Part shown: one piece after another, positions 1 through 64,000 of the stretch
Position numbering within the stretch: the first letter of the stretch is position 1
Layout of the letters: each line of letters opens with the position of its first letter
Source of the DNA: Megascapheus bottae
Taxonomy: Eukaryota; Chordata; Mammalia; Rodentia; Geomyidae
Assembly: GCA_024803745.1 (NCBI GenBank)
Contig: JANJXV010000013.1
Span: 16,613,501-16,677,500, forward strand
Length of the DNA: 64,000 nucleotides
Direction of reading: 5' to 3'
Position numbers and translations under genes: made by a program
The notes under the pieces: model-generated
The model's database searches: none
The model's input: the letters and a program-made list of their open reading frames with translations, nothing else
Told to the model about the DNA's origin: nothing

Positions 1-619
1 ATGGTAGCAAAACAACTTTTTAGGTCCTCCACCAAAACCCACTCAAAGGCTGAGGAGTATTCATGAAGTTAATGTATTATCCTGCCTAAAAACCAGATTG
101 GTTGTAGTGTTCTCTTAATGTTCTCACACTACTAGATTACAACTTTTTCACGTACAACTTTCCATTGCATATTTATTTCTCCTTCCATCAGGAAGTATCC
201 TGAAGAAATCTCAACAGGCTTAGTGCTAAAGTGTGGCTTAAATGGTAAAGTGCCCTGGTAGCAAGCTTACAGGCCAAAAAATAGCTGGACACTGGTGCCT
301 CAGACTGGTAATTCTATATTCAGGTGGATGAAATCAGGAAGACCTTGATTAGAAGCACAGAAGTCTGAGATAATGTCTCCAATTAACAAGCAAAAAGAGG
401 AGTTACTCATGTGGTAGAGCACCAGTTGTCAGTGAAAAAGCCAAGAGGAAGAAACCAGAATTCAAGCCCAAGTCCGGACACAAAATCAAACCAAACAAAA
501 ACCTTGGGCTTCTGTGAGAACTCAGCAAAGGGAAATCCGGTTTAAGAATGGCAAGGGAATTCTTAAATGAGCAGTGAGCTCATTTGTATCCATTAATGAC
601 TAAGGATATACTCCAAGCC

Positions 620-835
620 AAGCTGCCATTCTCTCTCTTTTTTTTTTTTGGCCAGTCCTGGATCTTGAACACTGCTTCTTTTGCTCAAGGCTAGCACTCT
701 ACCACTTGTGCCACAGCACCCCTTCTAGCCTTTTCTGTGTATGTGGTACTGAGGAATTGAACCCAGGGTTTCATGCATGCTAGGCAAGCACTCTACCACT
801 AAGCCATACTCCCAGCCCCTAAGCTGCCATTCTCT
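620..835 (-). repeat. IDL-Geo SINE with target-site duplication
   Basis: A reverse-oriented dimeric SINE at about 639-820 (GGCAAGCACTCTACCACT, complement of the tRNA-like half). It is flanked by direct repeats AAGCTGCCATTCTCT at 620-634 and 821-835. Confidence 0.85.
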
Positions 836-977
836 TACAGAGACTTGAGTGGTAGGGAAAATTTGAAAAAGAAAAAAAAAAAAAAAAAAAGGAAAAAATA
901 CAGAAGTTGGCTTCAAGTGTGTTTGTCTGCAATTTCAACAACTAGAAAGGCTAATAAAAGCTAGCTTGGGTGACAAA

Positions 978-1209
978 GGAAAACCTTACCTTTTTTTTTT
1001 TTTTCCTTGCCTGTCCTGGGCTTGGGCTCAGGGCCTGAGCACTGTCCTTGGACTTTCTCAGGGCTTAACACTCTACCACTTGAGCCTCAGCACCACTTCC
1101 AGCTTTTTTTCAATGTATGTGGTGCATAGGAATCGAACCCGGGTCTTTGTGCATGCTAGGCAAGCACTCTTCCACTAGGCCAAACTCCCCGCCCAGGAAA
1201 ACCTTACCT
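978..1209 (-). repeat. IDL-Geo SINE with target-site duplication
   Basis: A reverse-oriented dimer at about 994-1192 with a T-rich head (its poly-A tail). GGAAAACCTTACCTT is repeated at both ends (978 and 1195). Confidence 0.85.
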
Positions 1210-1685
1210 TAAAAAGAAAAAAATAGTAGTACTAAAAAGACACTGGAGCTGGGCACTGGGGATTTACCTTGTAATTCTCTACAATGAACCATCAAAATAC
1301 CAGGACTGGAGGTGGCTCAAGTGGTAAGAGTACCAACACACACATGCATGCACACGTACACAAAGAAAAACACAACTAATCAAATACAAAAACACAACTC
1401 AGATCTAAGAATCAGAAACATAAACCTTGAATTTACTCTCCTAAGGAAAACCCAGCAGTTGAGCAGACTTTATATACCAGGAATTCTAGGGGAATAAAAG
1501 AAAATTTATGTACACAGGTCTAAGAAATTTTATGTCTTGTGCAAAGAGAGGGCAATCTGCCCTCCAGTTCTGGGCCCCATCAGGACTATACATTTTACAA
1601 CACTATCTCCATTTCTCTTGACATTCCAAGAGCTGCAAAGGCCCGTGATCCTGTTCACTGAAGAGTCATAACCCTTCAGCTCCAG

Positions 1686-3300
<1,615 letters not shown>

Positions 3301-3535
3301 GTTTTCCAGAATGGAGCACGGTAACCTGATGAGACTGATTCGAGAAGAGAAGGCTGTGGAGTGATGGAGGGGCTGAGTGACGATCCGGATGTATGTGCAT
3401 CAGTGGATGCAGATTTAAAAGACAGTTCAGTAGTAATAGTAAATAAAATAATAGTAAAGGTAAAATAAATAATGATGCCCAAAGAAGAAAACCGATTGAC
3501 ACAAGTAAAAATTGTAAGTTAAAAAAAATACATCA

Positions 3536-4090
3536 CGCCGGCCGGAGTGGCTCACACCTGTAATCTTAGCTATTCAGGAGGCTTGAGATCGGAGGATCAA
3601 GGTTCAAAGCCAGCCTGGGCACACAAGGATCTGAGACTCTTGTCTCCAGTTAACCTCTAGAAAATGGGAAGTGGGGCTTGGCTCAAGGGTAGGGCCGTAG
3701 CCTTGAGCTGAAGAGCTCAGGGGACAGTGCCCAGGCGGAATTCAAGCCCTCTGACCCACCCCCAAAAAAAGAGGGGCCGGGAATTTAATGCTTGCCTAGC
3801 ATGCACAAAGACCAGGGTTTGATTTCTTGGTACCACATACATAGAAAAGATCAGAAACGGTGCTGTGGCTCAGTTCAAAGCCAGCCGTGGCACGAAAAGT
3901 CGGTGAGTTTCTTATTTTCAATTAACCACCAGAAAAAACAAAACAAAACAAAACAAAACCGGAAAGTGGTGCTGTGGCTGAAGTGGTAGAGTACTAGCGT
4001 TGAGCTGAGATCTCAGGCACAGTGCCCAGGCCCAGCGTTCAAGCCCCACCCATGACCGACAAAAACAACAAACAGGAAAAAAAAAAAAGG
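3536..4090 (+). repeat. Nested 7SL/B1-Geo and ID-like SINEs
   Basis: A 7SL/B1-like unit (GTGGCTCACACCTGTAATC) joins a Geo-like unit at 3536-3765. A second, rearranged composite with an ID-like unit follows and ends near the A-rich run at 4080. Confidence 0.8.
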
Positions 4091-4329
4091 AACGCTTGTG
4101 AAGACATACAGAATAGACATACAGGGTTGAAGATGGCCAGGTAAACATAGAGACATATATGAAAGAATGCCTTGTCCCCCCAAAAGTAGAAATTGAAATT
4201 GTCATGTGCTGGTGCAAGCCAATGAAGGTGCATGAAGGATTGCTGGTAAACATTTGAAGCTAAGACAAAGGCATAGAGCAAATCCTTCCCTAGATCCTTT
4301 AGAGAGCAAGACCTGTCCCATATATTCAT

Positions 4330-5190
4330 TTCTTCTAATCGTAAAGCTGTAAGACAATATATTTCTTTTGTTATAAGTTGTGATATTTTGTTTGATAGCC
4401 CTAGGAAAGTAACAGACTCTTAGACATAATCACATGCAGTTAGATTTTCACTTATACTTCACTAAAGAATACTTCTTGCTAATTTTAATTTTGAGAAACA
4501 GTACTTCACATAAAGCAACAGGTATGCAATAGGAAAAGTGGATATGTTGGTGGAGATTTAATACAGTTTCTTCACAATAAATCCCACAGTTTATAATCAT
4601 GTCCTTTTCTTGTCTCTTTGGGAATAAGTCTCACAACTTTCAATTTGATACAAGTTTGTTTCCCCAAGTTATAGTTTGTTTCAAGTTTACCAAAATATTT
4701 CACATCATAAATTGCTGTTGGTAAAAAAAAGGTCTGTGACTATCTTCTTTTAAAGTCAAAGAAGAGGAACATTGGCACTGGCATTATTTGATTTACTATT
4801 TTGTAAGGTGGATCTTGATGAAAACATTGAAACATTAAACCTTGACTTTTTTCTGGCAATCATCTTCTGATCATATGCAAAATAAAGTTGAGGTAGTCCA
4901 GGCTATAGAGTTTGAGTGGAGTCAGTATAACCCTTTATGGTGAGGTTTCCTCTGGAAATGCTGACTAGCTGTTTCCAGCTTGGCTCATTCTCTTCATGTG
5001 GTATTCTTTCTCCTGCTCCATTTCCTTGTATTATTAGTAAGATGGACTGCCTGTTGCTGAAATTATAAGGTCCTTCAAGGTCAGAGAGGGCCCATGACTC
5101 AGTCATTTCATCTTCTTTCCCCTTGTCTCACTCCCAGGCGATTAGTCTGCTTCTCTGTTTGCCTTTTATTATTTGTAAAAATTTATAGAC
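4330..5190. other. Intergenic stretch without recognised features
   Basis: AT-rich single-copy-looking sequence. Only short spurious ORFs, with no splice-consistent coding pattern seen. Confidence 0.5.
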
Positions 5191-5192
5191 TT

Positions 5193-5410
5193 GGCAGGGT
5201 GCTGTGAGTCACACCTGTAATCCTAGCTACTCAGGAGGCTGAGATCTGAGGATCAAGGTTCAAAGCCAGCCTGGGCACAAAAGGACCCGAGACTCTTATC
5301 TCCAGTAAACCTCTAGAAAATGGGAAGTGGGGCTTGCCTCAAGGCTGGGACGGTAGCCTTGAGCAGAAGAACTCTGGGAGTTCAAGCCCTATGACCCACA
5401 AAAACAAAAA
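5193..5410 (+). repeat. 7SL/B1-Geo composite SINE
   Basis: Contains CACACCTGTAATCCTAGCTA and GAGACTCTTATCTCCAGT, ending in the Geo-like half and an A-rich tail. Confidence 0.85.
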
Positions 5411-5471
5411 TTATAGACGGAATCACGTTTGTAAAACTTTATTAAGTTTTTGAAACAAACATCTCAAAAAG

Positions 5472-5472
<1 letters not shown>

Positions 5473-5511
<39 letters not shown>
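5473..5511. repeat. (TG)n microsatellite
   Basis: About 19 uninterrupted TG units at the edge of a reverse SINE. Confidence 0.95.
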
Positions 5512-5513
<2 letters not shown>

Positions 5514-5696
5514 TGATCCTGTGGCTTGAATCATGGCCTGCGCACTGCCTCTGAGCTTTCTTGCTAGTGCTCTACCACTTAACGTACAGCCCCACTTTTA
5601 GCTTCTTGATTGTTAATTGAAGAGTCTTATTTTCAAACTCAGGGCTTCATGCATACCAGGCAAGCACTCTACCATTAGCCACACTCCTGGCTCTAA

Positions 5697-5727
<31 letters not shown>

Positions 5728-6125
5728 TGTCAGTTGTGGGGCTTGAATTCTGGGTCTGGGTGCTGTCCCTGAGGTCTTCAGCTTAAGGCTACTGCTCTAC
5801 CATGTTGAGCCACAGCACCACTTCTGGCCCATTTATTTTCTTCTTCCAAGTGCAGGGGCCTCCTGAATTGTAGTCATTGACCCCTTACATGTCTGTGATC
5901 CCTAGGTTGAAAACACCTAGGTTTTGTTTATTCTGCAGGGGAGCAACCTGAGTAAGATCCCTGTGGGGGGAAAACAGTGGGGAAATAAAACTCCTACAAA
6001 CAAATCTGCATTTTTTATTTTTTGGTTGACCATTGGGCTTGAACTTTGGGTCTGGGCGCTATCCCTGAGCTCTTCAGCCCAAGGCTAGCACTCTATCACT
6101 TGAGCCACAGCGCCACTTCCTCAAA
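5512..6125 (-). repeat. Cluster of reverse Geo-type SINE pieces and (ATT)n
   Basis: Three decayed reverse SINE segments (about 5512-5692, 5733-5832, 6018-6123), with an ATT run at 5697-5721. Confidence 0.75.
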
Positions 6126-7930
6126 CCTGTATTTTTGTAAAGGGAAGATACATTTAAATTCTATTGTAGCTCAGTAATGAGTTACCAGTTTTCATGTGTA
6201 CATTAAAACTTACTATGTACTACCAGAATAACTACAGTTATAAGATGATAATTTCATAAGGAGCTAAACATTAAGCAAAGAGGTGGAGATCGTTTTACAT
6301 ATTTAGAGAGGCACAGTATGGATTTTTTTGTGGAAATATATAGTGGAGGAAATTTAAACTAGCTTAGTAGGTTAGGGAAGGCTTCTCTGAGGAAATGAGG
6401 TCTAAGCTGGGATTTCAAGATAAATAGGAGTTAGTGAAAAAATAGTAGGGAAAGAGTCTTCTACATGACATAAATAGACCTGGGAAAATTTTAGACTTGG
6501 AGAAAATTTCACTGTTGTTGGAGAAGAAAGCAAGTGGAAGGGAGATAGGGGAAGAATGACTACTGACAGTGCTATCAACAGGCAGTAGGAAATCCTACCA
6601 GAATCTTGTGGGTAGAATGAATTAGTTACTGTCAGGCATTCAAGAAAGTCAGTCCCCAAGACACCCCCCCTCCTCCCCCAAAAGAGGTTAATAGTAATAG
6701 TGCTTTGGTTGAAGTTATTTTGGAATTTTGTATCCTGATAAGACTCTATATCACCATCTGGTGGTGTTAGAAGAGCCTGCATTGTCCATGAGATTCAGCA
6801 AGAAATTTGAACTAAGTCCTCGGAAATAAGATGGGAGTCATAAAAAGGCAGGGTTTAGGGGAAGAGCTAAGAAAACTAATTGTTGTTGGCATCTATGTTT
6901 CCAGAACCAGGACCATTTGCAGCCTAGGGTTCCTGGAGAACATAACCTTAGCCCGCTGTCATGGTTGTGGCATGGGTGATAGATACGTTTATGGTCATTA
7001 TGTTGCCTCTGTTTGCTTTCCAATTTTTATTTGCATATATTTTAATTGTTTGGAGGGGTTTATTGTAATATGATTATATGTTAATAATTTATTTAGGTAA
7101 AATCCATCTCCTCTCTGTTACTCATTCTTATCCTGCTCCCAATTCCTTCCTCTTATTTGCAGTTCTCAGTGGGTTTCATTCTGTTTTCATAAATATATAA
7201 TGCATCATCCAGCTTTTGACATTGTCAGAGAAAAGAATTTAAGGAAGAGTCTAGTCAGATAGGAAGTTTTATTTAGGAAAGCAGCAGAAAAAAAACAGGA
7301 TACAAAGCACATCTCCATAGGCTGGGGATGTGATCACATGGAAGCATTCCAAGTCCTTTGTATAAGGCAGGTTCCTAAGGTTCAGATCAGACAGGGAACC
7401 TACAGTTACTTCTCAGTCACTTAGATGATCTGGCATGATAATTGTTTGCTGTGGCATCTTTCCTTTCATTGTATATACTCAGAATCGGTAAGTTTGAGAT
7501 CAGACTAAGCCTTCCAGGTACTTCCTTATAGAAGGTTTTAGAGCAGTAAAGCCCATTATTAGGAGATAACTACCAAAGTGTCTTTTTGTCCAAGCATGAG
7601 TTTTGTTAGATTTTTTTTTTGAGACCAGCACCCAGATTCTTATCCACAGCTATCATTATGTCTATAACCTTACAAATTGCCATTTTGCATTCTCAGTGGG
7701 ACCCTAAGGACTCAGAATAATTAGATTCTTGGTAAAAGAGGACCTTTGGAAAAATATTATAAATTTGTGAATAGATGGGAAAATTGCTGTATACATCTGT
7801 GTCATTCTGGTATATAGAAAGACAAAACTTTAGCTCTGTAGGAGCATCTCCATCCTAGGCCACGTGACCAAGGCAAGACTCTTTGTTCAGTTTAATTTAA
7901 TTATCACTTTCATTTCTGTCTGCTAAAGAA
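6126..7930. other. Intergenic stretch, no gene recognised
   Basis: Includes short ORFs at 6402-6782 and 6831-7073 with no recognisable domains. No convincing splice sites or RNA gene seen. Confidence 0.5.
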
Positions 7931-8150
7931 GTCATTGGTGGGCTAGGAGTTTGGCCTAGTGGTTAAAAGTGCTTGCCAAGCATGCATGAAGACCCGGGTT
8001 CGATTCCTCGGTACCACATACATAGAAAAAAGCTGGAAATGGTGCTGAGGCTCAAGTGGTAGAGCTCTAGCCTTGAGAAAGCCCAAGGACAGTGCTCAGG
8101 CCCTGAGCTCAAGCCCAGGACTGGCAAAAAAAAAAAAAAAAGAAGTCATT
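7926..8150 (+). repeat. IDL-Geo SINE, well preserved
   Basis: A forward dimer at 7941-8141 with intact B box (GGTTCGATTCC), A15 tail and AAGAAGTCATT duplicated on both sides. A recent-looking insertion. Confidence 0.9.
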
Positions 8151-8389
8151 TGTAAGGCGTAGGCTTTTTCCCTTAGCCCTACCTCTCCTGCACCAATTCA
8201 AAGACAGTGTGGGAAAAAAAATCATCTATGTTTTGTTCATCAAGTCTCTCTCTCTTTTAATTAATCCACCTGTTTAGTGTTTTCTCATTATTACCTACTA
8301 ATGAGTTGCCCATCTAGCAGCAGCCATGTTCCATGCTACATTCTACTGCTCTCAGCAGGGCTCTGGGCTTCTCAATATTTTCTATAAAA

Positions 8390-8590
8390 TGTTTTCCAAA
8401 GATTCATGTGTTGAGTAGCTAGCTATTGGTCCAGTTGAGAGGTCATTGAATCATGAGGGTGATCAGTCTATTGATGAGCTCATAGTTGAATAGTTATTGG
8501 GAAGTGGGGCCCAGTTGGAGGACACAGATGACTGGAGGTCAGCCTTTGCAGAGTATATTTTGTTTCTGCTTCCTCACATGCTTATCATAT
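8390..8590 (+). repeat. MaLR-type LTR fragment
   Basis: Motifs GATTCATGTGTTGA and GAGAGGTCATTGAATCATGA match the MaLR/MLT1 LTR pattern. Decayed and incomplete. Confidence 0.65.
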
Positions 8591-8627
8591 TTTTTTAAGT
8601 AAGAACATCGAAAATTCACTTCCAGCA

Positions 8628-9155
8628 ATTTTTTTTTTTTTGCTGATCCTCGGTTTGAATTGAAGGCCTGTGTGATGTCCCTGAGCCTTTTCATATCAAG
8701 GCTACTTCTTCCACTTGAGCTATAGCTTCTTGGTGGTTAATTGGAGATAAAAAAAAAGTCTCATGGATTTTCCTGCATTAGCTAGCTTTTAACCTTGATT
8801 CTTAGTCTCTTCTGAGTAGCCATGATTATAAGTGTGAGCCACTGATATTGCTACTCCTAGCATTTGTATGTGTGTGTGTGTGTGTGTGTGTGTGATGGGG
8901 CCAGAACTCGGCCCCAGGCACTATCCCTGAGCTCTTCAGCTCAAGGCTACCACCCTAACCACGGGTCTGGGCAGTTGTCCCTGAGCTCTTCAGCTCAAGG
9001 GTACCGCCCTACCCTTTAGCCAAGCCCCACTTCCCATTTTCTAGAGGTTAATTGGAGATAAGAGTCTCAGGTCCTTCTGTGCCCGGGCTGATTCTCAGAT
9101 CTCAGCCTCCCGAGTAGCTAGGATCACAGGTGTGAGCCACCGAGCCTGCATTCCT
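8628..9155 (-). repeat. Two reverse 7SL/B1-Geo SINEs separated by (TG)n
   Basis: Reverse composites at about 8628-8850 and 8893-9155, the latter ending AGGATCACAGGTGTGAGCCA. A TG run lies at 8867-8893. Confidence 0.8.
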
Positions 9156-9267
9156 AGCATTTTTTAGTCATGTTGCTGGCGTAGTAGATCACTGGAATAT
9201 ATTTCTTTTGTCTAACTGAAGCTTACATTCATTTTCTCTTTCCTCTGCCCTAACTTTAGCTTCTGCA

Positions 9268-9490
9268 TTATTATTATTATTATTATTTTTATTTTTATTA
9301 TTGCCAGTCCTGGGCTTGAGCTCAGGGCCTAAGCTCTGTCCTTGGGCTTTCTCAAGGCTAGAGCTCTACCACTTGAGCCACAGCACCACTTCTGCCTTTT
9401 TTCTATATATGTGGTACTGAGGAATTGAACTCAGGTCTTTGTGCTTGCTAGGCAAAGCACTCTACCACTAGGCAAAACTCCCAACCCATG
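9268..9490 (-). repeat. IDL-Geo SINE with (ATT)n head
   Basis: A reverse dimer after an ATT/T-rich run, with GCAAAGCACTCTACCACTAG near the end. Confidence 0.8.
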
Positions 9491-9559
9491 CATTGTTTTT
9501 TAATACACATAATTTTTAAATTTTAGGGTGACTGTCCTAGCGCCATATCTGCAAGTCTT

Positions 9560-9803
9560 GTGAATTCTTTTTTTGGGGAAAGGGGTCTCATGGGGCTTGA
9601 ACTCTGAGACTGGGCACTGTCCCTGAGCTCTTCAGCTCAAGGTTACTGCCTTACCTCTGGAACCACAGCCCCCACTTCCTGTTTTTTTAGTGATTAATTG
9701 GAGATAAGAGTCTCACTTTCTTTTGTTCCTGGGCTGGCTTTGAACCACAATCTTCAGATTGTGTAGCTAGGATTACAGGTGTGAGCCACCGTACCTGGCT
9801 TGT
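9560..9803 (-). repeat. 7SL/B1-Geo SINE, reverse
   Basis: Reads from GGGGCTTGAACTCTG to GGATTACAGGTGTGAGCCAC on the plus strand. Confidence 0.8.
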
Positions 9804-10159
9804 GAATTCTTTTTCATCCTACTTTGGATTTCAGCTCTAATTGAGTAGACCTTCACTGAATTTATCAGTTTGATTTCCAACTTGCTTCTCAGTTGCCCAT
9901 ACTCTGTGACTTTGAGAGACCCAGTCTCTTGACCATGGAAACCCTGTTTCTGCTACCATTGTAACTTTGGTTACCTATAATTTTTTTGACCTATACCTGT
10001 TCCCAGTAATTATCTATCTTGATGATCTGTCCTGACTCTATTTGCTATGCTCCATTGTTCCTGAGGTCTCCTTCCCCAGTGATAACAGCTGACTGACACC
10101 CACCCTTTCCAATTCTAACTTTGCTTGGACAGTAGTATTATTTTCCCCACTACCATCAC

Positions 10160-10398
10160 AGACCCCATTTTTTCCCTCTGGTCCTGGGGCTTGAACTCTG
10201 GGCCTGGACATTCCTTGAGTTTTATGCTCAAGGCTAACGCTCTACCAATGGAATTACAGTTCTACTTCTGGCTTTTTTGGTCATTAATTGGAGATAAGAG
10301 TCTTATGGTCCTTCCTACCTAGGCTAGCTTTGAACTATAGTCCTCAGATCTCAGTCTCCTGAGTAGCTAATACTGTAGTCATGAGCCACCGGTGCCTG
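10160..10398 (-). repeat. 7SL/B1-Geo SINE, reverse
   Basis: Contains TTAATTGGAGATAAGAGTCT and CCTGAGTAGCTAA. A 65-residue ORF crossing it is spurious. Confidence 0.75.
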
Positions 10399-10714
10399 GA
10401 AAAACCCCATACTTGTACAGTCATTAGATTTCTGCCCCAAGTTATATCTTCCTTGTTTTGGTGTGTGTGTGGCTTCTTAAGAAAAATCTCTGAATCTCAG
10501 TTAATAATCACACTGGTTAATACTTGAGGAATTTAATCAAAGACCTGTTTTATTTAAGCAAAACAATTTTGGCTTGAAAACCAATAGTAATGTATGATAC
10601 ATGATATTGATTAGTAGCTACAGGTTTTTATATATTCATTAAACAAATATTAAAAATACTTAATAAGAATTAGCTGAACATTTAGTCCCCTTTATTATTT
10701 TTATATTTATTTAT

Positions 10715-11375
10715 TTATTATTGGTTGTGGGGCTTGAACTCTGGTCCTGGGCACTGTCCTTGAGCTTTTCAGATCAAAGCTATGGCCCTATCCTTGGGCC
10801 TGGACATTGTCTCTGAGCTCTTCTGCTCAAGGCTACTGCCCTACCCCTTGAGCCACAGCTTTCTAATGGTTAACTGGAGATAAGAGTCTCACGGACTTTA
10901 ATGCTGGGCTGGCTTTGAACCGTGATCCTCAGATCTCAGCCTCCTGAGTAGCTAGGATTAGAAGTGTGAACCACCTCACCCAGCTCCCCTTTATGTTTTA
11001 TTTTTTTGCTAGTCCTTGGGCTTGAACTCAGGGCCTAGGCATGGCCCTTAGGCTTTCTCAAGGGTAGCACTCTACCACTTGAGCCACAGTAGTACCACTT
11101 TGGGCTTTTTTCCCCCCAGTCCTGGGGCTTGAACTCAGGCCTGGGCACTGTCCTTGGGTACTTTTTGCTCAAAGCTAGCACTCTGCCATTTGAGCCACAG
11201 CATCACTTCTGGAGTTTTCTGTATATGTGGTACTGAGGAGTCAAACCTAGGGCTCCATGCATACTAGGCAAAGCACTCTACCGCTAGGCCACACTCCTGG
11301 CCTATTTGGGGGTTTTTCTGTTTATGTGGTACCAAGGAATCAAACCCAGGGCTTCATGCATGCGAGGCAGGATTC
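10715..11375 (-). repeat. Cluster of reverse SINEs
   Basis: A composite SINE at about 10715-10985 with an internal partial duplication, then IDL-Geo pieces at 11005-11300 and 11300-11370. Confidence 0.75.
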
Positions 11376-11379
11376 CTGG

Positions 11380-12478
11380 AGACAGGAATAATTTGATCTA
11401 AAATTGAGACTCTGCTTGAAGCAATTTGACAGGACAAAGGGGACAACTTTCTATAACCCCCCTTTGCATATCCAAGTTGTTTGGATACTATAACCAGGGC
11501 TGTCTCATTTTAATGCCTGTGCTACGGGTCGAGACAACATGTACATGTAAGCAGAAGTCACTGGATAATTTTATACCCAACATGTAGAAATAACATCCTT
11601 TGCATATGGATTCTTTTGGAGAATCAGCTTTGAGAAGTTAGCATAAGTGTAAGTTTGCAAGAGGTTGATTTCCTTCCTCTTTCAGTTCCTGGTTTTGTCC
11701 AGAGTTGTCTCTACTTTTTTTTTTCTGTTTATGACCTTATGCTTTAAATAATCACAAATTGATAAAAGATAAACATTTCTGTATATTTTATATGTAAATT
11801 TTTTGTAATGAAATATATAAACTTATTTCATAACATGTATTAAAAACTATATGTATATTTTATATATTTTCTTTAAGGAATTTTTTGTAATTATTAATAG
11901 CCTAATCAAATTGACAGACTTCATTAAGATGATCCTTCACTTGGGTATCATAAATTTTGCCCACAAAACAAATCCTTCATAGACCAGTACATAACACTAG
12001 GTTTTGAATACTTAAGTTTCATGAGTTTGTTTTCATAATATAAATATGAAATTATTAAGATATACCCCAAAAGACAGTGATAGTTACATAATAAAAGCAT
12101 TTCTTCCTCTTCCCCTTCTTATAGTTCTAACAATTGAAACCATATCCTTATACATGTTCTACCAATAGAGACATGCCCCTATCCCAGTTACATGACTCCT
12201 GTTTTCCATGTTTACTTGATAATGTTTCCTAAATTTGTGAGGGTATCTTACAGGTCAAATTTATTATTTCCTGGAGCAGAGCATACCTAAATATTGAGAA
12301 CCACAAAATTTCCATGAATATTATTAAATTTAAAGCTTAAAAACTTTTTCTCAGAATTATAAAATATATGAAAAAAATCCTCAAAAGAAGTGGAGTTAGC
12401 TTTCATCCTATTTTTTTTCTGTAGAAATTTATAGCAGCCTGTAATAATGTAAAATTTCTTCTCTTATGATGACTTTTT
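11380..12478. other. GVIN1: AT-rich 3' flank of GVIN1
   Basis: Probable GVIN1 3'UTR (below 12620) and flank. The rest is AT-rich with no gene recognised. Confidence 0.4.
12260..12265 (-). terminator. GVIN1: Candidate GVIN1 poly(A) signal
   Basis: AATAAA on the minus strand, about 355 bases downstream of the stop codon at 12620. It is the nearest canonical hexamer noticed. Downstream elements were not evaluated. Confidence 0.4.
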
Positions 12479-12572
12479 CTGGGCCAGAGGCATGGCTCAA
12501 GAAGTAGAGTGCCTGTCTAGCAAGCATGAAGCTCTGAGTTCAAACCTCTGTATTGCCCCACCCAAGAACAGA
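12479..12572 (+). repeat. ID-like SINE monomer
   Basis: A single tRNA-like unit (AGTGCCTGTCTAGCAAGCAT) without the Geo half. Confidence 0.65.
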
Positions 12573-12619
12573 CTGATCTGAGCTCTTTACATTAATCTAG
12601 TAATTAATTCAACAAATAT

Positions 12620-15600
12620 TTACTTTTTCAGGTCATTGAGCACATCCTGTTTGGTGATTTTGGCCCATGCATCAGGAATTTTACCTGTATCTGTAAATTT
12701 CTTTTGATATTTTTCTTCTAAGTTTGACCTGAAGTGTGAGATGAACCATTTCCAGTATGGCTGACTGGATGAATCAGGGGTAATACTCCAGGTGGCATAA
12801 TCCCCTCCTGCCTGTCGGTAGTTCTTGTATGGGATTTCCTGGCCATTTCCTAAAAGCATGAAACGATCGCTTGCTACTGAAGTAGTACAGCAATCAATGA
12901 CAAACTGGTTTGTCTTATGCTTATGCCATCCATTGACAGCTTGAGGACGGTGGAAGGGGACACTGTGGTCTCCTTCGTGATTAGGAATTGTGTTAGTACA
13001 AATTGCATTACATAATGGACATTGTTTCCAGCAGCCACAGAGATGTTCAGAGAGGATTTTCTCAATTTCAGGGACCATCTCATCTATAGGCAGACTTGAA
13101 AAATTCTCTTCTACTTTCTTCATTGCTGGATTCAAAGCTGAACTCATTGCTTCTTTGAGAAACTCAATATCTTTTATCTCCTGGTGTTCAATATTTACCA
13201 GATCTCTTCGTGGAAGGATCAGATTGCTTCCTAGGTGATCACAGAACAAATCCAACCACCCAGATGCAGTGCTGCCTTTATCTTTAGTTACTGCAGTGGA
13301 TTCATGAATGGCAGAGAGAATGGTATTCTTCATGTCATCTAAGCTCATTTTAAAGAACATCTGTATTTTTTCACCTTTATTTGAACAGTATCTTTTAATA
13401 CAGTTTTCAATGTAGCTGCTAAAAAATGATTTTGTGTCATGAAGGTATTGCCAGTAATTATCAAAGTTTTCTTCTTCTGCTAGAGAAATAAGAATTTGTT
13501 TCTCTAGGTTTGCTCTGTTTCCATTGAATGCAGGGCAAGTAGCTCGCATTTCCCCGGCTATTTTAATGACCATCTTTCCCTGTATTGTGGCAGAGACAGC
13601 AGGGGTGAGCTTGTGCCACAGAAAATCAACAAATGTTGTGATGGAGGTGGCTCCTTGGCAGGAGATCTTAAAACTCATGAAAAAATCATCTTTCTTATTT
13701 TCCAGATAGCTCACAGGATCATTCGCCGCCTTGAATGCCCTGTGTATGTCCTTAAAAATTTTTGATGCTCTTTGGAACAAACACAAAGATAAGTCAATGT
13801 TGTATTTGCTTGTGAAAGTGTATCTTTCCTCAGTGAGTGCAGATTTTACCTCCTCATTTATTATTCTCAGTATTTCATGGAAATAACTTGCACTGTAATC
13901 ACTTTGTTGCTTACGAATATTGTTAACAGTTTCATTAAATCTTGAAACAATATGGTCAGTAGTCATATTAATGGATTCTCTATCATAAGCTTTTAATGTC
14001 CTTGTCATAAAGTTATATTTTTTACTCATTTTGACATGTTCATCATAATTGATTTGAAATTTTTCTCCACAATTACTCTTTAGTATGTCCACCAAGTTTA
14101 TCTCTTTTTGGAAATATTCCCAAAGGATATTTTCAGAATCTATATCAATATCGGGCTCTATGATTTGAGGAAGATCTGAAGACACATCATAAACCCATTT
14201 TTTCCAAAGTTGGTTGAATTTCTCATGTAATTCTTCCTCACTTAATTCTTTACCTTTTATGGTTAAGGCCAACTTTCGGCTTCTTTCAAGTAATTCATTT
14301 TCATAACCTGTCTTTTTCTTATGTAATCTTTCTTGATTTTTTTTAAACTGTATAAGTTCCTTGGCTTTCCTTTTGCTGTCTAGAATAAGTGCCTCTTTAA
14401 GGATTATTAGCTTATTTTCAAAATTTGCTTTCCATTGAATCAGTATTTCACTTTCTGGGTCTTCATTGAAATATTTTTCAAGCTCTTGCTTGATTGCTGT
14501 GTATTTTTCTGTAACTGGAGCCTCACATAAGCTTGTTTGGAGTGTCTGAATCTTTCCATTCTGAATTTGATTGTTCAACTGATTCTGCAGGTCGAGCACA
14601 TGACTCCTCAGCTCCCAGGTCCACTGGTTGTACATGGTTTCCAGTTTGCTCATGGCCATGACCTCTCGGGTGTTCCTGAAACTGAAAATAAAGTTCTCAT
14701 TTATCAGGGCTCTCCACAGATCATGAACTCGGGATTTCACATGTGATATCTTCAGGATGCTTCCCCTGGATTCTTGTTCTGCAGTCAAAAGAATTCTACT
14801 TCTCAGTTCTTGGATATTGTGGCTGTAGCGAGGATTGGGAGGGGCCATTGGGGGATTGCCATCCCAGAGGTGAGCAAAATAGTAGACATGAGTATTGACA
14901 TCAAACCTAATGACATCACTGAAGTGAGTTATGTCTGAGCACTCTTCTTGCTCAGCAGCTGTTACAGCCATTTCATCCAGTCTCTGCTCTAGACATCTTC
15001 GTCCTTCCATGGTTTGATCTTCAGCTGTAATATCTCCCACATTCTGATGGACAAAGAGACAACTTGGGGAGATTTTGACTTTCCTCATCCTCAAAAATGC
15101 TTGGACAGCTATTTGTAGTATATCCTGCATCTCCGATGGATTCTCTCCAAAAATATTGATGATGGTCAAGTTTCCAAGCCCAATTACAAAAGTGGCCAGT
15201 TCATTGTCCCAGTTCTGAGATTTATTATTGCGTTCTGGGGCCCGGAGTCCTTCTGTGTCTATAACCAGCACAAAGTCAAAGCCAAGTTCTTCTGTAAAGT
15301 TCTGCTCCACCTTCAGAAGCTGCATGTAGGCCCCCCTGGTACATCTGCCTGCACTGACACTGAACTGTAGCCCGAAAAGGGCATTGAGCAAGGTGGACTT
15401 CCCTGAGCTCTGCAGACCAAGGACAGAGAGAATGAAGATCCGTTTGTCTCCAAGTTTCTCAGAGACCTTGTCAAACACAGCGGACACCCACTTGAGAGGC
15501 ACATATGAGGCATCTCCATCCATCAACTCAATGGGAACTCCAGATAGCATCAAGTCTGCAACCATTTGGGGAAGGGAAAGGAAAAGAGTGTCTCTTGTAG

Positions 15601-18600
15601 AAGAAGTTTCTTCCAGGGCTTCATAGATCTGGCCAACTTCTCTGAGAAATTGCTCAATTCCCAAGGTACAGTCCTGAATCTCTGTGGAGATGGCTTCTAT
15701 TTGATTTTGCCAGAGTTGCAGGGAATTGCTCTTTTGTGCCTTTTGCTTTTCAGTTTGTACTTGTGACCACAAAGATGCTTGGTGTTCACGCAGTTTTTCC
15801 AAGTGTTCTGCTGTGAGGTTTTCCAACAACAAACTCAGCCACTGCAAGAAGTAGAGTTTGGTGTGAGTTTCTGAATGTTCTTGAAGAATTTCAAGGACGG
15901 ATCTCATTAAATCATTGAGAGGAAAGGCTTTCTCCAACTGCTGACATCGTATTATTCGTTTATATGTCTCAATCTCACTCTTATGTTGTTCAATGCTTCG
16001 ATTTCCTTTTTCTCTCAGATGGTAGAATTCTTTGTCTTTCTTACACCAAAGGTGCCACAGCTGTCCCTGAAGTGGTAGTAAGTTTTCTTTTATCTGAGAT
16101 AATTTTGTTTCTCCAAGGAGGGCCATGACAGTCCGTGCTTTTTCTTTGGCATCCTTACAGTCTCGCTGGTTTTCATCTACAAGGAAACCTTGTTTATGAG
16201 CAATCAAGGAACACTTTTCTAAGCTGAGAGCAGTATTGGAAATCTCTAACAAATGTCTGATTGTCCTTGTGAGCTCTTCTGTTAATTCACCTTCATTTTT
16301 ATTCCTAATGCCAATTTTCACTCTTCTCCCAGAATTGTTGGTCATGGATTTCTCTCTGTCATCCAGTAAGCAGATCACAGGTCTTGATGACAGGCACAGA
16401 TCACGGACCATTGTTTGGTTTTCTTTATTGTCATCAGAAGCTGACATGAGGACCACAATGAGAGAAGAGACCTCCTGCAGGAAGGTGAATTGCTCCTTAT
16501 GTTCCTTTGCATCTCCATGAAGATTAGTGAAGGCCACACAGTTGTCAAATCTGTCCTCTTCCTCCCCACCAGGACAGAACCAGCAGATTTCTACCACACC
16601 CCCCATCAAGAGACAGTCTCTGCTACTTCCTCTGCAGTGTCTGTGAAAAAACACATCATGTTTACGTTTACTGAGGATCCAGTTCATGATCTGAGATTTG
16701 GAGGCAGAGAGGCCATCTCCAACTCTAATGAAGGACACGATGGGGGTAGAGACCTGGCACATCTGCTGGTTCTTGTAGCTGTTCTTCTTCCCTTGTGGTG
16801 ATTCCCTTGCTTGTTGCCAACTTTTCCTAATTTGACTGAGAGACCAGAGAGAAAATTCAACTTCAGAAGTGCAAGGATTAGGCACCACAAGGGGGAGAGC
16901 AAACTGACAAATGGACAGTTTGGCCAAAATATATTGTCTGGCAAGATCATCTGCGCAGTGAAAAATGGCCATCTGGATGTCCATTGGGTGAATATGTGGC
17001 TTAGATTTAGTGGCTGAAGCACTAGTGACACTTTGGCTGTCTTCGAATGAGTCCTCATATGGATCAAAAGCTTCATTTTCCTCATTTGAAGCACTTTGAG
17101 AGATTTGGTTCTCTGTGTTTTTGTCATCTTTGAAGACCATGTGCCTTAACCCATAATCTAACATCAGTAGCTTCTGCAAGAAATAGAAGGGAAGTTCCTG
17201 CTCAGATTTGGGGTGGGTGTTATGCACTGAAGTTTTATAGATAAGATGGAAGTTACTTCTGCTCATCTTTTTTGGATAGTAATACTCTAAGCCTAGCCGT
17301 TTGAGTAAATCTAAGAAAGATTCATTTTCTATTACCTTGCATTTGTTGTTTATATCATTATATTGTTTATAGGATTGCTTCTTTCCATGGAGGAGACTTT
17401 GCAATTGTTTCTTCACATTGTCCATTTGCAAAGAAGAGATAGTGGCTTCATAATCACCATCAATGAGTAATTTCAAATCTTTCTCTAGGTTTTCCCAATC
17501 ATATTCTGCTCCAAGTTTGGTTAAGACATGCATAACTTCATTAGACAATGATTGTTCCATGTGCTTCCTCATTAGTGCCATTCGTTGCACTTTCTCTTTT
17601 GGAGAAATAGCTGCAACTCCAACTGTGGCTGTTAGACTAGTGAGTACCAGGAATGCTTGAGCTCTGTAATTGCAAATGATTTTGAGCTCCTGGTATTTGT
17701 TTAAGGCAGTCTGCATTTCATCTAGTAGGAAGTTTAACTCATCATACCCTAGGAGATACTGAAAAGTATTGTTTATTACCTGATAGCCTGTACCAGCTGC
17801 AATAGAAAGAAACAGGAACTCTATGTCTGTCTGTTCTGTTTTTTTGAGGTAATTCAAGAAGCAGCTGAGAGCCATGCTGACTTCATAGGTAGCCTTTCTT
17901 TGAGCTTCTTCCACCATTTCTGTGGATTCAGGTTTGATATTTACTTCCATGAGGTTATTTTGGATTTCTTTTAAGATTTCGATGAACTGAGAGAATTGTG
18001 TGATGTTGACATGTTCTGGCTCTGGCTCTGCTTCTGCCTGGTAGATCCACTGCATGATGGAATGAGCCTGAGGAAAGTTTGTCACTTTGTAGATGTGAGG
18101 ATCCAGAAGACTGCACAACTGAGATTTAACAAATTTAGTTTTATAAATGGGTGACTTTTTGCAAAAGTTAACAGTATTTACTAGAAAATTCTGCAGGTCC
18201 CAATCTGTGAGGCATATGTTAATCCAAATGTCATAATTTTCCATTTTATGACTCAACATTTGCATGAAATCTGTCAGTTGTTTAAGTTGCTCTTCAGGAT
18301 CGGACACCTCCCAGGACTTCACATCCTCTAGGAAAGCCCGAGCTTCCTTCCCAATACTCAGTAGTTCCTCTCCATCCTGGATCTGGGCAGCGAGGCCACT
18401 CAGAGCAGTGTAACTGTCCTTTAGGCAGATAGCCATCTGAAGGGGATCCTTAAAGTCACTTGCGTGGTTGGAGAGGATGATGTCCCAAATGGGCACCAGG
18501 TGAAGCCCTCGGTCAATGACATTCCAGGTTTGGTTGCTGGAAAGAAGGCCAGCTTTCCACTGGGCAAATCCATCTGCTTCTGCTGGGCCACCTATCTGGG

Positions 18601-19915
18601 CCACTGATAATTGAAGTGTGGTTTGGAGGTTTTGAAAACATTTACTCTGAGAGGCTATTTTGGAATGTGGATCTGATACATTCATACAAGGAGCAACTTG
18701 TACTCCAAATCCACTGTAGCTGCCCTTTATGTACATTTCCAGGGTCTCTTCTGCCTCCTTCTTCACCTCAGTCAGCTGCTCACTCTGGAAACCCTCTGCA
18801 GTGGCCTTCCACCAGTATATTCCTCCTAAGTGCAGAGGACCTTGGTTTGCATGAGAGCCAAATCTGAGGAAGAAGTTTTCAGTTCTGTGCCTCAGTAATG
18901 AGATCCTGTCTGAGTTTGTAGTTTGACCCAAGAGTTCTTCAATGCTTTTCAGTTCCTGGAGAGCAGGTGTGGAGAGCTGGAGTTGGTCTGTGGGAAAGTG
19001 GCAGGATGCCAGGGGGAGGTAGCAGAACTTGGATGAGCAGAAATAAGAATGTTCAGAGTGCGAATTTTGGGTTTCCTTGGATTCTGAATGCTTGCTTTGA
19101 TCTATGCCAGCTTCTAAACTAAATCCCCAACCTCCACCCTTGGCTGATGCAGTTATGCTGAAGGCTAGCTTCTCTATAGTCTGGGAGAACATGGATTCTT
19201 CTTGGGAAGATGAAAATTCTTTCATTTCCATCCATGTGCGCTGCTCAGGTCCAGAGAGTGAAAACTCCTTGGGGACACTGAGTAGCTCTTCTCTCTTCTG
19301 GATTAGGTCTTTTTGGTGGCTGGTTTTATATATTCCCTGTAAGGCCAGCCCTCCAGATGCCCTTTTTACCAGATCTCTATCTGGGAGACTTTGCCTGTAG
19401 TTCATTGTCTGGTTCATGAGATAGAGTTGTTTCTGTGTGTTTTCTATGACTTCCTGTAGGGGCTCTTGAGGCAATGGCCAGTATTCTTCAGGTATTTCCA
19501 TTGCTTGCCTCAGCTCAACTTCTTTTCTCTCTACTACCTCTTCCTGTCTGTGCCTCCCTTCTGACAGCAAGTCTTTCAGCTCCTGCAGTGTCTGTTCTGC
19601 CTGTTTCTGCCTTTTCTTTATCATCTGCATTGATGGTGAAGCCTGCAAGACTGAAATACTTTTCGATTGTGCTAGGTCAAACAGTTTTTCTAGAGCCTTT
19701 TTCTCCCATGGATGCTGTACCTGGGATTTTAGCTTCTGGAGGTCTTTTTCTTTTAAATATTGTAAGGATTGGGCACATATCACACCCAGATGATCCTGCA
19801 GCTTTGGCAACCAGTATTCAACAGGAAGTCCCACTTCTCTCAGCATCACTTGGAGATCTTGCTTCCTCTTGTCTTTGAGCAAAGGCTCCTCAGGGTGGTT
19901 TTCTGTTGTGGCCAT
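12620..19915 (-). CDS. GVIN1: Interferon-induced very large GTPase 1 (VLIG-1), intact single-exon ORF
   Basis: An uninterrupted 2431-residue ORF lies in one exon, matching the roughly 2.4-kb-residue, single-coding-exon layout of rodent Gvin1. The N-terminus (about 1-85, MATTENHPEEPLLKDKRKQ onward) is a small helical module. It is followed by long helical, Glu/Lys/Gln-rich segments and the URGCP-like core from about residue 860. The VLIG-type G domain has a P-loop GLQSSGKS (G1500, K1506, S1507), a switch I Thr in CTRGAYMQ, G3 DTEGL (D1553) and FVHQNVGD. Near the C-terminus is a probable metal-binding cluster (C2293, C2295, C2299, C2302, C2306, H2313, H2317) before FHRPQAV. Family members are interferon-induced and act in cell-autonomous defence. 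The human orthologue GVINP1 has long been listed as a pseudogene, whereas this copy is fully open. Which rodent Gvin paralogue is the strict orthologue cannot be decided here. Confidence 0.95.
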   Translation of the reverse strand: MATTENHPEEPLLKDKRKQDLQVMLREVGLPVEYWLPKLQDHLGVICAQSLQYLKEKDLQKLKSQVQHPWEKKALEKLFDLAQSKSISVLQASPSMQMIKKRQKQAEQTLQELKDLLSEGRHRQEEVVERKEVELRQAMEIPEEYWPLPQEPLQEVIENTQKQLYLMNQTMNYRQSLPDRDLVKRASGGLALQGIYKTSHQKDLIQKREELLSVPKEFSLSGPEQRTWMEMKEFSSSQEESMFSQTIEKLAFSITASAKGGGWGFSLEAGIDQSKHSESKETQNSHSEHSYFCSSKFCYLPLASCHFPTDQLQLSTPALQELKSIEELLGQTTNSDRISLLRHRTENFFLRFGSHANQGPLHLGGIYWWKATAEGFQSEQLTEVKKEAEETLEMYIKGSYSGFGVQVAPCMNVSDPHSKIASQSKCFQNLQTTLQLSVAQIGGPAEADGFAQWKAGLLSSNQTWNVIDRGLHLVPIWDIILSNHASDFKDPLQMAICLKDSYTALSGLAAQIQDGEELLSIGKEARAFLEDVKSWEVSDPEEQLKQLTDFMQMLSHKMENYDIWINICLTDWDLQNFLVNTVNFCKKSPIYKTKFVKSQLCSLLDPHIYKVTNFPQAHSIMQWIYQAEAEPEPEHVNITQFSQFIEILKEIQNNLMEVNIKPESTEMVEEAQRKATYEVSMALSCFLNYLKKTEQTDIEFLFLSIAAGTGYQVINNTFQYLLGYDELNFLLDEMQTALNKYQELKIICNYRAQAFLVLTSLTATVGVAAISPKEKVQRMALMRKHMEQSLSNEVMHVLTKLGAEYDWENLEKDLKLLIDGDYEATISSLQMDNVKKQLQSLLHGKKQSYKQYNDINNKCKVIENESFLDLLKRLGLEYYYPKKMSRSNFHLIYKTSVHNTHPKSEQELPFYFLQKLLMLDYGLRHMVFKDDKNTENQISQSASNEENEAFDPYEDSFEDSQSVTSASATKSKPHIHPMDIQMAIFHCADDLARQYILAKLSICQFALPLVVPNPCTSEVEFSLWSLSQIRKSWQQARESPQGKKNSYKNQQMCQVSTPIVSFIRVGDGLSASKSQIMNWILSKRKHDVFFHRHCRGSSRDCLLMGGVVEICWFCPGGEEEDRFDNCVAFTNLHGDAKEHKEQFTFLQEVSSLIVVLMSASDDNKENQTMVRDLCLSSRPVICLLDDREKSMTNNSGRRVKIGIRNKNEGELTEELTRTIRHLLEISNTALSLEKCSLIAHKQGFLVDENQRDCKDAKEKARTVMALLGETKLSQIKENLLPLQGQLWHLWCKKDKEFYHLREKGNRSIEQHKSEIETYKRIIRCQQLEKAFPLNDLMRSVLEILQEHSETHTKLYFLQWLSLLLENLTAEHLEKLREHQASLWSQVQTEKQKAQKSNSLQLWQNQIEAISTEIQDCTLGIEQFLREVGQIYEALEETSSTRDTLFLSLPQMVADLMLSGVPIELMDGDASYVPLKWVSAVFDKVSEKLGDKRIFILSVLGLQSSGKSTLLNALFGLQFSVSAGRCTRGAYMQLLKVEQNFTEELGFDFVLVIDTEGLRAPERNNKSQNWDNELATFVIGLGNLTIINIFGENPSEMQDILQIAVQAFLRMRKVKISPSCLFVHQNVGDITAEDQTMEGRRCLEQRLDEMAVTAAEQEECSDITHFSDVIRFDVNTHVYYFAHLWDGNPPMAPPNPRYSHNIQELRSRILLTAEQESRGSILKISHVKSRVHDLWRALINENFIFSFRNTREVMAMSKLETMYNQWTWELRSHVLDLQNQLNNQIQNGKIQTLQTSLCEAPVTEKYTAIKQELEKYFNEDPESEILIQWKANFENKLIILKEALILDSKRKAKELIQFKKNQERLHKKKTGYENELLERSRKLALTIKGKELSEEELHEKFNQLWKKWVYDVSSDLPQIIEPDIDIDSENILWEYFQKEINLVDILKSNCGEKFQINYDEHVKMSKKYNFMTRTLKAYDRESINMTTDHIVSRFNETVNNIRKQQSDYSASYFHEILRIINEEVKSALTEERYTFTSKYNIDLSLCLFQRASKIFKDIHRAFKAANDPVSYLENKKDDFFMSFKISCQGATSITTFVDFLWHKLTPAVSATIQGKMVIKIAGEMRATCPAFNGNRANLEKQILISLAEEENFDNYWQYLHDTKSFFSSYIENCIKRYCSNKGEKIQMFFKMSLDDMKNTILSAIHESTAVTKDKGSTASGWLDLFCDHLGSNLILPRRDLVNIEHQEIKDIEFLKEAMSSALNPAMKKVEENFSSLPIDEMVPEIEKILSEHLCGCWKQCPLCNAICTNTIPNHEGDHSVPFHRPQAVNGWHKHKTNQFVIDCCTTSVASDRFMLLGNGQEIPYKNYRQAGGDYATWSITPDSSSQPYWKWFISHFRSNLEEKYQKKFTDTGKIPDAWAKITKQDVLNDLKK

Positions 19916-19935
19916 GGCTGTGAAAAACAGACACT
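19916..19935 (-). promoter_or_regulatory. GVIN1: 3' splice site of the GVIN1 coding exon
   Basis: The minus strand reads GTCTGTTTTTCACAG/CC ATG GCC. The AG occupies 19919-19918 and the exon would start at 19917, two bases before the ATG. This fits a separate untranslated 5' exon, as known for mouse Gvin1. That exon and the interferon-responsive promoter were not located in the repeat-rich DNA above 20 kb. Confidence 0.75.
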
Positions 19936-20040
19936 CAGTTACCCTGATGGTGCTAATCAGAAGGGTTAACTACATGGCCCAAAGGGTGACTTTACTGATG
20001 ATGCATGTCTATGAGGCTTTCTCATCCCCTCTTTTAGCTG

Positions 20041-20051
20041 TATATATGTAC

Positions 20052-20089
<38 letters not shown>

Positions 20090-20092
20090 TAT
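20041..20092. repeat. (TA)n(TG)n compound microsatellite
   Basis: A TA run changes into TG, lying 130 bases upstream of the GVIN1 coding exon. Confidence 0.9.
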
Positions 20093-20477
20093 ATACATTA
20101 AACATTGTTTCTATTCATTAAAATTTAAAATTTATTTTTATTGATATTGTAGAGTTAATATATACCAATCTATATTTTAAACACCATTTTTGTGTGTTTA
20201 TGTAAGATTATTGTTGGTATTTTCACCATGAATTGCCTTGCCCTTTTAGATACTAGTGAGTTATAATTTACCTTGATATTTACACTACTAATTCTTACAC
20301 AGAACCAATTGCACAGAGATTTGCATTAACCTGAGGGATAACATTTGATAATGTACATGATTTCCTAGGCTGGTGCTTATTTTTACAATGTGTTCCTGTC
20401 AATTGATTACAATTGATTACATTTTCTCTATTAAGTTCTATGAAGCCCAGGTTGACTGGTTCCATTTGTATCTCCCC

Positions 20478-20632
20478 CTTTCTTCTTCTTCCTCTTCCTC
20501 GTCCTCTTGCTCCTCCTCCTCCTCTTGCTCCTTTTCCTCCTCCTCCTCCTCCTCCTCCTCCTCCTCCTCCTCCTCCTCCCCCTCCTCCTCCTCCCCCTCC
20601 TCCTCCCCCTCCTCCTCCTCCTCTTTCTTTTT
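20478..20632. repeat. Long (TCC)n polypyrimidine tract
   Basis: About 150 bases of almost pure C/T built on TCC triplets, 560 bases upstream of the GVIN1 exon. It produces long Ser- or Pro-only ORFs that are not genes. Confidence 0.95.
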
Positions 20633-20945
20633 GGTTAGTTGTGGGGCTTGAACTCCGTGCCTAGGAGCTTTCTCTACCACTAAGAGCTTTCACAGTACCA
20701 CTTCTGGTTTTCTTGTGGTAAATTGGAGATAAGAATCTCATAGCTCAGCATCCTGAGTAGTTAGGATTACAGGCATGAATCACACACACCCTGTTTCCTT
20801 CTTCATTTTTTGAGGCAGGCTTTCACTATGTAGCTCAGGTGGTCTGAAACTTGCTATGTAGTCCAAGCTAGCCTTGAATTGGAAATTTTTCTGTTTCAAG
20901 TCTATTTAGAGCTTGGATGTAGTCATATTCCATAATACCTGGCTT
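20633..20945 (-). repeat. Reverse Geo-type SINE and B1-like monomer
   Basis: A Geo-type SINE at 20633-20790, then a B1-like reverse monomer (TCACTATGTAGCTCAGG). Confidence 0.7.
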
Positions 20946-21377
20946 TGTGTGCCTCTTGTAAGTCATTCCATGATGTTTATTAAATGGGAGCTGTCCTCCC
21001 ATTTTAATGCACTACTAATCTTGTTTATGGCACTCAATTCTTACTCATATTTTCCTAGTTAATGTGTCTTTCTTTGAACTAAATTACTATCTATTTACTG
21101 ATACCATTTATTCCTGTTTATGTAAGCCCAAATCATCTCCTGTATCCAATGTTTCATCAACATTATGGACCTTGTTTCACTGTTTCACTGCCTTCAGGAC
21201 AGCCAATAGGATAAGATTTCATATGTTTTAACTTAATATGGTAAAGTTAACTTTTATCCTTTAATTCCTATCCTACTGAATGGTAGTGCATTCATGACGA
21301 ATGCCATATTTATTTTTCTTCTCTAAATACAAATTTAGTGTACCCTTTCATTTCAGTTTATATATCTATATTTTTAA

Positions 21378-22055
21378 TTTTGGTTGGTCATGGGGCTTGG
21401 ACTCTGGGCCTGGGCCCTGTCCCTGAGCTCTCCAGCTCAAGGCTATCACCTGCGCCTTGAGTTACAGCACCACTTCTGGTTTTCTAGTGGTTAATTGGAG
21501 ATAAGAATCTCATGGTCCTTTAGTGCCTGGGCTGGCTTTGAACCAGGATCCTCAGATCTCAGCCTCCTGAGTAGGTAGTATTTTTTTCTTTTATTGTGCA
21601 ACTAGTGGGGCTTGAAATCATGGCCTCACACTGTCATGTACCTTTTTCACTCAAGGCTGGCTCTCAACTACTTGAGATATACCTGCACTTTCAGCCTTTT
21701 GCTGGTTAATCAGAGATAAAGGTCTCTTAGATTTGTCTGCCTGCCTTACTTCTAGCCTTTTTCCTGTCTTCTATGCTTACTCTCAGCCTCCTGAGTACCT
21801 AGGATTGCAGGCGTGAACCACTGGCAGCTGTCATTTACTTTACTTTGGGCCTGGGTGCTGTCCTTGAGTTCTTAAGCTCAAGGCTACTGCCCTACCTCTT
21901 GAGCCATAGCACTACTTCCAATTTTCTAGTGGCTAATTGGAGATGAGAATCTCATGGACTTTCAGTGCTATGCTGGCTTTCAACTGCGATCCTCAGATCT
22001 CAGCCTCCTGAGTAGCTAGAATTACAGGTATGAGCCACCATGTCTGACTACATTT
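21378..22055 (-). repeat. Three reverse 7SL/B1-Geo SINEs
   Basis: Three tandem-lying copies (about 21378-21570, 21590-21832, 21842-22055). Two contain CTCAGCCTCCTGAGTAG exactly and the first is cut just after it. Confidence 0.8.
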
Positions 22056-22220
22056 TTTAAAAACTGGTTTGAATTTGTACTTGTGTCTGCTGGGCACACA
22101 GTCTACTGTATCTCAGACTCTTTTAAATCGCTCTTTAATCTCACTTATTTTTCTAACCTCCTCTCCCTTTGATTTTGCTTCCATTATGCCTTTATTGGAT
22201 TGATATATTAATTGTCCATT

Positions 22221-22870
22221 CTGTTATGGTTTGAATGTTTGTCCTCACCAGAACTCATGTTTAAACTTAGTCACTATTGTATGATATTAAGATGTGAGAC
22301 TTTTCTTTTTGGTGTTGGTCTTGGGGCTTGAATTCTGAACTTGGGTTCTGTTCCTGAGCTTTTGTGCTCAAGGCCAGTGCTCTGCTACTTGAGCCACCAC
22401 TCCATTTCCATCTTTTTGTGGTTAATTGGGGGAAAGAATCTCACAGACTTTTCTCCCTGGGCTGGCTTAGAACTGTGATCCTCAGATCTCAGCCTCCTAA
22501 ATAAATAGCTAGGATTGCAGATGTGAGCCACTGGCACTGGGTATGAACATGAGACTTTTTTTTTTTTTTTTTTTTTGCCAGTCCTGGGCTTGAGCTCAGG
22601 GCCTGTGCACTGTCATTGGACTTTCTCAAGGCTAGAGCTCTACCACTTGAGCCTCAGCACCATTTCTGGCTTTTTTTCTATGTATGTGGTACCAGGGAAT
22701 CAAACCCGGGTCTTTGTGCATGCTAAGCAAGTACTTTAACCACTAGGCCAAACTCCCGGCCGAACATGAGACTTTTAAGAGGTAATTAGGCTATGAGATC
22801 TGTTCTCTCTTGAATGAGATTAATGCTGCTGTAAAAGAGAAAGTTTAGTCCTCCATTGCTTCTTTGTGCT
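22221..22870 (+). repeat. MaLR LTR interrupted by SINEs
   Basis: The LTR start TGTTATGGTTTGAATG lies at 22223 and resumes after 22763. Inside are a reverse composite SINE (22305-22540) and a reverse IDL-Geo SINE (22560-22762) flanked by GAACATGAGACTTTT. Confidence 0.75.
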
Positions 22871-23962
22871 TGAGGAGGCTAAAAACTTGATATTTGACGT
22901 TTGTGCTTTCGTATCAACTCCAGGCATTCTTTATGGCAACGTAAAATGGACTGAGACAAAAACTGGTAACAGAGAAGTACCAGTTTATGTTTGCTGTAAC
23001 AGTAACTTAAAAATGTAGAGGCTACTTTGGAACTAGATAATGGGCAGGCATAAGTTAGAAAAGCTTGCGTTGCCATGAATGAACATTAAGGGAAAATCTG
23101 ATAAAGGCTCAAAAAAAGAGATTATTTCAGGGAATACAATTTCTTATCAATTACTCCACTGTTGTGATCAGAATATGTATACCTCTGGCAATTTTTAATG
23201 AGATCTTACACTGAAATAAGGAATAAGAAATTAGAAACCAAAGAAAAAAGAAAAAAAGAGAATATCTTTACTATACAGAGAAAAAAGCCCAACAACCCAG
23301 CTGAATTGTTTCCATTTGTTATGGTTCTATGTAAGGCAGAATTTAAAAATAATGAACTAAGGCTAGGTGCTGGTAGCTCATGCCCATAATTGTAACTACT
23401 CTGGAGGCTGAGATCTGGAGGACAGTAGTTTGAGGCTAGCCTGGGCAGAAAATTCTGGGAAATTCCAGCTCCAAAATATTCTTATGGAGCAGTGTATCCT
23501 TCATGGTACTTGGATTTGTATTAATTTAGTAGAATGTGAAAATAGAGAAGTAATTTAATGATATAATTTATAGTTAAAAGGAAAGCATAAAGATGTAGAA
23601 AATTATCAGCTTGTCTGTATGAAGAATAAAGAGGTATGCTTAGAAGAGAAAACCAGAGGTGTGGTGTAAGCATGTGTAGAAGGGATAACATGGAAAGATA
23701 GGAAGCAAGAGAGATTCATTTGTTATTTCCCGGACTGGCAAAAATAATCTCTAATAACATGTGATCTGAACTTAAAGAACCTTAAAGAATACAGATGACA
23801 ATAGAGTTTTTACCAAAAGATCTAAAGCCCCTTAACAATTACAATATGTAGCCCTGAACAAAAACAAATTATGAGGAAGTGTATGATTTCCAGAGCTACC
23901 ACAGTATAATTCTAGTGTGTCCAGTTCCATAAAAAGAAAAAAAATCTTAGATAAAAAATGTA
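22871..23962. other. Intergenic, one short SINE fragment
   Basis: A partial 7SL-like fragment near 23363-23450. Otherwise no gene or element recognised. Confidence 0.5.
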
Positions 23963-23963
23963 T

Positions 23964-24160
23964 GGCCCGGCAGGGAGCATGGCCTACTGGCAGAGTGCTT
24001 GCCCACCATGAACAAAGCCCTAGGTTTGATTCCCCAATACCACATACATAGAAGAAACCAGAATTGGTGCTGTGGCTCAAGTAGTAGAGTGCTAGCCTTG
24101 AGAAAGCCCAAGGGCAGTGCTCAGGCCCTGAGTTTAAGCCCCAAAACTGGCCAAAAAAAA
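23964..24160 (+). repeat. IDL-Geo SINE
   Basis: A forward dimer with CAGAGTGCTTGCCCACCATG and an A-rich end. Confidence 0.85.
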
Positions 24161-26100
24161 TGCACAGCCCAATTCACAAAAAATAAAATAGGAACACTTC
24201 AGCAAAGTAATTTCTTGCATTTATTTGGCAAAGACTTTAAGTCAGCTGACATAAATATGTTCAAGAAGCTAAAGAAATAATGCGTTAAGAGCAAAAGAAA
24301 TTAGGAGAATACCATCTAAAATAATGAATATAAGTACAGAGATGCAATTGTAAAAATGGATAAAACACAAATCCTGGAGCTAAAAATTGTAATAACTAAA
24401 AAATGCAGGCAACCAGCATGGAAAAATACTCCATTTCTTGTGGAATAGGAGAAAGAAGTAAACACAGGACTTTCCTTGGGAAAAATAACACAAAGGATCC
24501 CAAAGGCTCCAGTCCTCGCTGCTGAAGTCAATGCTAATGACATTCCCTGTGTCACATCACCTGTTGCTAGTTGTAGTGTCAGGCCATGAGTATACTACAG
24601 AAGACAAATCATCATGCACTATACCTGTGCTACATTGATCTTAGGCTGTGGAAGGCTCCCAGGGCAATCTAGCATTGTGGCATTGGTAACCACAAGACTG
24701 CTTTTTCCATCTTGACTCCATTCCCAAAGAGCAAAACAGGAGAGTGTCATCCAAGGGTATGAAGAAGAGAAAGGAGGATATATATATTCAATGCTGAAAA
24801 GCTTTGGGCTAGTCTTATAACAGGTGTTTGCTTTTGCTAAACAGCACTGATTTCTTAGTTGGAACTATGAATTAACTAAAAGCAAGAGCGAAGCTTTGCA
24901 TGTTTGTCTCCATTTTGTATCTGTGTTCTTTGCTGTGAGCTATTTTCTCTACAGCCATCTTGCAGGCAACTTGGAATCCGAGAAGGACAAGACTGATGAA
25001 CAAGATAAGAGCCCAAACTACTTTCCAAGGGAAAGATCAGCGGAGTTTCACAGTATAAATCTCTTGATGATAATATTGCCTATAAAGATGAATCTACATG
25101 TTGGAACAGGAACAATCATCTTATGGGAATTGGATTGCTCCAGTGATAATTTTTCTGGAATTCATCATAGAAATGATTCTGAGATAATTGTTAACCTGGC
25201 CACAATGTGAATGGGACTGTTTGCACATATATATTTTCCCCAGTTTTTTCTCTGTTTAAATCCAAAGTTTATGTCTGTACCCTGATGATGGCTGAAATGC
25301 TTACTCTGCCTTTTTTCTTGGTGTGACCATGCTGCATAATAAACCTCTTTTCTCTGCCTCATCACCATTATCTCTTTATTTGGCATGTTGGAGTAAATGG
25401 CCAGACCTGACATGTAGAAGCCCTGGTTTTGGGTTTTAGCTTAAAACTTCAGGTTCCATTTTTCTAGTGCCAGCTAGAAACCTTAGGCATCTAGCCACCA
25501 GCAGGTACTGTGAATGAGATGTTAGGCCCATCCTAACTCCAAATAGAAGTTTATGGGAATGGATTGCCTTCTGAAGGCACTCCCCAAGTCCATCTTAAAT
25601 ATCATCATTTGTTACTTATAGCCAGCTGGGACCCAGTGTACTGCAGTTCTGAAACAGTAACAGCACACTTAGCAGAGGTGTGTCAAACTTAGATTCAAGA
25701 TTCGAGTTAGTTGCAAAATTTAAGATTCTAGTTAGTTGATACCAGCAGATACCACAGGCTCAGAAAATTAAAAACCGCTTACTTCCTCTAGAAAGAAAGG
25801 AACATACCTTGTATGCCAGGAGGAAGTAGGATGTGGTTTACCATGCTGAAGAAAAACCAGAAACTCAAAACCAATTCAACAGTAACTACTTTAGAAGTAG
25901 TTTCTCACACATACACATAAAAAAATCCGAGTTTGTCAACATACACCTATTATACAATAAATGCTAAAAGCAATTCTTCAGTCTGAAAGAGATACTGATA
26001 AGGAAAAACACGAGTTAGGTATACAACTCATTGGTAAAAATAATTATATGAAAAAGTTTAGAATGATATTGCAAAAATGGTGTATAAACCATTCATATCT
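24161..26100. other. Intergenic, possible old LTR
   Basis: A segment near 25250-25390 (GCATAATAAACCTCTTTTCT followed by a CT-rich stretch) resembles an LTR R/U5 region on the plus strand, but its borders were not found. The rest is unrecognised. Confidence 0.35.
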
Positions 26101-26585
26101 TTTTTTTTTGCCAGTCCTTGGGCTTGAACTCAGGGCCTGAGCACTATCCTTGGGCTTTCTCAAGGCTAGAGCTCTACCACTTTAGCCACAGCATCCTTTC
26201 TGGTCTTTTCTATGTATGTGGTACTGAGGAATAGAATCTGGGTCTTCGTGCCTGCTAGGCAAGCACTCTACTATTGGGCTAAATACTATTCGGCTATGGT
26301 ACCAAGGAATCAAACCCTGGTCTTTGTGCATGCTAGGCAAGCATTATACCACTAGGGCAAATTCCCAGCCCCTCTTTTTTTTGGTAGGTCACAGGGCTTA
26401 AATTCGGCCTGGGCACCGTCCCCTGAGCTCTTCAGCTCAAGGGTACGGCCCTACCCTTGAGCCAAGCCCCACTTCCTGTTTTCTAGAGGTTAACTGGAGA
26501 CAAGAGTCTCAGGTTCTTTTGAGAACCTTGATCCTCAGATCTCAGCCTCCTGAGTAGTTAGGATTACAGGCGTGAACCCTGGCTC
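26101..26585 (-). repeat. Reverse IDL-Geo and composite SINEs
   Basis: An IDL-Geo copy with a partially duplicated tRNA-like end (26101-26370), followed by a 7SL/B1-Geo copy (26375-26585). Confidence 0.8.
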
Positions 26586-27094
26586 CATTCATATCTTTAG
26601 TTTGAAAACTTAAATCTCAAACAATGACAAATGAAAATAGTGATGTTGGTGGGGGGCAGTGAGAAAAAATGGGAGGGGATAACAAAGTCCAACAAATGTA
26701 CTCTCACTACCTTACACATGTAGCTGTAACCCCTCTGTACATCACCCTAACAATAAAATAAAAACAGCAATTTTAACATGTTAAGCAGTGAACAACATAG
26801 AAATCTGTAAAATAGAACATCAAAAATTCAAAATAGGCAAGAAGTATGAATGTAGCATTTTCCCCACCCTGCCTTCCCCTAGGGCAGGCAGCATAGGGTT
26901 GGGGTGGTGGTGGTTGGAGGAAAGGTGGGTTCTGGGTACTGGGACTTGGATTCTAGGCTTTAAACTATTGTTCATAGATTTTATTAACAGCTGGTGTTCT
27001 AACACTTGAGTCACATCTCCATTTTTGGCTTTTGGCTTCCTAAGATAGGTAATATTACATGTATAAACTATTATTCCTGGATAATAACTGAATT

Positions 27095-27285
27095 GTTTGC
27101 CAGTCCTGGGGCTTAAACTCAAGGCCTGAGCACTGTCCTTGGATTTTCTCAAGGCTAGAGTTCTACCACTTGAGTCACAGCACCATTTCTGGCTTTTTTT
27201 CTATGTATGTGGTACCGAGGAATAGAACCTGGTCTTCGTGCCTGCTAGGCAAGCACTCTACTATTCGGCTAAACTCCCGGCCCAT
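27095..27285 (-). repeat. IDL-Geo SINE
   Basis: A reverse dimer containing TCAAGGCTAGAGTTCTACCA and TAGGCAAGCACTCTACTA. Confidence 0.85.
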
Positions 27286-27289
27286 AACT

Positions 27290-27840
27290 GAATTTTTTTC
27301 ATATATTTTTATTGTAATTAATAGAAGGGTTACATGATAGTTGCCAGATAGAAGGTGCATTAATTCACATACATTGATACCCTTTCACATGTCTTGGTCC
27401 CCATTTCCCTCCCCCCCACCCCCACCTCTCATCTTGTTTTCCCCCGTTCCCTATCCAGTTTCAAATAACCAAATACAGATATATCCGATATATCAGGTAA
27501 TAAAGTGAGATCCTGTAACAATATGAGACAACAAAGGGACAGCAAAAGAGATGAGATAACATAGTACCTTAAGGACAACAATCATTCATTATATGGCTTA
27601 TGTGTCTATGTCCTAGAGATCCTTTCATTTAGCATCATACTATATGACCTTTTGTATCGAGATTTTGTTCTATTGCAAATCTCTGCTAGGAGAGCCCAAG
27701 ATTTCTACTGATGATGACAAATGAGGGAATCCATTGAGCCTAAGTTCCTTTGATTCTGGCTTACTTCACTTAATATGATTCTGGTTCTCAACCCTAGTAT
27801 CTCTTGGGTATGAACTCAGAACAGTGAGGAATCTCCCCCA
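27290..27840 (-). repeat. L1 3' end
   Basis: Read on the minus strand this has the L1 3'UTR order: ATTAAGTGAAGTAAGCCAG, a G-rich polypurine run (about 27410-27425), then AATAAAAATAT. It is 5' truncated. Related copies lie at 52573, 59690 and 62972. Confidence 0.75.
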
Positions 27841-27846
27841 CCTTTT

Positions 27847-27850
<4 letters not shown>

Positions 27851-27893
<43 letters not shown>
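27851..27893. repeat. (GT)n microsatellite
   Basis: About 21 GT units. Confidence 0.95.
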
Positions 27894-27894
<1 letters not shown>

Positions 27895-28785
27895 CTGTTT
27901 TCTTTTATTTTGTTGTTTTTTTTCTTTTTAAAATTTCTATCATTGAAATCTCCTATATCTACCTCCCTCTTTTCTCTATATATTCTTCTTATTACTCTTC
28001 TTATTTTCATAAGTTTTATCTAAGTTCATCTAAACTTTCTACTCAAATACTCTACCTGTCTATCACCTTAGGTCAGTTATCCTTACATGATACCTTTTCT
28101 TCATTACTATAATAATCTTACTCTCCTGTATTATTCTTTTTCTACCTACCTTGTCATCTTTCATATTATTTTTCTATCTCTAGTCCTCTGTTCATCCTTC
28201 AACTCTTATAATGCATGGATCTACATTTGATGGTTGTTGAGCAATGCTGTGTATCTAGGTGTTCAATTATACTCTAGGTCCAGAGGGACTTAAATACAAT
28301 AGAGATTGGATTGAGGGGCTTATTGTTTTGGTCATAAATTGGTCATCTGTGATTGTATTAGATTTGTATGTAAGTGCACAAAAAGAAAGAGTGATATTAC
28401 CAATCTAAAAGAGCTAATATCTATTGTCAGCCAACTAAAAAGGTCTAGGTTGGTTATATCTGAAAAATTATAATCTTGTTTAGTATTAATCTTGCTCCCA
28501 TCCTCAAATGGGCAAAACAAGAAACTCAAGAAAAGTGTCAAATCAAGGAATAGCATCTCCCACCCAACATAAACAGGCAATGGAGCAGCCAGTGGCAAAT
28601 CTAGAGGAGATTCTTCCAAGTGCTATACAAATGCAATTGATAAATATCATTAATGAAAAATGTGAAAACATAAAGAAAGAGATAAGGGAGGAAGCCACAG
28701 CTAAACAAGAGGAAACCATAAACAAGGTGATATGTGAAAAAGGGGAAGCCATAAAGGAGGCCATAATAAAGGTTTTTCTGAATTT
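27895..28785 (+). repeat. Probable L1 5' region and ORF1 start
   Basis: The open frame from 28508 begins MGKTRNSRKVSNQG and is Lys/Glu-rich, like an L1 ORF1 N-terminus. It is cut by a reverse SINE at 28785-28975. Confidence 0.5.
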
Positions 28786-28975
28786 TTTTTGTAGCCCTCT
28801 TGAGGCTTGAACTCAGGGCCTTGGCTCTACAACTTGAGCTTCCAGCTTTTTGGTGGATAGTTGGAGATAAGTTTCTCATGGATCTTTCTGACTGGGCTGG
28901 TTTTGAACTTTTTTTCCTCAGATCTCAGCCTCCTGAGTAGCTACTATTACAAGCATGAGACACAGGTATTTGGCT
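28785..28975 (-). repeat. Geo-type SINE, reverse
   Basis: Contains CTCAGCCTCCTGAGTAGCTA and inserts between L1 pieces. Confidence 0.75.
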
Positions 28976-28979
28976 CAAC

Positions 28980-31830
28980 TAGATACTTTTATGAACAACT
29001 ATACACCAAAAAGTTGACAATCTAGAAGAAGTGGACATAATCTTATATACTAACCTTTGTTACTGTAGAATCATGAAGAAACAGAAAACTTGACTAGTCT
29101 AATAGTAACAAGATTAAATCAGTAATAAGTTTATCATCAGAGAAAATCCAGGTACAGGCATCTTTACTGATAAATTCTACCAATCACTTAGGGAAGGACT
29201 AACAAATTATTATTATTATTATTGACAGTACTTGGGTTGAACTTAGGAACTTACGTTTATAATTCAGGTGCTCTTACTGAGCTATGCCTTCAGATCCAAT
29301 TATTTCTAAAACTATTATTATTATAAATATGTATACAGGGTTACAGTTATATAAGTAGATTCAAAAAATTAAGTAATTCTGAAACATTTAGGAGAAAGTT
29401 CTTTCAAATTCTATTATTTCAGTATTGCCTTGAAACCAAAACCAGATAAAGACACAAGAAGAGATTAATAGACCAGCATCTTTAGTTAACATAAATGTGA
29501 GACTCCATAAAAAAAGACTAGAAAACTGAATTCAACATATTAAAAAAGTATATTAACCATGATCAAGGATAGTTTGTCTCAGAGACTCAAGGATAGTTCA
29601 AGGTACATGAATTAATAAAAATGACACACTACATCAGGAGGAAGTACAAAAAGACCCCATAAAATCCAGAATAAAAAAGATTGAATCATATTCAACAGCC
29701 TGATAAACACTTGGAACACATTGAGTATAAAAGGAACATAGTTCAGCATATAACAGCCACATATAAGGTACTCATAACATGACATTTATGAGGGAGAAGC
29801 TGATAATTCCCCTAAGATTTGGAACAAAAAAGGATGTTGATTCCACTACTTTTTTTGTGAGGTTTGAACTCAAGGCCTCATGCTTGTCAGACCGGTGACA
29901 AGGCCTGTCAGGCCTAGGGTCACATTACAATCCCTGTTTGCACTGGTTCTTTTTGAGAAGGTCTCATTTCCTGCCCCAGTACATGCCAGGATAGTGATAT
30001 GCATTATTTGTTTCCATGAAGCTAGAATGAGAGGTTTGTACTAGAATAGCTTTGGCTGTTCTTTGAGGAGGGGGTCTCAGGAACATTTTTTCCCCCCTGA
30101 AATGATGATCCTCCCTATCTTAGCTTTCATGATGTCTATAGGATTATAGATGTGAGCCACAGGTGCCCATCTTCACATTCACTACTTCTATCAGCCCATT
30201 CACCAGGCAAGTGAAAGAAATCGAAGGCATCTAAATTAGAAATAATAAAATTAATAGCACACGATCTGAATATACATACGCGCATACATACATATCCTCA
30301 AGGAATCCGCAAAAAAATGTACCAGAGGAGTCAGGTGTAGTGGTTGCACACCTATAATCTTAGCACTCATGTGTCAGTTTGGATTGCAAATTCAAGACCA
30401 GCTCCTGCTACATAGTGACATTGTGTCTCATAAACAAATAGATAACTATTAGAATGAATACATTGATTCAGAAAAGGTCCAGGATATATAATCAACCTAC
30501 ATAGATCAGCATTTTTACATGTTAGTAGCCAGTTATCTGACAAATAAGGAAGCCATTCCACTTGCAGTACTTACAAGAATTCCAGTAATAAATTTAACCA
30601 GAGGTAAAATATGCCTACACTGAAAACTATGAAACATTGACAAAATAAATTGAATATAATGATCAAAATTACATAGTTTTGGCAAAAAATAGATATATTG
30701 ATGAACATAGCAGAATAGAGAACCTACTACTGCTAACTGATATTGGGCAAAATTGCTAAGGAAGAAGGAGAGATTCTTCAAGAGACAGAGCTGGGAAAAT
30801 TAGGTGTTTAGGTACAGAGGAATAAAGCTTGTCTCATCTCTCTTACCATATCAAATATACAAAAATCAGATAAATAATAGACCAGAGACTTTGGTTTTTG
30901 AACTGAAAAATTGAAACTACTAGAACAGCACATTGGAATCAGCAAGGAAGTTTTTTTGAAAAGGCCTTCAAAATATAGAAAACAAAACCAAGAGTTGACA
31001 AATGTGAGAATATATTTTAAACTGAAAAGCTTCTGTACAACAAAGAAAATAAGAATGAAGAAACTTAGAGAAGGGCAGAAGATATTAAAAACTCTACACC
31101 TGACAATGGCTTAATATCCACAAGATATAAGGAACTCAGAAAACTCAGAAAAAGGAAATATTTTGGTATTGATAGAGTGGTTCAAGTGGTAGAGCACATG
31201 CATAGCAAATGCAGGGCCCTGAGTTCAGTACTCTCCAAAGTGAGGGCGGGGAAAGAGAAAGCAAATGTTTTAATTGAAGTGGGCAATAGACTTAACTCTT
31301 CCCAAAAGAATACATACAGATGACCAACAGGTATATAAAAGTGTTCAACATGACTATCAGAGAAATGCAAAACAAATCCATGCGATAGCACCTCATTGTA
31401 GTTAGAATGGTAATGAAACAAAAGGTAAAGTGCTGGTGAGAAAGTGAAAGAAACTGAATCTTTTACACTGTTAGAGTGTAAATTAAAGGGCCGGGAGTTT
31501 GACCTAGTGGTAGAGTGCTTGCCTAGCATGCATGAAGACCTGGGTTCGATTCCTCAGTACCATATACACAGAAAAAACTGGAAGTGGTGCTGTGATTGAA
31601 GTGGTGGAGCTCTAGCCTTGAGAAAAGAATAAGCACAGTGCCCAGGCCCGAGTTCAAGGCTTAGGACTGGAAAAAAAGGATGTAAATTAATAAGGATATA
31701 ATGAAAACAATATATAGATTTGTTAAAAACATTGCTCATAAAACTCTCATATAATCCAATGATTCCTCCTCTAGGTATCTATCCAAAGGAAAAGAACACA
31801 TATAAAACAGTAAATATAAGTCTATGTTAA
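28980..31830 (+). repeat. Decayed L1 ORF2
   Basis: The order and wording of L1 ORF2 can be followed, e.g. the stretch encoding RYFYEQLYTKKL at 28981, ACTGATAAATTCTACCAATC, and AAGCTTCTGTACAACAAAG near 31030. It has many stops and several SINE interruptions (29850-30175, 30333-30430, 31489-31678). Non-functional. Confidence 0.75.
31488..31690 (+). repeat. IDL-Geo SINE inside L1
   Basis: A forward dimer with B box GGTTCGATTCC. TGTAAATTAA is duplicated on both sides. Confidence 0.88.
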
Positions 31831-31919
31831 TTTACCTAAATTTGTGTAGTTTGTGACATAAATGAGGAAACTACAGTGTATAGAAGCAGAGGTCTATACA
31901 CCTGTGGATGCTTTTGTTT

Positions 31920-32255
31920 ATTTGTTTTAAAAGCTGGTTCTTGCTATATAGTCCGGGCTAGCTGGGAACTCACCACACAGTATAGCTTAGCCTTGACCTC
32001 TTGATCCTCCTGCCTCACCATCTGAGTGCTGAGGAAGGGAGGGAGGGAGGGAGGAAAAGAAAGAAAGGAGAAAAGAGACAAGATAGTTTGAAAAGCATGG
32101 ACAAACACAAAGACCTATAAAAGTAGAAGACAACCTGCAGGTGCACCCCTGGCTCCCTGAGGGGGGATGCATAGTCAAAGGCTCAAAGTAAACCAGATGG
32201 ACCTGGTGTTAAACACAGTTCTAGTTACAGGTGTGCACCACTACACTCAGCTTTA
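31920..32255 (-). repeat. B1-like SINE split by an insertion
   Basis: Reverse B1 sequence runs to CCATCTGAGTGCTGAG (about 32033) and resumes at TTACAGGTGTGCACCAC (32225). The roughly 190 bases between are a separate repeat. Confidence 0.7.
32033..32230 (-). repeat. Unclassified 190-bp repeat, copy A
   Basis: Nearly identical, in opposite orientation, to 38731-38922. It has a purine-rich GGGA/GGAAA end and a terminal ACACAGTTCTAG. It does not match the SINE families here. Confidence 0.8.
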
Positions 32256-32345
32256 GTATAGCATTAAAATAGATGGTTCCAAGTTTAAGTAGTTAAGTGT
32301 AAGCTTTAGGACAGTAAGTGCAAAATTACCAGAAAAAATACCGAA

Positions 32346-32590
32346 TAAGAAATTAGGAATACTGGGCCGGGAGTTTGGTCTAGTGGTTAAAGTGCTTGCC
32401 AAGCATGCATGAAGACCCGGGTTTGATTCCTTGGTATCACATACCTAGAAAAAAGCCGGAAGTGGTGCTGAGGCTCAAGTGGTAGAACTCTAGTCTTGAG
32501 AAAGTCCAAGGACATTGCTTAGGCCCTGAGCTCAAGCCCAAGACTGGCAAAAAAAAAAAAAAAGAAAAAAAAAGAAATTAGGAATACAAA
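32346..32590 (+). repeat. IDL-Geo SINE with target-site duplication
   Basis: A forward dimer at 32364-32574 with a long A tail, flanked by AAGAAATTAGGAATAC. Young-looking. Confidence 0.92.
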
Positions 32591-32614
32591 TGGAACCCTA
32601 AAAATGCAGAAGGA

Positions 32615-32690
32615 AGGGGTTGGGGATTTAGTTTAGTGGAAGAGTACTAAGTGGCAAGTACAATTCAGTCCTCAGGTCAGCCAAAATGTT
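32615..32690 (+). repeat. ID element monomer
   Basis: GGGGTTGGGGATTTAGTTTA is the classic rodent ID start. Confidence 0.7.
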
Positions 32691-32699
32691 TTCTTTTTG

Positions 32700-32940
32700 G
32701 CTGGGTGTTGATGACTGCTTGGTGCTGATGTAATCCTAGCTACTCAGGAGGCTGAGATCTGAGATCGTGGTTCAAAGCCAGCCTGGGCAGGAACGTCTGT
32801 TATGACTCTTATCTCCACTTAGCCACCAGAAAACTGGAAGTGGTGCTGTGGCTCAAAGTGGTAGAGTGCTAGCTGAGCTGAAGTGCTCAGGGACAGTGCC
32901 CAGGTCCAGAGTTCAAGCTCAATGACCCACCAAAAAAAAA
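32700..32940 (+). repeat. 7SL/B1-Geo composite SINE
   Basis: Contains AATCCTAGCTACTCAGGAGG and AAGTGGTGCTGTGGCTCAAA, with a short A tail. Confidence 0.85.
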
Positions 32941-32992
32941 AGTGTAGAAATAAATTAGAAGTTAAAATGGTACCATAAAAATGTGGAAGCAT

Positions 32993-33205
32993 GGAGCCAG
33001 GAGTTTGCCTAGTGGTAGTGTGCTTGTCTAGCATGCATGAAGACTTGGGTTTGATTCCTTGGTACTACGTATATAGAAAAAAGCCGGAAGTGGTACTGAG
33101 GCCCAACTGGTAGAGTTCTAGTCCTGAGAAAGTCCAAGGACAGTGCTCATGCCCTCAGCTCAAGCCCAGGACTGGCAAAAATAAATAAATAAAATAAATA
33201 AATAA
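32993..33205 (+). repeat. IDL-Geo SINE
   Basis: A forward dimer ending in an AAATA-rich tail. Confidence 0.85.
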
Positions 33206-33299
33206 TTGTGGAAGCAATCCTTACTGAATGGAATAGTGGAGAGACAAGATGATAAACAGCAAAATGTCAATAATAAATTCTTTATCATTAATTACTGTG

Positions 33300-34160
33300 A
33301 TTTAAATGGATTAATTTCTCTAGTTAAATGACAGCCAGAATGGTCTAGAAAAACAGATTCAGCTATATGCTATCTACAGGAGATGCATTTAGAACTAAAG
33401 ATACAATAGATCAAAGTGGAAAGATGGAAGAAGGTATTCCAGGCAAATAGCAACAAAGGATAGGCTAGATATAATATCAAAAAAATTGACTTTAAATAAA
33501 ATAAAACATGTGGGGCTTGAACTCAAAGCCTAGACACTGTCCCTGAGACTAGTACTCTACCACTTGAGCCACAATTCTACTTCCAGCTTTTTGGTGGTTA
33601 ATTGGAGATGATTGTCATGAACTTTCCTTCAGGGACTCCCTTTGAACCATGATCCTCATATCTCAGCCTGCTGAATAGCTAGTATTACAGGCATGAGCCA
33701 CTTGTACTTGGCTAAATAAAAAATTTATTAAACAATGATAAAATGTCAAGCTATGAAATGATAACTATTCTACACTTGTGTAATTACTACATGAAACAAA
33801 AATTGTGAATATTGAATGAAGAATGGACAGTTCTACAATAATAGTTGGAGATTTCAGTACTCCAGTTTCAGTAATGAATGAAACGAGACAGGAAATTAAT
33901 GAGGAAATAAAGGGCTTGCGCAATATTATAATAAGACTGGGGAGATGTGTGCACAATGTCCCACCCAATAAATACACACATTCTTCTGTAGAGAACACCG
34001 AGTGTTCTCCATATGGAAGACATAAGACAAGTTTCAATAAAATTTCAAAGATGAAGTAATAAAAACTTGAAAGTTTCCACGTTGAGCATAATAAAATTAA
34101 GCCCGAAAAAATAACAAAAGGAAAATTAAAAGTATTTACAAATATCTGGAAGTTAAGCAA
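33300..34160 (+). repeat. Old L1 ORF2 fragment
   Basis: Stretches such as CTATCTACAGGAGATGCATT and GTTGGAGATTTCAGTACTCC follow L1 ORF2 order. Interrupted by a reverse SINE at 33510-33715. Confidence 0.6.
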
Positions 34161-34179
34161 CATACCTTTTTCTTCTTTT

Positions 34180-34635
34180 GAAACAGGGTCCTTACTATGT
34201 AGCCTAGGCTGTCCTCAAAATCATAATCCTCTGACCTCAAACTCTGAAGTATTAAGATTACATGTGCATGTCACTGTGACTACTTTATTTATTTATTTAT
34301 TTATTATTTTTTATGTTGTGGGGCTTGAACTCTGGATGTGGGTGCCGTTTCTGAGCTCTTCAGCTCACGGCTAGTGCTCTACCACTTGAGCCACAGTGCC
34401 ACTTGTGGTTAATGCCTGGGCTGGCTTTGAACTGCAATCCTCAGATCTCAGCCTCCTGAGTAGCTAGGATTATAGGCATGAGCCACCAGTACCCTGCTGC
34501 TTTTCTCTCTTTTTTAATAAAAAATGGTCATTTTTTTTAACTTTATCTATTTTTTGTTTATGTGGTACTGAGGACTCTATCCCAGGGCCTCATGAATACT
34601 AGGCCAGCATTCTACCACATTCCCAGCCCTCAGCA
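34180..34635 (-). repeat. B1-like, 7SL/B1-Geo and IDL fragments
   Basis: A reverse B1-like monomer (34180-34285), a composite SINE (34310-34498) and an ID-like end (34555-34630). Confidence 0.7.
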
Positions 34636-35371
34636 TGTTTTTAAACAACTCCTATGTTAAGAAGTAGAAATCACCAGAAACTTGATGAGACTTTGAGAAT
34701 GAAGGCAAATGAAGGACAACATGCCCAATCTTGTTAATGAAGTGAAATCAGTTCTCAGGGGAAGTTTATAATTGCAAATCCCTACATTAAAAAGAAGAAA
34801 TATGTCAAATCATTGACTGACCTTTATAACTTAAAGAACTGAATCCAGGATGGGGGTGTAGTTTAGTAAAGAGGGTTTGTTAGTATTCATGATGCCCTGA
34901 GTTTGATCCTCAGAATGCAACAAAACAAAGCAAAACAAAACAAGAAACACAAGGACAAATACACTTAAAGACTGTGGAAAGAAAAAATTAGTAAATGTTG
35001 GAATAGAGATAAGCATAGAAAAATAACGAGCAAACACTACCCCAAATTAGATTTTAGAAAAGGACAACCAACTGCACAAAATTAAGCAGACTCCAATTAC
35101 TGAAGTGATAATGTGGGAATTACTATAGATACTGTAATTATAAAATTAAAGTATTATTAAAAAGTATGTACTTTAATAAATCAGAAAACTGTGGTCATTC
35201 ATAAGGCCTGCTCTTTTTTTAAAAAATGCTGTATGATTAAATTCCAGAATCAGATGCCAAAAAACACAAGAGTTCTTAACAACTACTAGCAGAGCAGAAA
35301 AATGACATTTTTTCTTCATGTTCCAGAGAAATTTCTGCCCAACTAGAAATATGTAATTAAAAAGAGTAATT

Positions 35372-35565
35372 GGGCTCCAGGAGTTTGGCCTAGTGATAGA
35401 GTGCTTGCCTAGCCTGTATAAAGCCCTGGGTTTGATTCCACATACACAGAAAAAGCCTGAAGTGACACTGTGGCGCCAGTGGTAGAGTGCTAGTCTTGAG
35501 AAAAAGCAGCTCAGGGACAATACCATACCCTGAGTTCAAGCCCCAGGACTGGCAAAAAAAAATAA
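35372..35565 (+). repeat. IDL-Geo SINE
   Basis: A forward dimer starting CCAGGAGTTTGGCCTAG and ending in an A tail. Confidence 0.85.
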
Positions 35566-35569
35566 TTGC

Positions 35570-37590
35570 TGAGGGCATAAGTCAGGCACTAGTGTACCTT
35601 CTTTGTAAGTGTGAAACCCTGAGATCAAATCCCAATACACAGTAACACTGCGTATACTTATTACTAATATTATCCAATATTTGAACAGTTTAACCATTAA
35701 CTCTTTCTTGTTTCTAATTAATATAAATTTTTCCTTGGAAGATTAATTCAAACAATGGAGATTTGCATGCCCCTTGGACTTTAGAAACTGTTGCCATGCC
35801 AAATGGAAATACTACCTAATTTTCTAGATAGGGCAGCAATTGAGTGCTTATCTTATTTGAAAATTTATTGCATTATATTAATTTTAGAATTGATATAGCT
35901 GTATTCTTAGTTGGTATTACTGCCATAAAAGTATCAAACCGTACAGTTATGATTGACATTTCTTGAAATCATAGCAAATCACTATCCTGTTGGAGGCAGG
36001 AGCTGGAGTAATCATGTGATCCATGTGTTCTGGGCACAGAACTCTCAGTCTTGCTTGGCAGCAAATCCCACACAGATTCCAGAGATTGGTCTCAGTGTTT
36101 TCAGACATGGCCCAGCAGTTTCCCATTCCGGGAACATAGGAGAGGAAGCTGAAGAATCATATGATTCTGGGTTCAGAGCTCTCAGTCCTGCTGGTAGCAA
36201 ATACACACAGAGTGCCTAGGGGCAAGGCACTCTGCCAGCCATGGACTTGGCAGTGACATATTTCTGCAGTGATCTTTAAGTGATAGAGTTCTTTCTCATT
36301 AGGAAGGCTGAGCTGACTACCACCATGCCCTTCACTGCCCAAACTCCCTACTGCTTAAACTTCTTAGTGGGCCCAATACACTTTCTTCTCCACAGCCATC
36401 TCTTTAAAAAAAAAATATTTTATTTAACTCAATTTGTCTAAAATATTGTCATTTAACATGTAATCAATATAAAATTATCAGTAAGTTATTTAACTTCTTT
36501 TTTCATATGAAGTCTTTGAACTACAATATACACTTTATACTTACAGTCTATCTCAGCGTGGACTGGGTACATTTTTATTATTAGTATGTTAGACAATATA
36601 GATCTAGATGTTCCCCTCCCCACCCCGCTTTTTTTTGTTTTGTTTTTTTCTAAAGAAACTCAGAATTCTCTTGATCTTCTGAGTCCAGGCAAAAGACCAG
36701 GGAGAAAGCACATAGAGCGAGCATCCCAGAAGAAGTTTTAAGGTTTAGATGAGCCATCAAAGTAAACACTTCCACCCACATTTCTCTAGCTAATACAATC
36801 AAAATTCCCTATCTAACTAGGACACCTGGGAAATGTAGATTAGCTTCATATGCAGAAGAAAATAGCTTGGTGAGCACATAGTAAATTCTCTACCCCAGCT
36901 GGAAATGTATTTCAACATTTTACATATCCAGAAACTACACCCACACAAATTAAATGATAGGTTAGCTAATAGAGGAGTTCAAGTAGAAGGAAGATCTTCA
37001 CTCTGTAGAGTGCCTTACTTCCTTTCCTTTTAAAAGTTTTCATCTGATTTTTTGCTTAAAAGAATGCAAATTAATTAACTAAATTATTATAGTTATTGTA
37101 AAGGTGATATACACAGTGATTAGCATTTAAGTCAGGTGACAAGTGTATTTCTTTTTGGACAGCATCACCCCTTCCTTCACTCTTTCCCAGTTTTTCCTTC
37201 TCCTTCCCACTCGTAAGTTGTATAGTTTATTTTCAAAATAGTATCTAGTGAGAAACACTGCTGCATTTGTTCACCCTTTATACCCTCCATTTATGTGTTT
37301 CCCTTAACCCTCCGAAAGACAAACGAACAAACAAGGCAAAAAGAAAAAAAAAAGCCCTCTTCCTTCCATTTCCTGGAATTCATTTCAATAAATATTATCT
37401 TATATGATCAGAGGCACAGAGACATTGTGCCTTTGGATTCTTCCCATAAGAGTATTTTTTCCTTTGGTCTCCTTTGTGTGATATGCCTAGAGTCCTGTAT
37501 AATTTATCATGTATTTTAGATCCTGCTTCCATATACGAGAAAGAGCATGGAATCTCTGAGCTTACCTCCCTAACATGATTTATTTTTGAA
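35570..37590. other. Intergenic, no gene recognised
   Basis: Contains a diverged internal duplication at 36012-36205. No coding or RNA gene seen. Confidence 0.5.
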
Positions 37591-37599
37591 TATCTTTTA

Positions 37600-38490
37600 A
37601 AATTATTATCTTTACGTAGTTGTACAAAGGAGTTGCCAAAGCAGTTTATGAATACATTATATCTTGATCAATGTCACCTTTCTCATCTACCCCCCTCCTA
37701 TGCACCCCTTCTCTCACTACTCTTAATTTTGTATAATATAGCTTGGTTTCTTGTCTCCATTTTCCTCCTCTTCATTTGTCTACCCTTTTCCTTTTGACCC
37801 CCCTGACCCCTGCCCACTCCACTTCTTCCATGTACCTGCTTCCTAGTGTTTTATTTTGCTGATTTGAGATTTCTAAGGAGTTATGCTATTTGAGATCTCC
37901 CTCGAATCTATTATATTTCAGTTAATATATTTGCATAGACTACCCAGTGTATTTACTTACAAGTGTGTAAATTAAATCTAGCTTCTACATGTAAAGGAAA
38001 ACATGGATCCTTTGTCTCGTAGGCCTGACTGACTTCACTTACCGTAATTTTTTTCCAAGTCTTTCCATTTCTTTACAAATGGTACAATACCATTCCTTCT
38101 AATGGGTGAGTAAAATTTTATTGGGTATATATATCACATTTGCTTGATTCATTCATCCACTGAGGGACATAGTGCTACAATAAACTTGTGCTGGTGGCTT
38201 TACTACCTCCTGATTTATAATCTTTTGGGTAATTTTTTTTCCTCAGATTTTTTTTTTGAGGAACCTTCACACTGCTTTCCAGAGTGGTTAAACAAGTTTA
38301 CATTCCCACCAACAGTACAATATGGTTCCCTTCTGGCTATATCCTCACCAGCAAGTGTTATTTGTTTTCTTGATAAGGGCCATTCTAACAGGGTGAGGTG
38401 GAATCTTAGTGTTGTTTTGATTTGCATTTCCTTTATGAACAAAGAGACTGAGTATTTTTCATGTATCTATTGACCATTCTCACATCTGTC
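37600..38490 (-). repeat. L1 3' region
   Basis: Carries the familiar reverse L1 tail wording CACTGCTTTCCAGAGTGG and TTACATTCCCACCAACAGT. Decayed. Confidence 0.8.
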
Positions 38491-38730
38491 TCTTAATCAT
38501 CTATCTCTTAAGCCATATCTTATGTAAACACTATGGCAAGGTGCTTCATGAGTCCTTGAGCTGTGTTTATTTGTTGTTCTTAAGTCCCCAGAGCAGCTCC
38601 TCCTCAAATAATGGGCCCTGTCTCTGAGATAAAGAAAACAACAAAATGTATTTCTTTTCTGAAACTAGAAGCAGTCACAATCATACCAAATCCCTGTACT
38701 GAGTTTAAGGCTTGTAGGATATATGGGATT

Positions 38731-38922
38731 CTGTAACTAGAACTGTGTTTAACACCAGGTCCATCTGGTTTACTTTGAGCCTTTAACTATGCATCCCCCC
38801 TCAGGGAGCCAGGGGTGCACCTGCAGGTTGTCTTCTACTTTTATAGGTGTTTGTCCATGCTTTTCAAACTATCTTGTCTCTTTTCTCCTTTCTTTCTTTT
38901 CCTCCCTCTCTCCCTCCCTTCC
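38731..38922 (+). repeat. Unclassified 190-bp repeat, copy B
   Basis: Inverted partner of 32033-32230, differing by a 6-base gap and about two substitutions by eye. It runs into a CCTT-rich tract. Confidence 0.8.
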
Positions 38923-38954
38923 TCTTTCCTTCCTTCCTTCTTCTTTTTCCTTTT

Positions 38955-39390
38955 TGCCAGTCCTGGGGCTTGAATCTGTCAGGGCTTGAGCTCAGAATCT
39001 GGGGCTTTCTCAAGGCTACAGCTCTACCCCTGAGCCACAGCACCATTTTTGGCTCTTTTTTTTTTTTTGTCAGTTATGGGGCTTGGACTCTGGGCCCAGG
39101 TGGTGTACCTGAGCTCTTCAGCTCAAGGTTTTCACCCTACTCCTGGAGCCACAGCACCACTTCTGGTTTTCTAGTGGTTTTACAGATAAGAGTCTCACAA
39201 TCTTTAGTACCTGGGCTGGCTTTGAACCATGATCCTCACATCTTAGCCTCCTGAGTAGCTAGGATTACAGGTGTGAGCTACCATGCCCCGCTTTTTGGCT
39301 TTTTCTATGTATGTGGTACTAAGGAATCAAACCCAGACCTTCTTGCATGCTAGGCAAGCACTCTATCATTAGGCCAAACTCTGGCCCTCT
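38955..39390 (-). repeat. Three nested reverse SINEs
   Basis: A Geo-type piece (38955-39050), a 7SL/B1-Geo copy (39062-39290) and an ID-like end (39291-39386), apparently an IDL-Geo copy split by the middle one. Confidence 0.75.
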
Positions 39391-39679
39391 TGTCTCTTTC
39401 TTGTTTCCCAGTGGTCTTTCTTTGGAATACAAGTTCTTTGTTACCCTATTCTCCTTCATGGATTCAAATGCTATATTATGAGGAAGAGATATAGAATCTT
39501 GCCCTGAATGATCAGGACAAATAACTTGAATTAAGGTCAAGCCTTTTTTCCTTTGCACTGTAACTTGAACCTACATACCAAAACTGTAGCCAGGGATCTT
39601 GACCCAGTAGGTCAAATTTTATAAGCAGCTTCCCCTCTTCCCATTCTTCTGCAATGAGCTTATAAAGATAAACTATGAG

Positions 39680-39887
39680 CCAGGAGCCGGTGGTTTACAC
39701 TTTTAATCCTAGCTACTCAGGAAGCTGAGATCTGAGGATTGTCATTTGAAGTCAGTCTAGGCAGGAAAGTGCATGAGACTCTTATCTCCAACAAACTACT
39801 CAGAAAAAGCCAGAAGTGGCACTGTGGCTCAAGTGGCAGAGCATTAGTATTGAGTACAAAGAGGCTCAGGCAGAGCACCCATATATG

Positions 39888-39935
<48 letters not shown>
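39680..39935 (+). repeat. 7SL/B1-Geo SINE with (TA)n tail
   Basis: A forward composite whose tail has become a perfect TA run at about 39889-39932. Confidence 0.85.
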
Positions 39936-39937
<2 letters not shown>

Positions 39938-40069
39938 ACTTCCATTATTTTGGTGCAGACTGAGGTTAAAAAGATGCTGTATACCTTTTTACTAATGTTT
40001 GGCAAATCCTGGGATTTAATTTGTTTTGTTTTCTCCACCAAGGAAGATTCTTTATTGTAGGGGTGTTAG

Positions 40070-40440
40070 GGTTTGAATATGAAATATTACCCACAGATTC
40101 ATGTGTTGAATGTTTAGTCCCTAACTGGTGGCACTATTTTTGGAGGTGACTGAAACTTTAGAAGGTGAACTATAATTGGAAGAAGTGAATTATTTACTTG
40201 AAGCATGTCTTTAAAGGGCATTCCCTGCCTTAGCCATTTCCTGATTTGGTCTACGTCCTGTTTGCCAAGAGGGAGAGAAACTTCTTCAACAGGCTCCTGT
40301 AATTATGTTTTTTCCCAGTGCTTGAGGCCAAGCATCTATGGCCTGGACCCTCTGAAACTGTAAGCAAAATAAATCATGTCTCCTTTAAGTTGTTATTTTA
40401 GATATTTTGCTTATAGCAATGAGAACAGAAAGTAATACAA
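40070..40440 (+). repeat. MaLR-type LTR
   Basis: GATTCATGTGTTGAATG, CTATGGCCTGGACCCTCTGA and AGCAAAATAAATCATGTC follow the MaLR LTR pattern, including the poly(A) signal. Confidence 0.75.
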
Positions 40441-41577
40441 GGAAATATGGAGATTCTTACCAAAGGAGACCCATCTTCTTTTTAAAATTCCATAGACATC
40501 TACAGCGCAGTAGACAGGGAAGGAACTAAAAAGATAGAGTGCAAGCTGCAATAGTGTTTACCTCCCAAGGCTTCTATTGAGCTATTGCTTTAAGGGATAG
40601 AGCTGTTACTTAAAGGGATAGATCAGTGCACACAGGGAGGAGAACAAAATCTTCATATTTGTGTCTACTAGCTCACTAGGTTCTTATTTGGACAAATGTG
40701 TGCTAGCTCTAGGAACTAGGGGCAATCAGTATAGTTTTCATTACTCTCTTGGACACACCTCATTCTGCACCAAGTAAACTCAGCTGGGTATCTTCTCAAA
40801 AGTGAAACAGGTCTACAGGCATCCTTTTCTTTTTGGTGATACTGAAGTTTGAACTCAGGAACGTGCACTTGCAAGATAGGTACTCTACTACTTGAGCCAT
40901 GCCTCAGTCCGTGCACACACACACGTGCGCACACAGAGACATGTTAGTTATTCTTTATAGTCTCACCTGTCTCAGGGCTTTTTGCTGGGATTGTGTAAAT
41001 GAAGATGAAGAAGGGAGACCAGGAGATAAAGCAGAAGAAGCAAAAAAATGTTCCTTAGTTGTCAATCCTACTGTTGCCCTATGAAGAAGGGCCTGTATGT
41101 TAAAGTAGATGACTTGCTCATACTTTTAAATGTGAGAAAAATTTAGAGTGCAATATAGACAGTACTTTTTCATTTAGCTTATTGCACTGTTTAAACTATT
41201 ATGGAGGTAAATTCAGGAGGCAAACGTTTCTTCAAACAAAGAAACCAATAGACTTTTTAAAGACTATATATATATATATACACACACACACATACACACA
41301 CACCCATCCTTACCTTTATACCTGATTCAGATAGTATTTAAATATTTGGCAGTTAGGCTTGGTTTTAAGTCAATTATGAGTTAAAAGTATGAATTAGTAT
41401 TTCAATATAGCTTTTATTCTTAGGTAGCTCTAGACAGTTTGTATAGAAATCATTTTCTTTTCTTTTTTTTAATGTCTGAGACTGGAATAGAACTCTTTTG
41501 CTTTCTGGCTAGCACTCTACCAACTGAGCCATGTCCCAACTACAGAAAGCATTTCTCAACCTTGGATTCCTGCTGTA

Positions 41578-41790
41578 TGACGGTAGCTCATGACTGTAAT
41601 CTTAGCTACTCAGGAAGTTGAGATCTGAGGATAGCAGGTTCCAAGCCTGTGAGAGCTTATCTCCAAATAACCATCCGAAAACTGGAAGTGGAGCTGTGGA
41701 TCATAGTGATAGAACATTAGCCTTGAGCAGAAAAGCTCAGGGGCAGTGTTCAGGTCCTGAGTTCAAGCCCCACAACTGACAAAAAACTCC
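41578..41790 (+). repeat. 7SL/B1-Geo SINE
   Basis: A forward composite starting near GACGGTAGCTCATGACTG, ending CAAGCCCCACAACTGAC. Confidence 0.8.
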
Positions 41791-41799
41791 ACCTTCTCC

Positions 41800-43880
41800 C
41801 AAAACAAATAAACAAACAAGCAAACAAAAAAGAACATAGATTTCTAGCTCCATTCACAGAGATTCTAACAGGAGAAAACAAGTCGTTGTATAGGATGCAT
41901 AGTTGTTTTTTTTAAATAAAATCTCAAATTTGATTGATAAATGCTACCAGGTAATCAATCACAGTTTGGTAAAACACTAAGGAGAGAGACCTTTTCAGTG
42001 GAGGCAATTTGTGAAAAATATATTGGTATTCTGGATGGGGGTCTGGACAGACGAACATATTAACATATAGCTGGAGTTACAGGCACGTACCCCAATGACA
42101 AGCTTGTATTTAAAAATGAGGTCTTGCTGATGTTTTGCCTAGAATGACCTGACACTGCAGTCCTCCATCCACCTTCTGATTAACTAGGATGATATATGTT
42201 AACTATTGTACCTGGTATTGGGCTTTGAAATGAGAGCTTCAGCCTTGTTAGGCAGGTGCTTTACTGCAAAGTCACACCTTTTTTTTCTTAAGATAAAACA
42301 GAGTCCCTTTAAATTTCTATTATTTGTCTTAGCAGAACTTTTCATATTCATAAGTCAATGGTAACAAAAGTGCTTATTACTTGACCAAACTTTAATATCA
42401 GAAGTTTGTTTCTTCTTACTCTTGACAAAGCAGAAAACTCTTTAATGACCCCTTCTGAGAATCTGTTGATCTCAGGGAAAACATTCCCTGAATCTTCCAC
42501 TACCCCTAGACCATACTTTTTCTAGCCTTGTTGACCCTCTGTGATAAAAGAAAATCCTTTTGAGAGGTTTCTACCTTTTTATTGTTGCATTGTTCTCCAT
42601 AATATAATAGTCCCTTCCTTCTTGTTGCAATACTTATTTGAATAAAGCCTTCTAAATTCTGAACTGATTTTTATGGGATATTTTAACTCACGGACTTAAT
42701 AATTGACAATCTAGGCTACATCTTTCTTCTCCCAGACTGTTAGTTACATTTTGGAGCAGTGATAATTCCAAAGTTCTATTTACACTCTTAATATATCTTC
42801 ATCTCCTTGTTCCCTAAATTTCTGTTACTGTTTTTGTCTCTGCATCTGTTGCATCTTTCTATCTATCCCATTTCCCAACTTCTTCACCTACTTGTCTCCT
42901 CAAGGCCACGCTCCTGTCTTCAGGTCGCCTGATCCAGAGAGAAGTGCATTGAGAGTGGGCTCTACTCCCAGGGCTGGTAGGCTTCTGACTGTCAGCTGCA
43001 GCTCAGATTTGCCTCCTTATGTGAGGGAGGGAACTGAATTTATTCTCAGAGCAGAAGTGAAGAATTGCCTTTATTTTTATAAAAAGTTTTATTGTTAGAT
43101 GTTTTTGTTTAATTATGATTCCTGGGATTAAAAATTACCAGGCAACTAAAATACACCCCTTAAAAAGACCCCCCATAAAACTAACGGATCAAAATTAAAC
43201 AACTCAAAGTTCAGGCAATAAAGATAGCTTAATGATATTTGACTACAATTTATCATATCCTACCTTTGGGGCATGATGGTGATCAAGGACAATACCACCA
43301 TATGGCCTGATTTAAAGATGTATTCATTTTTGTACGTAGCCTTCTAGTCACAAAAGTCATAGTAATCTGGAGATCCACAAAAACAAAACAAAGCAATGTA
43401 AAGATGAGAGAATCTTGCAATAGTCAAGTTTGCTACCCACCATTTAGGATTCCTGCTGTTAAACTGGTAACTGATCTTGGAAACACTAAATATTCCTTTC
43501 CTCTGAGAAGTTTTCTTAATGTACTTGGCATCATTGCATAGAGAAACAGAATTTGCAGCCAATCCAGTGGTAAAAATTATGGTAAAGATAAGTGCAGGTT
43601 TTAGTTTTGTTCAACATGCACAAGCTCATACAAGTCCTCAACATGAAGAGACTTAAAGCCAAATGATGTAAGGATTTTGCTGAACACAGACATTCCCATC
43701 TCCCTTTCAGACAATAGCCTGTACCATGCTGTGGAAATTGTTGGGTGTCTGATTAGCTATGACATTTGAGATTTTCTTCAATATACAGATCTATTTCTTA
43801 TTCTATCTAACTGGTTCTCCTATTCCTGGCATAGTGAACATTTGGGAAAATCTTCCTTACTAGAAACTGTTTTTTTTTTT
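41800..43880. other. Intergenic with possible old LTR
   Basis: A B1-like reverse fragment lies at about 42050-42280. At 42640 GAATAAAGCCTTCTAAATTC resembles an LTR poly(A) region, but borders are unclear. No gene. Confidence 0.35.
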
Positions 43881-43884
43881 TTGA

Positions 43885-44215
43885 GGTGGGGGGGTCATGG
43901 GGCTTGAACTCAGCCTGGGTGCTGTCCCTGAGCTCTTCAGCTCAAGGCTATTACCCTACCCTTGAGCCAAGCCTCACTTCCTGTTTTCTAGAAGTTAATT
44001 GGAGATAAGAGCCTCAGGTCCTTTTGTGCCCAGGCTGGTCACAATCCTGAGCTTTTTTTTGCTCAAGGCAAGCACTCTACCACTTGAGCCTCCCATTCTG
44101 GTATTCTGGAGTTCAACTGGAGAGAGTCCCACAGACATCCTGCACAGGCAGGCTTTGAACTGTGATCCTCAGAACTGTTTCTTAAATAGCTAGGATTATA
44201 GGCTTGGACACCAGT
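43885..44215 (-). repeat. Reverse Geo-type SINE pair
   Basis: Two incomplete reverse SINE units in succession, followed by a short CAGTGCT repeat to 44240. Confidence 0.7.
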
Positions 44216-44244
44216 GCTCAGTGCTCAGTGCTCAGTGTATACAT

Positions 44245-45320
44245 GTGACCTTTTCTATCTCTGAACAAAATTATAAAAATTAAATTGTAAAAAGGCTCTA
44301 TTTTGTTGATCTAAAGACAAATAAGTGCTCAGGATTGTGCCCATGCCCTGAGTTCAAGGCCTAGAACCAGCAAAAAATAAATAGAAAAACCACATTATCC
44401 CAAATCCTAAACAGACAAACACAAGCAGAAGCAGTACTCATTACTTTTATTTAAAATTTTTAGGCATATACAAAATCCATTAAAGGGTATCTGCATCTAA
44501 ATTAGTTTTCTGGTCAAAAAACAAGACTTACTTTCCAGATTGCTAAAGCTTTTGAATATATATTTAAAAAATCTGCAAAAGATATTCCTTCCCTTTTACC
44601 TTTGTAAGAAATCTTTTATAATGGCAATCTTTGTTTCCTTTAATCTTTTAGATTCTTTTGTGAACCAACTGAAGGACATATGTCATTGCTTGGCACTGTA
44701 CATAATTTAAAAATCACCTATATATCTCTGATGAAGAGATCATTAAAATTTAACAATAAAATAAACAAAATACAAAACTATTTGAAAAGGGTGTTGCAGT
44801 TTTTATTATACATATACACTGTGCCTGCACTAAAATCTTTTATTATAGCATTCTTGGACCTTACTCTAAGTGACAAAATCCTGGCTATTTGATATGGGAG
44901 GGATATGAATATAGTAAAAATAAAAAAGATAGTAAGAGAACTTTAAATAAAAATACCACTTGAGTGTCTATACTAGGAATTTTCTGAAAGTTGTGGTATA
45001 ATATGAGAAGATAATATAATTTATGGGTAAGGTCTTCAGCCTGAAAATTGTTGGTGGGCAGACAGTTGGTGGGCAGTTGCCTATTTTTAAAGTTAGGCTT
45101 CAGTGATCTGCAATTTGAATTAGATAAGAAATTTTAAGAGGCAGTTATTTTTTCCACAGAAGGAAAATGCTCTTATCTCCTGCTTTGAATTATTAGCAAT
45201 ACATTGAATATCTGCTGTGTTCAGAGATCAAGGTTTAAGTCTTCCTCACATGTGTGCTTTCTTTTTTACACTTTTAACTGTTATTAAGTACTCCCTAATT
45301 CAATGTATCTTCTTTTTCTT
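44245..45320. other. Intergenic, no gene recognised
   Basis: AT-rich. One short Geo fragment near 44325-44370. Confidence 0.5.
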
Positions 45321-45321
45321 T

Positions 45322-45530
45322 TTCTTTTTTTTTTGCCAGTCTTTTGGCTTGAATGCAGAGCCTGGGCACTAACCCTGAACTTCTTTTGCTCAAAGCTAAT
45401 GCTGTACCACTTAAGCCACAGCATTACTTTTGGCCTTTTCTATTTATGTGGTACTGAGGAATCGAATCCAGGGATTCATGCATGCTAGGCAATCAAGCAC
45501 TCTACCACTAAGCCACATTCCCAGCCTGTA
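45322..45530 (-). repeat. IDL-Geo SINE
   Basis: A reverse dimer with AATCGAATCC and AAGCACTCTACCACTAAGCC. Confidence 0.85.
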
Positions 45531-45534
45531 TCTT

Positions 45535-48515
45535 GTGCTTTCTAAGAGCTTGGGGCAAATAATTAGATGTTTATTTGAGATCTGATTTTTTTTTTTTGCT
45601 GTTAGCACCTACAGTATAAACTGCCTTGTTAGAGCTACCATTGCTCTAGCCCACAGGTTCTAGGAAGCTATGTCTTCATCTTCATTGGTTTCTCGGGATT
45701 TAAAATAGTCCCCCTGATATTTTCAGTGGCTTACTGATCATTCAAAAATGCACTGTTCAGCTTCTTTGTGCTGGAATAGTTTCTCTAGTTATGTTTGCTA
45801 TTGATTTCAGAGTGGAAAAGTGCACAGAGCACTGGATTCTACAATGGGAAGGGAAGACCAGAGGGAAGCCTCTGATTATCTCAGTTCTAATCCCGAACCT
45901 AACCCTAACTTGTGCTTTCTTATGTGATATGGAAGAAACACTCCATTAAGTTGGATTTTTTAAACCAGTTTATTAAGTGTCTCATTTCAAAGATTCTCTT
46001 GCTCCCTCTGAATCCTGGGTTTTTACTGAATTTATCCCAGAAGCTAAATTTCTTGTTGAAGGCTTGAATTGCTTCATTCTTCCAAGCTATAATTTTGAGT
46101 TATTCTCTGTCATTTCATATCTATTTTATTTTTAAAAGAGTTATGAGCATTTGGAGAAGTTCTGTTGCTTTTCTTTTCTGCACCATTTTATTTATCTGTA
46201 TGATTTGTGTGCCTGTAGGGATTTATATGGGGTCTTAGTCAGCAGCCTTCTCTTGAGACATCAATTTCCAGTGTCTCTCACAGAGGAAAACACACATTAC
46301 TACAACAATACAAAACAGACTAGATGGAAACATAGTAAAAAGTCAAGTGCAATTACACCCGTGATAACAACAGAACTGAAAGCGGAAAAAAATAAAGTAG
46401 AATAAACTATGGAGTTAAAAATTAGCAAAGGTAAAAGCAGTAAAAACGAATGAAGTAGGGGGAAGAATGGAGAGGCAAAGTTCAATAAAGAAAACAATTT
46501 GAAGACGAAAGTAGCACAAATGATTTCAAATCAAAGAATAAATACACAAAATTTGACTGAGTTAAGAAGAGGACTAAAAATAAACACAAAAGTAAAAGCA
46601 AAAGATTGGCACTATATTTGAACTGAAAACTAGGTATGTAGTTAGCCTTTCATATCCACTCAATTTAGAATCTCTTTCCTTTTAGAGTTTGAAACCAGTC
46701 TGGGATATATAGTGAATTCTAGGCTATCTGGATATGTATTAAGACCTTACTGAAAAAGAAGGAGGATGTGGAAGAACAGGAAGAGGAGGAAGAGGTTCCC
46801 TTCTTTACCTATCAGTAGTTGCTGCTGTTCAATGAACAGAAGGCTCTAGTGGCCCCAAAGTTTGTATAACCAGGGGCAGCAAATGTCCACTTTTGAAGGT
46901 GTTCAAAAGTGTATATGATAGGATGGAAGTGAATATCTGAATGTGAGTAACTGAGGGAGCTCAGTACTCTGCCTGCTAATCCCAGCAGAGCCCATCCAGC
47001 AATAAACTACTCTTGTAGGAGGGAGGAAGCAGCAAAAATCAGGTGGTCCCTTGGACCTGGACACTGAGCTTTGAGTGCCACCTGACTGCAAATCACACAT
47101 AGCAGGAAGTCAGGTCTGGTGGTGAAACCATCTTCCAGCCCTACCCTGGAGCTCTCAGTCTCTGAAGTAATCAGCCCACTGTGGGGTGGTGTTTACTCCT
47201 TGCCACAGATTATAGAACTCACTGTGCCCTCTATAGCCTTGACTTAGACCTGCTGCTTTAGCTCTTTTAGCAGGTCTACATCTGACCCTTCCTATCTCCA
47301 TGACTGCCTCTTGTGACCATCTCCCACTAGGCAGGCTGTTTCTAGACTCTGAATTGTGTTTGGCACCCAGAGTTGCTCTCTTAAACGGTAGCCCTCTCTT
47401 AAGTTGGCAATAGACTGTAAGATATGGAGAAGAATGACTTCTTCCCCATGCTAGCCTGCCACATAGCACTCATCATTATCAAATCCCCACACTAGATTTG
47501 AGGATTATGAGAACTATCCTTTCTATTTTTTGTTTTTTTAACACATGGAACCACCATTCTATTGGGATGCTTTGCTTAGTTTGTGGCCATGGCTTTGGGT
47601 TCACCTGGGGTTGGAATGTTTACTATTTCTTCTTTTTATTTGCAGTATGTTTTTGTTTCCCACATATCTTTCACCTTTCTTGGTTTCTGATTCTGTTTCT
47701 CTCTCTTTGTCCATGAATTCCTTTGTTATCCTGACTTCTTAAATCATACAGAGGAAATGTTCGATCTACCACCCTACTCCAAACTTCCTAATAGCCAAAT
47801 TTCCATTTTTATTTACTCTAAACAATGGTGAGGTAGAGTGGATATATTTCTAGTATATGACTGTTATTGGGAGGCAACAACTGATGAGATCCAAAGGGCA
47901 TATCCAATTTGGAAGAACTAGTGTGACATACTATAATAAGAGATTGGCATTCTCTTGAGAAGTTCTTCAGCATGAATAAATAGTTAAAGATGTATTTAGG
48001 AATTACTAGCAGAGTTGAGTTCATGGGAAAGGTGAAGTTAAACAAGAAAAGAAAGTTGAGGTTTGATGAATCAGCTCTTCATAGAGATAAAAGACTGAAC
48101 TTTAATAAAAGAAGAGATGACTTTCTTTTCTGAAATTATCAGAGATTTCTTCTTTCTTTATATTTTAACTACACACCTTTACTACTTGAAGAAGTTTGAA
48201 TGAGTTTCTTTTCTTTGCAATAATATAGCCTGGTTAAATAGGTTTTAGAATGGAGAGTAAGGAATATAGTAGATGGATTCCATGAGTAGGAATAGATGAA
48301 TAACTTGGATAGCTATTATGTTAAGCTAGGAATTTGCAATTACGGTGCTTTGGATTAAATTTCTGAATCTCTTTTCTCCAAATTATGGAGAAGAAAGTTG
48401 TAGAGAGAAAAATGCCTTTATCAACCTCCAGAGGTCACATTAAGTGCATTTTCCTGGGATATTTCTTATGTTTGCCTATAGATAAAGAGATACCCTATCC
48501 CAAATTTGCTTTCAT
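45535..48515. other. Intergenic, no gene recognised
   Basis: Minus-strand ORFs at 46903-47100 and 47155-47469 have no domain I recognise. The region 46280-47700 may be an unclassified retroelement. Confidence 0.4.
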
Positions 48516-48519
48516 TGTT

Positions 48520-48960
48520 GCCTTAGTCTATTTTTATATTGCTACAACATAACAGCTGTGATTAGGCAGTTAATAAAGACAAGAGATTTATTTTAGCTCA
48601 ATACTTTGGAGCCTAAAAAGATCAGGCATGGGTGGTCACATCTTGGGGGACCTCAGGCTGCATCACAATCTGGTGAATTGCATCATATGGAAGGAGAACA
48701 TGGAAGAGCAACACATGATGCAGATAGAAAAAGGGATCATATGGTATCCAAAGAAACAAGAGAGCAGCTGAGCTGAACTCACTTTTAATAACCTGCTGTA
48801 GTGCTAATCAATCCAACCCCATAAGATCTATTTCAGTGTTGTAAGAGGCATTAATTCCTTCTGAGATTGGAGTTTCCTGTCTCCTACGAGACCCTATATT
48901 TTAAATATCTCACCACCTCTCAGTACTACTGAAGAGCAGTAGTTAAACTGAATGTAGATA
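48520..48960 (-). repeat. MaLR-type LTR, reverse
   Basis: Plus-strand order TTAGTCTATTTTTATATTGC, ACAAGAGATTTATTTTAGCT and ATCTCACCACCTCTCAGTAC matches an inverted MST/ORR1-like LTR. Confidence 0.7.
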
Positions 48961-48961
48961 G

Positions 48962-49405
48962 ACTGAATCCATCTTGTTAAAGCAGCCTCCATTCTGTAAG
49001 AGTTAAATTCTGAGAAATCCCCTAACTGCCTCTTCTCAGAACTGCAAGATGCTCCATCAGAGTTTACTCAGAAAGCTAGCAAGGACATTCAAAGGTAATC
49101 TCTAGGACTGCAGCTGTGTTCCACAGCTAGCAAGGAAACCATAACATCAGAACCGATAAGAAACTGAGAAATGTCTCTACATAAAAGTTAACTAAAACAG
49201 GAGGCTGTGAGAATGAAAACTAAAACTTGTTTACTCTGTACTATAAAAGCTGTGCTAATTCTGTACTCGGGGCCTCCAAGCATCACTGGTTTCTAAGGCA
49301 TGGAGGACCAAGTTTGATCTTGCTAATAAATGGCTCTTTGTTGCTTGCATTGGTTGTGGACTCTGGTGGTCTTTCAGGGGGATTGTGAACTTTGGGCACA
49401 ACACT
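48962..49405 (+). repeat. Solo ERV LTR, class I-like
   Basis: LTR grammar is visible: promoter ACTATAAAAGCTGTG (49240), poly(A) signal AATAAATGGCTCTTTGTTGC (49325) and the U5-like CTCTGGTGGTCTTTCAGG. No internal viral genes are adjacent. Confidence 0.7.
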
Positions 49406-49409
49406 ACTT

Positions 49410-50650
49410 CATTGGAGGACAAGCTCTAGAACATGAACAAACTGTAACCAAACTATAAGCAAAACTTGTTACTTCAAGGTTAGGGATATGACATACCAAG
49501 AGAGTATGGAAGGATTTGTTATTTACATAGTCAAAATCTTTGTAGGGAAGAGAAGTAGCCTCTGAACCAGGAGTGTCTGAAGAGAAAAAAGGAGATTAGA
49601 CTGGATTTTTATTGTGGTTGTAGGGTGGGGCTGGGTGAAAGTTCCTGTAGGAGTGCCAGACTAAGAAGCTCACGCCTTAGCCTCAGGATGGGACATAAGA
49701 GGAAGGCGGAGTGAAGCGTAAAAGTTGTTGGCAGTCAAGGCTTGGGGAATTCAGCTTAGTGGAGGAGAACTCGCCTAGCATGTGCAGAGCTCTGTGTAAG
49801 CAGTTAGCTGGCAAACATCCCTTGCCCCATCAGTGGAGTTGGACTCATAATGCTTTATTCCAGTGTCTCTTCTTCCCAGCTTTGAGTCAGTACACCGTAC
49901 TAGAAAAAGCACAAGTTTTAGTATGGTAATATTTAGAGATCTACAACTTTAAATGAAGCTCCCAATCACGTTCTATTAGCAGGATTTATGAAGTAATAAG
50001 GAAGATAAAAGAATTTGACTGTTCAGTGTCCTTTTAGGTTCCTAGTGGAGAAAGTGTCTGGATAGTGGGAGTGAATGGTGGTCAGAGCCAGGTAATGAGT
50101 TTCCCAGATATAAAATGGTAACCAAGAACTTGCATAACTTCTTGGCATGGAAAGTTCTGTCACTAAAGAAGCTATTTAACCCACATTCAAATATCTGAAA
50201 ATGTTGCCACACCATACTGTTCCAGTCTTTGCTTGACATCACCATCATAGATAGTCCTGTGTCATCTCGCTTGCATTTACATTATAGGTATTAGATATTT
50301 TCCTTTTAAAGCTAATTTATGTTTAATTAGGATCTTTCCAGGGACAGTTTTTGCTATGGCTAAATGCTGCTTGAGATAAACTTGGATTTTTGTTTGAATT
50401 TATGATGAGTTGAAACAGTTTTGAAATGAGAATCATCTAAGTTTTAGAGTTTAATGATTAGTTTGCCTTTCTTCAGACCTTGCTTTCATACTTTTCACCC
50501 ATATCTTTCCCCTTGCCTTCATGGTGAGGGGAAATAGCCATGTAGTTATGTGATTCCTTCAGTTGGATTTCTGTGATGTTCACATTAGAATTATGGGTTG
50601 TTGAAAAAAGATTATAGCATTAAAATGTTCATGGTATAATATAATTATAA
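49410..50650. other. Intergenic, no gene recognised
   Basis: Short ORFs only. No family or RNA recognised. Confidence 0.5.
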
Positions 50651-50653
50651 AAG

Positions 50654-50876
50654 AATTGAAAGTTTGAGGCCGGGAGTTTGGCCTAGTGGTTAAAGTGCTT
50701 GCCTAGCATGCACGAAGACCCGGGTTCGATTCCTCGGTACCACATACATAGAAAAAAGCCAGAAGTGGTGCTGAGGCTCAAGTGGTAGAGTTCTAACTTT
50801 GAGAAAGTCCAAGGACAGTGCTCAGGCCCTGAGCTGAAGCCCAGGACTGGCAAAAAAAAAAATTGAAAGTTTGATA
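50654..50876 (+). repeat. IDL-Geo SINE, intact, with target-site duplication
   Basis: A forward dimer at 50668-50862 with intact B box (about 50733) and A tail, flanked by AATTGAAAGTTTGA. One of the best-preserved copies in the window. Confidence 0.93.
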
Positions 50877-51234
50877 AAAATTCATGCCCCAAGTATTTAT
50901 AACAAACATCTGTTACCATTTCATTCCTATGATGCCACTGGAGCATCATTCTTTGTTCTGTGACTAAGCAATTTTTTCCCCTTTGTTCTTCAGCCAAATG
51001 TCCAAGCAGCATGCTATTCCTTTCTATGCAGAGTGCTTGGCTTGGTGTCATTGGTCTACCAACTGTAAAATATTCACCTTAAATTTCTTATCTAGAAACT
51101 GACCATAGCTTCCTATTTTATTGTGGTTACAAAGTTCTCAGGGGAATATATAAAGTATTCATTTGTGCAGTGGGAATTCCCACCAGTCTCCACAACTTTC
51201 TGTTCTTGAATATAGTATTATTGTCTTTAAAATG

Positions 51235-51440
51235 TTTGTTTTTTTATTATCCTGAAGTAGTTGTACGAAGGTATAGAAAAGTTCCACATGCCAATTTATG
51301 AATACAATGCATCATGATCAAAGTCACTCTTCAATTGTTCTTCCCCAATGTCTCCCAACCCCACTGACCCCTCAAGACCACTACAGTTAATGACAGAACT
51401 CTTCAGTGCATTTTAGTCTCTGTTGTTAGGATGTGTGGAT
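51235..51440 (-). repeat. L1 3' fragment
   Basis: Shares AGTAGTTGTACGAAGG and GAATACAATGCATCATGATC style with the L1 end at 37600. Confidence 0.6.
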
Positions 51441-51464
51441 ATTTCAGATGTCAAAACATTTTAT

Positions 51465-51696
51465 GCCTGGTGCTGGTGGCTCATGGCTGTAATCCTAAAC
51501 TGCTCAGTATGTTGAGATATGAGAATCATGATTGTAAACCACCCCTGGCAGGAAAGTTGGTAAGACTTTTTATCTCCAATTAACTACCAAAAAGCTGGAA
51601 GTGGTTCTGTGGCTCAAGTGGTAGAGTACTAGCCTTGAACACATAAAGCTCAGAGACAGCACCTGGAGTCCAAGTTCAAGCCCCAGGACACATGCA

Positions 51697-51746
<50 letters not shown>
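51465..51746 (+). repeat. 7SL/B1-Geo SINE with (CA)n
   Basis: A forward composite whose 3' end grades into a CA run (51702-51746). Confidence 0.85.
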
Positions 51747-51748
<2 letters not shown>

Positions 51749-51749
51749 C

Positions 51750-54190
51750 ACTTTATGTTCTGTCACAATAGAAGGAATTGGAATCCAGCAAATGCTAACA
51801 GTCCTTCCAAGTAACAAGAGTACCTTATACATTTAATGTAGTTTTCCAGCCTAAAAATCCCAGTGTTTCCACTGGATGTCAGTAAAGGACTTTTGTAAAA
51901 TACTCCAATTCACATGCTATAACTAGCATTTATAGTATCATTAAAGCAACAAATCTGTAATGTTGTGAGGAACCCTATTGGCCCTAGCTCATGAATCTTT
52001 AAGAGAATCTGGTGTAGCTTCAAGAGTCATATAAATTCAGATGTTTCCTGATAGCTTCATGAATAGGATACAATAAAATTTCCAGATGCTTTCTTCCCAA
52101 ACTAAACTTACAAACTTCGTGCTTTTTGTTTGACTTTTGAATGTGACAGAGTAAGTTATTGGGAAGAGATCATTAGTTACCCTGGCCCATGTAATTCATG
52201 GTCATTTTACCATTTATACTACTGCCTCTTGTTTTAGGTCGATAGTTGTTTTCTGCTGTTTATATGATAAATAAGCATTACCATGATAGATAGTTATGTC
52301 TTCATAGTAATACATTTGTATTATATTATTAATATAGTTAATAACAGTACTTTTAATTGAATTTAAGTCGTTGCTTCTCATGAGGTTGTGCAAGTAAACA
52401 ATATAAATAACTTTTTGGGAAAAAGTATCTATTGGTGTCCATCTTACATGAATGGCAGTTGTTCATTTTTAAAAACAATAATAGAAATACTAAAGAAATA
52501 ATTAAATATATAGTCAAATATCAATATTCCTTAGTTCACATCTTGAAGTTTTCATGTCATATGGAATATGGTGATTTTTAAAAAATATATTTTTATTGTA
52601 ACTAATAGAAGGGTTACATTATATTCACCAGATAGAAGGTGCATTACTTCCCACGTTGCTACCCTTTGTCATGTTTTTGTCCCCATTTTCCTCCCCCCAC
52701 CCCCTCCCTAATGTTTGTTTCTTGAGGGCTTATTTTTTAAGTTTCTAGAGCCTATCGTCTCTTTTAGACTACAGTAAATTAATAGAGGAAAACTTGGATA
52801 CTTGGGCCTCTGCAGCTAATATGTCCTTGGAGTTCATTTTTTTTTGATGTTCTCCCTACTCTAGAACTCAACATTGTGTTAAATTAAGCACTTGTCTATA
52901 TTTAAGTGATTTTTAATTGTTCTATTTAGCATGTTCAATTAAAATGGACAAAAGAGAAGACTAGCACTTCTCTTTTCCAATAGTGTATGTAAGGAAACAA
53001 TCTCTATTCAGACAATATGTTCATTCTGGCAGGAGTAGACTTATACACATGTATATTTTTTATTTTACATTTTTACTTTTAGCCATATGTCATCTTTAAG
53101 TTCTCTATAGTTGCTTAGTGACATTCATAATTAAATTGAAATTGCATTTCCTAATTGCTACGAAAATATGCTATGCACTAGTATTCAGCAATCCCAGTGA
53201 AGTTTCTTTTTACTATATCTGTGTCCATTTATCCAGACTAACAATCTTACTTCTTTCAGAGGATCTAATGTCTTTCTTCTACCTAAAATTTTTTCCTTTA
53301 CTTGGTAATTCTCATTCATACATCATCCTTGTCCCCCTCCACCCGCCTCAACTGAAAAGTATTTTCTGATGAGTTCCTACCTTTGTTTAAAGTACTTCCT
53401 CTGTGCTCCCTTATATCCACTTAATCATTTCAATGCTATCAAATCTTTTTTTGCTGTAACTAGTAATATTTATTTCTTCCATTTAAGCAGTATTAAAATA
53501 GAATATGTGTAGCATACTATGGGAGTTTTGAGGAACTCTAAGCTGATTAGGAAAATCATAAGATCACACAAGCACTGATAAACTTTATAAACAGCATGAG
53601 GGGGCAATACAATGAGGCTATCTTTTGCTTTTTAAAATATAATACCCAAGGGTGTGTCTTGTATTTTTCTATGTCTTTAATTCTAAGAAAGACCCATGGT
53701 TCATAAGAAGGGCTTGACTGTGAATTAAGTGATGTAAGGAAGGTAGAAAAGAGGAAGGAATACAGAGAATAAAGAAGGGAGAAAGGGAGGAAGGGAAGAA
53801 GAAAAAAGAGAAGGAGGATAAGATGGATAAACTTCAATGTACTCCTAGATTAAAAAAATTATTAAAGAGGTGATATATAGAGGGATTACAGTTAGAAAAG
53901 TCAGACAATGAGCATTTCCAGATCTAGACCTTAAACTTCTCTTTTTATTTGCTCAATTATATTGTTTAATAGGTTGGTTAACCAGAAAAACATATTTTAT
54001 GTTATTGTAAACAAGTATTTAAGCCTTTTGCAAAACAATAATGTAAAGACTTACATAATCATATTCTAAAACTCCCAAGACTATTTTTACTTGGCTGGGT
54101 TTAATTACCTGAATGACAATGCCATCAAAGAAGGGAATGCACCAAAACAGAAAAGATAGATGAGAATCTTGCTTTTTTGTTTTGTTTTGT
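51750..54190. other. Intergenic 3' flank of the fusion gene
   Basis: Contains an L1 3' fragment (52573-52705, minus) and a purine-rich tract (53755-53822). No further VLIG homology was seen below about 54195. Confidence 0.5.
53944..53949 (-). terminator. Candidate poly(A) signal of the fusion gene
   Basis: AATAAA on the minus strand, about 290 bases beyond the stop at 54237. Confidence 0.35.
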
Positions 54191-54236
54191 TTTATCATAA
54201 TTCATAGGTGGCAGTAACTCTTTGTAACAGAGAGCA

Positions 54237-57200
54237 TCAACCAAAGTTTTGGAGGTTTGTGTAGGCCAACTTAAAATTAGTAAAGAATTCTTCTTTTTTG
54301 CTGTCTAGATACAGGGCAGTGTTGTTTGTCTTCTTAAATGCAGTGCACATCTTTTTAAATCTCTTGGCTGCCTCACGGAATAGCTCTAGTGCAAGTTCTA
54401 GTTTGTATTTGTTAGTTAGCAAGAATGTGACTTCTTGAGATGCAGCCTTGGTTTCAGTATGGATCACTTGCAGAATTTCATGGAAGTAACTAGAACTATA
54501 TCCCTCATTCTGCTGTTCTCTTACTTGTATGATTTCTTTAACCATTTCCATAATTCTAGCTGTAGTCGTCTTTATGATGTGTTTTTCAAACTCATCCACA
54601 GGAGGCCCATATACTTGTGTGTTTTGAGAAGTGATAACATGTTTAGAATAATTGATAGAAAATGGTTTCTTTGCATCACGGTATCTAATTATGTTAACAA
54701 TGTTGGGATACTGTTTAAAATGAGCCAGCAGAATGTTTTCTAGCTCAATATCAATATCAGGATCCTCAGCAGGTGGAAGTGCAGTAGGCAACAAAATAGT
54801 GATGTCTTCTGACCAGATCTTGTTGAACAGATCTCTGAGCTCCTTCTCTTGTGGTTCTGTGTTATTGGAGGACACAACTACCTCTCTCATTTTTTCTAAT
54901 AACTTACGCTCCAAGTTTATCTCTTCTTCTTTTAAAAAGTCTTGTATTTTCTTTCCACTTATTAGATCTTCACATTTTCTCATGACTTCTACTATGAGTT
55001 CCTCTTTCAGTGTTTCCAAGTCCTCTTCAAATTTTCCTTTCCATTGAGCTAATATATCTCTGTCTTGATCTTCTTGAAAACACCTTTGAAATTCTTGCTT
55101 AATAGAGTCATATTTTTCCCCAACTAGGGTATTAATTGAGGTCTTTTGAATCTCCTTAATTAAGCCATTTTTAATCTGATTGGTCAGCTGACTCTGCAAG
55201 CCCAGCACATAACTTCTCAGCTCCCAGGTCCAACTGTTGTACTTGATCTCTAGTTTATTCATAGCCACAACCTCTCGGGTGTTCCTAAAGCTAAAGATGA
55301 AGCGTTCATTCATTAAGGCCTTCCATAATTCCCGTATCCGGATTTTAAGTTCTGATATTTTCAAAATACTTCCCCTGCAGTCCTCTTTGGCAAGCTTAAG
55401 AATCTTGCTTTTCAGCTCCTGGACATTGTGGCTGTAGCAGGGATTTGGAGGTGCCATTGGAGGATAGCCTTCCCAAAGCTGAGCAAAGGAATGGACGTGC
55501 ACCTTCACATCAAACTTAATAACATCACTGAAGTGGCTTACATCTGAGCACTGTTCATGAGTCGCAGCAGCAAGAGCAATTTCATCTAATCTGTTTTTTA
55601 ACCACCTTTGTCTTGCCATGCTTTGATTTGTATCTATAATATCTTCTACATTCTGATGAACAAATAGACACTGTGGGGAGATATTCATTTGTTTCATCCT
55701 GAGAAAAGCATGAAGAGCTATTTGGAGAATATCTTGCATTTCTGATAGATTTTCTCCAAAAATATTGATTAGAGTTAAGTTTCCAAGTCCTATGACAAAG
55801 GTTGCCAACTCATTTTCCTTGTTCTTTGCTTTGTCCATGAGCTGTGGAGCTCCCAGTCCTTCTGAGTCCACAACAAGCACAAAATCAAAGCCCATCTGTT
55901 CTCTGAGCATCTCTTCCACCTTTAGAAGCTGCATGTAGACTCCCTGGGTATGCTTCACAGCACTGAGACTGAACTGTAGCCCAAACATTGCATTCAATAG
56001 AGTGGACTTGCCTGAGCTCTGCAGGCCAAGGACTGAAAGAACAAACACTTGTTTGTCTCCAAGTTTCTCAGAGACCTTGTCAAAAATAGCTGTCACCCAC
56101 GTCAGTGGCACATATGAAGCATCTCCATCCATCAGTTCAATAGGAGCTCCAGATACCATCAAATCAGCAGCCATTTGGGGAAGGGAGAGGAACAGTTCAT
56201 TTATTTGTGGGGATGCTTCTTCCAGAGCTTCATAGATCTGGCCCACTTCTCTCAGGAGATGCTCAATCCCCAGAGTGGAATCATGGATCTCTCTGGAAAC
56301 AGCTTCTAGTTCAGCTTCCCAGTGTCTGACAGAGTCTACCGTTGACTGCTTTTGCTTCTCTGTTTGCACCTGAGCCAGCAGGGAAGTATGCCTCTGATGA
56401 AGTCTTTCTAAGTGTGTCTTGGTTAGCTGGTCCATCAAAATGCTCAACTTTTGCAGAAAGTAGAGCTCTGTGTGAGTATCTGGGTGTGGCTGTAGACTTT
56501 CAAGTAGGAATTTCATCATGTCATTAAGGTTAATTACTTTGTAATATTGCTCACAACGTATATTTTGTTTTTCCTTTTCAATCTCATTCTTGTATTGTTC
56601 AATACTCCTGTTTCTCTTTTCTCTCAGATGATAGAATTCCTTGTCCTTTTTGCACCAATCATGCCATAGCTGTCCCTGAAGGGGTAGAAAATTTTCCTTT
56701 ATCTGAGATAATTGTACTTTCTTAAAGAGCTCCATAATGCTGTCTGCTTTTCTTCCTGCTTCCTGGCAATCTGTTTGATCCACATCAAGGATGAATCTAT
56801 ACTTTCTAGCAATGTTGGCATAACTATTCAAACTACAAGGTGATCTAGATTCCTTCAGCATCTGTGTTAATGTAGTTGTGATTTTATCTGCTATTTCTAT
56901 TTTATGTAGATTCTTGATACCAATTCTCACTCTGTGAGTATCATACTTCTCATCAACAATATTTTCTACATTTTCAAGCAAACAGATAAGAGGTTTGCAT
57001 ACATCCCAAAATTCACATAGAATGGAACTCTTCATTTTTTTAACATCTGAAGTTGACAGGAGTACAATCACTGAGGAGATCTCATTCAAGAACTTAACTT
57101 GATCCTCATGCATTTCAGCATTTCCATGCAGATTGGTGAAGGCAATACAGTTTTCAAACCTATCCGTAGTTCTCCCACTTGGGCAGAACCAGCTGATTTC

Positions 57201-58016
57201 CACCATTCCTTCTGTCAATAGACAGCTATTTTTGCCGGTGTTAGCATGATGGTGAAAAAAGTTGTCATGTTTGCCGTTACTCAGTATTGAATTCAAAATT
57301 TGTGACTTTGATACAGAGACAAAGTTTCCAACTCTTATGAAAGATACAACATGTGTAGGTTGCCAACTAATCAGCTGATTATCATAATTCTTAATTTTTT
57401 TCTCCCAACCTATTTTTTCCACTTCTCTCCAGCTTCTTCTAATATGACTAAGAGACCAAAGAGGGAATTCAATTTGGGATTTGGTGGGACTGGGTACCAA
57501 AAATGGAAGTGCAAATTGACAGACAGAAAGTTTGGTTAAAATATGTTGTCTTGTAAAGTCATCTGCACAGTGGAAAATTGCCATTTGTATGTCCATTGGG
57601 TGAATACAGGATTTTGCTGTGGCTGATTGTACTTCATTGATAGTGAAAAAATCCTCAAGTGTTGGTTTTCTTTCTGATTGGTTGATTTTTTTCAATGACT
57701 GAGATCCATTAGAAATGGTATCTCTATAAGCTATGTACCTTAAATGGTAATCTAATACCAAAAGCTTTTCTAGGAAAAAATATGGTAGATCTTCCTCAGC
57801 TCTTGGTTGAACACCAAGGAAGGAGGTTTTATTTATCAAAAGCAAATTAACTTTGGTCATCTTCTTGGGGTAGTAACACTCCAGATTAAGTCGCCTGATC
57901 AAATCATAAAAGTGTTGGCTTTTTATTACTTCTTTATCACTACTTGTTTGAAGATCTTGGGGATGAAGATTAGTTTCCTTGGGTTCTTTCTTGGAGTTAA
58001 AGATATTTTTAATTTT
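54237..58016 (-). CDS. URGCP/VLIG GTPase core exon (exon 3 of the fusion gene)
   Basis: This single open exon has 1259 codons plus TGA. It starts after a strong 3' splice site (TTTCCTTTCATTCCTTTCTAG at 58037-58017), whose TAG would be an in-frame stop if not spliced. Homology to GVIN1 begins near HFYDLIRRLNLECYYPKKM, matching GVIN1 FLDLLKRLGLEYYYPKKM at residue 867. The G domain is strongly conserved (LGLQSSGKSTLLNAMFGLQF, VIGLGNLTLINIFGEN, PPMAPPNPCYSHN). The last aligned stretch is YLDSKKEEFFTNFK, after which an indel shifts frame to a TGA at 54239-54237. The exon has no SINE insertion, although its flanks do. Long openness suggests constraint or recent origin. Confidence 0.9.
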   Translation of the reverse strand, partial: KIKNIFNSKKEPKETNLHPQDLQTSSDKEVIKSQHFYDLIRRLNLECYYPKKMTKVNLLLINKTSFLGVQPRAEEDLPYFFLEKLLVLDYHLRYIAYRDTISNGSQSLKKINQSERKPTLEDFFTINEVQSATAKSCIHPMDIQMAIFHCADDFTRQHILTKLSVCQFALPFLVPSPTKSQIEFPLWSLSHIRRSWREVEKIGWEKKIKNYDNQLISWQPTHVVSFIRVGNFVSVSKSQILNSILSNGKHDNFFHHHANTGKNSCLLTEGMVEISWFCPSGRTTDRFENCIAFTNLHGNAEMHEDQVKFLNEISSVIVLLSTSDVKKMKSSILCEFWDVCKPLICLLENVENIVDEKYDTHRVRIGIKNLHKIEIADKITTTLTQMLKESRSPCSLNSYANIARKYRFILDVDQTDCQEAGRKADSIMELFKKVQLSQIKENFLPLQGQLWHDWCKKDKEFYHLREKRNRSIEQYKNEIEKEKQNIRCEQYYKVINLNDMMKFLLESLQPHPDTHTELYFLQKLSILMDQLTKTHLERLHQRHTSLLAQVQTEKQKQSTVDSVRHWEAELEAVSREIHDSTLGIEHLLREVGQIYEALEEASPQINELFLSLPQMAADLMVSGAPIELMDGDASYVPLTWVTAIFDKVSEKLGDKQVFVLSVLGLQSSGKSTLLNAMFGLQFSLSAVKHTQGVYMQLLKVEEMLREQMGFDFVLVVDSEGLGAPQLMDKAKNKENELATFVIGLGNLTLINIFGENLSEMQDILQIALHAFLRMKQMNISPQCLFVHQNVEDIIDTNQSMARQRWLKNRLDEIALAAATHEQCSDVSHFSDVIKFDVKVHVHSFAQLWEGYPPMAPPNPCYSHNVQELKSKILKLAKEDCRGSILKISELKIRIRELWKALMNERFIFSFRNTREVVAMNKLEIKYNSWTWELRSYVLGLQSQLTNQIKNGLIKEIQKTSINTLVGEKYDSIKQEFQRCFQEDQDRDILAQWKGKFEEDLETLKEELIVEVMRKCEDLISGKKIQDFLKEEEINLERKLLEKMREVVVSSNNTEPQEKELRDLFNKIWSEDITILLPTALPPAEDPDIDIELENILLAHFKQYPNIVNIIRYRDAKKPFSINYSKHVITSQNTQVYGPPVDEFEKHIIKTTTARIMEMVKEIIQVREQQNEGYSSSYFHEILQVIHTETKAASQEVTFLLTNKYKLELALELFREAAKRFKKMCTAFKKTNNTALYLDSKKEEFFTNFKLAYTNLQNFG

Positions 58017-61000
58017 CTAGAAAGGAATGAAAGGAAATGACTTATCACTCAATAATAAGTATTCATTAAGATATGAATGAAAATATTAATTAGGTTTCCA
58101 AATGTTAATTGAAATTTTCTATGTGCTAGACAGTAGGTTAATGGAAAAAATATAATTCAGAATCCAACCTGGAAGGATTAAAACTTGACATGAGAGTTCT
58201 GAACAAGTATATATTTAACCATACTACACTCTTATATAAATTAAGACATAATAATAGTATGTTCAAAATGCACTGGTAACACAGATTTTTGAGGGATGCA
58301 AAAATGAGGAAGGCTTTAGCAAACTGATGTATCAGGTAGTCATAAAAACTGTATGTGGGACCCGGGAACTTGTAGGGTGCTTGCCTAGCATGCACAAAGC
58401 CCTGAGTTCGATTCCTCAGTACCACATACACAAAAAGGCTGGAAGTGGTGCTGTGTGTCAAGTGGTATAGCACTATCCTTGAGAAAGCCCAAGAATGGTG
58501 CCCAGGTCCTGAGTTCATGCCCCAGTACTGGCAAAAACAAAGTGTATGAGGAGAGAAAATAGAATCTAAAATGAAGTACTGTAGAAACAAACCTAACACA
58601 AGATTAATAGTTTTTTAGGTGCTGTATTCTGGAATGAGTTAGATAGTTCTCAGATAGTAGTTAGGTAGTTGAAGCAACCTAGATAAAGAGAATAGAAAAG
58701 CCAAGACAAAGATATGTGAACATTGTATATATTATAGTTACAGAATGTAATATAGTATATGTGAACAGAATTATGAAATGTTGGTTGGATTTTAGTCAAT
58801 AACTTACATTTTTTATAATTTATACACTATTAATCCCATTTTGGAGAGAAATGGTTCATAAAAATCTATCTATGTACCTGTCAAGACAGAAATGATGAGA
58901 GAGCAAGATCTTGCTGGGATTATGGTGATTTTGTTTTGTTGTTCAGGACACTTTTGAAACATCTTAGTGAGAGGAGTAGGGGAGCATCTTCATGATCTAA
59001 CTACTTCCCTCCATTCCAAGGCAAAAATGTTTTCCACAAAGTTGATTACAAACCTTGGATATTGTTTTTGACTCTTTGTCTCCATTCACTCCTGCTTCAT
59101 TTTTCCGTTTTTTTTCGGTTGACGTTTTGCCAGACTTTTCGTTAGAAGATCCAGCTTTGGAAGGAAAACAATTTTCATTAATCTCATCATGATTAAGACA
59201 TGTAGATGACTCTTTCCTCCTTAAATTGCTAGTCGTGCAGTTATTTAAAGTAAGTAATTTTATTAGTAGTATTTATCTTTCAGCTGTGACCTAAGAAAAA
59301 AATGTGGATATTTTACTTTATGAGAATAGTTATCAAACAAAAGTAGCTATTTCTTTGGATGAGGAATAAGAAGTATAAAACAGCACAAACAGTACAATAA
59401 TCAAGAGTAATTGGGGAATTGATAGAGTACTTTTTTGCATTTTGGGTTTCTCTTTTATTAGTATATTTTTTTTTTTTGCTTGTCCTGGGCTTGAGCTCAG
59501 GGCCTGAGCACTGTCCTTGGACTTTCTCAAGGTTAGAGCTCTACCACTTGAGCCTCAGAATCACTTCAGGCTTTTTTTTTCTATGTGTGTTGTACGGAGG
59601 GATTGAACCTAGGTCTTTGTGCATGCTAGGCAAGCACTCTACCACTAGGCCAAATTCCTGGCCCCTGACCCCTTTTATTAGTATTTTATTTATTTATTTA
59701 TTTGTTTGTTTGCATTTTTTAATTGTAATTAGTAAAAGGGTTACATGATATTTGCCAGATAGAAGGTGCATTAATTCACGTACATTGATACCCTTTCACA
59801 TGTCTTCGTACCCATTTCCCTCCCCCCCCACACCCCCTTATTAGTATTTTTTAATTTTTATATTTTGGTGCCAGTCCTGGGGCTTTCTGAGGGCAGTGTC
59901 AGATTTTTTTTTCTCAAAAGACTAACACTCTACCACCTGAGTCACAGCTTCACTTCTGGCTTAAAATTATTATTATTTTTGGCTTTTTATTGGAAATTAA
60001 AGTCTCACAAACTCCTTCTTGGGCTGGCTTTGAACTGCAATCCCCATATTTCAGTTTCCTGAGTAGCTAGGATTACAAGTGTGAGCCATTAGTACTCAGT
60101 TAAGATTTTTTTTAAAAATTAAAGCCATATATTTTAATAAATCATGTTTAATCTTATTATCTTTCAATATATTATTTGAAATTAACCAATTCCCCAGACT
60201 GAATGGTCAGGTAGGCCTCATAGCCTCTTGTCAATATTTAAGTTAAAAAAGATTTTCAATTCAAATTCAAATTTCAATGACTTATAAAGAGTCAAGGCCT
60301 CTTCGTCTTTTAAAGCTTTAACATGAAAAACTGGTATATGCAAATCATATATATAAAGTATATATGTGTTGTAGCAGCAAAGGCAATAAAAGCAAAACAG
60401 ACAAGCGAGACAACATTAAATCAAAAAGCTTCTGTATAGCAAAGAAAACAAAGTAAAAAAGGAACTCTATGGAACCAAAAAAGAGTTGCAAGCTATTTTA
60501 TAAAGGGTTCATATTTAAAATATGTAAAAATTTCCTAGAATTCCATAGCAAACTCCAACCAACCAACCCAAAACCTCCAAATAAATTGACTTAAAAATGG
60601 GTAAAAGAGGAGCCAGGAACATGGTCTAGTGGTAGGATGCTTGCCTAGCATGCATGAGGACCTGGGTTTGATTCCAGAAAAGCCCATTGTGGTGCTGTGG
60701 CTCAAGTGATAGAGTGCTAGCCTTGAGAATGCCCAAGGACAGTGCTCAGGCTCTAAGTTCAAGCCCCAGGACTGGCAAAAAGAAAAGAAAAGGAAAAATG
60801 GGTAAAAGAATTAAAAAGGAATTTCTCCTGAGAAAATACCAGCAAAGCTTGAGAAGGTGGTGGATCAAAACATTCCTCTGTGCTACTTCATGGATGAAAA
60901 CAGACAGGACAATAGAAAGAGAGAGGAATATCAAACATTAAAAATCAAAAGAGGAAAAAGAACAGCTACAAAGGCAAGGATAGACAGAGAAAAGGAGGAA

Positions 61001-62580
61001 ATAATCAACAATGCTAACCTTGCCTCCCTGTGAAGGGACTCTAGCCAAAACCACAATCTAAACTAAGCCTGGCATCCTTGATGACTGCAGAGTGGAGATC
61101 CTAGCTGTAGGAGAAACTATTTTTTTTTTCATATATGAAACTATCAGTTCTTACAAGCTTTAAATTCAGTGTAGAAATTTGGTATGACAGTGAAAATGAT
61201 TTGACAATGGAGAAGAAATCCATTGTGTTCCTCATATCTCTTAATGCTTAAGTCAGGTGGCCTTTTGAGAGGGGCCTATTATTTGTGATTGAACTACTCT
61301 GGAGATCTGAAACAAGGATCAATTCCAAGTCAGGGAGCTGGATGTTACTTTGGTACAGTGTCAGGGTTAGATACAATCATGAAAGACAGTCATGGAGAGG
61401 GGGAGGGTTGTACATGGACTGGCTAAGTTTAAGCAGATATGAGCTTATGCTGTGAGAGACATGATGACTCGTGACTTGGATCTCAGTGGCAAGTAGTAAA
61501 CCAATTACCAGTGGAATACTGTAGAGGCTAAGAGCTTCAAGTCTTTGGAGGACAGATTGTTTAGCCTCTGGAGCTGCCCCAGTGCTGCAGGTGGTTTGAT
61601 GCCCAGCAAGACTGAGAGCTCTTTGTCCTAGTCCTAAAGATTGTTTGGTTTCAGCAGCCTCTTGTCTGCCACAGGATGGTTCATTGATGGATGGGGAAAG
61701 AAAATACTGAGACCAGCAAGCAGGAAAGCTTTTGAAGTGGTGTGCTTTTCTTCCCCTCTTTTCCCCCATGCACTTGGAGGAATCTCATCAGCTTGTATGT
61801 TTGCAGCCCCTAAGTGCTCAAACTAGGGGCCACCAAAGTGAGGGGGAGGCTGTCCAATTCACAGGTCACAGTTGAAAACCAGTATTCAGACCAATAATTG
61901 CATATACATATTCATGTCAGCAAACCGCCAAAAGGTAGCTAAAACTCAAAAGTCTATCAATAGCTGAGTGGACAACGTGGGCAGCCATTAAAAGCTATAA
62001 GGCATAAAAGAAATATTACAGCATGAAGGTCAAAAACTTGCAAAATAAGTTAGACAAAAGTTAGATATACTATATAGTTCATATGTAACACCCAGAATAT
62101 ATCCATATGAAAACACCTATAGCTGATTTCCAGGGCTTAGGTAGGATAAGTGAATGGAGAGACTGCTTAATGGATAAAGTTCATAACTTTGGTGTAAGAT
62201 GCATTGTACTCACAAACTGACATGTTGAATTAAAACTTCTTTGTCCAACTACTTAAGGATACTGTAAAAGAAAAGAAAAATGTATTTGTTCTAGACTTAC
62301 GTTTTTCCATTGACTGGCCAAACTTCTCTGCCAGTCTGCGTTGATTTGTGGCCTTCAGGACCTCTTGGGTTACAATCTTGGAATATTCTTCCCCATAGTA
62401 TTTGATCAATAGCTCAGCAAGTGCTAGTGCAGTTTTTGCTTTCTCCAGAGTACCTCGAGCAATATAGTGGTACCCTGGAGCAAGATGTATGCTCTGCAGT
62501 TGGAACTTGAACTTTTCAAACTCCTCTTCTAAAAGTTCCTCCAGGATGTCAGGAATGCATGTCTTTGATGTGTGTTCCAT
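54237..62580 (-). CDS. Predicted PYD-linker-VLIG GTPase fusion gene, 3 exons
   Basis: Proposed join on the minus strand: 62580-62301, 59154-59054, 58016-54237. That is 4161 nt encoding 1386 residues. Residues 1-93 are a pyrin domain, 94-127 a basic Ser/Lys-rich linker, and 128-1386 the URGCP/VLIG core aligned by eye with GVIN1 residues from about 855 to 2080. The GTPase has P-loop GLQSSGKS (K797) and G3 DSEGL (D844). Phases agree: exon 1 ends with one base of a codon, exon 2 supplies two, and exon 2 to exon 3 is phase 0. Relative to GVIN1 it lacks the first 850 residues (replaced by the PYD) and about 350 C-terminal residues. A PYD normally recruits ASC-like partners, so a role linking a giant GTPase to inflammasome signalling is inferred. 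Each exon is well supported; that they form one transcript is prediction. The alternatives are a separate pyrin-only gene beside a decayed VLIG copy. Confidence 0.65.
58357..58540 (+). repeat. IDL-Geo SINE in intron 2 of the fusion gene
   Basis: A forward dimer with GAGTTCGATTCCTCAG, antisense to the gene. Confidence 0.85.
59054..59154 (-). CDS. Basic-linker exon (exon 2 of the fusion gene)
   Basis: A 101-nt exon between acceptor TTGTTTTCCTTCCAAAG/CT (AG at 59156-59155) and donor TCCAAG/GTTTGT (59053-59048). With the carried base it encodes P plus 33 residues, from GSSNEKSGKTSTEKKRKN to GDKESKTISK, a charged Ser/Thr/Lys-rich linker like those after the PYD in PYHIN proteins. The acceptor has A at -3, which is less common than C or T. 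The same frame stays open upstream to 59272 with similarly polar sequence, so the true 5' edge could be further upstream or another small exon could exist. Confidence 0.6.
59470..59665 (-). repeat. IDL-Geo SINE in intron 1
   Basis: A reverse dimer after a T run, in the same orientation as the gene. Confidence 0.85.
59690..59835 (-). repeat. L1 3' end fragment in intron 1
   Basis: Matches the 27290 copy (GAAGGTGCATTAATTCAC and ATTGATACCCTTTCACATGT). Confidence 0.75.
59863..60102 (-). repeat. 7SL/B1-Geo SINE in intron 1
   Basis: A reverse composite ending GAGTAGCTAGGATTACAAGT. Confidence 0.75.
60365..62220 (+). repeat. L1 ORF2 end and 3'UTR pieces in intron 1
   Basis: L1 ORF2 wording at 60365-60608 (AAAAGCTTCTGTATAGCAAAG) is interrupted by an IDL-Geo SINE at 60609-60785. 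L1 3'UTR wording resumes at about 61880-62220. The sequence between is unrecognised. Confidence 0.6.
62301..62580 (-). CDS. Pyrin-domain exon (exon 1 of the fusion gene)
   Basis: The ATG at 62580 has a good Kozak context (A at -3, G at +4). The 93 residues carry a PYD of the MEFV/NLRP type: IPDILEELLEEEFEKFKFQL at 9-28, ARGTLEKAKTALALAELL at 41-58, YYGEEY at 61-66 and EVLKATNQRRLAEKF at 73-87. The six-helix length is complete with no stop or frameshift. The exon ends AAAAAC/GTAAGT (donor 62300-62295), a perfect 5' splice site, leaving one base of codon 94. Reading through the donor adds only meaningless sequence ending in a Phe-rich tail, which supports splicing there. Confidence 0.88.
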
Positions 62581-62707
62581 TCTGTGCTACTAAATCCAGA
62601 GAAAATAATAACCCTGCTGTTATTGACCTGAAATGGAAAGATGATTATGGAAACTCATAGGAATGGTGAGGTTATATTATTATTATTGTTGTTGTTGTTG
62701 TTGTTAT

Positions 62708-62895
62708 TTACTAGTCCTGGGGCTTTAACTCAAGACCTGAGCACTGTCCTTGGGCTTTCTCAAGGCTAGAGCTCTACCACTTGAGCCACAGCACCACTTC
62801 TGGCTTTTTCTATGTATGTGATACCGAGGAATTGAACCCAGGTTGCCCTGCATGCTAGGCAAGCACTCTACCACTAAGCCAAACTCCTGGCCTGG
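62708..62895 (-). repeat. IDL-Geo SINE upstream of the PYD exon
   Basis: A reverse dimer preceded by a TTG/TTA run (62675-62708). GGTGAGGTTATATTAT is duplicated on both sides (62665 and 62894). Confidence 0.88.
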
Positions 62896-62971
62896 TGAGG
62901 TTATATTATATATGAGGCAAATGCTTGTAGTCAAATCAGAAGAAAGAAGCCAATGTGAGATCAGAGGCTGT

Positions 62972-63395
62972 TTTTTTTATTGTAATTAATAGAAGGATTA
63001 CATTATATTCACCAGATAGAAGGTGCATTACTTCACAAACATTGCTACCCCTTCTCATGTTTTTGTCCCTATTTCCCTCCCCCATCCCCTCCCCTCATCT
63101 TGTTTCCCCCCTTCCCTATCCTATTTCAAATAAACAAATAAACATATATACAATATATCAAATAACAAGGTAAGATAATGTAACAATATGAGATAACCAA
63201 GGGACAACACAAGAGATGAGAAATAACATAGTCCATTAAGAACAACAATCACACATTGTATGGCTATTGTTTCTATATCCTGGAGGTCCTTTCATTTAGC
63301 CTCATCCTATAAGGCCTTCTATATCTAGGTTTTACCCTATTGTAAACCTCTGCTAGGAAAGTACAAGGTTTATACTAATTATGACAAATGATGTT
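62972..63395 (-). repeat. L1 3' end
   Basis: About 420 bases colinear with the 27290-27720 L1 tail, ending AATAAAAAAAACAGCC on the minus strand. Confidence 0.75.
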
Positions 63396-63401
63396 TATTT
63401 T

Positions 63402-64000
63402 TCCAGTCCTGGGACTTGAACTCAGGGCTTAGTCATGGTCCCCAAGCTTCTGTTGCCCAAGGCTAGCACTCTACCACTTCAGCCACAGCACCTTTACCGG
63501 CTTATTGATAAAGTACTAACAATTATATTATTTTCAATTCTTGATGTTTGCACAGGAGCTTACTAGTGTCAGTAAGTCTTCCAAGGCTTATAAAAGGATT
63601 AAAAAATCTTTGTTAGGTTACATTGACTTTTTTTTTTAAAAGAGAGTCCAGATGTCATGACATTTATTAAAAGGCATGGTACAATGCTATATATTAGGAA
63701 AGTAGAGATATCAAATAATAGTAAGCAAATACAAACTGAAGAAAAACTGAATATACTACAGTGTTCAGAAGCTTGAATGAACCATGCACTATGAATTTAG
63801 AAACTATATTTTAGGTTACATTAACTTTTACTTTATTATTTCCCCCTTTCCATCAAAGGGAAGACCATGGTAATGAAGGACTGCCAGAGTCATTATTGCC
63901 CATTACTTGGGGAAAAGTTTATGATGCTAGGAAGGCTCATTCCTAAAAATCATGTTCCACAGAGGAGGGACAGAAGTCATAATACTAAGACATAAGCAGA
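63402..64000. other. SINE fragment and unassigned upstream DNA
   Basis: A reverse Geo-type fragment at 63402-63502. The rest is AT-rich. No first exon or promoter of the PYD gene was identified before the window ends. Confidence 0.5.

Follow-up and report, generated by a model that had tools for sequence, protein, structure and literature searches.

Mammalian interferon-induced GTPases such as the GBPs assist inflammasomes without carrying a pyrin domain (PYD) of their own. Among proteins with a VLIG core, URGCP lacks the N-terminal part of GVIN, as does the candidate gene product described here, and unlike the candidate it has no PYD and its tail is shorter. A report on human GVIN1 describes a protein that coats cytosolic bacteria and forms assemblies on Burkholderia, an activity that was shown only recently (PMC11974893). 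The nearest precedent for the present locus is zebrafish Gbp4, in which a GTPase is likewise joined to a death-fold domain. Gbp4 is reported to be an interferon-gamma-inducible, CARD-bearing GTPase that enters Asc specks and requires Asc, and its action via Asc requires its own GTPase (PMC4932187). Gbp4 thus indicates that a fusion of an interferon-inducible GTPase with a death-fold domain has arisen before, although it is a member of the GBP family with a C-terminal CARD, whereas the candidate is a VLIG with an N-terminal PYD. A PYD-VLIG protein was not found described in the open-licence literature, as judged from titles and the starts of abstracts among the matches listed, which agrees with a previous sequence-only reading of this DNA that knew of no described mammalian PYD-VLIG family; the candidate may already be annotated somewhere.

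The candidate was encountered in a stretch of 64,000 nt from Megascapheus bottae (GCA_024803745.1, JANJXV010000013.1:16,613,501-16,677,500), referred to here as the window, and all coordinates are those of the window. In 264 kb of chromosome (555 N), two VLIG genes are present, the candidate and a GVIN gene that lies 34 kb from it within the window. The exons and introns of the candidate, together with the neighbouring GVIN, are as follows.

62580-62301, minus strand: exon 1, with the ATG and the predicted pyrin domain (280 nt, 93 codons plus 1 nt; PF02758 match)
62300-59155, minus strand: intron 1, rich in repeats as judged by BLAST matches
59154-59054, minus strand: exon 2, the putative linker (101 nt, residues ~94-127; phase 1 to phase 0)
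59053-58017, minus strand: intron 2, which contains repeats and has a good acceptor ahead of 58016
58016-54237, minus strand: exon 3, with the URGCP-like domain, the GTPase domain, the tail and the stop (3780 nt)
12620-19969, minus strand: neighbouring GVIN, full-length and single-exon (2449 codons from stop to stop, the first ATG being preceded by 18 of these)

The three exons had been placed on one strand by the sequence-only reading, with phases of 1 and then 0 and a total divisible by three, and all of this was reproduced: the spliced candidate comprises 280 + 101 + 3780 = 4161 nt, an open frame of 1386 codons in which the only stop is at the terminus. Exon 3 supplies 1259 codons and this stop. 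The linker exon encodes a K/S/E-rich segment with a net charge of +4, as fits its earlier description as basic. Judged by these sequence features, the candidate is probably an intact gene of three coding exons for a 1386-residue protein composed of a PYD, a linker and a VLIG core. Good sequence support for this fused model comes from the exon phases, a Mefv-like exon end, the purifying selection seen in the VLIG part and the lack of a rival PYD partner in the scanned frames. Of the PYD-VLIG interpretation proposed earlier, it is the fusion that the sequence supports, while the inflammasome link that accompanied it is drawn from the presence of the domain only. The candidate is a real-looking, unusual gene.

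The search of exon 1 with the PF02758 (PYRIN) profile, which had been suggested along with the original reading, found the domain over positions 4-76 of the 76 in the profile, with a score of 65.5 bits where the cut-off is 22.9. A six-frame search of the genome located 16 PYRIN places, the candidate PYD included, and 15 of the 16 were without internal stops; the candidate PYD was the only one detected in the 264 kb searched (555 N in them), and no VLIG match was obtained in the 3-4 kb around nine other PYD places. Compared with solved structures, the candidate PYD was matched best by that of Pyrin (2mpc, 56.9 bits), with ASC and others at 42 bits or less. Within the same genome it was most similar to Mefv among nine other PYDs (36/74 identical residues, versus 30/81 for Pycard). 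The names Mefv, Nlrp3, Pycard and Nlrp6 were assigned to these loci by reading translations. The PYD tree, which is weak and holds 10 of the 16 PYD places (six were left out), also grouped the candidate with Mefv, with a support of only 66. A one-residue insertion in the candidate PYD is absent from the nine other PYDs of the genome that were compared. By sequence, then, the candidate PYD appears nearest to that of Pyrin (Mefv). In Pyrin the PYD is followed by a B-box and a coiled coil, with a B30.2 domain also carried by the human protein, whereas a GTPase core follows the PYD in the candidate.

The candidate PYD resides on its own exon with a phase-1 end. Its donor is located 10 codons plus 1 nt past the shared Ala-Glu codons and begins GTAAGT, and the same arrangement is found in exon 1 of Mefv in this genome; Nlrp3, Pycard and Nlrp6 have likely donors in phase 1 as well. 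The exon end shared with Mefv is the most telling point on the splicing of the candidate. Over the longer comparison with Mefv, 37/92 residues are identical and third-position divergence is 0.53, a distance too great for a useful selection ratio for the PYD. Constraint on the PYD exon is plausible, not proven.

Exon 3 matched PF25496 (URGCP) at 305.8 bits over profile positions 1-299 of 299 and PF25683 (URGCP_GTPase) at 390.6 bits over positions 1-396 of 396. The URGCP-like domain precedes the URGCP_GTPase domain, which is the VLIG/GVIN order, and the P-loop GLQSSGKST at residue 791 and the DxxG-type DSEG at residue 844 are both intact. NCBIfam offered no model, and at E 0.01 the sequence of the VLIG part matched no solved structure. 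The URGCP-like domain is likewise followed by the GTPase domain in the neighbouring GVIN, which is a single coding frame without a PYD match, whereas the candidate has a PYD and linker in place of the first ~835 residues. In a Pfam search the neighbouring GVIN frame gave no PYRIN match; the earlier reading had remarked that GVIN1 carries no PYD. The VLIG part of the candidate aligns to GVIN residues ~836-2103 with 52% identity (658/1277 aligned positions) and, relative to this neighbour, ~835 N-terminal and ~345 C-terminal residues are missing. The term "core" chosen in the sequence-only reading was thus right and important, as both ends of GVIN are absent. With three exons and 1386 aa, the candidate departs from the VLIG/GVIN pattern of one giant coding exon that is complete at both termini.

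The missing parts of GVIN were sought from 20.5 kb in the window to 30 kb past the window end. Within this span, and with E values up to 10 admitted, no remnant of GVIN residues before 836 or after 2103 was recognized near the candidate, all matches having an E of 0.37 or worse. On the basis of this search, we rejected the idea of exon 3 as a broken piece of a GVIN whose remainder lies alongside. As a clean deletion would leave nothing behind, the truncation is not dated by the lack of a remnant, and the end of the candidate ~345 residues before that of GVIN may represent a recent clean deletion.

Splice sites were scored with a simple weight matrix of base frequencies over positions 52001-64000. 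The donor of the PYD exon (GTAAGT from 62300) is near consensus and ranked 7 of 525, and the acceptor of exon 3 ranked 7 of 832 with a score of 9.7. These results bear out the earlier descriptions of a complete PYD exon with a GTAAGT donor and of a strong 3' splice site before the 3.8-kb exon. For the linker exon the acceptor ranked 40 of 832 and the donor, GTTTGT, 49 of 525; this donor is the weakest of the model's sites, and the linker exon is the weakest exon of the model. Its score was the highest among 174 phase-compatible, stop-free candidates between the PYD donor and exon 3, and it is contained in an 888-bp low-copy island. The acceptor of exon 3 comes right after an in-frame stop, so that exon 3 must either be preceded by another exon or be translated from a start within it. 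BLAST searches within the 264 kb returned only self-matches for exons 1 and 2 and only itself and GVIN for exon 3; the same searches, self included, returned 256 matches for intron 1 and 76 for intron 2.

Comparison of the VLIG part with the neighbouring GVIN over 1250 aligned codons yielded a dS of ~1.7, which is saturated, and a dN/dS of 0.20. By segment, dN/dS was 0.175 for the URGCP domain, 0.175 for the GTPase domain and 0.207 for the tail; the segment ahead of the URGCP domain is short and saturated and yields no ratio. In each of the four segments pN was less than half of pS, and divergence at the three codon positions was 0.33, 0.24 and 0.51. Simulated neutral decay of the frame introduced ~3 stops at 0.02 substitutions per site and ~22 at 0.2, and the chance of zero stops at ~0.02 substitutions per site was 0.055. 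The low dN/dS, together with a frame that is intact when set against this simulated accumulation of stops, argues that for the greater part of its history the VLIG part was functional as a gene, under long-term purifying selection, although by the simulation it might have lost its function unseen if that happened within the last ~0.02 substitutions per site. With human-mouse dS at about 0.6, a dS of ~1.7 suggests that the two paralogues, the candidate and GVIN, result from an old separation that probably preceded the diversification of placental mammals. Such selection on the VLIG part neither dates the joining of the PYD nor shows that the PYD exon is joined to the VLIG part.

Between 20 and 62.6 kb the minus strand has 24 other frames of at least 85 codons, and other partners for the PYD were looked for in 20 of them, which span 24.3-61.8 kb and one of which contains the linker exon. 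NACHT, B30.2, CARD, HIN or caspase domains were not found above the Pfam cut-off in these 20 of 24 frames; six had a weak Pfam match, each below cut-off and none of the kind that partners a PYD. For the 20 frames scanned, assignment of the PYD to a nearby NLR, TRIM or PYHIN gene was rejected on these grounds. If the 16 PYRIN places were scattered randomly, a given gene would be expected to have ~1.4e-5 PYD exons on its own strand within 5 kb upstream, and the true chance of finding a PYD beside a given gene is higher than this because immune genes cluster.

Other explanations of the locus were weighed against the fused gene model. Exon 1 read past its donor gives a PYD-only ORF of 116 residues, and PYD-only proteins are known from other mammals; the first internal Met of exon 3, at model residue 180, lies ahead of the URGCP domain, so the locus might consist of two adjoining genes, a PYD-only decoy and a separate short VLIG. 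This arrangement is unlikely, in that it would ignore a near-consensus GTAAGT donor that agrees in codon and phase with the donor of Mefv exon 1, a strong exon 3 acceptor that immediately follows an in-frame stop, and a top-scoring candidate linker with exactly the phase required. It is likewise improbable that a VLIG copy died recently or is dying next to a PYD exon that is present by chance or through local rearrangement. The N- and C-terminal parts of GVIN have gone without detectable trace, which would fit such a copy, and a loss within ~0.02 substitutions per site could be invisible, but 1259 codons are intact at a dS of ~1.7, the tail dN/dS of 0.21 is similar to that of the other segments, and the 5' break coincides with a good splice acceptor that precedes the URGCP domain. 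The PYD exon, too, is intact and has its near-consensus donor.

The gene might also be real but spliced differently, with the PYD exon joined to an acceptor inside exon 3, so that 247 nt of exon 3 are omitted along with the linker. An acceptor before 57769 has a score of 7.8 and the correct phase, and the joined frame is open for 1270 aa. The acceptor before 58016 has the higher score (9.7 compared with 7.8) and the linker exon is first of 174, and we give the shorter route very little credence. Both splice routes yield a PYD-VLIG protein.

For the fused gene of three coding exons, an inflammasome role is suggested by the PYD. The GTPase core would bind GTP and might self-assemble on its target, for instance a vesicle or the surface of a bacterium, in the manner reported for human GVIN1 on bacteria, thereby clustering the PYDs; clustered PYDs could then seed filaments of ASC or another PYD protein, and these filaments would switch inflammasome signalling on or, with lower probability, damp it down. 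The chief functional alternative is that of a decoy. More broadly, and tentatively, an old, hitherto undescribed VLIG branch might consist of PYD-GTPase inflammasome sensors that cover an intracellular target with a GTPase lattice and recruit ASC directly, and that survive in this lineage, a reading that we consider possible but doubtful; if true, cell-autonomous coating would be coupled to pyroptosis within one molecule. A giant-GTPase core and a PYD in one protein would directly link coat formation to ASC, in a design similar to that of zebrafish Gbp4 with its CARD, and the PYD and GTPase halves are both amenable to ordinary cell assays.

A scan for ISRE and GAS motifs found them at chance level. 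Going upstream from the PYD exon, the first full ISRE-like site is reached at 15.3 kb; it is one of three in 264 kb, a frequency compatible with chance, and interferon induction of the candidate is therefore unsupported. The candidate is flanked by cadherin-repeat frames on one side and olfactory-receptor frames on the other; these names come from reading translations, and the cadherin-repeat frames look like DCHS1. The setting appears to resemble the human order DCHS1-MRPL17-GVINP1-OR2AG. In platypus, NLRP10 and a GVINP1-like gene are reported at the two ends of the TRM locus of ~1.3 Mb (PMC7615758). In the present genome, an Nlrp10-like frame with PYD and NACHT is situated 1.28 Mb from the candidate.

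Within exon 3 of the candidate gene, which carries the VLIG core, a second, phase-compatible acceptor is predicted at 57769 on the minus strand, and its use would splice the PYD directly onto that core. A motif scan of 264 kb of the contig (C13) around and including the window found three full ISRE-like sites, one of which lies outside the window at C13:16691409 (contig numbering), on the candidate gene's strand, with the PYD exon 15.3 kb downstream of it; because this site is one of three in 264 kb, it is compatible with chance. Also upstream of this exon, ~8 kb past the window end, a 180-bp stretch (72097-72276) contains a pair of ISRE cores along with a GAS-like palindrome; ISRE/GAS-type motif counts over 10 kb are no different from the regional average.

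The neighboring loci are as follows:

C13:16552574-16573164, one flank: cadherin-repeat frames, presumably DCHS1-like
C13:16725513-16762637, opposite flank: four frames that we take to be olfactory-receptor-like
12620-19969, minus strand: GVIN, a VLIG giant GTPase, intact and full-length

GVIN here is a single uninterrupted frame of 2449 codons, whereas the longest ORF in human GVIN1 has 1808 codons (PMC11974893). Immediately upstream of GVIN is a low-complexity frame with a glycine run (20298-20660, minus strand).
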